Assembly: GCA_021850485.1 (NCBI GenBank)
Contig: JAJZLY010000007.1
Coordinates: forward strand, 97,864 to 161,863
DNA: 64,000 nucleotides
Direction: 5' to 3'
DNA from: Bacillota bacterium
GTDB lineage: Bacteria > Bacillota > Sulfobacillia > JAJZYS01 > JAJZLH01
Shown here: positions 1 through 64,000 of the stretch, piece by piece
Layout: every line of letters starts with the position of its first letter
Position numbering within the stretch: the first letter of the stretch is position 1
Translations under genes and position numbers: made by a program
The notes under the pieces: model-generated
The model's database searches: none
Seen by the model: only the letters and a program-made list of their open reading frames with translations
What the model was told of the DNA's origin: nothing

Positions 1-306
1 GGTAATGCTGGTCCAGCTGGTTCCCTGGTTCTTGGCAAGAAACCAGACCATACCCGTGCATCCTTGCCGCCTGCAAAGCCCAACAGCCAGGGCGCCGGAG
101 CCGGAGGGCGAGAATGACGCGCCGTTGACGGTGATTGTAGTCGGCGCGTCCGGCGCCGGGAAACGGGCATTGATCAGCACCGACCGGCTCGACGCAGAAC
201 TCTGGCCGCCCCGGGCCGACATCGGGCTACAGGCCGCCAGCAGCGCACAGATGCCCACCACCAGGGTCCACCGCATCTGAGGGCCGATCAGGCGACTTAC
301 CAGCAT
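1..306 (-). CDS. Partial lipoprotein, cut by the left window edge
   Basis: Reading the minus strand from the ATG at 306 gives an open frame of 102 codons that runs off the window. The N-terminus has a charged start, a hydrophobic stretch and a lipobox (LLAAC, Cys about residue 26), so this is a lipid-anchored surface protein. A good SD (GGGAGGAG) lies just upstream of 306; an internal Met at codon 11 is an alternative start. After the Cys comes a Ser/Gly-rich linker and then a segment containing TITVNGASFSP and two Cys residues. No family is recognised from the part visible. The C-terminal end is outside the window. Confidence 0.8.
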   Translation of the reverse strand, partial: MLVSRLIGPQMRWTLVVGICALLAACSPMSARGGQSSASSRSVLINARFPAPDAPTTITVNGASFSPSGSGALAVGLCRRQGCTGMVWFLAKNQGTSWTSIT

Positions 307-540
307 GGCCTCTCCTCCCGACCTAGGCGCAGACCGCATCGATAAGACGCCGCGACGGCCCTAGAAGGTTCCACGCCAATCCGGTGCGCCCCTCCGCTAC
401 TGCGGGCCACCTAGGGTCATGGCACGGCGAAGGGACAGATACCCACCGCGTCCTGTCTACGGCACGACTCCCTCCATTGGGGACGGCTTGCGTCCCTTGG
501 CGACACAGGTTGATCTGGCCGGGCAGCGAATGCAAACCAC

Positions 541-951
541 ATGAAACTCGAGCTCAGGATCGACCTGCCGCCACCCGATCAACTCTTTGCGCTGTTCGAG
601 TCCACCGGCTGGAACGAGCGTCGTCAACTGAGCGAGGCGCAGGTCCACCAGGCCATGAGCCAGAGCTGGTACACCGTCAGCGCGTATCGTGGGAACGATC
701 TTGTCGGCTTTGGCCGACTCGTCTCGGACGGCATTTATCAGTGCTTCGTCTGTGACATGATCGTGCTCCCAACCCATCAGGGGCAAGGCATCGGCCAGGC
801 GGTCTTAGAGCACCTGGTGGCGTACGCCCAAAGTTCAGGCATCAAGTGGCTTCAACTTACCTGTGCTACGGGAAAACAGGGATTCTACGAGACCATGGGG
901 TTCACACCGCGGCCAGCTGACGCGCCAGGCATGGAGCGCTGGCTGGACTGA
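541..951 (+). CDS. GNAT-family N-acetyltransferase
   Basis: This 136-residue protein has the size and layout of a single-domain GNAT acetyltransferase, which transfers acetyl from acetyl-CoA to an amine. The acetyl-CoA binding motif A is clear at about residues 76-95 (VLPTHQGQGIGQAVLEHL), preceded by the beta-strand FVCDMIVLP. The end (GFYETMGFTPRP) matches the usual motif B region. The SD ahead of the ATG is weak. The substrate cannot be read from sequence. It stands alone, convergent with the methyltransferase gene to its right. Confidence 0.85.
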   Translation: MKLELRIDLPPPDQLFALFESTGWNERRQLSEAQVHQAMSQSWYTVSAYRGNDLVGFGRLVSDGIYQCFVCDMIVLPTHQGQGIGQAVLEHLVAYAQSSGIKWLQLTCATGKQGFYETMGFTPRPADAPGMERWLD

Positions 952-1073
952 CCGGCTGGCCTCGCCGACGCATTGCAGCGAAGGCGCATGGTGTCGCCAG
1001 ATCGCAGCTACTGGCTGGGCGGTGGATCCCTTGTCGACGGCAGCTTGCAGCAGGACGACCCCCTCCCCAAGGC

Positions 1074-1895
1074 TCACTGGTCATCGGCGAGCACAGATTC
1101 CCTTTGCGGCTCAGCGCCTTTCACCGCAACGATCAGGAAGCGGTGGCTCTCCACCAAGAAGGGACCTTGTGTGCTCATCTCCCAGTGCAGAGTCTCCAGC
1201 ACCTGGCGATAGCGGCTGACTGAGAAGTCCGCCACCTGCCAGGGCACTGCCTTCAGGTAATAGACCAGCGCCCCGACGTCTTGAAAGCCCGCTGACGTCA
1301 GCGCTTCTTGGGCCTGCACCACGCCCAGTCCCGCTTCTTGCACTTGCTGTTTGGCCCCGGTCAGGGACCACTGGGCGAATTGCCGGGGGCTTCCCAGGCG
1401 GCGGTTCACGGTCTCAAAATTGCGAGCCCCCACCTGCTGGGTCACGAAGCGGCCTCCCGGTGCCAGCACCCGCGCCACCTCTCGTGCGTCAAACGACTCA
1501 TGGCGATTGATCACCAAGTCCACCGACCCATCGGCCAGCGCAAGCGGGTACACGGCGTCCTGCAGCGGCTGCGGATGCATCGCCTGTGCCGGGATGCCCA
1601 AAACCGTCACGCCCCACGGTGCCAGCGCTTGGCGGGCCATCTCAATGTTCGGCTCATACGCTTCGGTGGCAACGGTCCGGGCCGGGAGATGCGGGCCCAG
1701 GGCAGCCAGAAACTCTCCGCCGCCGGTACCCATATCGAGCAGGCTGGTCGCCTGCGCCAACATCCCGGTCACAATTTCCTGATAGTCCCACGGGCAAGAA
1801 GACTCCCACCAGCGGCCCTCGATCCACGAGAAATCCCAACCGCTGAAGGCGGCCGACTCGGCCTCAGCCACCAGCTGATCAAAGGTCTTCGCCAT
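1074..1895 (-). CDS. Class I SAM-dependent methyltransferase
   Basis: A 273-residue Rossmann-fold methyltransferase. The SAM-binding motif I is SLLDMGTGGGEFLAALG (about residues 51-67), followed by an acidic residue in VATEAYEPN and the post-I motif around VDLVINRHESFD. The LAPGGRFVTQQVG stretch is the usual post-motif II loop. The ATG at 1895 has a short SD-like AAGG. The substrate is unknown; a small molecule is more likely than nucleic acid because no extra RNA- or DNA-binding domain is visible. No operon partner is evident. Confidence 0.85.
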   Translation of the reverse strand: MAKTFDQLVAEAESAAFSGWDFSWIEGRWWESSCPWDYQEIVTGMLAQATSLLDMGTGGGEFLAALGPHLPARTVATEAYEPNIEMARQALAPWGVTVLGIPAQAMHPQPLQDAVYPLALADGSVDLVINRHESFDAREVARVLAPGGRFVTQQVGARNFETVNRRLGSPRQFAQWSLTGAKQQVQEAGLGVVQAQEALTSAGFQDVGALVYYLKAVPWQVADFSVSRYRQVLETLHWEMSTQGPFLVESHRFLIVAVKGAEPQRESVLADDQ

Positions 1896-2244
1896 GCCCT
1901 TAGTCTACAGCGTTGTGCTGCAGGCTGTGCCTGGTCCACACTCCACCATAACCCGAGCGATCGGATCGCGGGCCAGATCGCTTGCGGACCACACCCTCAC
2001 GGCGCCCGCGGAGGCCTCACTTCGAGGTGGCGCACAGAAGAGACGGCTCAGCCCAGCCCGGCCGAGCCAGACCCCAGGTCAGCCGCCTCACCTGCTCGTG
2101 GTCTTTGGCAACGGCCAGATCCGGCTGATGCCCAAGCAGGGTAGCGGTACTAGGGTCCTACCCTCTTAGCGTCGGCCCGGCGTTGCCCCGTGCGCCCGCG
2201 GCCGATCAGACCAGATGCGGCTGGCTCGACAAAGACCCTATCAA
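1896..2244. other. Gene-poor gap of about 350 bp
   Basis: This stretch lies upstream of one methyltransferase gene and downstream of another. A 91-codon plus-strand frame (1894-2169) crosses it, but it has no SD, no recognisable domain and overlaps the start of the neighbouring gene. No RNA gene, strong terminator or repeat was seen. Confidence 0.5.
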
Positions 2245-2988
2245 TCAGCGCCCATAGACAGAAACAGCGTTACGGCTGGAAGAGGCAAACGGCTGTTTGT
2301 CCCAGCCCGCCCAGCGCTCCTTCAGACGTAGTCCGGCGATGCGCGCCATCAGATCTAGCTCGCTGGGCCAGATGTAGCGGGTGACGATTGGGTACAGGCG
2401 CACCCCTTGCGCCGACAGGACCACGTGGCTTTCCTCAAGTTGCTGAGTCAGCGGGTCGTAGCGGCCCACATCCAACGTCACCTCTCGCGTACTAATCTGC
2501 TCGGCGTCCACGTACTGGCCGTCGCGCAGCTGGCTGAGGTAGGTCGGAACCAGGGTCTCCACAACGAAGCACCCGCCTTCGCTGAGATGGCTCGCCACAT
2601 TCACAAAGCAACGCACCTGATCGTCTTGAGTCAACAGGTTGAAGATCGTGTTGTAAACCAGGTAGATCAGAGGGTATGTGCCATCGACCGGCACGTCCGC
2701 AAAGTCGCCCATGGTGATCGACAGTCTCTCACCGCCAGGCTTGGCGCGAAGCTTCTTGACCATTGGCTCGGACAGATCGACGCCATCGACCCGGATGCCC
2801 TGGGCGGCGAGAGGCAACGCGATGCGTCCGGTGCCGATGGCCAGTTCCAATGCCGGTCCGCCGCCAGCCAGGGCGGCCAGGAAGCTAACGGTCGACGTCT
2901 CGTCCCCCCGCGGCTCGTCGTCGTAGATGGCAGCGCCGTCCTCGTCGAAGCTGTCCATCGGCTTGTAGTCTTTCATGTCGCTGACCAT
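2245..2988 (-). CDS. Class I SAM-dependent methyltransferase
   Basis: The frame is open further upstream (to 3159), but the protein-like part begins at MVSDMKDYKPMDSFDEDGA, so the start is placed at the ATG at 2988; ATG 2976 is equally possible because neither has a strong SD. Motif I is ALELAIGTGRIALPLAAQG, followed by VDGVDLSEPMV, a standard SAM-binding Rossmann arrangement. The central IYLVYNTIFNLLTQDDQ and GGCFVVETLVP segments match methyltransferase domain 25-type proteins. The substrate is unknown. It is divergent from the Ada-AlkA gene. Confidence 0.85.
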   Translation of the reverse strand: MVSDMKDYKPMDSFDEDGAAIYDDEPRGDETSTVSFLAALAGGGPALELAIGTGRIALPLAAQGIRVDGVDLSEPMVKKLRAKPGGERLSITMGDFADVPVDGTYPLIYLVYNTIFNLLTQDDQVRCFVNVASHLSEGGCFVVETLVPTYLSQLRDGQYVDAEQISTREVTLDVGRYDPLTQQLEESHVVLSAQGVRLYPIVTRYIWPSELDLMARIAGLRLKERWAGWDKQPFASSSRNAVSVYGR

Positions 2989-3214
2989 ACTACGGCAGAT
3001 CGGACGGCACAACAGACCGCAGCTGTGCGGCGGTGCCTGACAGCCCACAGGGGCGTCGTGACGGTCACCTCCGGGCTCTGTCCAGTGCGGTGGCTCGACT
3101 CGTGCTTTTCGGTCGCATGTCGAGGTGCGTCGCCCACGGGGGCTAGCATCTTCTTGCAATGTTCATGACCGAAATCCGCCAGCACGATGTGCCTCAGCCT
3201 GATATGGTGGCGCT

Positions 3215-4738
3215 ATGCTCGATCATGACATTTGCTACCGGGCGGTCCAAAGCAGAGATGCTCGCTTTGACGGCATGTTCTTCACCGCGGTGCGCACCAC
3301 CGGCATCTACTGCCGGCCGAGTTGTGGTGCCAGGACGCCGCTGCGTGACCATGTGCACTTCTATCCGACGGCCGCGGCGGCTCAGCAGGCTGGATACAGG
3401 GCCTGTAAGCGGTGCCGTCCGGATGCCACCCCCAACTCTCCGGAATGGAACAGCCGGTCCGACGTCGTGGGCCGGGCGATGCGCCTGATCGCCGACGGCG
3501 TCGTCGATCGCGAGGGCGTGGCCGGACTCGCCAAGCGGCTGTCCTACAGCCCCAGGCAGGTCAACCGTCAACTTTTGGCGGAACTGGGCGCCGGCCCTCA
3601 GGCCTTAGCCCGGGCCCAACGCAGCCGCACCGCCCGCATCTTGCTGGAGACAACGGCTCGCCCGATGACGGACGTGGCATTCGCAGCGGGATTTCGCAGT
3701 GTGCGCCAGTTCAACGAAACCATCCGGGCTGTGTATGCGCTCACGCCCAGTGCCGTACGCTCTCGGGTGCACCCCCGCACGGCCGCTCCCCAAGGCCCGA
3801 GCGCCGATGTGATCCGACTTCGGCTGCCCTATCGGCCGCCGCTCGATTTCCGGGGTCTCTTGGAGTTCCTGGCGGCCCGGGCTATCCCCGGCGTCGAGGA
3901 ATGCACTAGCGACACCTACAGACGGGTGTTGGCTCTGCCACACCAGCTGGCCGTTGTATCTCTGCAGGCACCCCAACGGTCGCTCCAGACAACGCCATCG
4001 GTCCGTTCGCCCTACATCGATTGCGCGATCCGCTTGCAAGACTTGCGCGACCTAACCGCCGCCGTGCAGCGCTGCCGCCGGCTGCTCGACCTGGACTCTG
4101 ATCCGCAGGCCGTCGCCGCCGTGCTGATGGGTGATGCCCGCTTGGCTCCGCTCGTCGCTGCCAACCCGGGCCGCCGGGTAGTAGGTCACGTCGATGAGCA
4201 TGAACTGGCGGTGCGAGCGGTGCTCGGCCAGCAGGTCTCGATCGCCGCCGCTCGCTCGCTTGCCGGCAAACTCTCCGTCCGCTATGGCGAAGCTCTGCCT
4301 GCTGCCGACGGCACGCTCACCCATGCCTTTCCGACGGCCGCGGCCTTGGCCGCGGCGGCGCCGCTGGATCTGCCCATGCCGAATGCCCGCCGGCAGGCGT
4401 TAGGCGCCCTGATCGCGGCGCTGGCCGAGGGCAGGATCAGACTCGATGCCGGTGCCGACCGCGACGCGGTGTCAGCGCAGCTAGAAGAGTTGCCTGGGAT
4501 CGGTCCTTGGACTGTCGCCTACATTCGCATGCGTTCGCTGTCTGATCCGGACGCCTTCTTGGCGACCGACTTGGGCCTGCGGCAGGCCATGGCCAAGCTC
4601 GGCCTGCCCACCGGCCGTAAGGAGGTGTTGGCCCTGGCCGACAAGTGGCGACCGTGGCGAGCCTACGCCCAGCAATACCTGTGGGCCGTGACCGGGACCA
4701 GGTTAGCGCCTCAGTCGTCTGATGGTGTGCGAGCGTAG
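3215..4738 (+). CDS. Ada-AlkA fusion: methylphosphotriester sensor, AraC-type regulator and 3-methyladenine DNA glycosylase
   Basis: This 507-residue protein joins three modules. Residues 1-75 are the Ada zinc/methyl-acceptor domain with Cys33, Cys37, Cys64 and Cys67; Cys33 in the TTGIYCRPSC motif is the expected acceptor from DNA phosphotriesters. Residues about 85-185 are an AraC-type helix-turn-helix. Residues about 198-500 are an AlkA glycosylase with a helix-hairpin-helix (LPGIGPWTVAYIR, 426-438) and the catalytic Asp452. Such fusions sense alkylation damage, activate transcription and excise alkylated bases. The ATG at 3215 has only a weak SD. A methylguanine-DNA methyltransferase gene follows 51 bases later, giving an adaptive-response pair. 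Confidence 0.95.
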   Translation: MLDHDICYRAVQSRDARFDGMFFTAVRTTGIYCRPSCGARTPLRDHVHFYPTAAAAQQAGYRACKRCRPDATPNSPEWNSRSDVVGRAMRLIADGVVDREGVAGLAKRLSYSPRQVNRQLLAELGAGPQALARAQRSRTARILLETTARPMTDVAFAAGFRSVRQFNETIRAVYALTPSAVRSRVHPRTAAPQGPSADVIRLRLPYRPPLDFRGLLEFLAARAIPGVEECTSDTYRRVLALPHQLAVVSLQAPQRSLQTTPSVRSPYIDCAIRLQDLRDLTAAVQRCRRLLDLDSDPQAVAAVLMGDARLAPLVAANPGRRVVGHVDEHELAVRAVLGQQVSIAAARSLAGKLSVRYGEALPAADGTLTHAFPTAAALAAAAPLDLPMPNARRQALGALIAALAEGRIRLDAGADRDAVSAQLEELPGIGPWTVAYIRMRSLSDPDAFLATDLGLRQAMAKLGLPTGRKEVLALADKWRPWRAYAQQYLWAVTGTRLAPQSSDGVRA

Positions 4739-4789
4739 GCCGCAGATCGTCTCGCCCCAGTCTCATGTCAGCACAGCGAGGTGACGGCA

Positions 4790-5326
4790 GTGTCAGTACA
4801 TATCGATCTTGTCGACGAGACAGAATTGGCCAGCCCTGCGGCCAGGAGCCGATTTTACGCCACGGTGGCGAGTCCGGTCGGGGAGTTGCTCCTGCTCTCC
4901 GACGGGGTCGCGCTGACTGGGCTCTACATGTCTGCAAACCGGTTTTCGCCCCAGATCTCAGCCGCCATGCGCCAGGACCGGGCCCCTTTTGGCGAGGCGC
5001 TCCGTCAGCTTAGGGCCTACTTCGACCATCAGCTGACCGCCTTCGAGCTGCCCATCGCGCCCTACGGCACCCCGTTCCAGCGACGGGTCTGGCAAGCGCT
5101 GTTGGCGATTCCCTATGGCCAGACCACAAGCTACGGACAACTGGCTCACCTCCTGGGCGATGCCAGAGCGGGGCGCGCCGTCGGGCACGCCAACGCGAGA
5201 AACCCGCTCGCCCTGATCGTGCCCTGCCACCGGGTGATCAGTTCGTCTGGCCGGCTGACCGGCTATGCCGGCGGCGTAGAGCAAAAGCAGTGGCTGCTGG
5301 CCCACGAGGCGGTCGCAGCGCGATGA
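4790..5326 (+). CDS. ogt: Methylated-DNA--protein-cysteine S-methyltransferase (Ogt/MGMT)
   Basis: A 178-residue suicide repair protein that moves the methyl group of O6-methylguanine to its own Cys. The active site PCHRV is present (Cys146 counting from this start), as is the helix-turn-helix region RRVWQALLAIPYGQTTSYGQ. The GTG at 4790 is preferred over the in-frame GTG at 4781 because AGGTGA sits five bases upstream. It follows the Ada-AlkA gene in the same direction and is likely co-expressed as part of the alkylation response. The first 20 or so residues do not match the family closely. Confidence 0.95.
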   Translation: MSVHIDLVDETELASPAARSRFYATVASPVGELLLLSDGVALTGLYMSANRFSPQISAAMRQDRAPFGEALRQLRAYFDHQLTAFELPIAPYGTPFQRRVWQALLAIPYGQTTSYGQLAHLLGDARAGRAVGHANARNPLALIVPCHRVISSSGRLTGYAGGVEQKQWLLAHEAVAAR

Positions 5327-5388
5327 CGACCATCGCTGTTGCAGCGATGCCAGCACCAAGCACCGGCACCGGCACTTTCGACTAAGGC

Positions 5389-6297
5389 ATGCGTAAGCTC
5401 ACCTGGCCCACGCAGTTGGCCCTGTTGGTCATGATCTGGGGATTTTCGTTCTTCTTCATCAAGGTCGGCGATCAGGGGCTTTCCCCGCTGCTGGTGGTAT
5501 TTGGGCGGATGGCCTTTGGCGCCGGCACGATCTGGATCGTGATGGCTATCCGCAAGGAGCGCCTGCCACGCCAGTGGCGAGTGTGGGGTCAGATGGCTGT
5601 GATCGCCTTGTTGTTCAACGCCGCGCCGTACGCCCTGTTTGCCTATGGCGAGCTGCGAGTGTCCTCTGTGCTGGCCGGTATCCTCAACGCCACCACGCCG
5701 CTGATGGTCGCGCCGCTCGCCATGCTCCTGTTGCCCGATGAGCCGCCGACCGCCAGCCGGCTGAGCGGCCTGCTGATCGGTTTCGTGGGCGTCTTAGTGG
5801 TGCTCGGGGTGTGGACCGGCTTAGGCGGCGGGCAGGCGGCGGGCAGTCTGATGTGCCTTGGCGCTGCCCTGTGCTACGCCATAGCCACCATCCTCGCCCG
5901 CCGCCTGCTAACAGGCCGGCAAGACGGTGTCATCGCCCTGGCCACCTGTCAACTGATCTGCGGCACGCTCGAGGTGGCCATTTTCTTGCCGTTTTTCGCC
6001 CGTCTGCCAACCAGCCTGCCAGTCGGCCCGATCGCCAGCGTCCTGGCGCTGGGCGTGCTGGGCACCGGCATTGCCTTCATTCTTCAGTACGCCATCATCC
6101 GCGAGGCGGGTGCCATCATGGCGTCGATGGTCACCTATCTGATCCCCATCGTCTCCACCTTGGCCGGCGTGGTCCTGCTCGGCGAGGTGATGACCTGGAA
6201 CGAACCGCTGGGTGCGGTGGTGGTCATGGGCGGCGTTGTGATCTCACAGGGTACGATGCAAAGGCTCCGCCAGCGCCGTCTCTCAGGCTTGCCCTAG
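5389..6297 (+). CDS. DMT-superfamily (EamA) transporter
   Basis: A 302-residue hydrophobic protein with about ten membrane segments in two EamA repeats. The first runs over about residues 8-140 (WPTQLALLVMIWGFSFFFIK to GVLVVLGVW) and the second over about 150-290, ending in GAVVVMGGVVISQG. This is the usual architecture for drug/metabolite exporters of the inner membrane. The substrate is not predictable. It lies 62 bases after ogt on the same strand, so read-through is possible, but a role in alkylation resistance is only a guess. Confidence 0.9.
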   Translation: MRKLTWPTQLALLVMIWGFSFFFIKVGDQGLSPLLVVFGRMAFGAGTIWIVMAIRKERLPRQWRVWGQMAVIALLFNAAPYALFAYGELRVSSVLAGILNATTPLMVAPLAMLLLPDEPPTASRLSGLLIGFVGVLVVLGVWTGLGGGQAAGSLMCLGAALCYAIATILARRLLTGRQDGVIALATCQLICGTLEVAIFLPFFARLPTSLPVGPIASVLALGVLGTGIAFILQYAIIREAGAIMASMVTYLIPIVSTLAGVVLLGEVMTWNEPLGAVVVMGGVVISQGTMQRLRQRRLSGLP

Positions 6298-6369
6298 AAG
6301 CCGCCCAGGGCGCCAGCACCTGAGTGAGCACAGCCAGCCCATACCGTCTCCACGGGCTGTGATCTTGAA

Positions 6370-6396
6370 GCGCACCGCAGACGAGGGTGCGCCTTT
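6370..6396 (+). terminator. Possible weak intrinsic terminator after the DMT gene
   Basis: A 7-bp GC-rich stem (GCGCACC at 6370-6376 with GGTGCGC at 6386-6392) is followed by a short CTTT run. The T tract is poor, so this is only a candidate. It lies in the convergent gap between the DMT gene and the SIS-domain gene. Confidence 0.35.
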
Positions 6397-6491
6397 GGAT
6401 CTTGGCTGGGCCGTCCGCAACCGTCTTTGCCAATCGCATCGCGGTCGTCGACAGCGGGAATCGGTGCACCGTGGTGCGCTTAGCGGTGCGC

Positions 6492-7520
6492 CTAGCGGTG
6501 CAGCTGACGTGCTTTCAGGTACTTCGGATCCTCCCGCCGCAACAGATCTGGATTGGTGCCCCTCTGGATAGCTGCGCCCAGGGTGATCAGGTGCATGGCG
6601 TAAAGCGCCAGCCAGGGAAAGAGCACTTCTGCCCCGCTGTCCGAGCCCAGGCCGACAGCTGCCGGATCCACCACCTTGCCCTGAAAGCCTACTGTCCGCC
6701 TGACCAGTTCGAATTCGGCTGCCCGCCGCTGGTCGCTCTTGGCGCTGAGCAGCGCGACCACCGCCGTGTCCGGGTTGGTGAGCGGAATGTAGCCATGGAA
6801 GAAGGTCTCAAAGGGGATGGCCAGGGCTGGTAGGTAGGCGGCTTCGGCCAGCTTCAGCGACCCCTCCTCGGCCACCGGCCAGACCCGGTCGGAGGCCACC
6901 AGCAAGGCATGCGTAACCTGCGTCCAGTTGATCCACTCGGCGATCTCCTGGCGTCTGGCGTACAGTGCCTCCAGACCGCTGGCCAGGCGAGCGCGATCGG
7001 GCTGCAACACGCTGCCTGATGTACCGCGCCGGCGGTCGCTGCTGGCCGCCACTTCCAGCGCCAAAAGACTAAGTACCATCACACTGACCGTATGACACAG
7101 CGACTGATCCTCGCCAAAGCCGTTGTCCACCACCACGCTCGCCAAGGACGCCGCCTCAGATTCCGGGTGACCGGTGATCAGCACCACCTGGTCCCCTTGC
7201 CGCTGGCGTCGGCGCATCAGCTCCAGGACCGTCTTGGTCTGACCGCTCTGGGTCAAGACCACCAACAAATCCTCATTGGACAGCGGCACCGCCTCCGTCA
7301 GCAGATCGCCCGCTTCCTGGCAGCCGACCGGGAATCCTTGAGCCTGAAGGTGCGTGGCGGCCAGATGGGCGGCGAAATACGAACTGCCGCAACCGGCCAA
7401 CACCAGACGACGAAACGGGCGCAACCCCTGATCGCGCAACTGCGTGCGCACCCGGTCTGGAGCGGCTAGCGACGCCACCAGCTTGGGTGTGAGACCGAGC
7501 TCGACTTCCATCCGACTCAT
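6492..7520 (-). CDS. SIS-domain protein, GlmS/AgaS isomerase-like without a glutaminase domain
   Basis: A 342-residue protein with two sugar-isomerase (SIS) domains. The first has the phosphosugar-loop signatures LAGCGSSYFAAHLA and VVLTQSGQTKTVLELM. The C-terminal tail (NPDLLRREDPKYLKARQ) resembles the closing loop of GlmS-type isomerases. There is no N-terminal glutamine amidotransferase domain, so it cannot use glutamine on its own. A strong SD (AGGAGGG) precedes the ATG at 7520, five bases after the thioesterase stop. It is the last gene of a four-gene operon with two nitrilase-fold proteins. A role as an aminosugar isomerase or deaminase is inferred, and the substrate is unknown. Confidence 0.85.
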   Translation of the reverse strand: MSRMEVELGLTPKLVASLAAPDRVRTQLRDQGLRPFRRLVLAGCGSSYFAAHLAATHLQAQGFPVGCQEAGDLLTEAVPLSNEDLLVVLTQSGQTKTVLELMRRRQRQGDQVVLITGHPESEAASLASVVVDNGFGEDQSLCHTVSVMVLSLLALEVAASSDRRRGTSGSVLQPDRARLASGLEALYARRQEIAEWINWTQVTHALLVASDRVWPVAEEGSLKLAEAAYLPALAIPFETFFHGYIPLTNPDTAVVALLSAKSDQRRAAEFELVRRTVGFQGKVVDPAAVGLGSDSGAEVLFPWLALYAMHLITLGAAIQRGTNPDLLRREDPKYLKARQLHR

Positions 7521-7525
7521 CTGCT

Positions 7526-7924
7526 TCAGCCCTCCTGCCGTCTCGCCAGAAACGTGCCCTCGGCCTCGGCCAGGATCTCCTCACCGTGACATAGGCGAGA
7601 TTTAGCCCTACCCAGCCGGCGGTGCAGCTGGATGCGCTCTGCTGTCAGCGAGAGCTCCACGCCGAGCGGCACCGGTTTCAGGAAGCGAACCGTCATCTGG
7701 GCGGTCATGCCTCGCCAGCCCTCCTCGGCCAGCGCGTAAAACATGGCTTCGTCCAGCAAGGCGCTGACCACGCCGCCGTGCGCCACCTGCCGCCAGCCCT
7801 GCACCAACTCCGGCAGCACCAGGTGAGCACTGCAGCGGCCGCCGTCCACCGTAAAATGCACCTGCAGACCGATCGGGTTGTCCGCACCACAGATCAGACA
7901 GCCCCGGTCATCGACGAGTTGCAC
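7526..7924 (-). CDS. PaaI-type hotdog-fold thioesterase
   Basis: The GTG at 7924, preceded by GAGGAGGGG, gives a 132-residue single hotdog-domain protein. The motif VAHGGVVSALLDEAM is the standard PaaI/YbgC-type acyl-CoA thioesterase signature, followed by the strand MTVRFLKPVPLG. The N-terminal CLICGADNP has a CxxC, seen in some members of the family. Its start overlaps the end of the upstream nitrilase gene by 17 bases, so translation is probably coupled. It likely cleaves an acyl thioester, but the acyl group is unknown. Confidence 0.88.
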   Translation of the reverse strand: MQLVDDRGCLICGADNPIGLQVHFTVDGGRCSAHLVLPELVQGWRQVAHGGVVSALLDEAMFYALAEEGWRGMTAQMTVRFLKPVPLGVELSLTAERIQLHRRLGRAKSRLCHGEEILAEAEGTFLARRQEG

Positions 7925-8978
7925 CGCTCGCCCCTCCTCGCCAGAATCCGCGGTAAATCGCCGGAAAGTAGGCCCGAATGAAGGCGGCGTTGGCCCGGAT
8001 CGGCTCCTCCTTGCGAAAGGCGCGCAGCGCATCCATGTCCAGATCGGCCAGCACGATCTCCTCGTCGTCGGACAGCGCCTGAGCCAAGACCCCGTCTCCA
8101 GTCGGCGTCAGATCCAACGGCGCGTAGATGCCACTGCGGCCGGTGAAGGTCAGATCCAAGGCGCTGCCCACCATGCAGGACTGGATACCGTAGACGCCGC
8201 TCTCCTGCACCCTCGGCCACAACCCGCGCAGGGACTTGAACGGGTTGCCCGAGGGGTCTGGATCGGCCACGGGCAGGCAGACCACCTCCGCGCCCTCGGC
8301 GCTCAGGATGCGAAACGTTTCGAAGTAGGTGGCATCCATACAGATCGGCTGGGCCACCCGCCCGATCGGCGTGTCCAAGACGACCAGTTCGTCGCCTGCG
8401 GCAAAGCCCCACTCGGCTTCCAGCGGCAGCAGGTGGCACTTGAGTTGGGTGCCCATCAGTTGGCCGCGCGGTCCAAACAAATAGGCGATGTTGTACACGC
8501 GCCCGTCACGGCTCATCACCGGCATCGATCCGGCCTGAATCATCATGCCGTAGTCGCGGGCCAGGCGGCTGAATACCGACAAGTAGATCCGCTCCGCCGA
8601 CTTGCCGACCAGCTCCACGATGCTGGAGACACTGAGATCCGGGCCAATGCGGGCCAGTGCCTCCTCCATCGACCCCGTGGCAGTGATCCGCTCGAAGCGG
8701 GGCAAGATGCCAAACAGCATCATGCCCACATCCTCCGGGAAGACGACCAGTTCCGCGCCGCCGGCAGCAGCCTGGTTCACCAGTTGCGATACCGTACGGG
8801 CGAAGGCGCCGGCCGAGGTCAGAAAGCGAAAGCGCATCTGGACGGCAGCCACCCGCACCACGCCCACCCGCGGCGTGGCGACGGCGCCCCGCTTCGGCCG
8901 ACCCAGCGCCCGGTGCGCCTTGCCCGGACGCGAAGCCAGCCACAGGCGAAAGCGCACCATCCACAGGTCAAAGCTCAT
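7908..8978 (-). CDS. Carbon-nitrogen hydrolase (nitrilase superfamily), catalytic triad intact
   Basis: A 356-residue nitrilase-fold enzyme. The three expected catalytic residues are visible: Glu82 in VVFPEDVG, Lys180 in TQLKCHLLP and Cys213 in QPICMDATYFE. The family hydrolyses amides, carbamoyl groups or nitriles. Compared with typical members it has an N-terminal extension of about 38 residues that is Arg-rich. It starts within the stop of the upstream paralogue (ATGA overlap at 8975-8978) and overlaps the thioesterase gene downstream. The substrate cannot be named from sequence; an amidase role linked to the SIS-domain protein is an inference. Confidence 0.9.
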   Translation of the reverse strand: MSFDLWMVRFRLWLASRPGKAHRALGRPKRGAVATPRVGVVRVAAVQMRFRFLTSAGAFARTVSQLVNQAAAGGAELVVFPEDVGMMLFGILPRFERITATGSMEEALARIGPDLSVSSIVELVGKSAERIYLSVFSRLARDYGMMIQAGSMPVMSRDGRVYNIAYLFGPRGQLMGTQLKCHLLPLEAEWGFAAGDELVVLDTPIGRVAQPICMDATYFETFRILSAEGAEVVCLPVADPDPSGNPFKSLRGLWPRVQESGVYGIQSCMVGSALDLTFTGRSGIYAPLDLTPTGDGVLAQALSDDEEIVLADLDMDALRAFRKEEPIRANAAFIRAYFPAIYRGFWRGGASGATRR

Positions 8979-9856
8979 GGCCGAGCCTCCGGTCGTTCCT
9001 GCCAGTGCCGGCGGTACAGATCCGGATTCAGGTGCCGAAGCAGCGGATAGCGTTCCCGCAGTGCATACAAATCGGCCGGCTCGAGCTTGGCTGAGCGCAC
9101 CTGCTGGGATAGGACATAGCCCGCTTCGCCAAAAAATCCGGTCTCACCGGGGGTCAGCTCACACGGGGCGAATACCGCCAGCTTCCCATCGACGCCCAGA
9201 TCGAAAAAGGTGCCGCTAAGCCCGGTCTCCAGACCGAACGTCTGGTTCTGCTGCACCTCTTGCCACAGCCCGGCCATCGCCCGCGCCGAGCCGTAGGGGG
9301 CGATCGGCGCCAATGGCGCCACCAGCAAGTCGGCGCCTTGCAAGGTGAGCACCCTGGACACCTCGGGCACCCAGGGGTCAGCCCCGAGCAACAGTCCGAC
9401 CCGCATCGGGCCCACCTGCCACACGGCCACCTCGGCCGCAGCGATCAGCTCCGCCTCCCACAGGTAGGCATGGGTCTGCTCCTGCCAGCCCAGCAGGCGT
9501 CCTTCCGGGTCGAACAGGGCAGCCCGATGGGTGTAGCCGATCGGTGCCGGCAGCCATACCGATCCCGGCACCAGGTAGATGTGGCGTTCTCTGGCCAGTT
9601 CCTCGCCGATGGCCAGATAGCTGGCCTCCAGGTCCGCTCCGGCTTGGCGCAGGCGCTCGGCCAGGCCGACCGGCACCATCGACAACTCAGCGGGCAGAAG
9701 GCCCATCGCCATCAGACCAGGAAACACTACCAGTGACTCTGTGGGCACGCCGGCGCCAGCGATGTGGCTCAGCATGACAGACTTCAGTTGTGCCGGGTCG
9801 GAGAAATGGCGAAACGGCAGACGAAAGCCAACCACCGTCAACTCGGCTGCGCTCAC
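8975..9856 (-). CDS. Nitrilase-fold protein lacking all three catalytic residues (probable pseudoenzyme)
   Basis: A 293-residue protein that aligns along its length with the nitrilase encoded next to it. The catalytic positions are changed: Glu becomes Gly47 (VVFPGLMAMG), Lys becomes Gln127 (WQEQTHAYLW) and Cys becomes Gly158 (LLLGADPW). The frame is intact and a strong SD (GAGGAGGT) precedes the GTG start at 9856, so it is not a decaying gene. It opens the operon and overlaps the active nitrilase gene by four bases. A regulatory or structural partner role for the active enzyme is the simplest inference. It is divergent from the SWIM-domain gene. Confidence 0.85.
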   Translation of the reverse strand: MSAAELTVVGFRLPFRHFSDPAQLKSVMLSHIAGAGVPTESLVVFPGLMAMGLLPAELSMVPVGLAERLRQAGADLEASYLAIGEELARERHIYLVPGSVWLPAPIGYTHRAALFDPEGRLLGWQEQTHAYLWEAELIAAAEVAVWQVGPMRVGLLLGADPWVPEVSRVLTLQGADLLVAPLAPIAPYGSARAMAGLWQEVQQNQTFGLETGLSGTFFDLGVDGKLAVFAPCELTPGETGFFGEAGYVLSQQVRSAKLEPADLYALRERYPLLRHLNPDLYRRHWQERPEARP

Positions 9857-9919
9857 CGTCGACCTCCTCGTCCTGCAGGCCGCATCTCACACCGCCGTCG
9901 AATTCCAGATGCCAAGGGA

Positions 9920-11275
9920 GTGGTCCATCTGGCAGTCTCCGCCGCTGGCGCCCAATCGCCCGCCGGCGATCGCTTTTTGTCCTTGTTCTCCCCGGCTCTG
10001 CGGCTGGTCGGGGAAGACTATGTCGGGCTGGGCCGGCTGAGTCAACTGATGGTCGCCGGCTCCTCCATCGCCGGCGCCGTCAGCGGCCAGCGCCATGACT
10101 ACTGGGTGGTGCTCACCGAGGAAAGCGCCCATTGCTCACATTGTAGCCGACCGTGTCGCCATGGGGCGGCGCTTGCCGCGGCCTGGCAGCGCACACCCCA
10201 AGACTTCGTCGATATCGTCGCCCTGACCGACCGGCTGCTGCAAACCCAAGACAGCGCGCCGCTGGTCGCCGGATTGCTTGAGGATCGGGTCCTGGACACC
10301 CTTCTAGCCTTCACCGACCTGCCCTTCATTCCTCCTTCAGACCCAGTCTTGGACCTGGCACGCCTGCCCCAACTGCAGCCGTCGGAGCAGGCGGGTGCCC
10401 TGCGCCGTCTGCTCCAGCGCTTCCCGGCTGATCCGCTCATGGTCACCCAAGCGCTCCAGCAGTTGGCACGCCTGCTCCTCACCGATCTGGCCGACATCGC
10501 CCTGCACACTGAGGGTCCTAACCTGCTGCCTCTAGCCACGGCGCTGGCCAGCCGGCTGGACGAAGACACCATGGCCACCTTCTTGGACCGGATCTTGGTC
10601 CACTTCCACGATCTGCGCTCTCGGGGCCAAGATGCCGGCCCTTTGCTGTTGCGCGCCGCCCAAATTCTGGCCCTACGCCCGAACGACACCCTGGCGTTGG
10701 CCTATCTGGCCGGCCTTCCCCAGGCGCCGCTGGCTCTTTTTGAAACTGCGGCTGAGCTGGCCCTCCTGGCTGGCTCCCCCCGTCAGGCCCTGTCCCTGCT
10801 TGATCAAGCGTTGCTCACCGCCGAAGGCGGCTCCCGGCTGCAACTCAGCGTGCGGGCCGCCGAAATCGCCGCAGCCAGTGGCAGTGCCCGCGAAGCGACA
10901 CTGTGGCTCGGTGCGCTCACGGAAGGCAGTCAGCTGGCGCTCAGCCAACTCACGCGCCGCTTCCCGCATGTGCTGCGGGCGGCGCATGGCGAGGTGGTGG
11001 CCGCACTGCTGGCCCGAGATCCAGACCTTGCCTGTCGGACGGCCCTGGCTGCTAGCGATCTGGCTCTGGCCTTTTCACTCGCCACCGATCACGACCTATC
11101 GCTGGCCACCCTAAGGCGCCTGGTGCCGCCGGCGCTTAGACGGCAAATCGATCCCACCGTCTGGTCGGTGCGTGGACTCAGCGCCGCTGAGCAGCGCCAG
11201 TTCCACCGCCTGCGCCAGCGGCCGTTGAAGCCGGCAGCGGCCAAGGGAGGTGCCAACAGCCGTGGCCAGCGCTGA
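9920..11275 (+). CDS. SWIM zinc-finger protein with helical C-terminal region
   Basis: Counting from the GTG at 9920, the protein has 451 residues. A compact SWIM-type finger lies near the N-terminus: Cys72, Cys75, Cys79 and His81 in AHCSHCSRPCRHGAALAAAW, preceded by the strand HDYWVVLTEE. SWIM fingers bind DNA or protein. The remainder is Leu/Ala-rich and helical and looks like degenerate TPR-type repeats. The start is uncertain: the frame is open upstream, but that part would overlap the divergent gene's start; TTG codons near 9977 are alternatives. It overlaps the next gene, so the two are probably co-transcribed. Confidence 0.75.
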   Translation: MVHLAVSAAGAQSPAGDRFLSLFSPALRLVGEDYVGLGRLSQLMVAGSSIAGAVSGQRHDYWVVLTEESAHCSHCSRPCRHGAALAAAWQRTPQDFVDIVALTDRLLQTQDSAPLVAGLLEDRVLDTLLAFTDLPFIPPSDPVLDLARLPQLQPSEQAGALRRLLQRFPADPLMVTQALQQLARLLLTDLADIALHTEGPNLLPLATALASRLDEDTMATFLDRILVHFHDLRSRGQDAGPLLLRAAQILALRPNDTLALAYLAGLPQAPLALFETAAELALLAGSPRQALSLLDQALLTAEGGSRLQLSVRAAEIAAASGSAREATLWLGALTEGSQLALSQLTRRFPHVLRAAHGEVVAALLARDPDLACRTALAASDLALAFSLATDHDLSLATLRRLVPPALRRQIDPTVWSVRGLSAAEQRQFHRLRQRPLKPAAAKGGANSRGQR

Positions 11276-12062
11276 CTTCGGCCACCAGACCCTGCTGGCC
11301 GACGTGGCCAAGCTGCTGGGCGAGGCGGCCCAGGTTCTGGAGCAGACCTGGGGTCAGGGCGCCCAGGTCCGGCACAAGGGGCCAGCGGATTTGGTCACAG
11401 ACACCGATCTGGCGGTGCAGCGCTTCTTGATCCCCCGGCTTCGCGCGTTGCTGCCAGGCAGCGTGGTGCTGGCCGAGGAGGAGGGTCAGGTGCCCACTGC
11501 CACCGACCGCCCCTGCTGGGTGGTCGATCCGGTAGACGGAACGTCCAACCTGGTGCACGGATTTCGCTACGTGGCCATCTCTGTGGCGCTCAGCGATGCT
11601 CAGGGGCCGATCTTGGGCGGCGTCCACGATGTCTTCGCCGGCCGCCTCTACACCGCTTGGCGCGCGCACGGCGCCTGGGTGGACGGCACACCGATGCACG
11701 GCTCAAGCGTGACCTCGCTGAGCGACGCCTTGGTGGCCTGCGGCACCCCATACGACAAGAGCACACCGGCGGCCGTGTTCGCCCCAATCGCCCAGGTCTG
11801 GCAGGCCTGCCACGACCTACGAGTGCCAGGGGCGGCGGCCTTGGAGCTGGCCCAGCTGGCTGAGGGGCGGCTCGATGCCTTTTTCGAAGCGGACCTGCAG
11901 CCGTGGGACTTCGCGGCTGGGTGTCTGCTGGTGACCGAGTCCGGCGGTCAGGTCACCGACTGGGCCGGTCGCGGGCGCACCTTGCAGCGCGGCACCATCG
12001 TCGCAGCCAACCGCCGCCTGCATCGCCAGCTGCTGGACATCTTGACGCCAACTGAGCCGTAG
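11262..12062 (+). CDS. Inositol monophosphatase family phosphatase
   Basis: A 266-residue Mg-dependent phosphatase. The metal-binding motifs are present: ADLVTDTDLAVQ, a Glu pair in VVLAEEEGQ, the signature WVVDPVDGTSNLVHG and the C-terminal LQPWDFAAGCLLVTESGG. The family includes inositol-1-phosphatase, histidinol phosphatase and fructose-1,6-bisphosphatase types, and sequence alone does not choose between them. The GTG at 11262 is favoured because GGGAGGTG lies nine bases upstream; a GTG at 11250 is inside that SD. It overlaps the end of the SWIM gene by 14 bases. Confidence 0.9.
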   Translation: MASADFGHQTLLADVAKLLGEAAQVLEQTWGQGAQVRHKGPADLVTDTDLAVQRFLIPRLRALLPGSVVLAEEEGQVPTATDRPCWVVDPVDGTSNLVHGFRYVAISVALSDAQGPILGGVHDVFAGRLYTAWRAHGAWVDGTPMHGSSVTSLSDALVACGTPYDKSTPAAVFAPIAQVWQACHDLRVPGAAALELAQLAEGRLDAFFEADLQPWDFAAGCLLVTESGGQVTDWAGRGRTLQRGTIVAANRRLHRQLLDILTPTEP

Positions 12063-12087
12063 CCAGACATCCTGGCCGGGAGGCTGC

Positions 12088-12609
12088 ATGACCGAGAGCG
12101 CTGACAAGAAGGAGGCGGCGAGTCAGGTGAAGGAGCTGGAAGCGCTGCGCCAGGCCCTGGATAGCCGCGCCTTCAACCGCCTGCTGGCCCTCACCGACCA
12201 TGGCCGGCGCTGGCCCTTTGGCGACGACGGCGAGGAGATCTGCGACAGCTTGCTGCTCGACGCTGACGAGGACACCGTGGAATTGTTGCTCCGCTGTCAG
12301 GAGATTTTGGGCATGGACGCCCCGCCGACACTCACCCTGGATCTGCCAGAGCCGCCGGTCACCACCGAATACCTCAGTTACGACTTTGACGGTGAGGGCC
12401 CGCTTCTCGACCACTTTCTCGGATCGCTGCGCCAAAACGGCCTGCCGGCAGTGGCGGTCGAGCAAGGCGGCGTGCGCGTCATCGTCACCGTCGCCACCAC
12501 CAGTCCCTACGAGGCGTTTCAGGTACGCCAGATGGTCCAAGAACTGCATCGCTTATCCAAGCTGGCTCTGGGCCGGCCCATGCGCGGCCACCGTCTGCCA
12601 GAACCCTAG
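12088..12609 (+). CDS. Hypothetical acidic protein
   Basis: A 173-residue soluble protein that I do not recognise. The SD (GGGAGG) is well placed ahead of the ATG. The N-terminal third is charged and helical (KKEAASQVKELEALRQAL), then come several acidic helices and a basic C-terminus. The VAVEQGGVRVIVTVATTS stretch looks like two beta strands. It lies 25 bases after the phosphatase gene in the same direction and is probably in the same transcript. It converges with the transglutaminase operon, with only five bases between stop codons. Confidence 0.7.
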   Translation: MTESADKKEAASQVKELEALRQALDSRAFNRLLALTDHGRRWPFGDDGEEICDSLLLDADEDTVELLLRCQEILGMDAPPTLTLDLPEPPVTTEYLSYDFDGEGPLLDHFLGSLRQNGLPAVAVEQGGVRVIVTVATTSPYEAFQVRQMVQELHRLSKLALGRPMRGHRLPEP

Positions 12610-12614
12610 TCGGC

Positions 12615-14651
12615 CTAGGCCAGATACCCCAGCCAGCCCACCAGCGGCCTACCGGCGCCAAGCAGCCGGATCAGATCCCCCCGGGCAGGCCCGAATCCGG
12701 TCCGGGCCACCCCAGATGGGGCATACAGTTGGAGCTCCAGCCATTCTGCCAGCCGCGGCGCTTCTGCCCCCAGCCACTGGCGGGCGGTGTCCTCTAAGTG
12801 CCACGGGCGACGGGCCAACCAAGTCAGAGCCCGCAGGCGGCGGATTCGGCCAGCCCACAGCCATCCAGCCACCGCCAGCACCGCCAGCCCGCTGGCCACG
12901 CTGGTCAGCGGAAAGGGCCCGGGCCTCGCCAGCGAGGTTTGACCGGAAAGCCCATTGAGCGTCTGGTGAATTTGCACGACCTTGGTCCGCTTGGCCGCGC
13001 GTGTCGCCGCCGCGCCGGCTCCTTGAGCGGCGGCCACATAGGCCGGCAGGGACTGACCCTGGCTAGGCAGTCCGACGCCAAAGCCGGGCGTCGGGTCGAT
13101 GGGCAGCCAGCTGGAGCCGGCCCGCGTCGCGGTGTACGGATCGAAGCCACCCACATAGGGTCCGGTGCCGCTGGCGGCCAGAGCCGTCCAACTCAAGGCC
13201 TGGGGGAAGCCGGGGGTGAACACCTCGACCCAGCTGTGGGCATCTGTACCACGCACCACGTCTAGGCCGCCCAGCTGCTGGCCGCCCGTGAAGCCAACCA
13301 CCAGCCGGGTGGGAATGCCTACCGCCCGGGCCAGAACTGCCAGCGACGATGAAAAGGCGTTGCAGTCGCCCAGGTGCGAGACAAACAAGAAGTGGTAGAC
13401 GAAGTCCTGACCGTTATCCTGCGGGTAGTGGAGCGTGTAATGCTCGTGCGTCTGCAAATAGCGGACGATGGCCATCACCTGCAGGTAGACGTTGGGGCCG
13501 ACGCCACGGACGATCTGATGCGCCAGGCGGGTCACCGCAGGCGGCAGTTCGGCGGGCAGTTGCAGGTAGGGCGAAGACGCCCAAGCGGCCGGGTTTACGA
13601 TCAGCGGGCTGGCGGCGAGAGCGGCGGCTGACAGCTCTGGCACACTCACCGTCACGGTGTAGGTCGATCCTCCAACCGAAAAAGCGTGCTGCTGCGGGAA
13701 CCACAAGGCCGTGGTGGTGCCGGTCAGGCGTTCAGGCAGACCCTGGACCGGGGCGTAGGGCAGAGCGGTCAGCAAGTGCACCGTCTCGGTGGCTGCCAGT
13801 TGTTGCCCTAGGACCGCTGGGGCAGCGGCGGTCTGCAGACCGAGCGGGATCGCCTCGGGCGGCAGGGTCGCTGGGTAGATGGTGGGCGGCGGCAGGGAGT
13901 TGGTCCAGCCCTGCCCGGTGTAATAGGTTGCGCGGTACAGCGTCCAGTACAGCGGCAAGGCGCCACGGGCCGTGAACAAGATCTGCTGGCTCAACACCGG
14001 GGCCTGGGTCAACTGGCTGATCGGCACCAGCGTCGTGGTCGTCTGCGTGCCGGTGCCCCCTTGCAGCGCGCCCACGACCGAAGGAGCCGGACCGACCAGC
14101 AGGGTCACCAGAATGAGGGCCGTAGACAAGATGGCGACCCAGCTCCAGTTGCGGGCTCGACCCAGCCCGCCGAGGTCGGCACGGCGAATCGCCAGCCACA
14201 GAGCGAGGGTCACAAACAGCGCCCAGGTTACGTGGCCGCTGATTTCCTTGGCCAGGGCCAGTGCCGCCACGTTCACCAGCAACTCGATCAGCCGCACGCC
14301 AAGTCCGGCGGTCATCTCCTCGACCGCTACCAGTGCCGTGGCCGCCACTTCGAACAAGATGCTGGCCTGAGCAGCGCTCAGCTGGCCCCACTTGCCATCG
14401 GCCAAGTGGTGCAAGAGGCCAAGTGCGGTCACGGTCAGCGGTTGCGTGCCAAGGCCGACACGCAGCGCCAAGAAGACGCCGACCCAGAGTACCCGGGCGG
14501 CCAGCCGCCACCAGGTCTGCGGAATGGCGGCGGCCGCCACGGTACCGATCGTGAAGCCCACCAGGACCAAGGTGTGTACGGCACCGCCGGCTGAAAGCAG
14601 CGCAAACAGTGCGGGCAGTGGCCAGAGCGCGCCGAGCAGCCGGCGGCTCAC
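12615..14651 (-). CDS. Transglutaminase-like membrane protein (TgpA type)
   Basis: A 678-residue protein with about six N-terminal membrane helices, an extracytoplasmic region and a transglutaminase-core domain. The core has the Cys-His-Asp triad: Cys in LGDCNAFSSSLAVLARAVG, His in DAHSWVEVFTPG and Asp in WLPIDPTPGFG. One further membrane segment follows near LTSVASGLAVLAVAGWLWAG. The GTG start at 14651 overlaps the stop of the DUF58 gene (GTGA). It is the last gene of a MoxR-DUF58-transglutaminase operon, a widespread arrangement of poorly known function in the cell envelope. Confidence 0.9.
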   Translation of the reverse strand: MSRRLLGALWPLPALFALLSAGGAVHTLVLVGFTIGTVAAAAIPQTWWRLAARVLWVGVFLALRVGLGTQPLTVTALGLLHHLADGKWGQLSAAQASILFEVAATALVAVEEMTAGLGVRLIELLVNVAALALAKEISGHVTWALFVTLALWLAIRRADLGGLGRARNWSWVAILSTALILVTLLVGPAPSVVGALQGGTGTQTTTTLVPISQLTQAPVLSQQILFTARGALPLYWTLYRATYYTGQGWTNSLPPPTIYPATLPPEAIPLGLQTAAAPAVLGQQLAATETVHLLTALPYAPVQGLPERLTGTTTALWFPQQHAFSVGGSTYTVTVSVPELSAAALAASPLIVNPAAWASSPYLQLPAELPPAVTRLAHQIVRGVGPNVYLQVMAIVRYLQTHEHYTLHYPQDNGQDFVYHFLFVSHLGDCNAFSSSLAVLARAVGIPTRLVVGFTGGQQLGGLDVVRGTDAHSWVEVFTPGFPQALSWTALAASGTGPYVGGFDPYTATRAGSSWLPIDPTPGFGVGLPSQGQSLPAYVAAAQGAGAAATRAAKRTKVVQIHQTLNGLSGQTSLARPGPFPLTSVASGLAVLAVAGWLWAGRIRRLRALTWLARRPWHLEDTARQWLGAEAPRLAEWLELQLYAPSGVARTGFGPARGDLIRLLGAGRPLVGWLGYLA

Positions 14652-15694
14652 TGCGCCCACCGCTGGTGGCGGCCCTGGGCGAGGAGATCCGCCAAACCAA
14701 GTACCTCCACACCGCTGGCAGGCCCGCCCGGTTCCGAGCACCACAGGCGAAAGTGCCCACCAGGATCACTGACCCGACTGCCACTGATCAACAGCGGCAA
14801 GCTGCCGACTCTCAGCTCAGGCAGCGGGCTCCCTCCCCCGTCTGGCCTCAGGCGAATGAACAGGTCCCACAACAGCTGTTCTTGCAACTCCTGTACGCTC
14901 ACCTGGCGTCCAGCGACGAACAACGAGACCGCCAGCCGACGGCGCACCATGGCAAAGGTCACAGACGCCGCCAGCGACACGGCGACCTCAAAGCCGTCGG
15001 CACTGGCATAGGAGCTGCGCCGGGTGTCCAGGCCGACCAGACAGGGCAGGCTGGTGCGGTGCCATGCCTCTCTGACCTGGACCTCACCGAGGCGGGCCGT
15101 CTGCGGCCAGTGCACCCGCGACAGCCGATCGCCAGGCTGCCAGGCCCTGGCGCCAGCCGGATCGTCATCGGCTGCACTGACGCTGGATCCCAGCACCGCC
15201 AGCGGCCCGAAGACGCGCAGCGGGTCCACGTCGACGGTGGCAGGCCGCACCCGCAACGGCACCCGCTCTTCGCGCACCAGTTGGCGGTCAAGCAGGCCGA
15301 AGGGGTCGCGATAGCGGTCGGATAGGTAAAAGGTGTGTTCGCCGCGTCGCAACTCGCGAAGGGGCATGGCGAAGACCGCCTGCTGACTCCACGCCCAGCC
15401 GCTGGCAAAGACCGTCTCGGTCGGCGCTTGCACGGTCACCTGGTAGTATCCGGGCACCACCGCCCGCAAGTGGGCGGTCATCCGAAATGGCCGCCCCGCC
15501 GCCGGTAGCGCAGGGTCCACTCGCAGCCGGAGTCGGCCGGCTGGTTGAAACAGGTGGCAGCAGGCTGTGAGTGCGCAGGCCATCGCCGCCACCCGCAGCA
15601 AATCGCCCCACACTGTGCCGGGGAACAGCCGGCTGAGCAGGATCGTCAGAACCACAGCCAGAGCGACCAGCCAAGGTTGGAGCTTGGCGCTCAC
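14648..15694 (-). CDS. DUF58 domain membrane protein
   Basis: A 348-residue protein with two N-terminal membrane helices (LQPWLVALAVVLTILLS and LLRVAAMACALTACC) followed by a beta-rich region and the DUF58 core. The family signature is visible as WQPGDRLSRVHWPQTARLGE. DUF58 proteins often carry a vWA-like fold and accompany MoxR ATPases. The GTG start overlaps the MoxR stop by four bases, and the stop overlaps the transglutaminase start in the same way, so the three are translated together. Confidence 0.9.
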   Translation of the reverse strand: MSAKLQPWLVALAVVLTILLSRLFPGTVWGDLLRVAAMACALTACCHLFQPAGRLRLRVDPALPAAGRPFRMTAHLRAVVPGYYQVTVQAPTETVFASGWAWSQQAVFAMPLRELRRGEHTFYLSDRYRDPFGLLDRQLVREERVPLRVRPATVDVDPLRVFGPLAVLGSSVSAADDDPAGARAWQPGDRLSRVHWPQTARLGEVQVREAWHRTSLPCLVGLDTRRSSYASADGFEVAVSLAASVTFAMVRRRLAVSLFVAGRQVSVQELQEQLLWDLFIRLRPDGGGSPLPELRVGSLPLLISGSRVSDPGGHFRLWCSEPGGPASGVEVLGLADLLAQGRHQRWAQ

Positions 15695-16629
15695 CCCAAG
15701 CGCCGGGCTGCTCCTGGGAGCGGCACGGCATTCACCACCTGAGCCACCACGTCTGCGGCCGTCAGGCCCTGGGCGATGGGCTCCGGCCGGAGGAGAAGAC
15801 GGTGTGCCAGCACCTCGGCGGCTAGATCTCGCAGGTGGTCAGGCGTCACAAAACGCGCCTGACGAAGGTAGGCCAGAGACCGACTAGCCCGGATCCAGGC
15901 GATGGCGCCGCGCGGACTGACACCCAGCCGCAAGGCTGGATGTTGACGGGTTGCCTCGACCACCGCCTGGGCGTAGTCCACCACCTGATCAGCCACCGGC
16001 AGCTGACTGCTCTCTTCGGCGGCGGCAGCGAGCTCTGCGGCCGACATCACAGCCTCAAGGCGGGGTGGGTGCTGACGATCGCCCTCCGCTTGCATCGCCT
16101 GGCGCTCGTCGGCACCATCCGGATAGCCCACCCGGATGCGCAGCAAGAATCGATCCAGTTGCGCTTCTGGCAAAGCGAAGGTGCCCTCATACTCGATCGG
16201 GTTTTGGGTGGCGACCACCATGAATGGCCGGGCCAGGGGGTAGACCTGCCCGTCCACGGTCACCTGATGCTCCTCCATCGCTTCCAGCAGGCTGGACTGC
16301 GTCTTCGGGGAAGTGCGGTTGATCTCATCTGCCAAAAGCAGATTGCAAAATACCGGTCCGGGACGGAACAGGAAGCTCTGGGTCTTGGCGTCGTAGTAGG
16401 TAAACCCGGTCACGTCTGAAGGCAACAGGTCCGGGGTGAACTGCAAGCGACGGTGGGTCAGGTCAAGACTCTGGGCTAAGCCGCGCACTAGCGTGGTCTT
16501 GCCCACTCCCGGCACGTCGTCAATCAGCAGGTGCCCTTCGGCCAGCAGGACGACCAAGACCCGCTCGACCACAGCCTGGCGGCCCCACGCGACCTTGGAC
16601 ATGGCGGCGGACAACTGTGTGAGCGGCAA
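15691..16629 (-). CDS. MoxR-family AAA+ ATPase
   Basis: An ATPase of about 312 residues with Walker A (DVPGVGKTTLV), Walker B (LLLADEINRTSPKTQ), sensor 1 (VVATQNPIEYEG) and the arginine-finger region (ALPEAQLDRFLLR). MoxR proteins act as chaperone-like ATPases for partner proteins, here presumably the DUF58 and transglutaminase proteins encoded downstream. The start is uncertain: TTG at 16629 has GAGGGGG nine bases upstream, while TTG at 16647 has no SD. An internal ATG at residue 10 of the shorter form is a third option. Confidence 0.93.
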   Translation of the reverse strand: MPLTQLSAAMSKVAWGRQAVVERVLVVLLAEGHLLIDDVPGVGKTTLVRGLAQSLDLTHRRLQFTPDLLPSDVTGFTYYDAKTQSFLFRPGPVFCNLLLADEINRTSPKTQSSLLEAMEEHQVTVDGQVYPLARPFMVVATQNPIEYEGTFALPEAQLDRFLLRIRVGYPDGADERQAMQAEGDRQHPPRLEAVMSAAELAAAAEESSQLPVADQVVDYAQAVVEATRQHPALRLGVSPRGAIAWIRASRSLAYLRQARFVTPDHLRDLAAEVLAHRLLLRPEPIAQGLTAADVVAQVVNAVPLPGAARRLG

Positions 16630-16701
16630 ACCAGATAGCCCCCTCAAGTGCTGGCAGCCTCTGTCAGGAAGACACTTCGCCCCTGCCCACAGGTTCCCCC
16701 C

Positions 16702-17916
16702 TCAGGGTGCCGACGCCTCGACGGCCGGATCTGCTTGAATGCGGGTCGCAGCCGTCAGATAGCCAGCCACGCCCACAGCTGCGAACACAATGCCGGAGAA
16801 AAAGACGGCACGACCAACGCCGATGGCTGCTGCCACAGGACCCGCAACCAATGTCGCGACCAAGAGCGACAGGCTGGTGGCGGCGGCGTAGATCGCCATC
16901 GCCCGGCCGCGCACCTCGGACTCGAAGCTCTGCTGATACCAGCTGAGCAGAGGCACCAAAAAGGCGATGTTGAAAAAACCGAGCACGAAATACAAGCCCA
17001 GGGCGGTCACGAACGAGGGGACCACTCCCAGCAGGGCAGTGATCACCCCGCTGCCAGCCAGCCCGATGTTGATCAGGTGGCGGCGCGAGACGCGGCTTGG
17101 ATAGCGGGTCAGCAACATGCCGCCCAGCACCATAGAGACACCTTGCACAGCCGGCAGGTAGGGGTAGAGCGTCGCCGAGACGTGGAAGACGTCGGGCAAG
17201 AGCAGGACCAACAGGGCATTGAAGGCTCCGATCGGCAGGCAGGCAATGGCGATCTGACTCAAGAGGGTGCGCGGGAGCCTCTGGCCGGAGACGGCCTTCA
17301 TACCGGTCTTCAGCTCAGCCAGATAACCGGGACCGATCGTCCGCCCCGGCGCCTGAACGCGGACCGCAAAGGAGCGAATCAGCAGCGCAGAGGCGAGGAA
17401 AGTCGCCGCGTCGATCAAAAAGGCCGGACGGACCCCGGCCACTAAGATGAACAGGCCGACCAGCGCATAGCCGATCACATCGATGCCGTTGGCCAGGCTC
17501 TGGTCCAAGCCGTGCGCCCGGGTCAGCTGATCGCCCGTTCCCACCACAACGGGCAGCACGGCCTGGTAGGCAGCACGGTAGAATTCCCACACGCCGTTGG
17601 CCAAGAAAGCCAGCACCATCAAACTGATCAGGTTCGGGGCGAAGAACATGGCGCCCACAGCCACGAACCGGATGAGATCGGCGAAGATCATCGAAGTGCG
17701 CCGCTCCAGACGATCAACCAGAGGACCAATGAACCATCCGAGCAGGGCGCTTGGAGCCAGCGCGGCTGCGCCGATCAGGGCGATATCCACTGGTGATCCG
17801 TGGCTGATCTGAACCACCAAGATCAGGAGGGCGGCCAGGGTGAAGCGATCTCCAAACCTGGAGATGTTGCGCGACAAGGTCAGGAGCAGGAAATTGCGGT
17901 TTCGCAAGAGATCCAA
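16702..17916 (-). CDS. MFS transporter
   Basis: A 404-residue major facilitator with about 12 membrane helices. It opens with LLRNRNFLLLTLSRNISRFGDRF and shows the loop 2-3 motif GWFIGPLVDRLERR, typical of the MFS_3/enterobactin-exporter-like group. The TTG start is supported by GAGGAGCG upstream. The substrate is unknown. It lies about 70 bases from the MoxR gene and about 90 bases from the MinD-like gene, all on the minus strand, and may be its own transcript. Confidence 0.9.
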   Translation of the reverse strand: MDLLRNRNFLLLTLSRNISRFGDRFTLAALLILVVQISHGSPVDIALIGAAALAPSALLGWFIGPLVDRLERRTSMIFADLIRFVAVGAMFFAPNLISLMVLAFLANGVWEFYRAAYQAVLPVVVGTGDQLTRAHGLDQSLANGIDVIGYALVGLFILVAGVRPAFLIDAATFLASALLIRSFAVRVQAPGRTIGPGYLAELKTGMKAVSGQRLPRTLLSQIAIACLPIGAFNALLVLLLPDVFHVSATLYPYLPAVQGVSMVLGGMLLTRYPSRVSRRHLINIGLAGSGVITALLGVVPSFVTALGLYFVLGFFNIAFLVPLLSWYQQSFESEVRGRAMAIYAAATSLSLLVATLVAGPVAAAIGVGRAVFFSGIVFAAVGVAGYLTAATRIQADPAVEASAP

Positions 17917-18008
17917 GCGGTTCGCTCCTCGCCTCAGCCAACCTGATGTCTGTCACAAGAGGATCAACAGATTTCCAGATGGTGGCGAATTTCCCTGCCA
18001 GCCGACCT

Positions 18009-18818
18009 TCAGCGGATCACTGCCCAGATCCGCTCGGCTAGGCTGGATAGGGCTTCTTGGTAGTGGGCCCCACCAGGCTTCCCGACCGCCAAATCAGCAT
18101 CCAGCGGCAAATCTGCGCCTAAGCGACACACCAACTCCTGTCGATCCTGTCCCTCTTCTGGCGCCGGCTCAACGGGCCCCAGCAGGCGCAGCGTCCAGCG
18201 GACAGAAAATAATGCCGCCTGCATCGCCGCCACCTCTGGCAGATCCGGCAGATCCACCAGCAACAGGTCGAGCCCCCGCCACAGGGCATCGTCCCGATAG
18301 GTACGGCACAACCGCTCCAAGTCCACACCCCGGGCGATCAGCGGCCGGTTGGTCGGCAAGAAGGCGGTCAGGCCGAGCAGGCGCACGCCCTGGCTCACTC
18401 TCGGCACGATGGCCTGACCAATGACCGCTGGCTTGCCGCTCAGCTCTGCCACCTGGAACAGTCCAGGATGGCGGATGTCCAAGTCGAGCACACCTATCCG
18501 GGCCCCGCTTGCCTGCCAGTGGGTGGCCAAGTGCCAGGCCAACGTAGTGGCCCCGGTACCCCGGCCCCACACCCCGACCACCGGCGCACTGACTGCACCG
18601 CGCGCCGAGATCAGTCGGCTTCCTTCGGCTACCGGGTCGGCGATCGGCTCAATCCGGCAGCTGTGGCCGACGGCGCCAAGGGCCGCCAGATAGGCCTGCG
18701 TTTCTGGCAGCTCGCTCTCTGGCCAGTGGAAGGTTAGTCCCGCTGCGGCCGCCTGGATCAGACCGAGTTGCTGAGGAGAGCAGCCCAATCCGCCGTGCTC
18801 CAGCTCTTGCCAACCCAC
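18009..18818 (-). CDS. MinD/ParA-like protein with degraded P-loop
   Basis: A 269-residue protein whose centre matches the MinD/ParA/Mrp fold: a P-loop-like VVGVWGRGTGATTLAWHLA (81-99), RIGVLDLDIRHPGLF (107-121) in place of the usual DxD strand, and LDLLLVDLPDLPE in place of the Walker B/DxPP strand. Both lysines expected in the deviant Walker A (KGGxGKT) are gone, replaced by Arg86 and Ala90, so ATP hydrolysis is doubtful. The N-terminal 80 residues are unlike any domain I know. A good SD (AAGGAGG) precedes the GTG start, so the gene looks active. It is divergent from the ABC exporter operon. Confidence 0.7.
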   Translation of the reverse strand: MGWQELEHGGLGCSPQQLGLIQAAAAGLTFHWPESELPETQAYLAALGAVGHSCRIEPIADPVAEGSRLISARGAVSAPVVGVWGRGTGATTLAWHLATHWQASGARIGVLDLDIRHPGLFQVAELSGKPAVIGQAIVPRVSQGVRLLGLTAFLPTNRPLIARGVDLERLCRTYRDDALWRGLDLLLVDLPDLPEVAAMQAALFSVRWTLRLLGPVEPAPEEGQDRQELVCRLGADLPLDADLAVGKPGGAHYQEALSSLAERIWAVIR

Positions 18819-18861
18819 CCTATCGCCTCCTTCGCGACCACATCACAGACCGCTAATCCGG

Positions 18862-18867
18862 TATAAT
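18862..18867 (+). promoter_or_regulatory. -10 element for the ABC exporter operon
   Basis: A perfect TATAAT lies about 57 bases ahead of the TTG start at 18924. No convincing -35 hexamer is seen at 16-18 bases upstream, which may mean an activator is needed. The position argues against translation starting at the earlier in-frame codon at 18879, because that would sit at the transcription start. Confidence 0.6.
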
Positions 18868-18923
18868 AGCGAGCGCTGTTGAGATTTGGTTCCATACCTT
18901 TGGTTTTGGAGAGGAAGGCCGCG

Positions 18924-20693
18924 TTGCGTCATTTTCGAGCCCTGATTCCGTACTTCCGCCGCCATCGCTGGTTCTACGTTTTCGGCGTGGGGGCGCTTCT
19001 CGGTGCGGACCTCGCCCAGCTGATCCTACCGCAAGTGCTGGAACGGTTTGTGAATACGGTCCAACGGGCCGGGGCCGTCCAGTCAGACTTGTGGCCCTAC
19101 GCCATCGCCCTGCTGGTGCTGGCCGTAATCATCTTCGCCACCCGCTTCCTGTGGCGCAACTTCGTTCAAGGTGCCGCTCGCCTGATCGACTACGAGATGC
19201 GCCAAGATCTCTTCCACCAGTTCACCCTGCTCTCCCCCAACTACTTCAACCACCACAAGACGGGCGACCTGATGGCTCATGCCACCAACGACCTGCAGGC
19301 CGTACGGATGGCGCTCAGCATGGGCGTGGTGATGATCGCTGATACGGCGTTTTTGATCACGTCCACCCTGATCATCATGTTCTCCACCATTTCTCCCTCT
19401 CTGGCTACCTTCGCCCTGTTGCCACTGCCTTTGGCCGCCGTGGTCACCGGACTGCTCGGCCGCCAGATCCACCTGCGCTTTCGGGCTGTTCAAGATCAGT
19501 TTTCGACGCTGTCCGAACACGTCCAGGAAAACTTCTCGGGCATTCGGGTGGTGAAAAGCTTCGTCCAAGAGGAGCCGGAGCTAGCGCGCCTGATGGCCCA
19601 CAGTCGCGAGTATTTCACCCGGAACATGAATCTGGTGCGCATCTGGGCTCTGATTCAGCCGCTGGTGCAGTTCATCCAGGGCCTGGCCTTCGTCATCGCT
19701 TTGGTCTATGGCGGCATCTTGGTGGTGCGCGGCACCATCAGCCTGGGCGCCTTCGTGGCCTTCACCAGCTACCTCGGCCTGCTCAACTGGCCGATGCAAT
19801 CGATCGGCCAACTGGTCAACCTGATCCAGCGATCCGGTGCGTCCTTGCAGCGACTGCAGGATATCTTCGCTGAGCGTCCGGAGATCACGGACCGCCCGGG
19901 AGTGACACCACCCGCGACGCCGCTGCGCGGTGCCCTGCGCCTCAACCACCTCAGCTTCTCCTACCCCGACTCCAACCGGCCGGCGGTCGCCGATGTGTCC
20001 GTGGATTTGGCCGCTGGCCGCACCCTCGCTCTGATCGGGCGCACCGGTGCCGGCAAGTCAACCATCATCAACCTGCTGCTGCGGGTGTTCGACCCACCGC
20101 CGGGTACCATCTTCGTCGACCAGATCGACATCTTGGACCTGCCTCTGCTCACGCTACGCGAGACCATTGCCTACGTGCCGCCTGACAACTTTCTGTTCTC
20201 GGAGTCGATCGCTCAGAACATCGCCTTCTCGGACGCCGATCTGGGCCGGGAGATCGTCGAGCAAGCTGCCGCCGATGCGGCGGTCAAAGGGGAAATCCTG
20301 CAATTCCCAGACGGCTTCGAGACTCTGCTGGGAGAGCGCGGCGTCACCTTGTCCGGGGGTCAGAAGCAACGGGTCTCCCTGGCTCGAGCACTGGCCAAAA
20401 CAGCCCAAGTCCTGATTTTGGATGACAGCTTCTCGGCGGTGGACACCTACACCGAAGAGACGATCTTGCGCGGTCTGCTCGACCTGCGTCAGAACCGGAC
20501 TACGCTTTTGGTCGCGCACCGAGTCTCCACGATCAAGCACGCAGATCTGATCTTGGTCCTGGAAGACGGTCGCGTCGTCGAGTCTGGCACCCACGCCGCC
20601 TTGCTCGATCACAAGGGCTTTTACGCCCGCCTCTATCAGCGCCAGCTGCTCGAGGACCGTCTAGGTGGAGCGCCGGAAGGACGGGGCGCATGA
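18924..20693 (+). CDS. ABC exporter half-transporter, degenerate-site subunit (BmrC-like)
   Basis: A 589-residue half-transporter with six N-terminal membrane helices and a C-terminal ATPase. Walker A is at about 372-379 (GRTGAGKST), the signature LSGGQ at 476-480 and Walker B in VLILDDSFSAVDT, where Asp501 replaces the catalytic Glu. The Asp marks this as the subunit of a heterodimer that lacks normal hydrolysis at its Walker B site, as in BmrC or TM287. TTG 18924 is chosen because AGAGGAAGG is five bases upstream. Its stop overlaps the ATG of the partner gene. Likely an inner-membrane multidrug or lipid exporter. Confidence 0.92.
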   Translation: MRHFRALIPYFRRHRWFYVFGVGALLGADLAQLILPQVLERFVNTVQRAGAVQSDLWPYAIALLVLAVIIFATRFLWRNFVQGAARLIDYEMRQDLFHQFTLLSPNYFNHHKTGDLMAHATNDLQAVRMALSMGVVMIADTAFLITSTLIIMFSTISPSLATFALLPLPLAAVVTGLLGRQIHLRFRAVQDQFSTLSEHVQENFSGIRVVKSFVQEEPELARLMAHSREYFTRNMNLVRIWALIQPLVQFIQGLAFVIALVYGGILVVRGTISLGAFVAFTSYLGLLNWPMQSIGQLVNLIQRSGASLQRLQDIFAERPEITDRPGVTPPATPLRGALRLNHLSFSYPDSNRPAVADVSVDLAAGRTLALIGRTGAGKSTIINLLLRVFDPPPGTIFVDQIDILDLPLLTLRETIAYVPPDNFLFSESIAQNIAFSDADLGREIVEQAAADAAVKGEILQFPDGFETLLGERGVTLSGGQKQRVSLARALAKTAQVLILDDSFSAVDTYTEETILRGLLDLRQNRTTLLVAHRVSTIKHADLILVLEDGRVVESGTHAALLDHKGFYARLYQRQLLEDRLGGAPEGRGA

Positions 20694-22750
20694 TCCGCGA
20701 GGAAGAGGCCCTCGGCAAGGCCTATGACACCCGCCTGATGCGGCGGCTTCTTGGCTACGCCCGCCCTCAGTTCTGGTGGATCCTGCTGGCGCTGGTGCTC
20801 ACCGTCATCGTGACCGCCTCGACCATCGTCCAGCCGTATCTGGTCAAGATCGCCATCGACAACGATATCAACACCGTCTCCTTGCCGCTGGTGGCATACC
20901 CGATCGGACAGGCACCAGCCGGCCTGCCGGCGGTGCCCTTCGGCGGCCGACTGTACGTTCGGGTGAAGGCACTGCCAAAGGCTCCGGGCAGCAATGTCCC
21001 GATCTACACCATCCTCGCCGCCGGCGGCCAGACCGCCATGATCCAAGGCCCGATGCCGCATCAGGCGTTTACCATCTTGCCCGGCGCACGCCAGGTCCGA
21101 GTCGGCAGCCGCCTGCTCACCGCCGTTCCGGTTTCGGCGGCCGCCATGTCTCGCTTTCGCCAGCAGGACGTGGCCGGTCTGGAGCTGATCGGCGTCATCT
21201 TCCTGGCAGCCCTGCTGCTGGCTTTTTTGGCCAACTACCTGCAGGCCTACATCTTGAATTGGGTGTCGCAGAGCTCCATCTTCGCCATCCGCAAGGACGT
21301 GATCACGAAGATCGAGCGGATGCCGGCCGCCTTCTTTGACAAGAACCCGACCGGCCGTCTGGTGACCAGGGCCACCAACGACGTGGAGGCCCTGGAGGAG
21401 ATGTACTCCAGTGTGATGGTCAACATGATCCGAGATGGCCTGTTGCTGGTCGGCGTCGTGGTCATCATGTTCCAGATGAACACCTACCTGGCCTTGATCT
21501 CGATCGCGGTGTTGCCGGTCGTCTTCGTCGCCGCCAACATTTATCGGAACAAGGCCCGCACAGCGTATCGCAATGTGCGCCTGGCGCTGGCCCGGATCAA
21601 CGCCTTTTTGGCGGAGAACATCTCCGGCATGCGGGTGGTCCAGACCTTTCAGCGCCAGCAGGCGCAGGAAGAAAAGTTCCGCTCCGCCAACGGCGCCTTT
21701 CGCGACGCCGGCATCCGAGAGATTCGGCTGTTCGCCATTTTCCGCCCGTTCATGGATTTCTTATATACGGGCATGGTGGCCGTTTTGGTCTGGTTCGGCG
21801 GTGGCTCGATCATCGACAGCGCCCTGACCTTCGGGGTGGTCTATGCCTTTATCCAATACATCCAGCTGTTGTTCCAGCCGATCAATGACGTCACCCAGAA
21901 CTACTCCATCTTGCAGTCGGCGATGGCAGCATCGGAACGACTGTTCGTGCTGCTGGACCGACCGCTTGACCTGGTCGATGCGCCAAGTCCGCAGGCCCTG
22001 CCAGCTGGTAAGGGGCGGGTGGTCTTCGACCATGTGTGGTTTGCCTATGAGGAGCCAACCTGGGTCCTGCGCGATGTGTCGTTTGCCATCGAGCCAGGCC
22101 AGACGGTAGCCTTCGTGGGGGCGACCGGTGCTGGCAAGACCTCGATCATGAGCCTGCTCGCCCGCTTTTATGACGTGCAGCGTGGCCAAGTCCTGGTCGA
22201 CGGCGTTGACCTCCGTCAGGTCGCCCAGGCCGAGTTGCGCCAGCGCATCGCAGTCGTCCATCAAGATGTCTTCATCTTCGCTGGCACCATCCGCCAGAAC
22301 ATCGCGTTGAACAAGCCCCTGACCGATGCTCAGATCATGGCCGCCGCCCAGTTGGTGGGAGCCGACCGCTTCATCACCAGGTTGCCTCACGGCTACGACG
22401 AGCCTGTCCAAGAGCGGGGCTCCACCTTCTCCACCGGCCAGCGCCAGCTGCTCTCCCTAGCTCGGGCGGTGGCCGCCGACCCATCCATCTTGGTACTTGA
22501 TGAGGCCACCTCCAACATCGACACCGAGAGCGAGCAGCAGATCCAAGCCGCCTTGCACAACCTGGCCGGCACCCGGACCATGATCGTGGTCGCCCACCGC
22601 CTGTCCACCATCCAAAGTGCCGACTGCATCTTCGTGATGGCCCAGGGTCAGATCCGGGAATCTGGCACCCACCAGCAGCTGCTGGCTCAGGGAGGCCTCT
22701 ACTATGACCTCTACCGCCTGCAGTACAAAGAGGACTATGACGTGACCTAA
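20690..22750 (+). CDS. ABC exporter half-transporter, catalytic subunit (BmrD-like)
   Basis: A 686-residue partner of the preceding gene. Helix 1 (WILLALVLTVIVTASTIV) is followed by an insertion of about 100 residues (63-165) before helix 2, which would form an extracytoplasmic domain as in BmrD. Walker A is at 477-484 (GATGAGKT), the signature is altered to FSTGQ (580-584) and Walker B keeps the catalytic Glu605 (LVLDEATSNID). The altered signature here and the Asp in the partner's Walker B place one degenerate and one consensus ATP site in the heterodimer. ATGA overlap with the upstream gene indicates coupled synthesis. Confidence 0.93.
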   Translation: MIREEEALGKAYDTRLMRRLLGYARPQFWWILLALVLTVIVTASTIVQPYLVKIAIDNDINTVSLPLVAYPIGQAPAGLPAVPFGGRLYVRVKALPKAPGSNVPIYTILAAGGQTAMIQGPMPHQAFTILPGARQVRVGSRLLTAVPVSAAAMSRFRQQDVAGLELIGVIFLAALLLAFLANYLQAYILNWVSQSSIFAIRKDVITKIERMPAAFFDKNPTGRLVTRATNDVEALEEMYSSVMVNMIRDGLLLVGVVVIMFQMNTYLALISIAVLPVVFVAANIYRNKARTAYRNVRLALARINAFLAENISGMRVVQTFQRQQAQEEKFRSANGAFRDAGIREIRLFAIFRPFMDFLYTGMVAVLVWFGGGSIIDSALTFGVVYAFIQYIQLLFQPINDVTQNYSILQSAMAASERLFVLLDRPLDLVDAPSPQALPAGKGRVVFDHVWFAYEEPTWVLRDVSFAIEPGQTVAFVGATGAGKTSIMSLLARFYDVQRGQVLVDGVDLRQVAQAELRQRIAVVHQDVFIFAGTIRQNIALNKPLTDAQIMAAAQLVGADRFITRLPHGYDEPVQERGSTFSTGQRQLLSLARAVAADPSILVLDEATSNIDTESEQQIQAALHNLAGTRTMIVVAHRLSTIQSADCIFVMAQGQIRESGTHQQLLAQGGLYYDLYRLQYKEDYDVT

Positions 22751-22877
22751 AGGGCAGACGGGCGCACCCGGTGCCTTTCGAAACCTGCCGGTACTGCTGG
22801 TCACCGCCGCCACTGCGTCTTGGGCGGAACTCGGCCAGCGCTCCGGTCCGGTCCACCCGGCCGAGGAGGTGTGCTCA

Positions 22878-23552
22878 TTGCCTCGCCTGTCGTCTCCGAG
22901 GCGTCGGTTGCCCGTGATCTTGGATCTTCTGGCTGCGACCTACCCGCACGCCGGCTGCGGGTTGGACTTTCACACCCCTTTCGAATTGCTCTTGGCCACG
23001 GTGTTGTCGGCTCAGTGCACTGACCGCCGCGTGAACTTGGTGACGGCCCGGCTGTTCCCCAAACTACAGGGTCCGCAGTCGCTGGTGGACATGGGCGAGG
23101 ACCAACTGGCCCAAGAAATTCGCGACGTGGGACTGTTTCGGTCCAAGGCCCGCTCCCTGGTCTCGCTCTCGATGGACTTGGTAGATCACCACGGCGGCGA
23201 GGTGCCAGCGCAGCGGGAAGCCCTGGAAGCGCTGGCCGGAGTGGGCAAGAAGACGGCGTCCGTAGTGCTCGCCAACGCCTTTTCCATTCCAGCGCTGGCG
23301 GTCGACACGCACGTGTTCCGGGTCAGTCACCGCCTGGGGCTGAGCACGGCCAAGACAGCCGATCGGACAGCCAGTGATCTGATGGCGATGGTCCCGGAAT
23401 CAAGATGGATCGACCTCCACCATCAGTTGATCTGGCATGGCCGCCTCGTCTGCCATGCCCGCAACCCCGCCTGTAGCAGCTGTCCCCTGTGCGCGCTGTG
23501 TCCAGAGGGACGACGCCGAGTGCGTCCGTCCCCTTCACCCGCCAATCTCTGA
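22878..23552 (+). CDS. nth: Endonuclease III
   Basis: A 224-residue base-excision repair glycosylase/AP lyase for oxidised pyrimidines. The helix-hairpin-helix LAGVGKKTASVVL holds the catalytic Lys (about 125), AVDTHVFRVSHRLG holds the catalytic Asp (about 143), and the C-terminus has the C-x6-C-x2-C-x5-C cluster ligands (from CHARNPAC) for [4Fe-4S]. TTG 22878 is chosen because GAGGAGGT lies seven bases upstream. It overlaps the end of the ETF gene by 18 bases in convergent orientation. Confidence 0.95.
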   Translation: MPRLSSPRRRLPVILDLLAATYPHAGCGLDFHTPFELLLATVLSAQCTDRRVNLVTARLFPKLQGPQSLVDMGEDQLAQEIRDVGLFRSKARSLVSLSMDLVDHHGGEVPAQREALEALAGVGKKTASVVLANAFSIPALAVDTHVFRVSHRLGLSTAKTADRTASDLMAMVPESRWIDLHHQLIWHGRLVCHARNPACSSCPLCALCPEGRRRVRPSPSPANL

Positions 23553-25316
23553 GAGCACCTCCAGCAACACGTCCAGCCCCGCTCGCCAGTCGCAGACCAG
23601 GCCAAGGTCGGCGGCCTGGAAGATCAGGGCGTCCGGGTCGGAGTTGACCGCCACCACAACGGCCGCCCGCCGAATGCCCACCAGGTGCTCGAAAGCACCG
23701 GAAATGCCAAGTGCGACGTACACCTGTGGTCCCACCGAGCGGCCGGTCAGCCCAACTTGAAACGCCTTAGGCAGATGCCCGGCGTCGGTCACGACCCGCG
23801 AGGCCGCCAAAGCGAAGCCGTGCGCCAGCGCCACCTGCTGGACCTCGGCAATGTCTTCTGCAGGCACGCCATTGCCAACGGCAAGAACCACGGACGCAGC
23901 TGCCAGCAAGCTGGCGGGGACGGCGAAGGCGGTTGTCGCCCCAACCCTCATGCCAGTGGGGACGGGCCCGGGGGCCACCTGAATCAGCTCAACCGTGCCC
24001 TGCCTGGGCTCCGCCAAGGGCATACAGACGCCTGGCCGGATCGTGGCCAAGTCTGGGCGCGTACGGGAGACGATCGGCGCCACCATCAAGCCGCCCAAGG
24101 ACGGCTTGTCCATGACCAGCCCCCCCTCATCGGCGACTCGAAAGCCGATGGCGTCGCCGGTCAGCCCGAGGCCAAGCCGCGCCGCCACCCGCCCGGCCCA
24201 TTCCCGGCCGTAGGTGGTGGACGGGAACAAGACGGCTGCCGGCCGATGCAGGGAAATAGCCTCACTCAGGCACACGCTCGCCTGACTGGAGTGAAAGGGC
24301 TGATTGTCTGCGACGGCGATGATGTAGATCCGGCTGGCTCCAGCCTGGGCCAGCAGTTGGCGGTTGGCAGCGCTCAGGTTGCCCCAGGTCACCGCCGCTA
24401 CGCTGCCGCCGGCTGCGCTGGTCAAGCGGTAGGCATCGCCCAACAGTTCCCTGGCCAGCTGCTGACCGCTGGCCTCTAGACTGGGTAGCGCCACCCACAA
24501 TTCCCCAGGCAGGCCACGGCTGACCGGCCGGGCCTGAGGCTTCGGCGCGTTCGCCACAAGCTCTCGCAGTTCCTGGTGAACCTTGGCCTGATCGCTGACC
24601 GTAATTTTGTGGCCAGCGCGCTCGATCCGTTCCTCGCGCAGCGGCAAGACGCGCGTCAAAGACCCCTCCTGGCCGTAGTCCGACAGTGTGCCACCCAGCT
24701 CCTGGGCGCCGATTCGGCGAATGGGCGGATCGGCGGCGGCGGCCACCTTCTTGCGAGAAATGTAGACCTCCTCGGCCAACTCCTCGCGCGCCGTGATCAC
24801 CGCCGGCAGGGCACACTCGACCTCCTCCTGGCCATCCTCCACCGCCCGCTGCAGATGCAGGCCACCAGCCGCCACTGCGACGGAACTGACTGCCGTGACC
24901 AGAGACCAGCCGAGCAGTTCGGCAAGCATCGGTCCAACCTGTCCGGTTTCGGCGTCCAGGCTGTTGCGGCCGAGCAGGACCAGGTCGAACCCACCTGGCC
25001 GCAGGGCATCGGCCAGGGCGTGGGCGGTCGCCAGGGTGTCAGACCCGGCCAGCGCACGATCTGAGATAAGCCAGCCGGCGTCTGCCCCGCCCATGATCGC
25101 CGCCTTCAGCACGTCTTGGGCCGACGGCGGCCCCATGCTCACGGCCACCACTTCGCCACCAACCTCAGCACGCAGGGCCAAAGCCGCCCCCAGTGCCACC
25201 ATATCCAAGGAGTTAGGCTCCAGACTGACGCCCTCGCGCACGATCCGGCGCAACTGGGGATCAAAACGCAGTTCCCCTGGCGAGGGGATCTGCTTGATGC
25301 ACACGGCGATCTTCAT
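23535..25316 (-). CDS. Fused electron transfer flavoprotein, beta-alpha
   Basis: A single 593-residue frame joins the two ETF subunits. Residues 1 to about 255 are EtfB (MKIAVCIKQIPSP at the start, DLVLLGRNSLDAETGQVGPM in the AMP/FAD region). Residues about 265-593 are EtfA, with the C-terminal FAD-binding domain visible as FQVGLTGRSVGPQVYVALG, SGAFEHLVGIRRA and VAVNSDPDALIFQAAD. ETFs pass electrons between flavin dehydrogenases and quinone or other acceptors. Most bacteria keep the subunits as separate genes. No dehydrogenase gene is nearby. It is 52 bases downstream of the small membrane protein gene, so it may be in the metal-transport transcript. Confidence 0.92.
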   Translation of the reverse strand: MKIAVCIKQIPSPGELRFDPQLRRIVREGVSLEPNSLDMVALGAALALRAEVGGEVVAVSMGPPSAQDVLKAAIMGGADAGWLISDRALAGSDTLATAHALADALRPGGFDLVLLGRNSLDAETGQVGPMLAELLGWSLVTAVSSVAVAAGGLHLQRAVEDGQEEVECALPAVITAREELAEEVYISRKKVAAAADPPIRRIGAQELGGTLSDYGQEGSLTRVLPLREERIERAGHKITVSDQAKVHQELRELVANAPKPQARPVSRGLPGELWVALPSLEASGQQLARELLGDAYRLTSAAGGSVAAVTWGNLSAANRQLLAQAGASRIYIIAVADNQPFHSSQASVCLSEAISLHRPAAVLFPSTTYGREWAGRVAARLGLGLTGDAIGFRVADEGGLVMDKPSLGGLMVAPIVSRTRPDLATIRPGVCMPLAEPRQGTVELIQVAPGPVPTGMRVGATTAFAVPASLLAAASVVLAVGNGVPAEDIAEVQQVALAHGFALAASRVVTDAGHLPKAFQVGLTGRSVGPQVYVALGISGAFEHLVGIRRAAVVVAVNSDPDALIFQAADLGLVCDWRAGLDVLLEVLSEIGG

Positions 25317-25368
25317 CGGGCCCTACCCCCTGCTCAGGTCATCGCCAAGATATTCGGTACCGTCGCGT

Positions 25369-25596
25369 TCACCCCTTGAGCGTCCGGATGGCGGCGACCA
25401 CTGCCACCACCAGAACGGCCAGCCAATAGGCGCGCAAAATCCAGAACATCACCGTCTGCCAGGGCACCGGCGTACGCCGGCCGAAATGGTGGCGCTTGGC
25501 AGAAACCAGCTGGTCTGGTTCCAAGAGCGACAGAACCTGGGCGGAGGTCAGTCCTGTTGGCACAGCTGGGTCTGACTTGGTCAATGGCTCCTCCAC
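25369..25596 (-). CDS. Small single-pass membrane protein
   Basis: The GTG at 25596 with AAAGGGGG seven bases upstream gives a 75-residue protein: a polar N-terminal half (TSAQVLSLLEPDQLVSAKRHHF) and one C-terminal membrane helix (MFWILRAYWLAVLVVAVVAAI). It starts 14 bases after the NRAMP stop. I do not recognise a family. Its position suggests an accessory subunit or regulator of the transporter, but this is inference. Confidence 0.65.
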   Translation of the reverse strand: MEEPLTKSDPAVPTGLTSAQVLSLLEPDQLVSAKRHHFGRRTPVPWQTVMFWILRAYWLAVLVVAVVAAIRTLKG

Positions 25597-25610
25597 CGTG
25601 ACACCCCCTT

Positions 25611-26948
25611 TCAGATCAGCCGCGGGTCTAGCACAGAGAGGGCAAACAAGAGCCCAGCCAGGGTGATCAGGGCGCCGACAGCTACCGCCGCCCAGTTCTG
25701 CCAGGTCCGGTTCACCCACTCCCCCATCACCTGGCGATCATTGGCCAGCAACAACAGAAATAAGAAGATCGGCGGCGTGGACAGCACAGCCACCACGTTC
25801 ACCAGCAACACCACCAGCTCCAGCGGAATGTGCGGGATGAGGACCACGGCCCCCGCCACCACCGCCACTCCGATCAGGGTCAGATAAAAGCTCCAAGCTT
25901 CTTTCAGCGGCCGGTTCAGGCTGCGGGACTGACCCCGGACCTCGGCAAAGGCATAGGCCGAGGCCGTAGAGATGGCGATCGCCGCAACCAGACCCGCCTC
26001 GACGATGCCAAGGGCGAACAGCGAGGCCCCGACCCTGCCCACGAACGGGCGCAGGGCACTGGCGAAGTTCGCCGTCTGATAGTTGGCAACGCTGATGCCA
26101 TGACGAAACAGCGTGCTGGTGGCGACCACCGCTGCGATGGCGAAGGCTGCTGCTAACACGGCTCCCAGCACGGTGTCCAGCCGGCCGCGGTGCATGTCGG
26201 CCGGAGTCAATCCCTTGTCGGCGACGGCGGCCTGTTGGAAGAAGATCATCCACGGCGTGACGGTGGCCCCGATGTCCGCCACCAGGATCAACACTGTGTT
26301 CGAGTTCCAGGCCGGCATCGGTCCAAAGCGGATCATTGCCCCCGCCACCTCAGACCACGCCGGGTGCGACAGGATCGCAATCGGCACAAACACCGCATTG
26401 AAAATGGCCAGCGCCATGATCAGTCGCTCCCAGGTCCAGTAGCGGCCGGTGGTGATCGCCACGCCAATCACCACGATCGCGGCACTCACCGCGATCGGCG
26501 GCGGCACGTGGAAGTAGCCCAGCCCGGCTCGGATGCCGATGAACTCTGTAATCAAGGTCAGCAGGTTCCCGAACAGCAGGTCGGTCAACAACAAGCCGCC
26601 CCACATGCCGCCAAACCGGTCCGCCATCAGTTCTGAAAAGCCACGGTGGGTGACGGCCCCGATCCGCATCGCCATCTCCTGAACCACCACCGCCATCACG
26701 AACGTGATGACGATGAACGGCAAGAAGAAGCCGATGCCGAAGCGGCTGCCAGTAGCGGCATACGACAGCATGCTGGGCGCATCGTTTTCGCCCAGCATGA
26801 CCAAGATCCCCGGTCCGATGCTCAGCCATAAAAGCCATAGCCAGCGCCGCGGGCCGTGGGTCTGGTAGGCGCGGCGCAAGCTTAAGCGGTCACGAGCCCG
26901 GTCCCGGTCCTCGTGTGTAACCAGTCCCGACGCCACCGGCTGCCTCAT
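25611..26948 (-). CDS. NRAMP-family divalent metal transporter with altered metal-site motifs
   Basis: A 445-residue transporter with about 11 membrane helices and the NRAMP fold. Helix 1 reads IGPGILVMLGENDAPSML: the metal-ligand Asp56 is kept, but the DPGN motif becomes DAPS. Helix 6 reads IGATVTPWMIFFQQAAV, so the MPH motif that supplies the soft methionine ligand in Mn/Fe transporters becomes TPW. These changes place it outside the classical MntH group; NRAMP-related magnesium transporters also depart from the canonical motifs. The ATG overlaps the stop of the MntR-like gene (ATGA), so regulator and transporter are translated together. Confidence 0.88.
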   Translation of the reverse strand: MRQPVASGLVTHEDRDRARDRLSLRRAYQTHGPRRWLWLLWLSIGPGILVMLGENDAPSMLSYAATGSRFGIGFFLPFIVITFVMAVVVQEMAMRIGAVTHRGFSELMADRFGGMWGGLLLTDLLFGNLLTLITEFIGIRAGLGYFHVPPPIAVSAAIVVIGVAITTGRYWTWERLIMALAIFNAVFVPIAILSHPAWSEVAGAMIRFGPMPAWNSNTVLILVADIGATVTPWMIFFQQAAVADKGLTPADMHRGRLDTVLGAVLAAAFAIAAVVATSTLFRHGISVANYQTANFASALRPFVGRVGASLFALGIVEAGLVAAIAISTASAYAFAEVRGQSRSLNRPLKEAWSFYLTLIGVAVVAGAVVLIPHIPLELVVLLVNVVAVLSTPPIFLFLLLLANDRQVMGEWVNRTWQNWAAVAVGALITLAGLLFALSVLDPRLI

Positions 26949-27613
26949 GGCCTGGCATCCATTTCGACCTCAACCGCCACCGCCTGCAGCAATCGCACCT
27001 GCAACCCGGCGGCCGCACGCCCTGCGACCCGCACCATCCGCCGTTTGCCGCCTGGTTCGCCAGTCAGCACCTGCACATGGGCGCCGGGCACCAGCCCGCG
27101 GCGAGCTAGATCGGCCAGCAACACCGGGTCATCCTCGCTCACCCAGGCTATGTGGCCGCTGCCGACCGCCATCTGGGCCAGCGACACCGTCTCGCGCACC
27201 GCGACCTCGCCACTGACCGATGGAATCGGGTAGCCATGGGGGCAGCGAGCGGCGTCACCCAGCACCCGGGCGAACGACTCGGTCACCTCTTCTGGCAGGG
27301 CATGCTCCATTTGATCGGCGACCTTATCCACCCGATCCCAGCCGATGCCCAGCATGTCCGTGAGAAATCGCTCGGTGAGCCGATGGCGGCGGACGACCTG
27401 AGTTGCCTGCAGGCGCCCGGTGGCGGTCAGGGTGACGCCAAGATACTCGCGATAACGGACCAGGCCTGCGTCGGCCATTTTATGGAACATGGCAGACGCT
27501 GACGCCGCTGACACACCCAAGCGGCGGGCCACCGCCCCAGTGGTGGCCCGGTGGGCGACCGTCTCGACGCGATAGATGGCAGCCAGATAGTCCTCCATGG
27601 TCTGGGAGATCAC
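26945..27613 (-). CDS. MntR/DtxR-family metal-dependent repressor
   Basis: A 222-residue regulator with an N-terminal winged helix (ATTGAVARRLGVSAASASAMF), a dimerisation/metal domain and a C-terminal FeoA-like SH3 domain (about 145-220). Metal-ligand positions resemble MntR: Asp8 (MEDYL), His77, Glu81, Asp100, Glu103 and His104 (DQMEHAL). The Glu11 of Bacillus MntR is Ala here and its Glu99 is Asp, so selectivity may differ. The GTG start has GGGGGAG upstream. A 22-bp palindrome lies 23 bases further upstream, a likely autoregulatory site. It is the first gene of the metal operon. Confidence 0.9.
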   Translation of the reverse strand: MISQTMEDYLAAIYRVETVAHRATTGAVARRLGVSAASASAMFHKMADAGLVRYREYLGVTLTATGRLQATQVVRRHRLTERFLTDMLGIGWDRVDKVADQMEHALPEEVTESFARVLGDAARCPHGYPIPSVSGEVAVRETVSLAQMAVGSGHIAWVSEDDPVLLADLARRGLVPGAHVQVLTGEPGGKRRMVRVAGRAAAGLQVRLLQAVAVEVEMDARP

Positions 27614-27635
27614 GCGGCTCCCCCTCTCCTCTCTC

Positions 27636-27657
27636 TGGTTTAGTCGTCTCTAAACCA
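27636..27657. promoter_or_regulatory. 22-bp palindrome, probable operator of the MntR-like repressor
   Basis: Two perfect 8-bp arms, TGGTTTAG (27636-27643) and CTAAACCA (27650-27657), are separated by six bases. The size and arm composition fit a MntR/DtxR-type operator. It lies between the divergent repressor gene and the NAD(P)-binding protein gene, so it could act on both. Binding is inferred from position and symmetry only. Confidence 0.65.
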
Positions 27658-27690
27658 TGTTCCTGCCAGCTGGTGTCCTGCGACTGGATC

Positions 27691-27696
27691 TATACT
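27691..27696 (+). promoter_or_regulatory. Candidate -10 element for the NAD(P)-binding protein gene
   Basis: TATACT lies 27 bases ahead of the ATG at 27724. No good -35 hexamer is at the right distance, so this is a weak call. If real, the 22-bp palindrome would lie near -65 to -45. Confidence 0.3.
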
Positions 27697-27723
27697 GGTG
27701 GTGTAGCGGGCGGAGGGGTGCAG

Positions 27724-28611
27724 ATGGAGATTTTCGTCAGCGGCGGCAGCGGCTACGTCGGCCAGCCGGTGGTAGAGGCATTGCTCGCCAGCGGACACCG
27801 GGTCCGTGCGCTGGTCCGGCCGGGCGGCCGTCCGTTGGCGGCGAGCGGCTGGCTGGAGCCAATCATTGGCGACCTGGCCGACTCAGACGCCTTGGCCAGA
27901 GGGGTGCGCGGTGCCGATGCCGTGGTCCATCTGGTGGGCATCATTCGGGAGCGTCCGGCTGCCGGTGTGACCTTCGCCGCCATCCATGCTGCAGGCACCC
28001 GCCGCCTACTCCAGGCGGCCAGTGCGGCCGGAGTCAGGCGCTGGGTGCACATGAGCGCGCTGGGCGTGGGGAGCGTGTCCGGTTCTGCCTACTTTGAGAC
28101 CAAGGCCCAGGCCGAAGCGGCGGTACGTCTATCTGGCCTGGACTGGACCATCTTCCGTCCGTCTGTGGTGTTTGGGCCGGGTGGACCAGGCCCTCAGTTC
28201 TTAACCGAAATCCGCGATCAGCTGCTCAGGCTGCCGCTCCATCCGATGATCGATGGCGGCGGTCAGAAACTGCAGCCGGTGGCGGTGCAGACCGTCGCTC
28301 AAGCCTTCACCCGGGCCTTGGACACACCGGCCACGGTCGGTGTCACCTACGATCTGGCCGGACCGGATGTCGTCACCTTCCGCCAGCTCGTGGCCGCATT
28401 GGCGTCCCATCTGGGCCGGCCATTCCGTCCAGTACCGGTGCCGTCGCTGCTGGTTCAGGCGCTGTTGCCCCTGCTCGATCGCAAGGGAAGTTTCCCCCTG
28501 ACCCGAGATCAGTTGATCATGCTACGCGCCGGCAGCACGTCTGACAACTGGCAAGACGCGTATCAGGTGCTGGCGCTCAAGCCGTATCCTTTTTCGGTGG
28601 CTGGCGTCTAG
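27724..28611 (+). CDS. NAD(P)-binding epimerase/NDUFA9-like protein
   Basis: A 295-residue atypical short-chain dehydrogenase fold. The N-terminal dinucleotide motif is EIFVSGGSGYVGQPVV, followed by VVHLVGIIRE and a conserved segment GVRRWVHMSALGV, as in the NDUFA9/complex I assembly-like group. The region LDWTIFRPSVVFGPGGPG fits the same subfamily. ATG 27724 has GGAGGGG just upstream; the frame is open 17 codons further but without an SD. The reaction is unknown. Its stop overlaps the convergent peptidase gene by four bases. Confidence 0.87.
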   Translation: MEIFVSGGSGYVGQPVVEALLASGHRVRALVRPGGRPLAASGWLEPIIGDLADSDALARGVRGADAVVHLVGIIRERPAAGVTFAAIHAAGTRRLLQAASAAGVRRWVHMSALGVGSVSGSAYFETKAQAEAAVRLSGLDWTIFRPSVVFGPGGPGPQFLTEIRDQLLRLPLHPMIDGGGQKLQPVAVQTVAQAFTRALDTPATVGVTYDLAGPDVVTFRQLVAALASHLGRPFRPVPVPSLLVQALLPLLDRKGSFPLTRDQLIMLRAGSTSDNWQDAYQVLALKPYPFSVAGV

Positions 28612-29369
28612 GAAAACCCAGTCTTCTGCCTGAGGACCAGTTCCAGTGCGGTGTTCACCGCCGTCACCTGTAGCCGGCTGCGCACAGCCAGCGGCTGTAA
28701 TACGGGCGTTTCGATGGTCATGGCGTGACCACTGAGCTCAAAGAGCAAAAAGGCGAGCGGCCACAGGCGCCGCTGCTGGAACCGCTCGCGCAAAGGCGCC
28801 GCCGATCGGCCGCGCGGAACCAGCCCACGACGCACCGTCGGATCATCGGCCCATTCGCACACCGGCCCCACTCGGGCCATGGCGTCACGCACGCGCCGGC
28901 GAAACCACGGGCCCTGTTCGGTGGTCTCGTAGATGTAAAAGCCCGTGAAGTCGGAGTCCTCGTGCAGGTCGAGGCCGAAGTCGAAGCGCTGATCTTTAAG
29001 TTGAGCCCACATCAAGCTGGACAAGGGGTCCTCGGGGTTTCGAAACTGCCGGTTCGGATCCACGTCGCGACCGTTGTGCCGCAGGCCACGGATATAGCCG
29101 AAGGGATTGAGGCAGGGCCATACGTCGAACTGAACGCTCCGACTCCAGTGGGCGGCCTCTGACTCCAAAAAGGCCAGGCAACCCGCTACGCCGCCGGGCT
29201 CCTCACCGTGGATTCCGGCCGCCAGCAGCACCCGGGCGCCTTGGCCAAAGCGCAGGCGGTAGATCGGCTCCGCGTCCACCTCTCCCGCCGTCTCCAGCGG
29301 CACACCCAGCTGCGCCGCCACCTGGCTGAGGCGCTGTTGCAGCTCTGGCCACACCATCCGCTCGTCCAT
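28608..29369 (-). CDS. M14-family metallopeptidase or deacylase
   Basis: A 253-residue zinc carboxypeptidase-fold protein. Zinc ligands are His54 and Glu57 (GIHGEEPGG) and His136 (GLDLHEDSD); the substrate-binding segment is LNPFGYIRGLRHNGRDVDPN, and the likely catalytic Glu is in AMTIETP near the C-terminus. The length suits the compact M14 branch that includes succinylglutamate desuccinylase/aspartoacylase relatives. A GAGGAGGAA SD precedes the ATG. Peptide and acyl-amino acid substrates are both possible. Confidence 0.85.
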   Translation of the reverse strand: MDERMVWPELQQRLSQVAAQLGVPLETAGEVDAEPIYRLRFGQGARVLLAAGIHGEEPGGVAGCLAFLESEAAHWSRSVQFDVWPCLNPFGYIRGLRHNGRDVDPNRQFRNPEDPLSSLMWAQLKDQRFDFGLDLHEDSDFTGFYIYETTEQGPWFRRRVRDAMARVGPVCEWADDPTVRRGLVPRGRSAAPLRERFQQRRLWPLAFLLFELSGHAMTIETPVLQPLAVRSRLQVTAVNTALELVLRQKTGFS

Positions 29370-29389
29370 CGGTTCCTCCTCGTGCTGAG

Positions 29390-29413
29390 AAAAACGCCCG
29401 CGTTACGCGGGCG
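29390..29413 (-). terminator. Intrinsic terminator after tRNA-Arg
   Basis: On the minus strand an 8-bp perfect GC stem (CGCCCGCG with CGCGGGCG) and a 3-base loop are followed by five Ts. It starts 8 bases after the tRNA CCA end and ends the tRNA transcript ahead of the peptidase gene. Confidence 0.88.
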
Positions 29414-29420
29414 CTAAGTC

Positions 29421-29495
29421 TGGCGCGCCTAGCAGGACTCGAACCTGCGCTCCTGGCTCCGGAGGCCAGTGCTCTATCCACTGAGCTATAGGCGC
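29421..29495 (-). tRNA. tRNA-Arg, anticodon CCG, CCA encoded
   Basis: The minus strand folds into a full cloverleaf. The 7-bp acceptor stem is GCGCCTA/TAGGCGC, with discriminator G and an encoded CCA. The D arm contains AGCTCAGTGGATAGAGC. The anticodon stem CTGGC/GCCAG encloses the loop CTCCGGA, and the T arm is GCAGG-TTCGAGT-CCTGC. Anticodon CCG reads CGG codons, which are frequent in this GC-rich genome. Confidence 0.97.
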
Positions 29496-29548
29496 CTGTA
29501 GGTGGATTCTACCACAGCCGAGACCACGTCTTCCACGTCCGGCGCTGC

Positions 29549-29574
29549 CTAAACCATTGCATTGCTTGTACACT
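29549..29574 (+). promoter_or_regulatory. Candidate promoter region of the mntP gene with an operator half-site
   Basis: TACACT (29569-29574) could be the -10 element, 30 bases ahead of the mntP ATG. There is no good -35. The 8-mer CTAAACCA (29549-29556), identical to one arm of the palindrome upstream of the MntR-like gene, covers the -35 position. An 8-mer can recur by chance in 64 kb, so the link is tentative. Confidence 0.3.
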
Positions 29575-29604
29575 GCGATCAGGACCGAGCCGAAAGGAGC
29601 CGAC

Positions 29605-30159
29605 ATGCCACCCGCCCTGCTGGTCGCCCTGGTGCTGGCCCTCGGCCTGGACACACTCAGCGTTTCCGCCGCATTGGCCCCCCGGTTTCCCCAGCACCGC
29701 CTGCGCATCGCTACCACGTTCGCCCTATTCGAAGCGGTCATGCCGCTGATCGGTATCGGCATCGGCCGCCTGCTCGGTCATGCTCTGGGCACAGCCGGCG
29801 ACACGGTGGGGGCCGTCTTGCTGGTGGCGCTGGGCGGCTATTTTCTGTTCTCCAGCCACGCTGAGGAGGCCACACCGACAGCAGAGTCCTCTGGCTTCGC
29901 CGGCTGGCTCCTGATCGGGTTGGGACTATCCATCTCCTTGGACGAGGTCGCGGTCGGCATCTCCTTCGCGCTGTTGGGCGTGCCCATTATCCCAGCGGTG
30001 GTGGCCATCTTGGCCCAGGCCTTCATCTTCTCCTTGATCGGCTCTTCGCTGGGCCAAGGACTGAGCCGGCGCTTCGGGGGCGTGGCTGAGCCGCTCGCAG
30101 GCATCGTCCTGGCATTGCTCGGATTATTCCAGCTGGGCCGGCTGTTCTTGGGCTGGTGA
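29605..30159 (+). CDS. MntP/YtaF-type manganese exporter
   Basis: A 184-residue membrane protein with six helices in two repeats of the MntP (DUF204) family, which exports Mn(II). The repeated acidic motifs in helices 1 and 4 are GLDTLSVSAALA and SLDEVAVGISFAL, where the Asp residues are needed for transport in characterised members. ATG 29605 has AAAGGAG upstream; the frame is open 16 codons earlier but without an SD. Together with the nearby NRAMP and MntR-like genes it suggests managed manganese levels, although the NRAMP specificity is unclear. Confidence 0.88.
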   Translation: MPPALLVALVLALGLDTLSVSAALAPRFPQHRLRIATTFALFEAVMPLIGIGIGRLLGHALGTAGDTVGAVLLVALGGYFLFSSHAEEATPTAESSGFAGWLLIGLGLSISLDEVAVGISFALLGVPIIPAVVAILAQAFIFSLIGSSLGQGLSRRFGGVAEPLAGIVLALLGLFQLGRLFLGW

Positions 30160-30391
30160 CCCTGTAGCCGAACGCCCAACGGCCCACACAGACCGAATTA
30201 GCGGTCGTCGAATGGGCCCTCACCGTTCGCCAGGCCACCCCTTGGCAGCGCCCTTGTTGCCGACCAACGGTGCGTCGATCCCGGTTCTGGAAAAGCGCGG
30301 CCTCACCAGATAGGCGCCGGCCCGGACCTGATCACCTGGGAGGTGTCCTAGCCCGGGCCTGATTGGGTCGAACGTCAAGGCTTCAGTTGGC

Positions 30392-30811
30392 TCAGTCCTG
30401 ACTGCGACCGCTTCGCAGGACCTGCTCTAGACCCAGGTCCTTGAGCAGGGCCTCATGGTGAGCAGTTAACTCACGGCTCAACGCATCCAGTTTCTTTTCA
30501 ACGGCGCTGTGCTGCTTCTTCAACTTGTCATACTGCTGACTGAGCAGCCGAACCCGCCGCACCCGGACGGTGGTCGACAGATCAGAGATCGCCTTACGCG
30601 ACCGTCTCCGGACACTGCCAGCGCTGCTCTGGGCATTCACTCGGTTGGCCAGCCGCCCCAGGTACAACTTGATGCTGACCGCCGAGCGATCAAGATCTGC
30701 CACGGCCTTCTCAACTGCATCGGCAAATGGCACCAACTTAGCATCGATTTGCCTAGCCAATCCGGTCAAATACTCTCGCTCCTGAGGTTCAAACTTGCCT
30801 TTTGTCGCCAC
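30392..30811 (-). CDS. Hypothetical basic coiled-coil protein
   Basis: A 139-residue protein I do not recognise. It is very rich in Lys, Arg and Gln. Long helices with heptad-like spacing appear at about residues 12-50 and 95-130 (YDKLKKQHSAVEKKLDALSR), so a coiled-coil dimer is likely. The middle section RRRSRKAISDLSTTVRVRRVRLL is strongly basic and might contact nucleic acid. AGGAGG lies eight bases before the GTG start. It stands alone downstream of arginase. Confidence 0.65.
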   Translation of the reverse strand: MATKGKFEPQEREYLTGLARQIDAKLVPFADAVEKAVADLDRSAVSIKLYLGRLANRVNAQSSAGSVRRRSRKAISDLSTTVRVRRVRLLSQQYDKLKKQHSAVEKKLDALSRELTAHHEALLKDLGLEQVLRSGRSQD

Positions 30812-30849
30812 GACACATGCCTCCTATTTCCGATGTTACTTCCCCATTT

Positions 30850-30855
30850 ACTATA
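30850..30855 (-). promoter_or_regulatory. Candidate -10 element for the basic coiled-coil gene
   Basis: TATAGT on the minus strand lies 38 bases ahead of the GTG start, in a locally AT-rich patch unusual for this window. No clear -35 is seen. Confidence 0.35.
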
Positions 30856-30896
30856 CACCATCGCAAATAGCGTCCGGCACCAGCTCGGAGATCAAC

Positions 30897-31796
30897 TTAC
30901 AAGATCACCTTGCCCAGGGCGGAGGCGATCAGCCCGGCCGCCATCTGCCCAGTCCGGTTGTGGTCGTCCAGGATCGGGTTCACCTCAACCACTGAGAGCG
31001 AACCCAGTCGACCGCTCTCTGCGATCATCTCGAGGACTAGGTGGGCTTCCCGGTAGGTTATGCCGCCGGGGACCGGAGTGCCCACACCGGGTGCCTCCTT
31101 GGGATCGATCACATCCAAATCGATGCTGACGTGCAGATGATCGACTGCTTGCAGCGCGTCCAGCGCCTGCTCGACCACCGAACGCATCCGATCCCGATCG
31201 ATCTCCGTCATCGTCGCCACCCGCACCTCGGATGCGCTGAGTGCCTGGCGCTCCAGAGGATCCAGGTCACGCGTCCCAATCAGCCAGACGTCTTTCTCAG
31301 CGGCGAAGGGGGCCTGGGTCCAAGCCGCCAGAAGGTCCGGATGCCCACGCCCAACCGCGACCGCCAAGGGCATGCCATGGATGTTGCCGCTGGGCGTAAT
31401 GCGGTCCGTATTGAAGTCTCCATGCGCGTCCAACCAGATCACGCCAAGGCGCTTGCCAAGGCTGGCTGCGCCCGCTAGGGCGCCGATTCCGATCGAGTGG
31501 TCACCGCCCAGCACCACCGGGATCTCGCCGGCGGCACCGAGTGCTGCCACCAATTCGGCCAACTCTCGGTTAACCCGGACCACTTCGCCCAAGTAATGCA
31601 GGCGAGGATTTTCACCACGGGGCAGGCGGGAGGCGTGATGCACCACCAGATCGCCGTGATCGTGCACAGTCAGGCCCAGGGCCACCAGGTCCTCTTGCAG
31701 TCCGGCATAGCGAATGGCCGAGGGCCCCATGTCCACGCCTCTGCGGCCCGCACCCAGATCCATCGGCACGCCGACGACCGCCACGGTCTTATTCAC
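30897..31796 (-). CDS. rocF: Arginase
   Basis: A 299-residue ureohydrolase that converts arginine to ornithine and urea with a two-manganese centre. The metal-binding motifs are all present: GGDHSIG, WLDAHGDFN and SIDLDVIDP; the substrate-loop segment SGNIHGMPLAVA is typical of arginase rather than agmatinase. The GTG start follows the stop of the nucleotidyltransferase gene with no gap, and AAGGAGGG lies inside that gene seven bases upstream. The manganese requirement fits the nearby metal genes only loosely. Confidence 0.95.
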   Translation of the reverse strand: MNKTVAVVGVPMDLGAGRRGVDMGPSAIRYAGLQEDLVALGLTVHDHGDLVVHHASRLPRGENPRLHYLGEVVRVNRELAELVAALGAAGEIPVVLGGDHSIGIGALAGAASLGKRLGVIWLDAHGDFNTDRITPSGNIHGMPLAVAVGRGHPDLLAAWTQAPFAAEKDVWLIGTRDLDPLERQALSASEVRVATMTEIDRDRMRSVVEQALDALQAVDHLHVSIDLDVIDPKEAPGVGTPVPGGITYREAHLVLEMIAESGRLGSLSVVEVNPILDDHNRTGQMAAGLIASALGKVIL

Positions 31797-32972
31797 CTAT
31801 GGTCCCTCCTTTGCACGGTTCGATATCGCTAGCCATTCCCGCACCGCACGGCCAAGCCGCTTTGGTGTATTCTCATCAGGATTGGCCCGCACACGCTGCC
31901 ACAGCCACTGTTGGCAATCTCTCAGCCAGGGCCCGCCGGGCCGCCCGCAGACGGCGGCGATCGCCTCAGGGCCTAGGGCCAGGCGCCGTACGACTCCCTC
32001 GCGTTGGACCCGCTCCCACACCGGTCCGTAGTGTTCAGCGTCCATCATGGCGAGCCAATGGAGTTCAGTAGTAGTGAGTGCGCCGGCCAGCGTCCTCTCG
32101 GCCACTGCCCCGCCTTCCACCGCCACACCCAGGTGCTCGATAAGCTCACCCAGCCGCTGCCAGTGGCGTTCGGTCAGGCGGCCCCGGAGCCAGTTCAAGC
32201 CAGCTCTCGCCTGACCGGTCCCAGCCGCCAGGGCCAAGATGGCCAGCGGCGCCTGGGCCACCCAGGGGGTGAGATCTGCCGGCCCGGCCCATGGCCAAAG
32301 GGCACTGAGCAGCGACTGGTAGTGGTTCCACGTTTCTCCCGCTGCCTCCCCCTGGATGAGTTGCCACAATTCCAGATCTGCCCGACTGTGCGGTGTGCGC
32401 TGCAGCGCCTGGGGTTGCCAGAGCGCAATTTCGGTTTGCTCATCTGCGCTGAGGCTCCGTTCGCTGATCAGCCGGATGCCGCGCAAGATGCGCAGCGGGT
32501 CCTCGGCCAAGCGGCACACCGCCTGGGGCAGGGCACGCAGGGTGCGACGGTCCAGATCGCTGCGGCCAGAAAACGGATCGATCCACCTGCCACCCGGAGT
32601 CAGGGCGATGGCGTTCACCGTAAAGTCGCGCCGGCTGAGGTCTTGGTCGATGGTCGCTGCGAAGTCAACTCGGCGCGGGTGACGGGCGTCCAGGTACTCG
32701 CTCTCTTGGCGTAGCCGGGCGAGATGGTAGGTGGCGTCTGGACTCTTGACCTGGACCACGCCGTAGCCTAGGTCGCGCACCCGACCGACGGGTGAGAGCC
32801 ACTGCCGAAGCTCGACGGCCGAAGCCGATGTGGCGAGGTCAATCTCGCGCCAGGGCCGCCCGAGCAGGGCATCGCGGACGGCGCCACCGACCAGCACGAC
32901 CAGCTGACCCCTGCGCTCCAGTTCCGTGCTGACCGGCTGGGCCTGGGTGAGTAGGGACGTTACCAGGTCCAA
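31797..32972 (-). CDS. CCA-adding-type tRNA nucleotidyltransferase
   Basis: A 391-residue class II nucleotidyltransferase. The head domain has VVLVGGAVRDALLGRPWREIDLATSA, the next helix region DFTVNAIAL and the motif LRALPQAVCRLAEDPLRILRGIRL, characteristic of CCA-adding/poly(A) polymerases. The metal-binding pair usually read as DxD is ExD here (REIDLAT). The C-terminal half is poorly conserved, as usual. The TTG start has only a weak SD (GGGTGTGG). It lies just beyond the terminator of the ribosomal operon. CCA-adding and poly(A) polymerase activities cannot be told apart by sequence alone. Confidence 0.88.
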   Translation of the reverse strand: MDLVTSLLTQAQPVSTELERRGQLVVLVGGAVRDALLGRPWREIDLATSASAVELRQWLSPVGRVRDLGYGVVQVKSPDATYHLARLRQESEYLDARHPRRVDFAATIDQDLSRRDFTVNAIALTPGGRWIDPFSGRSDLDRRTLRALPQAVCRLAEDPLRILRGIRLISERSLSADEQTEIALWQPQALQRTPHSRADLELWQLIQGEAAGETWNHYQSLLSALWPWAGPADLTPWVAQAPLAILALAAGTGQARAGLNWLRGRLTERHWQRLGELIEHLGVAVEGGAVAERTLAGALTTTELHWLAMMDAEHYGPVWERVQREGVVRRLALGPEAIAAVCGRPGGPWLRDCQQWLWQRVRANPDENTPKRLGRAVREWLAISNRAKEGP

Positions 32973-33013
32973 TCGACCACACCCTTAGCCAGTGAGGACT
33001 GCCAGCAAGAGAG

Positions 33014-33037
33014 CGGCGGGGCCATCTGGCCCCGCCG
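33014..33037 (-). terminator. Terminator hairpin at the end of the ribosomal gene run
   Basis: On the minus strand, five bases after the rpsI stop, a 10-bp perfect stem (CGGCGGGGCC with GGCCCCGCCG) closes a 4-base loop and is followed by CTCTCTTGC. The tail is not a clean T run, so termination may be partial, and the nucleotidyltransferase gene begins only 41 bases later. Confidence 0.75.
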
Positions 33038-33042
33038 TCCGA

Positions 33043-33435
33043 TCAGCGCTTGGAGAACTGCGACGCCTTGCGGGCCTTCTTCAGTCCGTACTTTCGGCGT
33101 TCTTTGACCCGGGGGTCCCGGGTTAAGAGGCCAGCTTGCTTCAACTGTGGATGAAAATTGGAGTCGATGCGCAGCAACACCCGAGCCAGGGCGTGACGCA
33201 CGGCGCCGGCCTGGCCGCTGACGCCTCCGCCGCGCACCGTGGCGGTGATGTCAAAGCTGCCTTGGGTCCCGGTCAGGATCAGCGGCACTTGGGCATAGGC
33301 ACGCATGGTCGTGACCGGGAAGTACTCTTCGAGCGGGCGGTCGTTCACCTTAATCGTGCCGTTGCCTGGCCGCACGTAGATGCGGGCTACGGCCTCCTTG
33401 CGTCTGCCGACCGCGAACACGGCATCACTGGCCAT
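33043..33435 (-). CDS. rpsI: 30S ribosomal protein S9
   Basis: A 130-residue S9 ending in the conserved [12 protein letters not shown] tail, which reaches into the P site. ATG 33435 is used because GGGAGG lies six bases upstream; an in-frame TTG two codons earlier overlaps the SD region. It follows rplM with an 11-base overlap and is the last gene of the long operon. Confidence 0.98.
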
Positions 33436-33868
33436 GGGCAACCTCCCTCAAAACTGGCTGCTGGGCCTCATGCGGATGCGTCGGCCCGACGTACACCTTC
33501 AACTTGGTGAACAATTGGCGACCTAGTTTGTTCTTCGGCAACATACCCCGGACCGCCCGTTCCACAGCCCGCTCGGGGTGCTTGGCCAAGACTTGGCCGA
33601 GCGTCTCTTGGCGCAGCCCTCCGGGGTATCCGGTATGCCGGCTGTACACCTTATCGGTCAGCTTCTTGCCGGTGACCCGTACCTTCTCAGCGTTCACCAC
33701 CACCACGAAATCGCCCATATCGACGGAAGGCGTAAAGGTGGGTTTGGTCTTGCCGCGCAGGATCGAAGCCACTTCCACTGCCAGACGACCAAGAACCTGG
33801 TCTTTGGCATCGACCAGAATCCAGTTTCGCTCTGCAGTTTGGGTGGTCACCATCGGAGTTTGGGTCAC
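33425..33868 (-). CDS. rplM: 50S ribosomal protein L13
   Basis: A 147-residue L13. The family core runs from [17 protein letters not shown] to the [20 protein letters not shown] segment near the C-terminus. GTG 33868 is chosen because AAGGAGGAG lies directly upstream, giving an N-terminal extension of about 14 residues before the core. The pair rplM-rpsI follows truA, as in many Gram-positive genomes. Confidence 0.97.
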
Positions 33869-33904
33869 GGGTGCTCCTCCTTGTGGGCCGAAGACAGCCA
33901 ACGA

Positions 33905-34684
33905 TTAGTGTCTCCCAGACTCTGGGCCGGTGTCAAGAAAGGTCGGATCCGAATAGTGGACCTGGACTAGGGTCAGTCCTCTGGCTGCTGCTGTATGGCC
34001 GGCCAGGGCCCTGTCCCGCCCGGCTAAGATGGCCTCCATGCTGTCCGCTGGCCGCTTGTGGCGGCCGACCTCAATCAGTGTGCCGGCGATGTTGCGGGCC
34101 ATGTGGTACAGAAAGCCGCTGGCTGTCATCTCGACACAGACGAGGCCGTCTGCGAGCGTCTGCACGACCACCCGCTGCATTGTCCGCTGCCCGACCAGAT
34201 GCTGACGGCCGGAAAAGCTGAGGAAGTCGTGGGCACCCGTCAGTGTGCGGGCTGCCTGGGCCATCGCCTCTGTGTCCAAGGGCGGTCCTACCTGCAGGCT
34301 GAACCGACGGTAGATCGGCCGTGGTGCGCTGGCGGTGTCAATCAGGTAGCGGTAGGTCTTGGCCACGGCATGGCGCCGGGGGTCGAAACTGGCAGGTGTT
34401 GGCGCAGCCGACAGCACACGCAGATCGGCGGGCAGGTGAGCGTTCAGGGCAGCCGGCCAGCGCTCCGAGACCATCTGGGAGGTGGTGTCGAAGACGACCA
34501 CCTGACCTAGGGCATGCACGCCCGCATCGGTACGGCTCGCCCCCTGGAGCACAACGGGGTGTTTGGCCAGCCGACTGATCGCTGCTTCCAAGGTTCCTTG
34601 CACCGTGCGCCCCTTGTCTGCGCTCTGCCGCTGGAAGCCGGCGAAGTCCGTCCCCTCGTAGCAGACAATCAGCTTCAGGCGCAC
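33905..34684 (-). CDS. truA: tRNA pseudouridine synthase A
   Basis: A 259-residue enzyme that makes pseudouridine at tRNA positions 38-40. The catalytic Asp is in QGASRTDAGVHALGQV and the N-terminal motif is YEGTDFAGFQRQ. The GTG start lies three bases beyond the rplQ stop with a weak SD. The ECF transporter genes (ecfA1, ecfA2, ecfT) that often separate rplQ from truA in Bacillota are absent. Confidence 0.96.
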   Translation of the reverse strand: MRLKLIVCYEGTDFAGFQRQSADKGRTVQGTLEAAISRLAKHPVVLQGASRTDAGVHALGQVVVFDTTSQMVSERWPAALNAHLPADLRVLSAAPTPASFDPRRHAVAKTYRYLIDTASAPRPIYRRFSLQVGPPLDTEAMAQAARTLTGAHDFLSFSGRQHLVGQRTMQRVVVQTLADGLVCVEMTASGFLYHMARNIAGTLIEVGRHKRPADSMEAILAGRDRALAGHTAAARGLTLVQVHYSDPTFLDTGPESGRH

Positions 34685-34687
34685 CAG

Positions 34688-35026
34688 CTAGACCAGTTCG
34701 AGGAGTACCATCGGCGCGCTATCGCCGCGCCGCTCGCCCATTTTCAGGATCCGGGTATAGCCGCCGGGCCGGTCCCGGTACTTCGGGGCGATGCCCTCGA
34801 ACAGCTTGGTCACCGTATCCTCATCGAACAGGTAGGACGCCACCCGCCGGCGATTGGTGAGATTGTCCAGCTTGGCGGTGGTGATCAGTTTTTCGGCGAT
34901 TGACGAGACCTCCTCGGCGCGCGCCGCCGTGGTCACGATCTTGCCGCTCTTAAAGAACGACGTCACCTGACTGCGGAACATCGCCCGCTGGGCCTGCCAG
35001 TTTCGCCTGAGTCGTCTCTCCGGCAT
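34688..35026 (-). CDS. rplQ: 50S ribosomal protein L17
   Basis: A 112-residue bacterial-type L17 beginning MPERRLRRNWQAQRAMFRSQ, with the conserved YTRILKMGERRGDSAPM segment near the C-terminus. It starts two bases after the rpoA stop. The N-terminal Arg-rich motif that contacts 23S rRNA is intact. Confidence 0.97.
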   Translation of the reverse strand: MPERRLRRNWQAQRAMFRSQVTSFFKSGKIVTTAARAEEVSSIAEKLITTAKLDNLTNRRRVASYLFDEDTVTKLFEGIAPKYRDRPGGYTRILKMGERRGDSAPMVLLELV

Positions 35027-35028
35027 GA

Positions 35029-35973
35029 CTAGCCCTCCACCTTGCGGAAGCTGAGGCCCATCTGCTCCAGCTTCTCGCGCACTTCGTCCAGGGACTTGGT
35101 GCCAAGGTTGCGCACCTTCTTGATCTCTTCCTCGTCTTTTTGCACCAGCTCGTACACCGAGTTGATGCCAGCCCGCTTCAGGCAGTTGTAGGAGCGCACC
35201 GACAGGTCCAGCTCCTCAACCGGCATCTCTCGGATGCGGTCCTCGACAGTGGCTGTATGAGCACTTCCGGCACCTGTGTCGGCGGTTCCTGAGAGGCCAA
35301 CAAACAGCCGCAGGTGGTTGGTCAGAATACCGGCAGAAATTGCCACGGCCTGCTCCGGAGACACAGCACCGTTGGTCCACAGCTCCAGCTCCAGGCGGTC
35401 GTAGTCCGTGACCTGACCGACCCGGGTATCGCTGATCGTGTAGTTGACCCGCCGCACCGGTGAGAACATGGCGTCCACCGGGATCAGACCGATTGGGGCG
35501 TCCGGGTGCTTGAGCTTGTCGGCACCGACATAACCCCGGCCCCGCTCGACCGTGATCTCCATCTCCAGATTCGCGCCCTTGGTCAAGGTGGCCAGCACCT
35601 GATCAGGGTTGAGCACATCGAGATCTGGGTCCTTGATCACATCGCCAGCCTTGACCTCACCTGCGCCCTTGGCCTCGATGCGGATGGTCTTTGGTTCTTC
35701 GGTGTGCAGCCGGACGTTCAATGACTTCAGATTGAGCACGATGTCGGTGGTGTCTTCGACAACACCAGGGATGGTGGAGAACTCGTGGAGCACGCCTTCG
35801 ATCTTGACGGCAGTCACGGCAGCGCCCGGGATCGATCCGAGCAAAATCCGCCGCAGCGAGTTGCCCAACGTGATGCCGTAGCCTCGCTCCAGGGGCTCAA
35901 CGACAAAGCGGCCATAGGTGCCACCGTTGTCCAGTTCGGCGACGGCGATGGTCGGGACGGTGGTGTCGGTCAC
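35029..35973 (-). CDS. rpoA: RNA polymerase subunit alpha
   Basis: The alpha subunit: an N-terminal dimerisation domain (GYGITLGNSLRRILLGSIPG) and the C-terminal domain (LDLSVRSYNCLKRAGINSVYELV) that contacts UP elements and activators. The frame is open to a GTG at 35994, but GTG 35973 has GAGGGGG eight bases upstream and gives 314 residues, the usual length. The first option overlaps the rpsD stop. Confidence 0.97.
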   Translation of the reverse strand: MTDTTVPTIAVAELDNGGTYGRFVVEPLERGYGITLGNSLRRILLGSIPGAAVTAVKIEGVLHEFSTIPGVVEDTTDIVLNLKSLNVRLHTEEPKTIRIEAKGAGEVKAGDVIKDPDLDVLNPDQVLATLTKGANLEMEITVERGRGYVGADKLKHPDAPIGLIPVDAMFSPVRRVNYTISDTRVGQVTDYDRLELELWTNGAVSPEQAVAISAGILTNHLRLFVGLSGTADTGAGSAHTATVEDRIREMPVEELDLSVRSYNCLKRAGINSVYELVQKDEEEIKKVRNLGTKSLDEVREKLEQMGLSFRKVEG

Positions 35974-35990
35974 GCTCACAGCCCCCTCGC

Positions 35991-36617
35991 TCACCTTGAG
36001 TAAAGCTCCACGATCATGTGCTCCTCGACCGGCGTATCGATCTCAGCTCGTTCCGGCAGGCGCAGGAAGGTGCCTTCCAGTTTGTCCATGTCGACCTCGA
36101 GCCAATCCGGGATGACCCGGCCTAACGCCAACTGCTGCAGATTCTCATAGCGAGGGTTCTTGCGGCTGCCCTCGACCACCGAGATCTTGTCTCCGGGCCG
36201 GACCAGCATCGACGGAATCGACGCCTTGGTGCCGTTGAGCAAGAAGTGGCCGTGGCGGACCATTTGACGGGACTCTGGGCGGGATCCGCCTAGGCCCATC
36301 CGGTACACCACATTGTCCAGTCGCCGCTCCAGAAGTTGCAACATGCGCTCGCCGGTTGCGCCGGTGGACCTCTGCGCCCGTTCGAAGTTGTTGCGGAACT
36401 GAGACTCCATCAGGCCGTAGTAGCGCTTGGCCTTTTGCTTCTCGCGCAACTGCAGTCCGTAGCCGGACAGCTTGCGCCGACCCAGTCCGTGCTGGCCTGG
36501 CGGCACACCGCGCTTTTTCACGGGACATTTATCTGTATAGCACTTCTCAGCCTTCAGGAAGAGCTTGGTTCCCTCCCTGCGGCAGAGTCGGCAGACCGGT
36601 CCAGTCTCTCTCGCCAT
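35991..36617 (-). CDS. rpsD: 30S ribosomal protein S4, zinc-binding form
   Basis: A 208-residue S4. The N-terminus carries four Cys (CRLCRREG and CYTDKCP) typical of the C+ zinc form, followed by the [17 protein letters not shown] segment and an S4 domain with [15 protein letters not shown]. In characterised bacteria S4 also represses its own operon. Confidence 0.97.
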
Positions 36618-36634
36618 GGTGTTCGCTCTTCCTC

Positions 36635-37027
36635 CTAGACCCGCCGCCGCTTGGGCGGTCGGCAGCCGTTATGTGGGATCGGTGTAACGTCCCGGATCAT
36701 GGTGACTTCCAGCCCAGCCGTCTGCAGTGAGCGGATCGCCGCTTCGCGTCCGGCCCCCGGCCCCTTCACCCAAACCTCTACCTCGCGCATGCCCTGATCC
36801 ATTGCCTGCTTGGCCGCCGCCTCGGCTGCCACCTGAGCTGCAAACGGGGTCGACTTCCTCGATCCCTTGAAGCCCTGCATCCCTGAAGACGCCCAGGCCA
36901 ATGAATTCCCAGTGGGATCGGTAATGGTGACAAGCGTGTTGTTGAATGTGCTCTTCACATGGGCGATGCCGCGCTCCACATGGCGCCGCTCACGCTTTTT
37001 GGGACGACTTCCGGTCCGCTTAGGCAC
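36635..37027 (-). CDS. rpsK: 30S ribosomal protein S11
   Basis: A 130-residue S11. The conserved core includes [19 protein letters not shown], the [17 protein letters not shown] segment and the C-terminal [13 protein letters not shown]. The GTG start has GAGGGGG seven bases upstream. It sits 17 bases ahead of rpsD. Confidence 0.98.
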
Positions 37028-37066
37028 GAAGGGGCCCCCTCTCTCGGTTGCTGGTCGTCATGTGGG

Positions 37067-37441
37067 TCATACCTTCTTCCGCTTTACGCCGACGGTGCGC
37101 CGGGGTCCCTTGCGGGTGCGGGCGTTGGTATGCGTCCTCTGGCCGTGCACAGGCAGTCCGCGCCGATGGCGCACGCCACGGTATGCCGAGATCTCGACCA
37201 AGCGGCGGATGTTCATCGCCGTGTCGCGCTGCAGATCCCCCTCCACCCGGTAGCCCTTTTCCACTGCATCGCGCAGCCGGGTCACCTGGTCCTCGGTGAG
37301 GTCGCGCACCCGGGTGCTGGGGTCCACCTCGGTGTCGGTCAGAATCTTTTTGGCGAGGCTGGGGCCAATACCAAAAATGTACGGCAAAGCCGCTTCAATC
37401 CGCTTTTCGCGAGGCAAGTCGACGCCTGCGATACGTGCCAT
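37067..37441 (-). CDS. rpsM: 30S ribosomal protein S13
   Basis: A 124-residue S13 with [18 protein letters not shown] at the N-terminus, the helix-turn-helix region and the basic tail [19 protein letters not shown] that reaches the P site. AAGGAGGGAT precedes the ATG. Confidence 0.98.
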
Positions 37442-37452
37442 ATGATCCCTCC

Positions 37453-37566
37453 TTATCCCTGAGCCTGCTTGTGCTTGGGGTTCTCACAGATGACGAAGAC
37501 CCGGCCCTGACGGCGCACGATCTTGCATTTCTCACACATCTTCTTGACCGACGGTCGAACCTTCAT
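37453..37566 (-). CDS. rpmJ: 50S ribosomal protein L36
   Basis: A 37-residue protein read directly from the minus strand, starting [17 protein letters not shown] and ending at a TAA. Cys11, Cys14, Cys27 and His32 form the zinc site of the C+ form. It lies between infA and rpsM, the usual place. An SD (GGAGGGAC) is upstream of the ATG. Confidence 0.97.
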
Positions 37567-37581
37567 GATTGTCCCTCCAAC

Positions 37582-37800
37582 TCACTTCAGTCGATACGTG
37601 ATACGGCCCCGAGTCAGATCGTATGGAGAAAGTTCAATGGTCACTCGGTCGCCGGGCAAGATGCGAATGAAGTGCATCCGGAGTTTGCCGGAGATATGGG
37701 CCAAGACCTTGTGGCCATTATCCAGCTCAACGCGAAACATGGCGTTGGGCAACGGCTCAACCACTCGTCCCTCCACCTCGATCGTGTCCTCCTTGGGCAT
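37582..37800 (-). CDS. infA: Translation initiation factor IF-1
   Basis: A 72-residue single OB-fold protein ([20 protein letters not shown]) ending in [14 protein letters not shown] 37800 has GAGGAGG eight bases upstream; an in-frame GTG three codons earlier sits too close to the SD. Its first 44 bases are also the last 44 bases of the KOW-protein frame, so translation of the two is coupled. Confidence 0.97.
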
Positions 37801-38092
37801 CCTCCGCACCTCCTCTCCCGGTGACTTGGGTCCTGATGGCGTCCAGCTCCCGATTTAGCTCGTGGTCGTCCGGCCGATAGGATTGCGCTCGCCACTCTTG
37901 CAGCCGCTCGGTGGTAGCCTCTACCACCTCGAGATGGCGAACGTTCTTGGGCTTGGGACGGGCTACCAGATGGAGCTTGCCATCGGCGATCAGGCATCGT
38001 GCTTGGGCATGGCCGACAACCATGAACAGTCGGTCCCGGTCACGTCCCCGCGTAGACCTTACCAAGTCGCCGTTGGCAGGCACTTCGGCCAT
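37757..38092 (-). CDS. KOW-domain RNA-binding protein
   Basis: A 111-residue protein with an N-terminal KOW-type SH3 fold ([18 protein letters not shown], then [17 protein letters not shown]), as in the L14e-like proteins commonly encoded between map and infA in Bacillota. The last 45 residues are unconserved and Gly/Asp/Arg-rich, and their DNA overlaps infA by 44 bases. The ATG is one base after the map stop. Its cellular role is not established; binding to rRNA or mRNA is likely. Confidence 0.85.
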
Positions 38093-38093
38093 T

Positions 38094-38837
38094 TTACACC
38101 ACCGTCAGCACGATCGGCTCGTCCGCCACGGCCACCGTGTGCTCGAAGTGTGCAGATGGGCGACGGTCCCTAGTGCGGATGGTCCAACCATCGGCATCAA
38201 CCTCGATCTCCGCCGAGCCCAGATTGATCATCGGCTCGATGGCCAGGGTCATCCCTTCGCGCAACACCAAGCCCTGGCCCGGGGGACCATAGTTCACCAC
38301 CATCGGGTCCTCATGCATCTGGCGGCCGATGCCATGACCGGCCAACTCGCGCACGATGCCATAGCCATGGACGCGCACGGTTTCTTCCACGGCGTTGGAG
38401 ATGTCCGACAAGTGGTTCCCCGGCACCGCTTGGCGGATCGCACGCTGCAACGAGGTCTCCGTCACCTGCATCAGCCGGGCCACGTCCGCCCTCACTTCGC
38501 CCACTGCCACCGTGGTTGCCGTGTCGCTGTGCCAGCCGTCCAGAATGACGCCGAGGTCGATCGAGACGATATCGCCATCTTTCAGGCGGCGGTCGCTGGG
38601 AATGCCATGCACGACCTCTTCGTTGACACTGGCGCAGATGTTGGCCGGATATCCCTCGTAACCCATGAACGAGGGGATCGCCCCAGCTCCCAGGATCTGC
38701 TGCTCGGCCAGCCGGTCCAACTCCAGCAGGCTGACCCCTGGACGCACTGCCTGGCACAGGGTCTCCCGCACCTCGGCGGCCAGTCGGCCAGAGCGACGCA
38801 TGGTGGCGAGCTCGTCTGAGCGCTTGATCACGACCAT
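38094..38837 (-). CDS. map: Methionine aminopeptidase, type I
   Basis: A 247-residue peptidase that removes the initiator Met. The metal ligands appear in the usual places: SIDLGV and HSDTA Asp residues, AGHGIGRQMHED His, MTLAIEPM Glu and the C-terminal FEHTVAV Glu. ATG 38837 follows GAAGGAGG; the frame is open 61 codons further upstream inside adk, but that extension is a shadow. It overlaps the adk stop by 10 bases. Confidence 0.97.
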   Translation of the reverse strand: MVVIKRSDELATMRRSGRLAAEVRETLCQAVRPGVSLLELDRLAEQQILGAGAIPSFMGYEGYPANICASVNEEVVHGIPSDRRLKDGDIVSIDLGVILDGWHSDTATTVAVGEVRADVARLMQVTETSLQRAIRQAVPGNHLSDISNAVEETVRVHGYGIVRELAGHGIGRQMHEDPMVVNYGPPGQGLVLREGMTLAIEPMINLGSAEIEVDADGWTIRTRDRRPSAHFEHTVAVADEPIVLTVV

Positions 38838-39484
38838 CCGATCGCCTCCTTCAGGCGCGCCGCCACCTGGTCCTGGCTGCCCATTCCATCGACGGCAGTC
38901 AGTCGCTTTCCTTGCTCGTAAAACGCGATCAGAGGCGCCGTCTTTTCGTCGTAGACGGCCAACCTGCGGGCCACGGTCTCCGGTTGGTCGTCGGTGCGCT
39001 GGATCAACGTGCCACCACACACGTCGCAGATGCCGCTGTGCCGCGGCGGCTGGCTCGTCAGCTGGTAGATGCGCTGGCAGCTCTGGCAGGTCAGGCGCCC
39101 ACTGAGGCGGGCGATCAGTTCAGCTCTCGCCACTTCGACCAGAATAGCTACGGCCGGCTGCCGGCCGAGGTCTGCCAGCAGTTGATCTAACATCTCAGCC
39201 TGCGGTGCGGTGCGCGGGAACCCGTCCAAGAACACCCCGCCCCGAGCATCGGGAGCAGCCATCCGCTCCTTGATCAGATCGATGATCAAGGGGTCTGGCA
39301 CATATTCTCCGCGCTCCATAAACCCGTTCGCCTGTAGGCCGAGGGGGCTTTGGGCCGCGACCGCCGCTCTGAGAATGTCTCCGGTGGAGATGTGTGGCCA
39401 GTGCGATTCGGCGGCCAAACCAGCCGCCTGAGTCCCCTTGCCAGCCCCAGGTGGCCCCAGCAGCACCACGGTCTGTGCGCTCAT
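38828..39484 (-). CDS. adk: Adenylate kinase, zinc-binding LID form
   Basis: A 218-residue kinase that balances AMP, ADP and ATP. The P-loop is LLGPPGAGKGTQA (8-20). The LID domain carries two CxxC pairs (CQSCQRIY and CDVCGG), the zinc form common in Gram-positive bacteria. DGFPRTAPQAEMLD is the usual AMP-binding motif. Its ATG overlaps the secY stop by four bases. Confidence 0.97.
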   Translation of the reverse strand: MSAQTVVLLGPPGAGKGTQAAGLAAESHWPHISTGDILRAAVAAQSPLGLQANGFMERGEYVPDPLIIDLIKERMAAPDARGGVFLDGFPRTAPQAEMLDQLLADLGRQPAVAILVEVARAELIARLSGRLTCQSCQRIYQLTSQPPRHSGICDVCGGTLIQRTDDQPETVARRLAVYDEKTAPLIAFYEQGKRLTAVDGMGSQDQVAARLKEAIGWS

Positions 39485-40755
39485 CGCAAGAACCCCTGGT
39501 AATTCCGCATGATCAACTGTGCCTGGATCTGCTTGATCGTCTCCACCGTGACCATCACCACAATCAGCAGCGCCGTGCCACCGAAGTAGATATTGGGGAT
39601 ATTGGTGAGTCCGACCATCAAAGTCGGCATAATGGCGATGATACCCAGAAACAGTGCGCCCATCACGACCAGCCGGGAGGCCACACGCGTCAGGTATTCG
39701 GCCGTCGGCTTGCCCGGGCGGATGCCGGGGATGAAGCCGCCGTACTTCTTGAGGTTGTCGGCGACGTCATCGGGCTTGAACACGATGAACGTGTAGAAGA
39801 ATGTGAAGGCGACCACCAGACAGAACTGCAACACCAGGTTCAATGGCTGGCCAAAGGCGATCGCACCAGCGATCGAGTGCAACACAGCATTATTCCAATA
39901 AGACGCCAGGGTCTGAGGCAAGATCAGCAGTGCGATCGCAAAGATGACCGGAATCACACCGGCAGGGTTCATCTTGATCGGCAGATGGGTGGTGGTGCCC
40001 TGATACATGCGCCGGCCAACCATTCGTTTCGCGTACTGCACGGGGATTCGTCTTTCTGCCTCGGTGAAGGCCACCACCCCGGCGATCACGGCGGCACCCA
40101 CCACCAGTAGCAGCAGCACGCTGAAGATGCTGACCGTACCTGCCTGCAGGTAACTGAACAGGGTGCCCACGCCTCCTGGAAGCTGGGCCACGATGCCAGC
40201 GACGATGATCAGGGAGATGCCGTTGCCGATGCCGTACTCAGTGATCAGTTCGCCGATCCACATCAGCAAGACGCTGCCGACGGTCAGGGTCAGGGCAATG
40301 ATGACGATGGTGCCCAAACCAGGGGTCTTCACCACACCGGCCAATCGAGACAGGGTGATGGTCGTTCCGAACGACTGCACCAGAGCCAATGCGACGGTCA
40401 GGTAGCGAGTGTACTGCGTGATCTTCTTCTGGCCCTCTTGGCCTTCCTTGGACAACTCCTCCAAGGACGGGATCACCGTGGTCAGCAGCTGCATGATGAT
40501 CGAAGCGTTGATGTAGGGAAAGATCGACATGGCAAAGATCGAAAAGGTGAAGAAGGCACCGCCGGAAAACAGGTTGAGCAAGCCGAACAAGCTGACCTGA
40601 CTGGATTGCAGGGCAGCTTGTAATGTCGTTGCATCGACGCCCGGCACCGGAATCCACACACCCATTCGGAAGATCAAAAACATCAGTAGGGTGAACAGCA
40701 GCCGGCGTCTGAGATCGCCGGTGACGTGCACTGCCTGGTTCATCCCCTGCAACAT
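39481..40755 (-). CDS. secY: Protein translocase channel subunit SecY
   Basis: A 424-residue membrane channel with 10 helices. Family segments include INASIIMQLLTTVIPSLEEL (helix 2 region), EFGIGN-like TEYGIGNGISLIIVAGI and the cytoplasmic loop AERRIPVQYAKRMVGRRMYQG used for ribosome and SecA docking. The ATG shares its A with the rplO stop (TAATG). Confidence 0.97.
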   Translation of the reverse strand: MLQGMNQAVHVTGDLRRRLLFTLLMFLIFRMGVWIPVPGVDATTLQAALQSSQVSLFGLLNLFSGGAFFTFSIFAMSIFPYINASIIMQLLTTVIPSLEELSKEGQEGQKKITQYTRYLTVALALVQSFGTTITLSRLAGVVKTPGLGTIVIIALTLTVGSVLLMWIGELITEYGIGNGISLIIVAGIVAQLPGGVGTLFSYLQAGTVSIFSVLLLLVVGAAVIAGVVAFTEAERRIPVQYAKRMVGRRMYQGTTTHLPIKMNPAGVIPVIFAIALLILPQTLASYWNNAVLHSIAGAIAFGQPLNLVLQFCLVVAFTFFYTFIVFKPDDVADNLKKYGGFIPGIRPGKPTAEYLTRVASRLVVMGALFLGIIAIMPTLMVGLTNIPNIYFGGTALLIVVMVTVETIKQIQAQLIMRNYQGFLR

Positions 40756-41189
40756 TAGAGAACCTCGCAGCTGCCGCCGGCAGCCTCGATTTTCGCCTTG
40801 GCGGACTCTGAAAAGGCGTGCGCCCGAACCGTCAGTTTCTGACTGAGGTCGCCGCTACCCAACACCTTGACCGGTCCAGGCCGACGAACCACGCGCTTTT
40901 CCCGCAACAGGTCCGGCGTGATCTCGCTGACTCCCAGTGCGGCCAGGACTCCGACATTCACCACGTTCACGGTCTTCGGCTCCAGCGGTGTGAAACCGCG
41001 AATCGGCATGCGGCGTTGCAGCGGCATCTGACCGCCCTCAAACCCGGGGCGGATGCTGCCGCCAGCGCGCGCCTTCTGACCCTTATGGCCACGGGTCGAG
41101 GTCTTGCCATGGCCGGAGCCGATGCCGCGACCAATCCGCTTCCTAGGATGACGGGCGCCTTCGGCCGGATGCAGGTCACCGAGGTTCAT
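40755..41189 (-). CDS. rplO: 50S ribosomal protein L15
   Basis: A 144-residue L15 with the Gly-rich N-terminus RIGRGIGSGHGKTSTRGHKG and the conserved GFEGGQMPLQRRMPIRGF segment. The C-terminal domain ends AKAKIEAAGGSCEVL. It overlaps the rpmD stop by four bases. Confidence 0.97.
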   Translation of the reverse strand: MNLGDLHPAEGARHPRKRIGRGIGSGHGKTSTRGHKGQKARAGGSIRPGFEGGQMPLQRRMPIRGFTPLEPKTVNVVNVGVLAALGVSEITPDLLREKRVVRRPGPVKVLGSGDLSQKLTVRAHAFSESAKAKIEAAGGSCEVL

Positions 41190-41728
41190 TTGGCCGTGGG
41201 CTCCTTTCGAGGCTTACTTTTGGCCGGAGCCTTGGCAGCGGCCGCCGCAGGGGCGACCTTGACCTTGGCCGCGGCTTCAGGCTTCTTCTTGGCCGGAGCC
41301 TTGGCTGCGGGTTTGGCTGCGGGTTTGGCTACGGGCTTGGCTGCGGGCTTTGCGGCCACCTTGGGTGCACCCACCGCCTTTGCGTCTGCCTTGGCCCCAA
41401 CCGTGGTCTTGACCGTGGCTGCCGCCGTCATCTTGGGCGTCGATGCAGCTGACGCACGCGGCTTGGCGGTGACAGCGGCCGGTAGGCTCGGCTCGGCCTG
41501 GGCCGGACGATGGCGGCGAAAGGTCGGTGTGACCTCTTGGTCCATGACCTCTTCGGTGGCCACCAGGTGTGTGATCTTGCGCACCATGCCGCGCAGCGAC
41601 GGCGTGTCGCGCCGCACTACCGACTGGTGCATCCGGCGCAGACCCAGCGCCCTGGCGGTGTCCATCTGGTCTGACTCATAACCGTGCACGCTCTTGACCA
41701 GGGTGATCCTCAGCATTGCCTGTGCCAT
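41186..41728 (-). CDS. rpmD: 50S ribosomal protein L30 with long Ala/Lys/Pro-rich tail
   Basis: Residues 1 to about 62 are a normal L30 ([20 protein letters not shown], then [20 protein letters not shown]). Typical bacterial L30 has about 60 residues, but this frame continues to 180. The extra part is low-complexity: residues about 80-180 are Ala, Lys and Pro with short repeats such as [17 protein letters not shown], like the tails of histone H1-type proteins. There is no stop or new SD between the parts, and rplO starts at the end of the tail, so the extension is part of the gene. Extra RNA or DNA binding is inferred. Confidence 0.95.
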
Positions 41729-41729
41729 A

Positions 41730-42257
41730 TCAGCCGATCAGCTCCTCAACCGCGTCCTCGCGCCGACGCATGCGGGCCACTTCTTCGCGGCTGCGCAATT
41801 GCTTGAGGGCATCGACGGTGGCACTGACCACATTGTGTGGGGTGTTGGAACCCAATGATTTGGTGACGATGTCGCGCAAGCCCACCATCTCCATCACCGC
41901 CCGCACCGAGCCACCAGCGATAATGCCCGTTCCCTCACGAGCCGGCTTGATCAGGACCTGGCCCGCCCCATGGTGCCCGAGCACCTCATGCGGAATGGTC
42001 GTGCTGACCATCGGCACGGTAAACAGGTGCTTCTTGCCCTTGTCGATGCCCTTGCGAATCGCCTCAGGAATCTCTTGCGCCTTGCCCAGACCAACGCCGA
42101 CTCGGCCCTTTTGGTCCCCGACCACGACCAGCGCCGAAAAGGAGAAGCGGCGTCCGCCCTTCACCACTTTGGCAACCCGGTTGATCGACACCACTCGCTC
42201 TTGGAATTCGGAGTCCCGTTCAGAGCGGCGGTCCCGTTCACGATCTCTGCGTGCCAG
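41730..42257 (-). CDS. rpsE: 30S ribosomal protein S5, probable CTG start
   Basis: The S5 core ([20 protein letters not shown], then [18 protein letters not shown]) is clear. GTG 42194 would begin inside the conserved [15 protein letters not shown] segment. Reading upstream, the frame gives a typical Arg-rich S5 N-terminus ([20 protein letters not shown]) if it begins at CTG 42257. This CTG lies eight bases after a strong SD (AAGGGGGG, 42273-42266), and an in-frame TGA precedes it, leaving no ATG, GTG or TTG between the stop and the GTG pair at 42194-42199. A CTG start, 175 residues long, is therefore most likely. Confidence 0.9.
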
Positions 42258-42284
42258 TGCGAAAACCCCCCTTCATCGCTGCGC

Positions 42285-42650
42285 TCAAAATTTCAATCCG
42301 GCGGCTCTGGCTGCATCCGCCAGGGCAGCAACCCGGCCGTGGTACAGGTACCCGCCACGGTCGAACACCACCTGGTCGATGCCCTTGGCCAGCGTCCGTT
42401 CCGCCACCAACTGTCCCACTTGCTTGGCTCCGTCGATGTTCCCACCGGCGGCCTTCGCCCGCAGGGCCTGGTCCAAGGAACTGGCAGCCACCAAGGTGTG
42501 CCCGCTCTGGTCGTCCACCACCTGGGCGTAGATATGTTTCAGGCTCCGATAGACCACCAGCCTGGGACGGCCAGGCATTCCGGACACCTTTCCTCTCACC
42601 CGGCGGTGGCGCATCTCCCGCCGCTCGTTGCGATCCTCTCGCTTGTGCAT
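42285..42650 (-). CDS. rplR: 50S ribosomal protein L18
   Basis: A 121-residue L18 that binds 5S rRNA. The N-terminal [23 protein letters not shown] and the C-terminal [22 protein letters not shown] segments are conserved. It is followed by the SD for the S5 gene. Confidence 0.97.
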
Positions 42651-42659
42651 GGGCGCCTC

Positions 42660-43199
42660 CTACTTCTTTCCGGCCTTGCCGACCTTGCGCTTGACCCGTT
42701 CACCCTGGTAGCGGATACCCTTACCCTGGTACGGCTCAGGCGGCCGCACCGAACGGATCTTGGCCGCCAGTTCGCCGACCGTCTCCCGGTTGGCGCCTTT
42801 GACCACGACCACCGCCGGCTGCGGCACCTCGAACTGAATACCAGGCGGCGGCACGATTTCCACCGGGTGGCTGTGGCCAACGGTCAGGGTCAGGGTCTGG
42901 CCGCTCAGCGCTGCCCTGTAGCCGACGCCCTGCAATTCGAGCCGGCGCTCGAAGCCGGCCGACACGCCGGTCACCATGTTGGCAACCAGCGCTCGATTCA
43001 GCCCGTGCATGGCCCGCACCTCGGGCGTGTCCTGACCTCTGGTCAGCTGCAGCACCCCATCTTGGTGTGAGATGCCGAGGCGGTGATCGATCGTGCGTGA
43101 GAGGTGGCCCTTCGGTCCCTTGACCGAGACAAAGCCCCCCTGCAACTCGATCTCCACGCCGGGCGGCACCGGAATGGGACGCTCGCCTACCCGTGACAT
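42660..43199 (-). CDS. rplF: 50S ribosomal protein L6
   Basis: A 179-residue L6 with two repeated domains (MSRVGERPIPVPPGVEIEL to about 80, and FERRLELQGVGYRAALSGQ onward) and the C-terminal signature PPEPYQGKGIRYQGERVKRK. Confidence 0.98.
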   Translation of the reverse strand: MSRVGERPIPVPPGVEIELQGGFVSVKGPKGHLSRTIDHRLGISHQDGVLQLTRGQDTPEVRAMHGLNRALVANMVTGVSAGFERRLELQGVGYRAALSGQTLTLTVGHSHPVEIVPPPGIQFEVPQPAVVVVKGANRETVGELAAKIRSVRPPEPYQGKGIRYQGERVKRKVGKAGKK

Positions 43200-43211
43200 C
43201 TTCTCAGCTCC

Positions 43212-43607
43212 TCACCAAATGTAGGCCAAGATCTCGCCGCCGAGTCCCAGCCGACGCGCCTCTTGGTCCGTGACGATGCCGCGAGAGGTGGACACAATGG
43301 CCACACCCAAACCACCCAGCACCTTTGGCACCTCGTCCTTGCCGGCATACACCCGCAGGCCGGGGTGGCTGATCCGGCGCAGTCCCTGCACCACCCGGCT
43401 CTTGTTGGCGCCGTACTTCAGGTGCAGCCGCAGGTACGGATGGCCATCTTTGGTGGTGCGCTCGTAGCGGCGAATGAATCCCTCCGCCTGCAGGATGTGG
43501 GCGATCGCCTCCTTGACGTGAGAGGTCGGCATCTCCACCTGCTCGTGGTGCGCACCACTGGCGTTGCGGATGCGGGTCAGCATATCTGCAATGGGGTCAG
43601 TCATCAT
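43212..43607 (-). CDS. rpsH: 30S ribosomal protein S8
   Basis: A 131-residue S8 beginning [15 protein letters not shown] and ending with [20 protein letters not shown], the 16S rRNA-binding signature. GGAGGT lies eight bases ahead of the first of two adjacent ATGs. Confidence 0.98.
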
Positions 43608-43620
43608 TGGCGCACACCTC

Positions 43621-43806
43621 CTACCAGCTGGACTTGGTCACGCCGGGAAGCTCTCCGCGCTGCGCCCGTTGCCGGAAGCAGTGGCGGCAAAGGCCGAACC
43701 GGCGCATAAAGGCTCTGGCCCGACCGCACCCGAGGCAGCGGTTGTAGGCCTGGGCCTTGAACTTGTGCGGCCGGGCGGCCCGGATCACCTGCGACTTCTT
43801 TGCCAT
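43621..43806 (-). CDS. rpsN: 30S ribosomal protein S14, short zinc form
   Basis: A 61-residue type Z S14. Zinc ligands Cys24, Cys27, Cys40 and Cys43 appear in [10 protein letters not shown] and CRHCFRQRA; the C-terminal [11 protein letters not shown] is conserved. The zinc form in the main operon is usual for Gram-positive bacteria. Confidence 0.98.
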
Positions 43807-43819
43807 GCTCCTCCACCTC

Positions 43820-44359
43820 TCAGTGTCTGAACGGGAGACCGAGACTGGTCAAAAGCTCTCTGCCCTCTTCGTCGGTTGCGGCCGTGGTCACAACTGTCAC
43901 ATCCATGCCGCGCACCTGGTCGATCTTGTCGTACTCAATTTCGGGGAACAATAACTGCTCCTTGAGCCCGAGTGAGTAGTTGCCTCGGCCATCGAATCCG
44001 CCTTCGGAAAGACCCCGAAAGTCCCGGACCCGGGGCAGAGCGGTCGACACCAGTCGGTCCAAGAAGTCGTACATCCGCTCGCCGCGCAACGTGACCTTGA
44101 CCCCAATGGCCATGCCCTCACGCACCTTGAAGGCCGAGATGGAGTGCTTGGCCTTGGTGATCACCGGCTTTTGACCGGTGATGATCGCCATGTCAGCAGC
44201 TGCAGAATCGAGTAGCTTGGAGTTCTGAATCGCCGCCCCGACCCCCATGTTGACCACGATCTTGTCCAAGCGCGGCACCTGGTGAAAATTGCGGTATCCA
44301 AACCGCTTGGTGAGCGCTGGTACCGACTCCTGGCGCCACTTGTCGCTGAGACGTGCCAC
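43820..44359 (-). CDS. rplE: 50S ribosomal protein L5
   Basis: A 179-residue L5 that holds 5S rRNA. Conserved parts are [36 protein letters not shown] and the C-terminal [23 protein letters not shown] 44359 follows AAAGGGGGAG; the frame opens six codons earlier in the SD region. Confidence 0.98.
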
Positions 44360-44373
44360 CTTCGCTCCCCCTT

Positions 44374-44688
44374 TCAATCGAGCACGGTGTCACAGTTGGC
44401 GCAAAGGCGCTGGCTGTGCCCGTCCTCTTTCATCTGGCGCTTCACCTTCACCGGCTGGTGGCAGTGTGTGCAGTAGAGCATCACGTTGGAGGCATCGATG
44501 GCGCCCTCCTTGGTGATGATTCCACCTTGCATGATCTTCTGGGTAGGCTTTTGATGGTGCTTTTGCTTGTGCACACCTTCGACCACCAGCCGACCCTTGT
44601 CGGCGATCACCTTGAGCACTTTGCCGCGACTGCCACGGTCCTTGCCTGAGATCACGACCACTGTGTCGCCCCGCTTGATGCTCGCCAT
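44374..44688 (-). CDS. rplX: 50S ribosomal protein L24 with C-terminal zinc-ribbon-like motif
   Basis: A 104-residue L24 with the N-terminal KOW domain ([20 protein letters not shown]). The C-terminus has two CxxC pairs (Cys73/Cys76 and Cys96/Cys99) that could bind zinc, a variant found in several Gram-positive lineages but not in Bacillus subtilis. Confidence 0.97.
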
Positions 44689-44689
44689 C

Positions 44690-45058
44690 TCACATCACCT
44701 CCGGAGCTAAGGAGACGATCTTCATGAACTCGCGCTCGCGCAGTTCCCGGGCCACCGGTCCGAAGATGCGGGTGCCGCGGGGCTCCCGATCGTCACGCAA
44801 GATCACCGCTGCGTTGTCGTCAAAACGGATGTGCGAACCATCTGGCCGTTGCTGCGCTGTACGAGTGCGAACCACGACGGCGTGCACGACATCGCCCTTC
44901 TTGACCTGACCGCCGGGCGCCGCCACCTTGACCGACGCCACGATCACGTCGCCGATGCGCGCATAACGCCGGGTCGAACCTCCGAGCACCTGAATGCACA
45001 TCAGTTCCTTCGCACCGGTGTTGTCCGCAACGTTGAGCCTGGTTTGGGACTGGATCAC
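44690..45058 (-). CDS. rplN: 50S ribosomal protein L14
   Basis: A 122-residue L14 ([20 protein letters not shown]) with the signature [18 protein letters not shown]. The GTG start has AGGAGG upstream. It starts 11 bases after the rpsQ stop. Confidence 0.98.
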
Positions 45059-45069
45059 GACCTAGCCTC

Positions 45070-45342
45070 CTAACCCTTGTGGGCGGCCACGATTTGGGCT
45101 ACCCGCCAGCGCTTGTCACGGGACAGTGGGCGCACCTCGACGATCTCGACTAGGTCACCGACCTTGGCCTGGTTCGCCTCGTCGTGGGCCTTCAGGCGCG
45201 TGGTCTTGCGAATCCGCCGGCCGAACACCGGGTGCTCGGTCAGCCGCTCTACCTCGACCACCACCGTCTTGTCCATCTTGTCGGACACCACCAGTCCGGT
45301 ACGAACCTTGCGCTGGTTGCGCCCTGCCGCCTGGTCGCTCAT
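45070..45342 (-). CDS. rpsQ: 30S ribosomal protein S17
   Basis: A 90-residue S17 OB-fold protein; [20 protein letters not shown] and [20 protein letters not shown] are the conserved parts. Its ATG overlaps the rpmC stop by four bases. Confidence 0.98.
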
Positions 45343-45545
45343 GCCCTCTCCTCCTCAGCCAGCTGCCGTTCGCTCCAGATGGTAGCCACTCGCGCGATGT
45401 CCTTGCGCACCTGGCGGATTCTGGACGGGTTCTCCAGCCGGCTGGTCGCCGCTTGAAAGCGCAGGTTGAACAACTCGGTCTTCAGTTGGCTGAGCTTGCC
45501 GGTCAGTTCCGTGTCACTCAACTGGCGCACCTCAGACGCTTTCAT
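45339..45545 (-). CDS. rpmC: 50S ribosomal protein L29
   Basis: A 68-residue L29 of two helices ([20 protein letters not shown], then [20 protein letters not shown]). It overlaps the end of rplP by 14 bases. Confidence 0.97.
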
Positions 45546-45969
45546 GAGCCATCTCCCCGCCCGTCTCCCGGGCCACGAACTTGGTGGCGATCGGCAGTTT
45601 GTGCCCAGCTAGCCGCATCGCCTCTTTGGCGGTGGCCTCGTCGACGCCGGCCATCTCGAACATGACCAGACCGGGCTTGACGACGGCGACGTAGTACTCG
45701 ATCGGGCCCTTGCCGGACCCCATCCGCACCTCGGCCGGCTTTTTCGTGTACGGCTTGTCCGGGAAGATGCGAATCCACACCTTGCCGACCCGCTTGATGT
45801 GGCGGGTGAGCGCCACTCGGGCTGACTCGATCTGACGGTCGGTGATCCAGGCCGGCTCCATCGCCATCAGACCGTAATCGCCGAAGTGCACGGTATTGCC
45901 CCGAGTCGCCTGCCCCGCACGACGGCCACGCTGCTGCTTGCGGTACTTGCTGCGCTTAGGGGCCAGCAT
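45532..45969 (-). CDS. rplP: 50S ribosomal protein L16
   Basis: A 145-residue L16 beginning [16 protein letters not shown], with the [20 protein letters not shown] and [20 protein letters not shown] signatures. The ATG shares its A with the rpsC stop (TGATG). Confidence 0.98.
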
Positions 45970-46694
45970 CAGGCACCACCTCCCGGTACCACCTGGGCCA
46001 CCGGCGGCTGGAAGGTCTGGGCCTCACCAGTGGCTGCCGAAGCGGCTTGCGGCTCGCGCGGTGCCTGCCCCGGGTAGATCTCGCCCTTGTTGATCCAGAC
46101 CTTGACTCCAATTTGGCCATAGGTGGTCTTGGCCTCGGCGAACCCGTAGTCGATGTCTGCCCGCAGGGTATGCAGCGGCACAGACCCTTCCCAGTACCAC
46201 TCCTTGCGGTGCATCTCCGCACCACCCAGGCGGCCAGCGACCATCACCTTGATGCCCTTGGCGTTTTGGCGCATGGCCCGCTGAACGGCCTGACGCATTG
46301 CCCGCCGAAACGCCACCCGCCGCTCCAGGGCCGTAGCCACGGACTCGGCGACCAATTGAGCTTCGACGTCCGGGCTTTTGATCTCGATGATGTTGACGAA
46401 CGTCTGCTTATCCGTCATCGCCTCCAGGCGACGGCGCAGCGCCTCCACACCTTGGCCGCCCTTGCCGATCACGACGCCCGGCTTGGCTGTGTGGATGTAC
46501 AGGCGCACCCGATTGGTGGCCCGTTCGATCTCGATCTTGGCGATGCCGGCGTTAGCCAGCTGGTGCTTCACCTGTTTGCGCAAGAGGTCATCTTCGACCA
46601 GGTTGCTGACGTAGTTCTTGCGGCCGAACCACCTGGAGTCCCAGGTGTAGATGACGCCGATGCGCATTGACTTTGGATGGACCTTCTGACCCAC
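45969..46694 (-). CDS. rpsC: 30S ribosomal protein S3
   Basis: A 241-residue S3 with the KH domain ([20 protein letters not shown]) and C-terminal signature [20 protein letters not shown]. The last 25 residues are an Ala/Pro/Gln-rich tail. The GTG start has GGGAGGG upstream. Confidence 0.98.
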
Positions 46695-46699
46695 GCTGA

Positions 46700-47056
46700 C
46701 TATCCCTCCCTCTCGCTGACCACGATCGTGATGTGCGACGTTCGCTTCAAGATGGCGAACATCTGGCCGCGAAATCGAGGGTGTGCCCGTTTCAGGGTTG
46801 GGCCCTCATCGACCATGGCCTGGGATACGACCAGATCGTCGCGATCCATCTGAAAATTGTTCTCAGCGTTGGCCACCGCCGACTTCAGTACCTTGGCCAC
46901 CACCGGAGAGGCGGCCTTAGGGGTGAAGTTAAGGATGGCCAAAGCCTGATCTACCTGCTTGCCTCGGATCTGATTGACCACGATCCGCACCTTGCGAGGA
47001 GCGATCCGGATGTGGCGGGCGATGGCCTTGGCGCTGCCGCTGACTGTCGTTGCCAT
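46700..47056 (-). CDS. rplV: 50S ribosomal protein L22
   Basis: A 118-residue L22 that lines the exit tunnel; [20 protein letters not shown] and the loop [18 protein letters not shown] are conserved. The ATG overlaps the rpsS stop (TAATG). Confidence 0.98.
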
Positions 47057-47340
47057 TACTTCAGCGCCGAGGAACGCTCGGTGTGCGCCCCATGTCCCTT
47101 GAAGGTCCGTGTGGGCGCAAACTCGCCGAGGCGGTGGCCGACCATCTCCTCAGTCAAAAACACCGGCACGTGCTTTCTGCCGTCATGGACGGCGAGGGTG
47201 TGACCAACCATCTCCGGCATGATCACAGCCGCCCGAGCCCAGGTCTTGATGATCCGCTTCTCGCTCTGGCGGTTCATCAAGGTAATCTTGGCCATCAGCG
47301 ACTCCGGCACGTACGGACCCTTCTTGGTAGAACGTCCCAT
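47056..47340 (-). CDS. rpsS: 30S ribosomal protein S19
   Basis: A 94-residue S19 ([20 protein letters not shown]) with the signature [20 protein letters not shown]. It follows rplB with a 10-base gap. Confidence 0.98.
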
Positions 47341-47350
47341 GGCTTCCTCC

Positions 47351-48184
47351 CTACCGCTTCTTCCGACGGCTGACGATCATTCGGCTGGATGCCTTCTTCT
47401 TCTTGCGGGTGACCTTGCCCATGGTCGGCTTGCCCCAAGGCGACACCGGAGACGGCCGTCCGATCGGGCTCTTGCCTTCGCCGCCGCCATGCGGGTGGTC
47501 CACCGGGTTCATCACCACGCCGCGCACGGACGGGCGCCATCCCTGCCAGCGGCGGCGTCCGGCCTTGCCGTGCGACTCGTTCTCGTGCTCCAGGTTGCCG
47601 ACCTGACCGACGACGGCCCGGCAAGTCTCCAGCACATAGCGCTGCTCACCGGACGGCAAGCGGAGCAGGACCAACCCCTGATCCTTGGCCATGATCTGCA
47701 CCGAAGCCCCGGCGGAACGGGCCATCTGGGCACCGCGGCCCGGTGCCAGTTCGATGGCGTGCACCTGGGTGCCGACCGGGATGTCCTTGAGCGCCAGAGC
47801 ATTACCCGGTCGGATCTCAGCGGTGGGGCCGCTCATCACGGTGTCGCCGAGCTTGAGTCCAACCGGAGCCAAGATGTAGGCCTTGGCACCGTCGGCATAG
47901 GCGATCAGGGCCAGCCGGGCGGAGCGGTTGGGATCGTACGCCATCTCCTTGACCACACCGGGGACACCGTCATTCTTGCGCTTGAAGTCGACCAGCCGGT
48001 ACTGGCGCTTATGGCCGCCACCGCGATGCCGGGTGGTCATCCGGCCCTGGTTGTTGCGGCCGCCATGACTGCCCTGGCCCTCCAGCAAAGACTTCTCAGG
48101 CTGCTTTTCCGTCAGCTGGGTGAAGTCGGGGATGGCCATCTGGCGGCGGCCAGGCGATGTCGGATTGAAGGTCTTGACCGGCAT
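47351..48184 (-). CDS. rplB: 50S ribosomal protein L2
   Basis: A 277-residue L2. The conserved peptidyl-transferase-proximal segment [18 protein letters not shown] is present, as are [20 protein letters not shown] and the basic C-terminal tail. Confidence 0.98.
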
Positions 48185-48187
48185 CAG

Positions 48188-48472
48188 CTACACCCCCTCG
48201 AAGAATTCGATGGATTTGCCAGGGGCCAACTGCACGACAGCCTTTTTCCAGTCCGACTGATAGCCGGAGGTCTTGCCCTGACGACGCAGCTTGCCGTGCA
48301 CCCGGCTGGTACGGACCGCCGTCACTGGCACCTTAAAGAAGGTCTCCACGGCATGGCGGATCTCCGGCTTGGTGGCCTTGGGGTGCACGCGGAAGGTATA
48401 CATGCCAAGCGCCATCTGAGCGTTTGACTTCTCCGTGACCAAGGGCCGGATCAGCACCTGCTCGACGTTCAT
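48188..48472 (-). CDS. rplW: 50S ribosomal protein L23
   Basis: A 94-residue L23 (MNVEQVLIRPLVTEKSNAQM), located at the tunnel exit. ATG 48472 overlaps the rplD stop (ATGA); the frame is open 18 codons earlier within rplD, but that part is a shadow. Confidence 0.97.
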   Translation of the reverse strand: MNVEQVLIRPLVTEKSNAQMALGMYTFRVHPKATKPEIRHAVETFFKVPVTAVRTSRVHGKLRRQGKTSGYQSDWKKAVVQLAPGKSIEFFEGV

Positions 48473-49086
48473 CGGCCGCTCGCCTCCCCCAGCGCCAACA
48501 GCGCATCGTCGGTCAGCACCAGGCAACGGTGGCTGATCACCGCGAAGGCGTTCAGGTCCCGCACCATCATCGCCGCAGACCCCTGCAGGTTGCGGATCGA
48601 CAACACGGCCTGACGATCCAGCTGTCCGGTGACCAACAGGGCGCCGGATGCTTCAACAGCTTGGAGCAAGGCGGCCATTTGCTGCGTCTTCGGGGCCTCA
48701 AAGCTGAGTTCCGACACCACGCGCACCTGGCCCTCCAGGGCTCGCTGAGCCAAGGCGGAGGCCAGCGCCTGCCGCTTCAGCCGAGCAGGGATGCTCAGCC
48801 GGTAGTCACGCGGCGTCGGACCGAAGACGATGCCACCCTTGCGCCAGTGCGGCGAACGGATAGAGCCCTGACGAGCCCGACCGGTGTGCTTCTGACGCCA
48901 CGGCTTGCGCCCGCCGCCCCGGACCTGAGCCCGGGTCTTCACTGCCGATGTGCCCTGGCGCTGGTTGGCCATGTAAGCGACCAGTGCCTGATGCAAAAGC
49001 GCCTCGTTCACCGTGGACTCGAACACCTCGGGCAAGGTTGCCTCTCCGATCGCTTCGCCGATGGCGCTGTAGCGCGGCGCTTTCAT
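48469..49086 (-). CDS. rplD: 50S ribosomal protein L4
   Basis: A 205-residue L4. The conserved loop is TRAQVRGGGRKPWRQKHTGR, followed by RSPHWRKGGIVFGPTPRDY. Its ATG overlaps the rplC stop by four bases. Confidence 0.98.
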   Translation of the reverse strand: MKAPRYSAIGEAIGEATLPEVFESTVNEALLHQALVAYMANQRQGTSAVKTRAQVRGGGRKPWRQKHTGRARQGSIRSPHWRKGGIVFGPTPRDYRLSIPARLKRQALASALAQRALEGQVRVVSELSFEAPKTQQMAALLQAVEASGALLVTGQLDRQAVLSIRNLQGSAAMMVRDLNAFAVISHRCLVLTDDALLALGEASGR

Positions 49087-49718
49087 GCCCTCACCCGTCC
49101 CTTGATCGCGTCGGTGATCTTCAGCAGAGTGCCGCGCGGACCAGGCACTGCGCCCTGGACCAAAATCAACTGCTGGTCGCCGTGCACAGCTACCACGACC
49201 AGATTCTGAACGGTCACCAGTTCATGCCCATAGCGGCCAGGCATCTTGCGGCCGCGAAAGACCTTGCCGCCGCCGCCAGACATGCGGGGACCGAGCGAAC
49301 CGGTCCGCCGGTGGTACTTGGAGCCGTGGCCCATGGGTCCGCGGTGGAAATTCCATCTCTTGATCACGCCGCTGAACCCTTTGCCTTTGGTCAGACCGCT
49401 GACGTCCACCTTGGCGCCGGCCTCAAATTGGTCGACGGTCAACTCGTGACCGGCCTCGATCGAGCCGTCCAGGCCGCGCAACTCTCGGATTCGCTCTGGA
49501 GTAATCCCCAGCGCCTTGGTCTGGCCGGCCACGGGCCGGCTGGCCTTACGCCGGCTTCCGATCGCCACCACGGCGGCCTGGTAGCCGTCCTGGGCATCGG
49601 TTTTGACCCGCACCACCCGGCACGGCGGTGCGAGCAGGACCGTCACCGGCACCGCCTTACCGGCGTCGGTGAACACCTGCGTCATGCCCAACTTCTTCGC
49701 AAAGATTGCCCGGCTCAT
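49083..49718 (-). CDS. rplC: 50S ribosomal protein L3
   Basis: A 211-residue L3 ([16 protein letters not shown]) with the signature [23 protein letters not shown] 49718 has GAGGAGG upstream; the frame opens 12 codons earlier, but this part is not L3-like. Confidence 0.98.
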
Positions 49719-49728
49719 GTGATCCTCC

Positions 49729-50037
49729 TCAGAGCTTGATCTCGATGTCCACACCGGCCGGCATGTCGAGCCGCATCAGGGCGTCTACCGTCTTGGGTGT
49801 GGGCTCTAAGATGTCAATCAGGCGCTTGTGGGTGCGGATCTCATATTGCTCGCGGATGTCCTTCTCGCCGTTGGGGGCGGTCAGAATGGTGAACAGGCTG
49901 CGGTCGGTCGGCAGCGGAATCGGCCCCACCACCGTCGATCCGTGCCGCCTGACGGTGTCCACGATGCGCTCGGCCGACTGGTCGAGCACGCGGTGGTCGT
50001 AGGCCTTCAGTCGGATCCGGATCTTCTGCTTCGCCAC
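49729..50037 (-). CDS. rpsJ: 30S ribosomal protein S10
   Basis: A 102-residue S10 ([20 protein letters not shown]) with the [17 protein letters not shown] loop, also the NusB partner in antitermination in characterised bacteria. The GTG start has a weak SD and follows the tuf stop by 14 bases. Confidence 0.98.
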
Positions 50038-50051
50038 CTTAGATCGCCGCC

Positions 50052-51254
50052 TTATTCCTTGATCTTGGTGACAACGCCGGCGCCGACCGTGCGGCCGCCT
50101 TCGCGAATGGCAAAACGCAGTCCCTCTTCCATGGCGATGGTGGAGATCAGCTCGATCTCCATCTTCACGTTGTCGCCCGGCACCACCATCTCGACGCCCT
50201 CCGGCAGGGCGACGGAGCCGGTGACATCCGTGGTGCGGAAGTAGAACTGGGGACGGTAGCCGTTGAAGAACGGGGTGTGACGCCCGCCTTCTTCCTTGGT
50301 CAAGACGTAGACCTCGGCAGAAAACGACTTGTGCGGCTTGATCGAGCCGGGCTTGGACAGTACCTGGCCACGCTCGATCTCTTCCTTGTCAATGCCGCGC
50401 AGCAGGCAACCGACGTTGTCTCCGGCCACGCCCTCGTCCAGCAGCTTGCGGAACATCTCGACGCCGGTGACCACGCTCTTCTTCGGCTTCTCGGTGAAGC
50501 CCACGACCTCGATTTCGTCGCCGACCTTGACCTTGCCCCGCTCGACACGGCCGGTGGCGACAGTGCCACGGCCGGTGATGGAAAACACGTCTTCGACCGG
50601 CATCAAAAACGGCTTGTCGACGTCGCGCTCAGGGGTCGGGATGTACTCGTCAACCGCGGCCAGCAGCTTGACGATCGGACCGCACCACTGGCAGTCTTCC
50701 TTGCCGCAACCGCACTCCAGCGCCTTCAGCGCTGAGCCGACGATCACCGGTACCTCATCGCCCGGATAGTCGTATGCGGAGAGTTCCTCGCGGACCTCAA
50801 TCTCGACCAGTTCGATCAGCTCCGGGTCGTCCACCATATCCGCCTTATTCAGGAAGACGACGATCTTCGGCACGCCGACCTGGCGGGCCAGCAAGATGTG
50901 CTCACGGGTCTGCGGCATCGGGCCGTCGGTTCCGGCCACCACCAAGATCGCACCGTCCATCTGGGCGGCACCGGTGATCATGTTCTTCACATAGTCGGCG
51001 TGTCCCGGGCAGTCGACGTGGGCGTAGTGGCGGTTTTTGGTCTCGTACTCCACATGCTGAGTGTTGATGGTGATACCGCGTGCCTTCTCCTCAGGCGCGT
51101 TGTCGATCGAGTCGTAGGAACGAAACTCGGCGCCGCCGGAGGCGGCCAGCACCTTGGTGATGGCTGCCGTCAGCGTGGTCTTGCCATGGTCGATGTGACC
51201 GATGGTACCGATGTTGACATGGGGCTTGGTGCGCTCGAACTTCTTCTTGGACAT
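50052..51254 (-). CDS. tuf: Elongation factor Tu
   Basis: A 400-residue GTPase that brings aminoacyl-tRNA to the ribosome. G motifs are GHIDHGKTT (19-27), DCPGHAD (81-87), NKAD (136-139) and SAL (174-176). After SALKALE there is an insert with four Cys (181, 183, 188, 191; [11 protein letters not shown]), absent from E. coli EF-Tu but found in some Clostridia-type species. It is 46 bases downstream of fusA, with GGGGAGGAGG ahead of the ATG. Confidence 0.98.
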
Positions 51255-51300
51255 GACTCTTCTCTGCCTCCTCCCCGCTAGGGGTCAGCTTAAGGAATCC

Positions 51301-53412
51301 CTACTTTGACTCGCCGCGGCTCTTGACCACGGCTTCGGTGATGTGACGAGGCACCGGGTCGTACTGGGCGAACTGCATGGTGTAGGTGCCGCGGCCCTGG
51401 GTCCGAGAGCGCAAGTCGGTGGCATATCCGAACATCTCGCCCAGCGGTACGGTGCCACGAATGACCTGCATGTGGCCCCTGGCCTCCATGCCTTGGATTT
51501 GGCCGCGCCGGCTGTTCAAGTCGCCGATCACGTCGCCCATATAATCCTCTGGCACGATCACCTCCACCATCATCACCGGCTCCAGCAAGGTCGGACTCGC
51601 CTTGGCGGCAGCCGACTTGACGGCCATCGAGCCAGCGATCTTGAACGCCATCTCAGAGGAGTCCACCTCGTGGTATGAGCCGTCGACCAGGGAGATCTTC
51701 ATGTCGATGGTCGGATAGCCGGCCACCACGCCTGTCAGCAGTGCCTCCCGAACGCCGGCCTCGACCGGTGCCACGTACTCCCTGGGCACCACGCCGCCGA
51801 CGATCTTGGACTCGAAGACCACACCGGCTCCCCGTTCCAGGGGTTCAACCTCAAGGTAGACATGGCCGTACTGGCCGCGGCCACCGGTCTGCCGGATGTA
51901 CTTGCCCTCCGCCTTGGCCGGCTGGGCAATGGTCTCCTTGTATGCCACCTGCGGCTGACCGACATTGGCGGCCACCTTGAACTCTCTGAGCAGGCGGTCG
52001 ACGATGATCTCGAGGTGCAGCTCACCCATGCCGGAGATGATGGTCTGCCCGGTCTCCTGGTCCGTCATCATCCGGAAGGTGGGGTCTTCCTCGGCCAGCT
52101 TGACCAGACTCTGGCCCATCTTGTCCTGGTCCACCTTGGTTTTAGGTTCGATGGCCACCGAGATGACTGGTTCCGGAAACTGCATCGACTCCAGAACGAT
52201 GGGCTGAGTCTCGATGGTCAGCGTGTCGCCGGTGGTGGTGTCCTTGAGACCAACGGCCGCCACGATGTCGCCGGTCGCCACTTCGTGGACTTCCTCGCGG
52301 TGGTTGGCGTGCATCCGCAACAGGCGGCTGATCCGCTCGCGACGCCCCTTGGAACTGTTGTAGACGTACGACCCGGCGCTCAGCTTGCCGGAATAGACCC
52401 GGAAGAAGCACAGCTTGCCCACAAAGGGATCAGTGGCAATCTTGAAGGCCAGAGCCGAAAAGGGCTCGTCGTCAGACGCCGCCCGCACCGCCGGCTCTTC
52501 TGTTCCGGGCAGAATTCCGTTCACCGGTGGTACGTCGAGCGGCGACGGCAGGTAGTCGACAACCGCGTCCAGCAGGCGCTGCACACCCTTGTTGCGATAG
52601 GAGGCACCAGCCAGAACCGGCGTCAGCGTGTTGTCCAGGCAACCCTTGCGCAGAGCAGCCTTGATCTCATCGGGGGAAATCTCTTTGCCTTCCAAGTAGC
52701 GCTCCATCAAGACGTCGTCGTACTCGGCAGCTGCTTCCACCATCACCTCGCGCCAGTGTGCGACCTCGTCGCGCATCTCATCGGGAATGGCCTGCAGTTC
52801 ACTCTTCTGACCCAAGTCGTCCAAAAAGATGACGGCCTGCATGTTGACCAGATCGATCAGACCGCGAAAGGTGGCTTCTTTGCCGATCGGCAGTTGGACT
52901 GGAATGGCCCGCGTGCCGAGGCGATCTTCCATCATGGCGATGGAATGAAAGAAGTCCGCACCCACCGAATCCATCTTGTTCATATAGGCGATACGGGGCA
53001 CCTGATAGCGGTCTGCTTGCCGCCACACCGTCTCTGACTGCGGTTCGACGCCGCCCTTGGCGTCGAACACGGCGATGGCGCCGTCCAGCACGCGCAGGCT
53101 GCGCTCCACCTCGACCGTGAAGTCCACGTGCCCGGGCGTATCAATAATGTTGATTCGATAGTCGCCCCACAGGCAGGTTGTGGCCGCAGACGTGATGGTG
53201 ATGCCGCGCTCTTGCTCCTGCACCATCCAGTCCATGGTGGCAGTTCCCTCGTGCACCTCGCCCAGCCGATGAACGCGTCCGGTGTAGAACAACATCCGTT
53301 CCGTGGTCGTGGTTTTGCCAGCATCGATGTGGGCCATGATGCCAATGTTCCTCAGATGGACGATCTCGTCCATCCGCTCCGGGGTCATCTTCTGATCCAC
53401 CGCTTGTGCCAT
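51301..53412 (-). CDS. fusA: Elongation factor G
   Basis: A 703-residue translocase GTPase. G1 [16 protein letters not shown]2/switch [22 protein letters not shown]3 DTPGHVDFT and G4 NKMD are intact, followed by domains II-V. ATG 53412 has AGGTGG eight bases upstream; in-frame GTG and ATG codons slightly earlier overlap the rpsG stop. Confidence 0.98.
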
Positions 53413-53417
53413 CCCCA

Positions 53418-53888
53418 TCACCACCTGTAGTGGGCGAACGGCCGGTTGGCCTCCGCCATCCGATGCACGTCTTCACGCCGGCGCACGGCTCCACCCTGGC
53501 CGATGAAGGCGTCCGCCAATTCGCCGGCCAAACGCTCCACCATCGTCCGCTCCGAACGCTGGCGGGCGAACTGCACCAGCCACCTCAAACCGAGCGAGAG
53601 GCGGCGCTCCGGTCGAACCTCGACCGGCACCTGGTAGGTTGAACCGCCCACTCGACGGGGGCGGACCTCCAACACCGGCATAATGTTCTTGAGCGCGCCA
53701 TCTAAAAGCTCCGGCGCCGGCTGGCCAATCTTCTGGCCGGCCAGATTGAACGCCCCATAGACGATCTTCTCGGCCTGGGTCTTATCGCCGGAGTGCATCA
53801 CCTTGTTGGTCAGGCGCGTCACCACTTCCGACCCATACAGTGGGTCCGGGGCAAAGTGCCGATCCGGAATGTGGCCTCTCCTGGGCAA
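53418..53888 (-). CDS. rpsG: 30S ribosomal protein S7
   Basis: A 156-residue S7 that nucleates the 30S head. The core reads [17 protein letters not shown] and the central [20 protein letters not shown] is conserved. A TTG start is used, with GAGGGGG upstream. Confidence 0.98.
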
Positions 53889-53914
53889 GGTGGGTCCCCC
53901 TCGTGTGGACTGTG

Positions 53915-54292
53915 CTACTTGGCCTGCGGCTTCTTGGCACCGTATCGGGAGCGTCCTTGGAACCTCTGGCCGACACCTGCGGCGTCAAGGGTACCACGGA
54001 CGATGTGGTAACGCACACCGGGAAGGTCTGGGACGGCGCCGCCTCTGACCAGAACCACGGAGTGCTCCTGCAGATTGTGGCCGATGCCGGGAATGTAGGC
54101 GGTGATCTCCATGCCGTTGGTAAGTCGGACACGGGCGATCTTGCGCAGTGCCGAGTTCGGCTTACGGGGAGTGGTGGTCCTGACCTGCAGGCACACGCCT
54201 CGCCGCTGCGGCGAACCCTTGAGGGCCGGCGACGCCGACTTCACTGTCAGCCTCTTGCGGCCGTGTCTCACCAGCTGATTAATCGTCGGCAC
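53915..54292 (-). CDS. rpsL: 30S ribosomal protein S12 with Arg43 and Pro88
   Basis: A 125-residue S12 with all conserved blocks ([45 protein letters not shown]). Two positions famous for streptomycin resistance differ from the usual lysines: residue 43 is Arg (TTPRKPNS) and residue 88 is Pro (GGAVPDLP); residue 86 is Ala instead of the usual Arg. The Asp89 that is methylthiolated in other bacteria is kept. The GTG start overlaps the end of the L7Ae-like gene, with AAGGAGGG eight bases upstream. Confidence 0.98.
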
Positions 54293-54548
54293 TCATCGAG
54301 CCCTCCTTGATCAGGGCGGCACAAGCCGCTCCTACCTCGATCCCCACTGCTCGGCCGAGTTCGGCCATGCCTGGCACTCGCACGATCTCGCATCCCCTCA
54401 TCCGAGCGAGCTCGATCAGGGGAGCGATCAGCTTGTCATCGGCGTCGACGGCCACATACAGCACCTGGACCCGGTTCTGGTGCAGTCGCTTGGTCGTTTC
54501 TCTGAGCCCAACCACCTGGCCGCTGCGGTGTTTTCCGAGGCGGTTCAC
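54279..54548 (-). CDS. L7Ae/L30e-family RNA-binding protein
   Basis: A protein of about 89 residues with the L7Ae/L30e/S12e/Gadd45 fold: [35 protein letters not shown] and [20 protein letters not shown]. Such proteins bind kink-turns and are encoded between rpoC and rpsL in many Bacillota. GTG 54548 is preferred because GGAGAG lies seven bases upstream; GTG 54563 is the alternative. The stop lies inside the S12 start region. Confidence 0.9.
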
Positions 54549-54614
54549 TGAGGTGCTCTCCACGCAGACACGCAGGCTATTGTACCGTCCGACCCCGGTG
54601 GTGTCAAACCTGGA

Positions 54615-58100
<3,486 letters not shown>

Positions 58101-58116
58101 CTCTTCGGCCTCCTTC

Positions 58117-61100
58117 TTAGAAGTCGTCCTGATCGTCGTCGGCCGGTAGGATCGGCACCACGTCGTCGCTTTCGTCGAGATCAGCCCGGACCTGCACCTG
58201 GCGCTTGGGGGTATCGTCGGCAGTAACGTCGAGTTCGAACTCGCGGGCCACGGCCGCCATGTCGTCATCTGTATCTCTCAGTTCGATCTCGTCGCCCTGG
58301 CGGTCTAGAATGCGGACGTTGAGCGCCAGACTCTGCAGTTCCTTCACCAGCACCTTGAACGACTCGGGCACGCCTGGCTCGGGAATGTTCTCACCCTTGA
58401 CGATGGCCTCGTAGGTTCTCACCCGTCCCACCACGTCGTCGGACTTGACTGTCAACATCTCTTGCAGCGTGTAGGCGGCGCCATAAGCTTCCAGCGCCCA
58501 CACCTCCATCTCGCCGAAGCGCTGCCCGCCGAACTGGGCCTTGCCGCCCAGGGGCTGCTGCGTGACCAGCGAGTACGGTCCGGTGGAGCGGGCGTGGATC
58601 TTGTCATCAACCAGGTGGGCGAGTTTGAGCATATAGACATAGCCGACCGTCACCGGACTGTCGAAGGCCAGTCCCGTCCGGCCGTCGTAGAGCGTGCTCT
58701 TACCGTTCTCGGGCAGGCCCGCTCGGGCCAGCAGTTCTTTCACGTCACGTTCGGTGGCACCGTCGAAAACCGGCGTCGCCACCTTCAGGCCAAGGGCGCT
58801 GGCCGCCCAACCCAGGTGGGTTTCCAGGATCTGTCCGATGTTCATTCGAGATGGCACACCGAGCGGGCTGAGTACAATATCAATCGGCGTCCCATCCGGC
58901 AAAAACGGCATGTCCTGCTCCGGCATGATCCGCGAGATGACACCCTTGTTGCCGTGGCGCCCGGCCATCTTGTCGCCCTCTGAGATCTTGCGCTTCTGTG
59001 CCACGTACGCCCGCACCATCTGATTGAGTCCTGGTGGCAGCTCGTCTTGATCCTCACGAGAGAACACCTTGACGTCTACCACGATGCCGGACTCGCCGTT
59101 GGGCACGCGCAGTGAGGTGTCGCGCACCTCTCTGGCCTTCTCGCCGAAGATGGCTCTGAGCAGCCGCTCCTCCGGCGTCAGTTCGGTCTCGCCCTTCGGC
59201 GTGACCTTGCCAACCAGGATGTCGCCGGGACCGACCTCTGCCCCGATCCGGATCACACCTCGCTCGTCGAGGTCCTTCAACACGTCCTCACCGACATTGG
59301 GGATGTCGCGGGTGATCTCTTCTGGCCCTAGTTTGGTGTCTCGGGCCTCGCACTCATACTCCTCAATATGGATAGAGGTGAACACGTCGTCCTTGACCAG
59401 TCGCTGCGAGATCAAGATGGCGTCTTGGAAATTATAGCCTTCCCATGGCATGAACGCAGCCAGTACGTTGCGTCCCAGCGCCAACTCGCCGTGATCAGTG
59501 GATGGTCCGTCAGCCAGCACGTCGCCAGGCTTCACCTCGTCGCCGCTCCGCGCCAGCGGACGCTGATTGATGCAGGTTCCCTGATTCGAACGGGTGTACT
59601 TCAACAGCGGGTGATGTTCCAGTGTCCCGTCCTTGCCCCTGATCACCACTTCGTCAGCGGTCGCCGATTCCACCACGCCCGCCTGGCCGGCGATCTCGAC
59701 CGCACCGGAGTCGGTCGCGCAACGATATTCCATGCCCGTCCCGACCAGCGGTGACTCGGTGTGCAAGAGGGGCACCGCCTGACGCTGCATGTTGGCACCC
59801 ATCAGCGCCCGGTTGGCGTCGTCGTTTTCCAAAAAGGGAATCAGGGCCGTGGCGATCGAGAACACCTGCTTGGGCGAAACGTCCATGTAGTCAACCGTTT
59901 CCGGGTCGACCTGCAGCACCTGGTGATGGTGGCGAACCGTCACCTTGGTCTCAGTGAAGTGCCCATTTTCGTCCAACGGCGCGTTGGCCTGGGCGATCAC
60001 AAACTCATCCTCTTCGTCGGCAGTCAGGAAGTGAATCTCGTGGCTGACCTGCTTCTTCGCCTTCAGCACCTTGCGATAGGGCGTCTCGATGAAGCCGTAC
60101 TTGTTGATCCGGGCATAGGTCGATAGCGCCCCAATCAGACCGATGTTCGGCCCTTCCGGGGTCTCGATCGGGCAGATCCGGCCGTAGTGGGAGTTGTGCA
60201 CGTCTCGCACCTCGAAGCCGGCGCGCTCACGCGACAACCCGCCTGGGCCCAGGGCGGAAAGCCGCCGCTTGTTGATCAACTCGGCCAACGGGTTGGTCTG
60301 GTCCATGAACTGGGAGAGCTGTGAGGAACCGAAAAACTCCTTGATCGAGGCCACCACCGGCCGGATGTTGATCAGCGTTTGCGCCGAAGTGTTCTCCGTG
60401 TCTTGGATGCTCATGCGCTCACGCACAACCCGCTCCATGCGGGAGAGGCCCAGCCGGAACTGGTTTTGCAGGAGTTCACCGACGCACCGCACCCGGCGGT
60501 TGCCCAAATGGTCGATGTCGTCGACGCTGCCAATGCCGTGGAAGAGTCCGATCAGGTAGCTGACAAAGGCCACGATGTCGTCTGCGCTCACCACCCGCAC
60601 CGACTCGTCGGGCAAGTTGGTGGAAAGCACCTTCACCAGTTGACCGTCGGCGGCCAATACGGCGGCCTCTTGCACACCTGCCGTCTCGATCTGCTCGGCC
60701 AGTTCGCGGTCCACCACTTTGCCTTTGGCGGCCAGCACCTTCTTGCTCTTCGGGTCCAAGATTCGCTCGGCCAGAGTCTGACCGACCAGCCGTTGCCTGA
60801 TGCCCAGTTTGCGGTTGACCTTGTAGCGGCCAACCTGCGCCATGTCGTAACGCTTAGGCTCGAAGAACAACCCGTGCAACAGGTTTCTCGCTGAATCCAC
60901 GGTTGGCGGCTCCCCTGGCCGCATCCGCCGGTAGATCTCCAGCAGTGCCTCCGCCTCGTTGGCCGTGGGGTCTTTTTCTAGGGTTGCCTGCACATGCGGT
61001 TCGTCGCCAAACCGGTCGACGATCGCCTGATTGTCCCCCAAACCGATGCCCAGAGCCTTCAGCAAGATGGTGACCGGGAATTTGCGGTTGCGGTCGACGC

Positions 61101-61641
61101 GGGCGTGCACGACTCCGGCGCTGTCGCTCTCCAGCTCCAACCATGCTCCGCGGTTGGGGATCAGCTGCGCAGAGTACAGGGTTTGCCGGCTGGCGTCCTT
61201 CGCTTCGTCGAAGTAGGCGCCTGGCGAACGCACCAGCTGGGAGACGATCACCCGCTCGGCGCCGTTGATGACAAAGGTGCCCTTGTCCGTCATGCGCGGG
61301 AAGTCGCCCATGAAGACGTCTTGCTCCTTGACCTCGCCCGTCACCTTGTTGACCAGACGCACCCGGATCTTAAGCGGGGCGGCATAGGTGGCGTCGCGCT
61401 CTTTGCACTCTTCCACCGAGTACTTGGGCGGGTCGAAAGAATAGTCTCCGAACTCCAGCAGGAGATTGCCGGTGAAGTCCTGAATCGGGGAGACATCAGC
61501 AAAGGTCTCCCGCAGTCCCTCGTCGAGGAACCAGCGGTAAGACCACTGTTGAACCTCGATCAGGTTCGGAAGGTCGAGGACTTCCTCGATACGCGCGAAA
61601 CTAAGCCGTTCTCTGGTTCCGACCTTTAGCACGGCCGCCAA
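58117..61641 (-). CDS. rpoB: RNA polymerase subunit beta
   Basis: An 1174-residue beta subunit. The rifampicin pocket reads [20 protein letters not shown] followed by [12 protein letters not shown], so the residue matching E. coli H526 is Asn457 and the one before it is Ile. The active-site region [15 protein letters not shown] and the C-terminal segment [20 protein letters not shown] are normal. TTG 61641 is chosen because AAGGAGGG lies nine bases upstream; the frame is open 18 codons earlier. A promoter and a hairpin lie between rplL and this gene. Confidence 0.97.
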
Positions 61642-61712
61642 CGGCAGGGTCCCTCCTTCAATTTCCGACAGGTATCCCCCATCGGCCCGAAGCAAAGCAA
61701 CATCAATTTAGG

Positions 61713-61741
61713 AGTGTAACAAACCGATCAGGGGCGGTCAA
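61713..61741 (-). promoter_or_regulatory. Internal promoter for rpoBC
   Basis: On the minus strand TTGACC (61741-61736) and TACACT (61718-61713) are separated by exactly 17 bases. The -35 hexamer lies at the loop and downstream arm of the rplL-rpoB hairpin. Transcription would begin near 61706, leaving a leader of about 65 bases. Confidence 0.6.
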
Positions 61742-61758
61742 GATACTGACCGCCCCTG
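61729..61758 (-). terminator. Hairpin between rplL and rpoB (terminator or attenuator)
   Basis: A perfect 12-bp stem (CAGGGGCGGTCA with TGACCGCCCCTG) closes a 6-base loop, 13 bases after the rplL stop codon. It is followed by ATCGGTTTGTT rather than a full T run, so it probably reduces rather than stops read-through into rpoBC, comparable to the partial attenuator at this place in E. coli. Confidence 0.7.
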
Positions 61759-61771
61759 TGCTTGGTACGCC

Positions 61772-62179
61772 TTACTTGATGGTGGCGACGGCGCCGACTT
61801 CCTCCAACTTGGCCTTGGCGGCATCCGCCTCATCCTTGGTGATCTTCTCGCGCACCGTCTTCGGCGCTGCGTCCACCAGGTCCTTGGCCTCCTTGAGGCC
61901 AAGATTGGTGAGCTCACGGACCACCTTGATCACCTGGACCTTCTTGTCGCCAACCTCTGACAAGATCACGTCAAAGGCCGTCTGCTCCTCAACCTCTTCC
62001 ACCGCCGCCGCCGCGCCGCCGGCCGCCGGTGCTGCCTGGGCGACCGCCACCGGAGCTGCAGATACGCCGAAGGTCTCCTCGAAGCTCTTCACCAGATCAG
62101 AGAGTTCGAGCACGCTCAGGCCCTTGATCGACTCCAGGATCTCGTCCACCTTGGAACTCTTCTCCGCTGCCTTGGCCAT
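61772..62179 (-). CDS. rplL: 50S ribosomal protein L7/L12
   Basis: A 135-residue stalk protein: helical N-terminal dimer domain ([20 protein letters not shown]), Ala-rich hinge ([16 protein letters not shown]) and the C-terminal factor-binding domain ([20 protein letters not shown]). GAGGAGG precedes two adjacent ATGs, and the second is used here. Confidence 0.98.
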
Positions 62180-62236
62180 CATCGATCCTCCTCGTTAACT
62201 TTGGTACCGATCTTTGCGGGAGCCTGGCACAAGATC

Positions 62237-62755
62237 CTAGGCTGCAGACTTGGCCAGCAGTTGGCCGAGCCCGATCGCCAGTCGGCTGATCGGCGCCTGC
62301 AGATCCCCAGCCAGCCGGGTCAGCGGCGCCTGCAACGTACCTGCCAGCTGCGCCAAGAGCACCGGTCGGGCAGGTAGGGTCGCCACTCGCCGCATATCGT
62401 CCTCGCCCAGCACCCGGCCGTCAATGATCCCGGCCTTGGCCTGAATCTCCTTCACCTCGCGGCGGAAATCAGCCACCAGCTTGGCGGGTTCGACCGGGTC
62501 GGCAAAGCCGAACAACACACCGGTGGTACCGTTTAAAAACGGGTCCAAACCCTCGACGCCGGCCTGATCAGCCGCTCGCTTGAGCAGCGTATTCTTGACC
62601 ACCCGAAATTCCAGACCCTGGCTCCTCACCTGAGTCCGCAACCTGGTAGCCTGGGCCACGGTCAGGCCCTGGAAGGAAACCAGCACAGTGCCTTGGGCCC
62701 GACTCAGCCGGTCCGCTAGGTGCTGGACTTCCGCCACCTTCTCGGCACGGGGCAC
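62237..62755 (-). CDS. rplJ: 50S ribosomal protein L10
   Basis: A 172-residue L10, the base of the stalk that binds L7/L12 dimers. The N-terminal domain contains GTVLVSFQGLTVAQATRLR and FRVVKNTLLKRA. The C-terminal helix that carries L12 dimers is Ala/Leu-rich (LQAPLTRLAGDLQAPISRLA). The GTG start follows GGGGGTGG. The gene is preceded by its own leader, not by rplA. Confidence 0.97.
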   Translation of the reverse strand: MPRAEKVAEVQHLADRLSRAQGTVLVSFQGLTVAQATRLRTQVRSQGLEFRVVKNTLLKRAADQAGVEGLDPFLNGTTGVLFGFADPVEPAKLVADFRREVKEIQAKAGIIDGRVLGEDDMRRVATLPARPVLLAQLAGTLQAPLTRLAGDLQAPISRLAIGLGQLLAKSAA

Positions 62756-62769
62756 ATCTCCACCCCCAA

Positions 62770-62794
62770 CAAAAAACCTTGGCCACGGCCAAGG
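62770..62794 (-). terminator. Attenuator hairpin of the rplJL leader
   Basis: On the minus strand CCTTGGCC and GGCCAAGG form an 8-bp stem followed by six Ts, 14 bases ahead of the rplJ GTG. A competing stem just upstream (AGGCGA with TCGCCT) shares the CCT at the base of this terminator, so the two cannot form together. Confidence 0.85.
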
Positions 62795-62859
62795 CGAACA
62801 TTGCTCGCCTCGGCGGGATTTATGGAGTCTCCTCCACCCGCTGTCTCGGGCCAGATAGC
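62770..62859 (-). ncRNA. L10 leader (autoregulatory 5' UTR of rplJL)
   Basis: The leader shows the recognised L10-binding pattern: GAGACAGCGGG, an inner hairpin TGGAG-GAGA-CTCCA, then TAAAT and CCCGCCGAGG, which pairs GCGGG with CCCGC. Next come a putative antiterminator and a terminator. In Bacillus subtilis, L10(L12)4 binding to such a leader promotes termination ahead of rplJ. The same control is inferred here. Confidence 0.88.
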
Positions 62860-62865
62860 CTGATT

Positions 62866-62894
62866 ACTTCACCACAGGGACTGACCGGTGTCAA
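62866..62894 (-). promoter_or_regulatory. Promoter of the rplJL operon
   Basis: A perfect TTGACA (62894-62889) is 17 bases from TGAAGT (62871-62866), which has an extended TGG just upstream. Transcription would start near 62859, at the beginning of the L10 leader. The -10 hexamer is weak but the spacing is ideal. Confidence 0.65.
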
Positions 62895-62936
62895 GGGCGA
62901 GGCGACCGACGGTGATCTCGAGCAAGCGGGCTCTGA

Positions 62937-62966
62937 TGGACGTCGCTCCCTTGCCGGCGGTAGACT
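62937..62966 (+). promoter_or_regulatory. Candidate promoter giving a leaderless mRNA
   Basis: TGGACG (62937-62942) and TAGACT (62961-62966) are 18 bases apart. The expected start point is at or within a base or two of the A of the ATG at 62973, and no SD is present, so the transcript may be leaderless. Confidence 0.45.
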
Positions 62967-62972
62967 TTTTTC

Positions 62973-63791
62973 ATGGACAAAAAGACACTTCGGATCAACC
63001 GGCGGAACTGGGATCAGCGCGCCCGGGTGCACGGCCAAGATCGCCTCTACGACTCAGCGGCGCTGGTGGCAGGCGCCTCCTCGCTGACTGAGGTCGAGCT
63101 AGAAGGGCTAGACCGCGCCGTCGGCCAGGTGACTGGCCTGGATGTGATCCATCTGCAGTGCCACATCGGCTTTGACTCGATTAGCCTAGCCCGGCTCGGT
63201 GCCCGAGTTACGGGACTGGACTTCTCGCCAGTCGCCTTGGCCAAGGCGGCGGCACTGGCTAGCCAGTGCCGGGTCGATCTGACGTGGGTGGAGGCCGACG
63301 TCTGCGACCCACCTAACAGCCTGTACCACGGTTTCGATCTGGTTTATGCCACGATCGGCGTGCTCTGTTGGATCGGCGACATCGGCGCCTGGATGACGGC
63401 CGTCCACCACCTGCTGCGACCGGGAGGTACGTTGTTGCTGGTGGAGATGCACCCGCTCCAGGGCATGATCGATACCCTCGATCCCTTGGTGTTCGACTTC
63501 CCCTACGCCTTTGATGGCCCCCATCTGCTGGACAGTCCTGGCAGCTACACAGATCGCAATGCGAGCATCAAGGCCACGCAGACGGTCCAGTACGCGCACA
63601 GCGTTGGTGAAGTGGTCACCGCCGCCATCGAAGCCGGTCTGGTCGTGCGATGGCTGGCTGAGCGCACCAATGCCCCCCGTGATTTCCGGGGCGACCTTGT
63701 CGGTCCAGAGGCGGACGGCTGGTATCGGCTACGCCTGGGCGCTGAGGCTGCTCCCGTGATGTACACCCTGGTGGCGGACCGCCCGGTCTAA
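62973..63791 (+). CDS. Class I SAM-dependent methyltransferase
   Basis: A 272-residue methyltransferase. Motif I is DVIHLQCHIGFDSISLARLG, followed by VTGLDFSPVALAKA and the aromatic-rich FDLVYATIGVLCWIGDIGAW. The C-terminal half matches a subgroup with an added beta domain (MHPLQGMIDTLDPLVFDFPY). There is no SD ahead of the ATG and a -10-like element lies seven bases upstream. It is divergent from the rplJL promoter. The substrate is unknown. Confidence 0.88.
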   Translation: MDKKTLRINRRNWDQRARVHGQDRLYDSAALVAGASSLTEVELEGLDRAVGQVTGLDVIHLQCHIGFDSISLARLGARVTGLDFSPVALAKAAALASQCRVDLTWVEADVCDPPNSLYHGFDLVYATIGVLCWIGDIGAWMTAVHHLLRPGGTLLLVEMHPLQGMIDTLDPLVFDFPYAFDGPHLLDSPGSYTDRNASIKATQTVQYAHSVGEVVTAAIEAGLVVRWLAERTNAPRDFRGDLVGPEADGWYRLRLGAEAAPVMYTLVADRPV

Positions 63792-63858
63792 GTCGCAGAC
63801 CTCCAGGCTGGTTGGATCGGCACCACTGCCGCTGCGGGCCAAGCCTGCGCCTTTGCGA

Positions 63859-64000
63859 TCAGGCGTGCGCTAAGAGCATGCCCAAGCCAAACGTGATCCC
63901 ACCTTCGATGGCCCCGACCAGCGTCATCTCGAATCCGGAGGCTGCCCAGTGGCGGGCAGTCACCAGCGTCTTCAGCGCCCCGACTGCAAAGTGGGCGGCC
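63859..64000 (-). CDS. 3' end of a VIT1/CCC1-family-like membrane protein
   Basis: The minus strand has an open frame from the right edge to a TGA at 63861-63859, giving the last 46 residues. The pattern FAVGALKTLVTARHW followed by SGFEMTLVGAIEGGITFGLG resembles the end of VIT1/CCC1-type iron/manganese transporters, where the last two membrane helices and an intervening short loop lie. The rest of the gene is outside the window, so the family call is provisional. Confidence 0.6.
   Translation of the reverse strand, partial: AAHFAVGALKTLVTARHWAASGFEMTLVGAIEGGITFGLGMLLAHA

Follow-up and report, generated by a model that had tools for sequence, protein, structure and literature searches.

A nitrilase-superfamily enzyme and its catalytically empty paralogue as candidate subunits of one heteromeric amidase

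We describe two overlapping genes in a 64,000-nucleotide stretch of a Bacillota genome (assembly GCA_021850485.1, contig JAJZLY010000007.1, positions 97,864 to 161,863; hereafter the window), one encoding a nitrilase-superfamily amidase-type enzyme (B) and the other a paralogue without a catalytic triad (A). We propose, with a probability of roughly 0.7, that A and B are subunits of one obligate heteromeric amidase in which A is a prozyme-like subunit. The initial annotation had read the two genes as an enzyme-pseudoenzyme complex, and this is strongly supported by their adjacency in 68 of 68 evaluable genomes, by natural fusions and by a compact predicted structure of the fused chain. If correct, this would be an obligate enzyme-pseudoenzyme pair within the nitrilase superfamily, no example of which came up in the open literature searched; nor did the open-licence literature yield a relevant paper on a nitrilase pseudoenzyme or on a link between GH125 and nitrilases. 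The pair is widespread and its intermediates are visible: copies of A that keep the Cys without the Glu and Lys, reduced forms of A, fusions, and pairs in which both members are dead. How a dead subunit evolved step by step could thus be tested directly, in an enzyme class that is soluble and easily assayed.

Gene layout and catalytic residues

The genes for A, B, a hotdog thioesterase and a SIS protein all lie on the reverse strand, with A upstream of B (Table 1). A starts with GTG, 5′ of which is an AGGAGG-type ribosome site. The coordinates confirm the spacing given in the initial annotation: A and B overlap by 4 bases (8978 versus 8975), the thioesterase overlaps B by 17 bases when read from its GTG at 7924 (its longest ORF begins at 8032), and the SIS gene starts 5 bases after the end of the thioesterase. 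Two further loci were noted in the window. Divergent from A is a 503-aa ORF (9764-11275, +) with a Cys/His-rich stretch (HCSHCSRPCRHG) and no Pfam match; because this ORF as called overlaps the start of A, its real start probably lies inside it. At 3215-5326 (+) an Ada/AlkA-like fusion is followed by a methylguanine-DNA methyltransferase-like gene, by sequence a DNA alkylation repair pair.

Table 1. Coordinates of the pair, its start signals and the two downstream genes in the window.
Feature	Position	Strand	Remarks
A, pseudo-nitrilase	8975..9856	-	293 aa; Pfam CN_hydrolase 7.6e-7
B, nitrilase-superfamily amidase-type enzyme	7908..8978	-	356 aa; Pfam 1.4e-22
Hotdog (PaaI-like) thioesterase	7526..7924	-	PF03061 2.7e-8; lineage-restricted neighbour
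SIS protein, related to GlmS isomerase half	6492..7520	-	PF01380 4.5e-20; genus-restricted neighbour
AGGAGG-type ribosome-binding site and GTG start of A	9854..9872	-	direct reading

Both proteins score above the Pfam CN_hydrolase (PF00795) cut-off of 23.2 bits, A with 29 bits and B with 81 bits, and their AlphaFold2 (AF2) models align with nitrilase structures with Z values of 28-31. B carries Glu82, Lys180, Glu187 and Cys213 and has the motif CMDATYF. At the aligned columns A has Gly47, Gln127 and Gly158 and retains the second Glu as E134, so that the substitutions claimed in the initial annotation agree exactly with the alignment. These differences extend well beyond the window. Among 81 aligned copies of B the first Glu is present in 80/80 readable sequences and the Lys, second Glu and Cys in 81/81 each, with CMDATYF invariant throughout. 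Among 75 A sequences the full triad never occurs: the Glu is mostly replaced by Ala or Gly, the Lys by Gln (67/75) and the Cys by Gly (57/75). A is therefore a member of the nitrilase superfamily by fold and, judged from its sequence, not a competent enzyme.

Among solved relatives the nearest are PaNit/PH0642-type amidases, mammalian Nit2 and N-carbamoylputrescine amidohydrolase; B is far from all solved nitrilases (best match 56 bits), and neither protein reached a curated NCBIfam equivalog. Apart from A and B, we found no CN_hydrolase gene in the window's genome, which is 97% complete. The fold, and the Glu-Lys-Glu-Cys site in B, are shared with known nitrilases. However, the nitrilases described in the literature covered form homo-oligomers in which every subunit has one site, whereas here a dead paralogue stands beside an active one.

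Constancy and phylogeny of the pair

When one genome of each species was searched for B, 80 loci were obtained, and A was found upstream wherever the contig reaches far enough. In a phylum sample of 398 genomes B, counted above 250 bits, is present in 71. A immediately precedes B, on the same strand, in 67 of these, and manual inspection of a further locus (L142) brought the count to 68; the three remaining B genes start within ~450 bases of a contig end. A thus accompanies B in 68/68 evaluable genomes, a count drawn from related sequences and not from independent events. Moreover, 18 divergent B genes of a class sample had no evident A beside them at first, and once these loci were retrieved a remnant of A was recovered in 18/18. 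Since the pair is conserved across the phylum, chance is ruled out as a cause of the pairing. The pattern that the initial annotation named as refuting its reading, in which the paralogue mostly stands without an active partner, was not seen; the exceptions are one orphan A and a few pairs with a dead B. A and B are truly fused at six loci (L025, L026, L035, L049, L073 and L075). No match was found on plasmids. Cultured hosts of the pair include Thermovorax subterraneus (L072) and Acididesulfobacillus acetoxydans (L078).

The pairs with a dead B take several forms. In one (L106, 2986-5229; genome G066) B keeps the Glu and Lys and the catalytic Cys is replaced by Gly. One family has a second A-B pair in which catalytic residues are lost from both members (L138, 2904-4863; L139, 1916-3848; L140, 2942-4884), the Cys of B again being Gly and its first Glu altered in some; in genome G174 such a double-dead pair coexists with an ordinary A-B pair elsewhere in the genome. 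A further pair with a dead B occurs at L148. Because such pairs exist, the A-B arrangement can serve something besides catalysis.

In the phylogeny A forms one clade and B another, both within a larger clade that includes unpaired single nitrilases. The nearest of these (L143-L146; clade support 1.0) resemble the pair in scoring with both the A and the B profile. Unlike the pair, each is encoded by one gene, carries Glu, Lys and Cys together with the motif ICYEGMFPE, and has no A partner. The seven A sequences that still carry the Cys form one clade (support 1.0), which branches first within A (0.88/0.77). This early branching suggests, with modest support and from sequence, that A lost the Glu and Lys before the Cys. 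Mirror-tree correlation was considered as proof of co-adaptation between A and B and was rejected. Distances correlate with r 0.83 over 66 loci, but over the 30 loci shared with GH125 the value for A and B (0.79) is nearly equalled by that for A and GH125 (0.74), so only common inheritance is shown.

Genomic neighbourhood and possible substrates

The pair has a GH125-like glycosidase in its vicinity at 35/80 loci and a GPH/MFS_2 sugar symporter at 28/80. In the phylum sample 51 of the 59 genomes with a GH125-like gene also have B (Fisher p 3.5e-39, kinship being ignored), and in 37 genomes the GH125-like gene is within 6 kb of B. These glycosidases retain the equivalents of CpGH125 Asp220 and Glu393. 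As the glycosidase and the symporter neighbour the pair, it is reasonable to suppose that the substrate in most lineages is a sugar-linked amide or carbamoyl compound. Together, GH125-like glycosidase, GPH symporter and A-B amidase would constitute an uncharacterised catabolic module. The GH125-like family is of ~614 aa and has no NCBIfam match (L061, 9113-10951, -; L020, 3313-5157; L147, 1094-2905). At five loci (L051, L052, L057, L076 and L079) a PIG-L/BshB1-like deacetylase stands between B and the GH125-like gene.

We found no match to a GH125-like gene in the window's own genome, and therefore the sugar context does not directly explain the window's genus. A thioesterase directly follows the pair in this genus and at four other loci only (L009-L012), and the order A, B, thioesterase, SIS is confined to the genus (3 genomes of 3 species; L004-L008). 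Given that this genome has thioesterase and SIS genes and gave no GH125-like match, the substrate in this genus may differ from that in other lineages.

The proposed heteromer and its alternatives

The AF2 model of the window's A (pLDDT 94.5, pTM 0.92) aligns with aliphatic amidase 2uxy over 260 residues (Z 28.4, rmsd 3.0). For the natural fusion L035 (618 residues) the model has a pLDDT of 90.8, with the linker alone below 50. Its B half matches Nit2 (2w1v; Z 31.4, rmsd 2.4, 260 aligned) and its A half 7elf (Z 28.5, rmsd 2.0, 248 aligned). A pTM of 0.91 for a two-domain chain means that the A and B halves are placed confidently relative to each other, a value that rests on a shallow paired alignment of 6 fusions and 12 in-frame read-through neighbours. 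The fused chain is thus predicted to be one compact two-domain unit, in a model that does not identify the contacting surfaces.

The best conserved elements of A are the helices 164-172 and 190-204, the turn 230-236 and the pseudo-site stretch 125-133. From the general features of nitrilase structures we take the two helices to be those of the family's dimer (A-) surface. In families f10 and f48 (L087-L103) A is reduced to ~205-220 aa. Most of these copies match their own profile only from ~140-165 to 286 (of 287): they have lost, or no longer recognisably contain, the regions with the Glu and Lys sites, retain the dimer-surface and C-terminal half, and usually end in Trp-Trp.

Known members of the superfamily are dimers of two alpha-beta-beta-alpha units, the monomers pairing across the A-surface (PMC4700190), and in MtCPA a swapped C-terminal segment of the dimer mate lines the active site (PMC4812014). 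In the heteromer that we propose, A would take the place of the second monomer in this canonical dimer and B would carry the sole Glu-Lys-Glu-Cys active site. A would provide dimer-surface helices, and its C-terminal arm probably extends to the entrance of B's active site, in the way that the dimer mate's arm does in homodimeric relatives. With A in the mate's place its own catalytic residues would be dispensable, and the dimer helices and C-terminal arm would have to stay, which agrees with what A has lost and kept. Moreover, the rebuilt and strictly conserved pseudo-site of A may hold a ligand by which B is tuned. We infer all three of the heterodimer in vivo, the dependence of B on A and the arm in the active site; homodimers of B might still form.

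A precedent exists in trypanosomatids, where a dead partner activates AdoMetDC (its prozyme) and deoxyhypusine synthase through a heterodimer or heterotetramer (PMC5201418, PMC3663545). As in those pairs, a dead paralogue is kept with an active copy, being regularly co-encoded with it (68/68 evaluable genomes) and at times fused to it; activation of B by A is drawn by analogy only. The trypanosomatid proteins have unrelated folds, however, and differ from A and B, which are encoded in bacterial operons and sometimes form one chain. As to origin, we give even odds to a history in which a homodimer became an obligate asymmetric heterodimer: A lost Glu and Lys and then Cys, some copies were whittled down to the dimer helices and the arm that completes the partner's site, and a few pairs became wholly dead and non-catalytic.

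The strongest alternative, though an improbable one, is that A is mainly a regulatory sensor whose structural role is secondary. A metabolite (the substrate, the product or another compound) held in a rebuilt pocket of Gln125, Gln127, His129, Glu134 and Asp160 would switch B on or off. The pseudo-site is about as conserved as an active site, with Q127, at the altered lysine position, being Gln in 51/52 A sequences and ranking 7th in conservation, H129 kept in 45/52, Q125 in 49/52 and D160 in 52/52; the neighbouring genes, moreover, serve transport and catabolism. However, in the reduced A of f10 and f48 the pocket part is unrecognisable while the dimer-surface half persists, which rules out a sensor pocket as A's universal function.

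Less probable again is that A has an activity of its own in the pathway, by a different chemistry or with a different partner, such that adjacency reflects no more than a shared operon. Some polar pocket residues are kept in A and one orphan A occurs without B (L137, genome G243). Against this, A is present at 68/68 evaluable B loci and has been fused to B repeatedly while GH125 and GPH genes come and go, and an active site of its own would be destroyed by reduction to the C-terminal half.

The initial annotation also raised the idea that the SIS protein receives amide-derived ammonia from the pair; this would amount to a GlmS-like arrangement distributed among several genes. In the window's genus the SIS gene belongs to the operon of the pair, and its product gives GlmS-type matches and resembles the GlmS isomerase half. 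Yet the pair occurs without SIS in dozens of families, and the three genomes with SIS next to it all belong to one genus. SIS was therefore rejected as a constant partner, the constant association of a split GlmS-like amidotransferase was not found, and the idea is disfavoured as a general function and, in our judgement, very unlikely. Finally, A as a decaying, functionless duplicate, suggested by the loss of all triad residues and by faster divergence (mean pairwise identity 34% in A versus 46% in B), is refuted by conservation: A is open across the phylum with P46, D160, P164, R168, W198, Q202, E210 and Y281 invariant, as are G119 and G240 in the A alignment, a pattern by which A is judged to be under selection.
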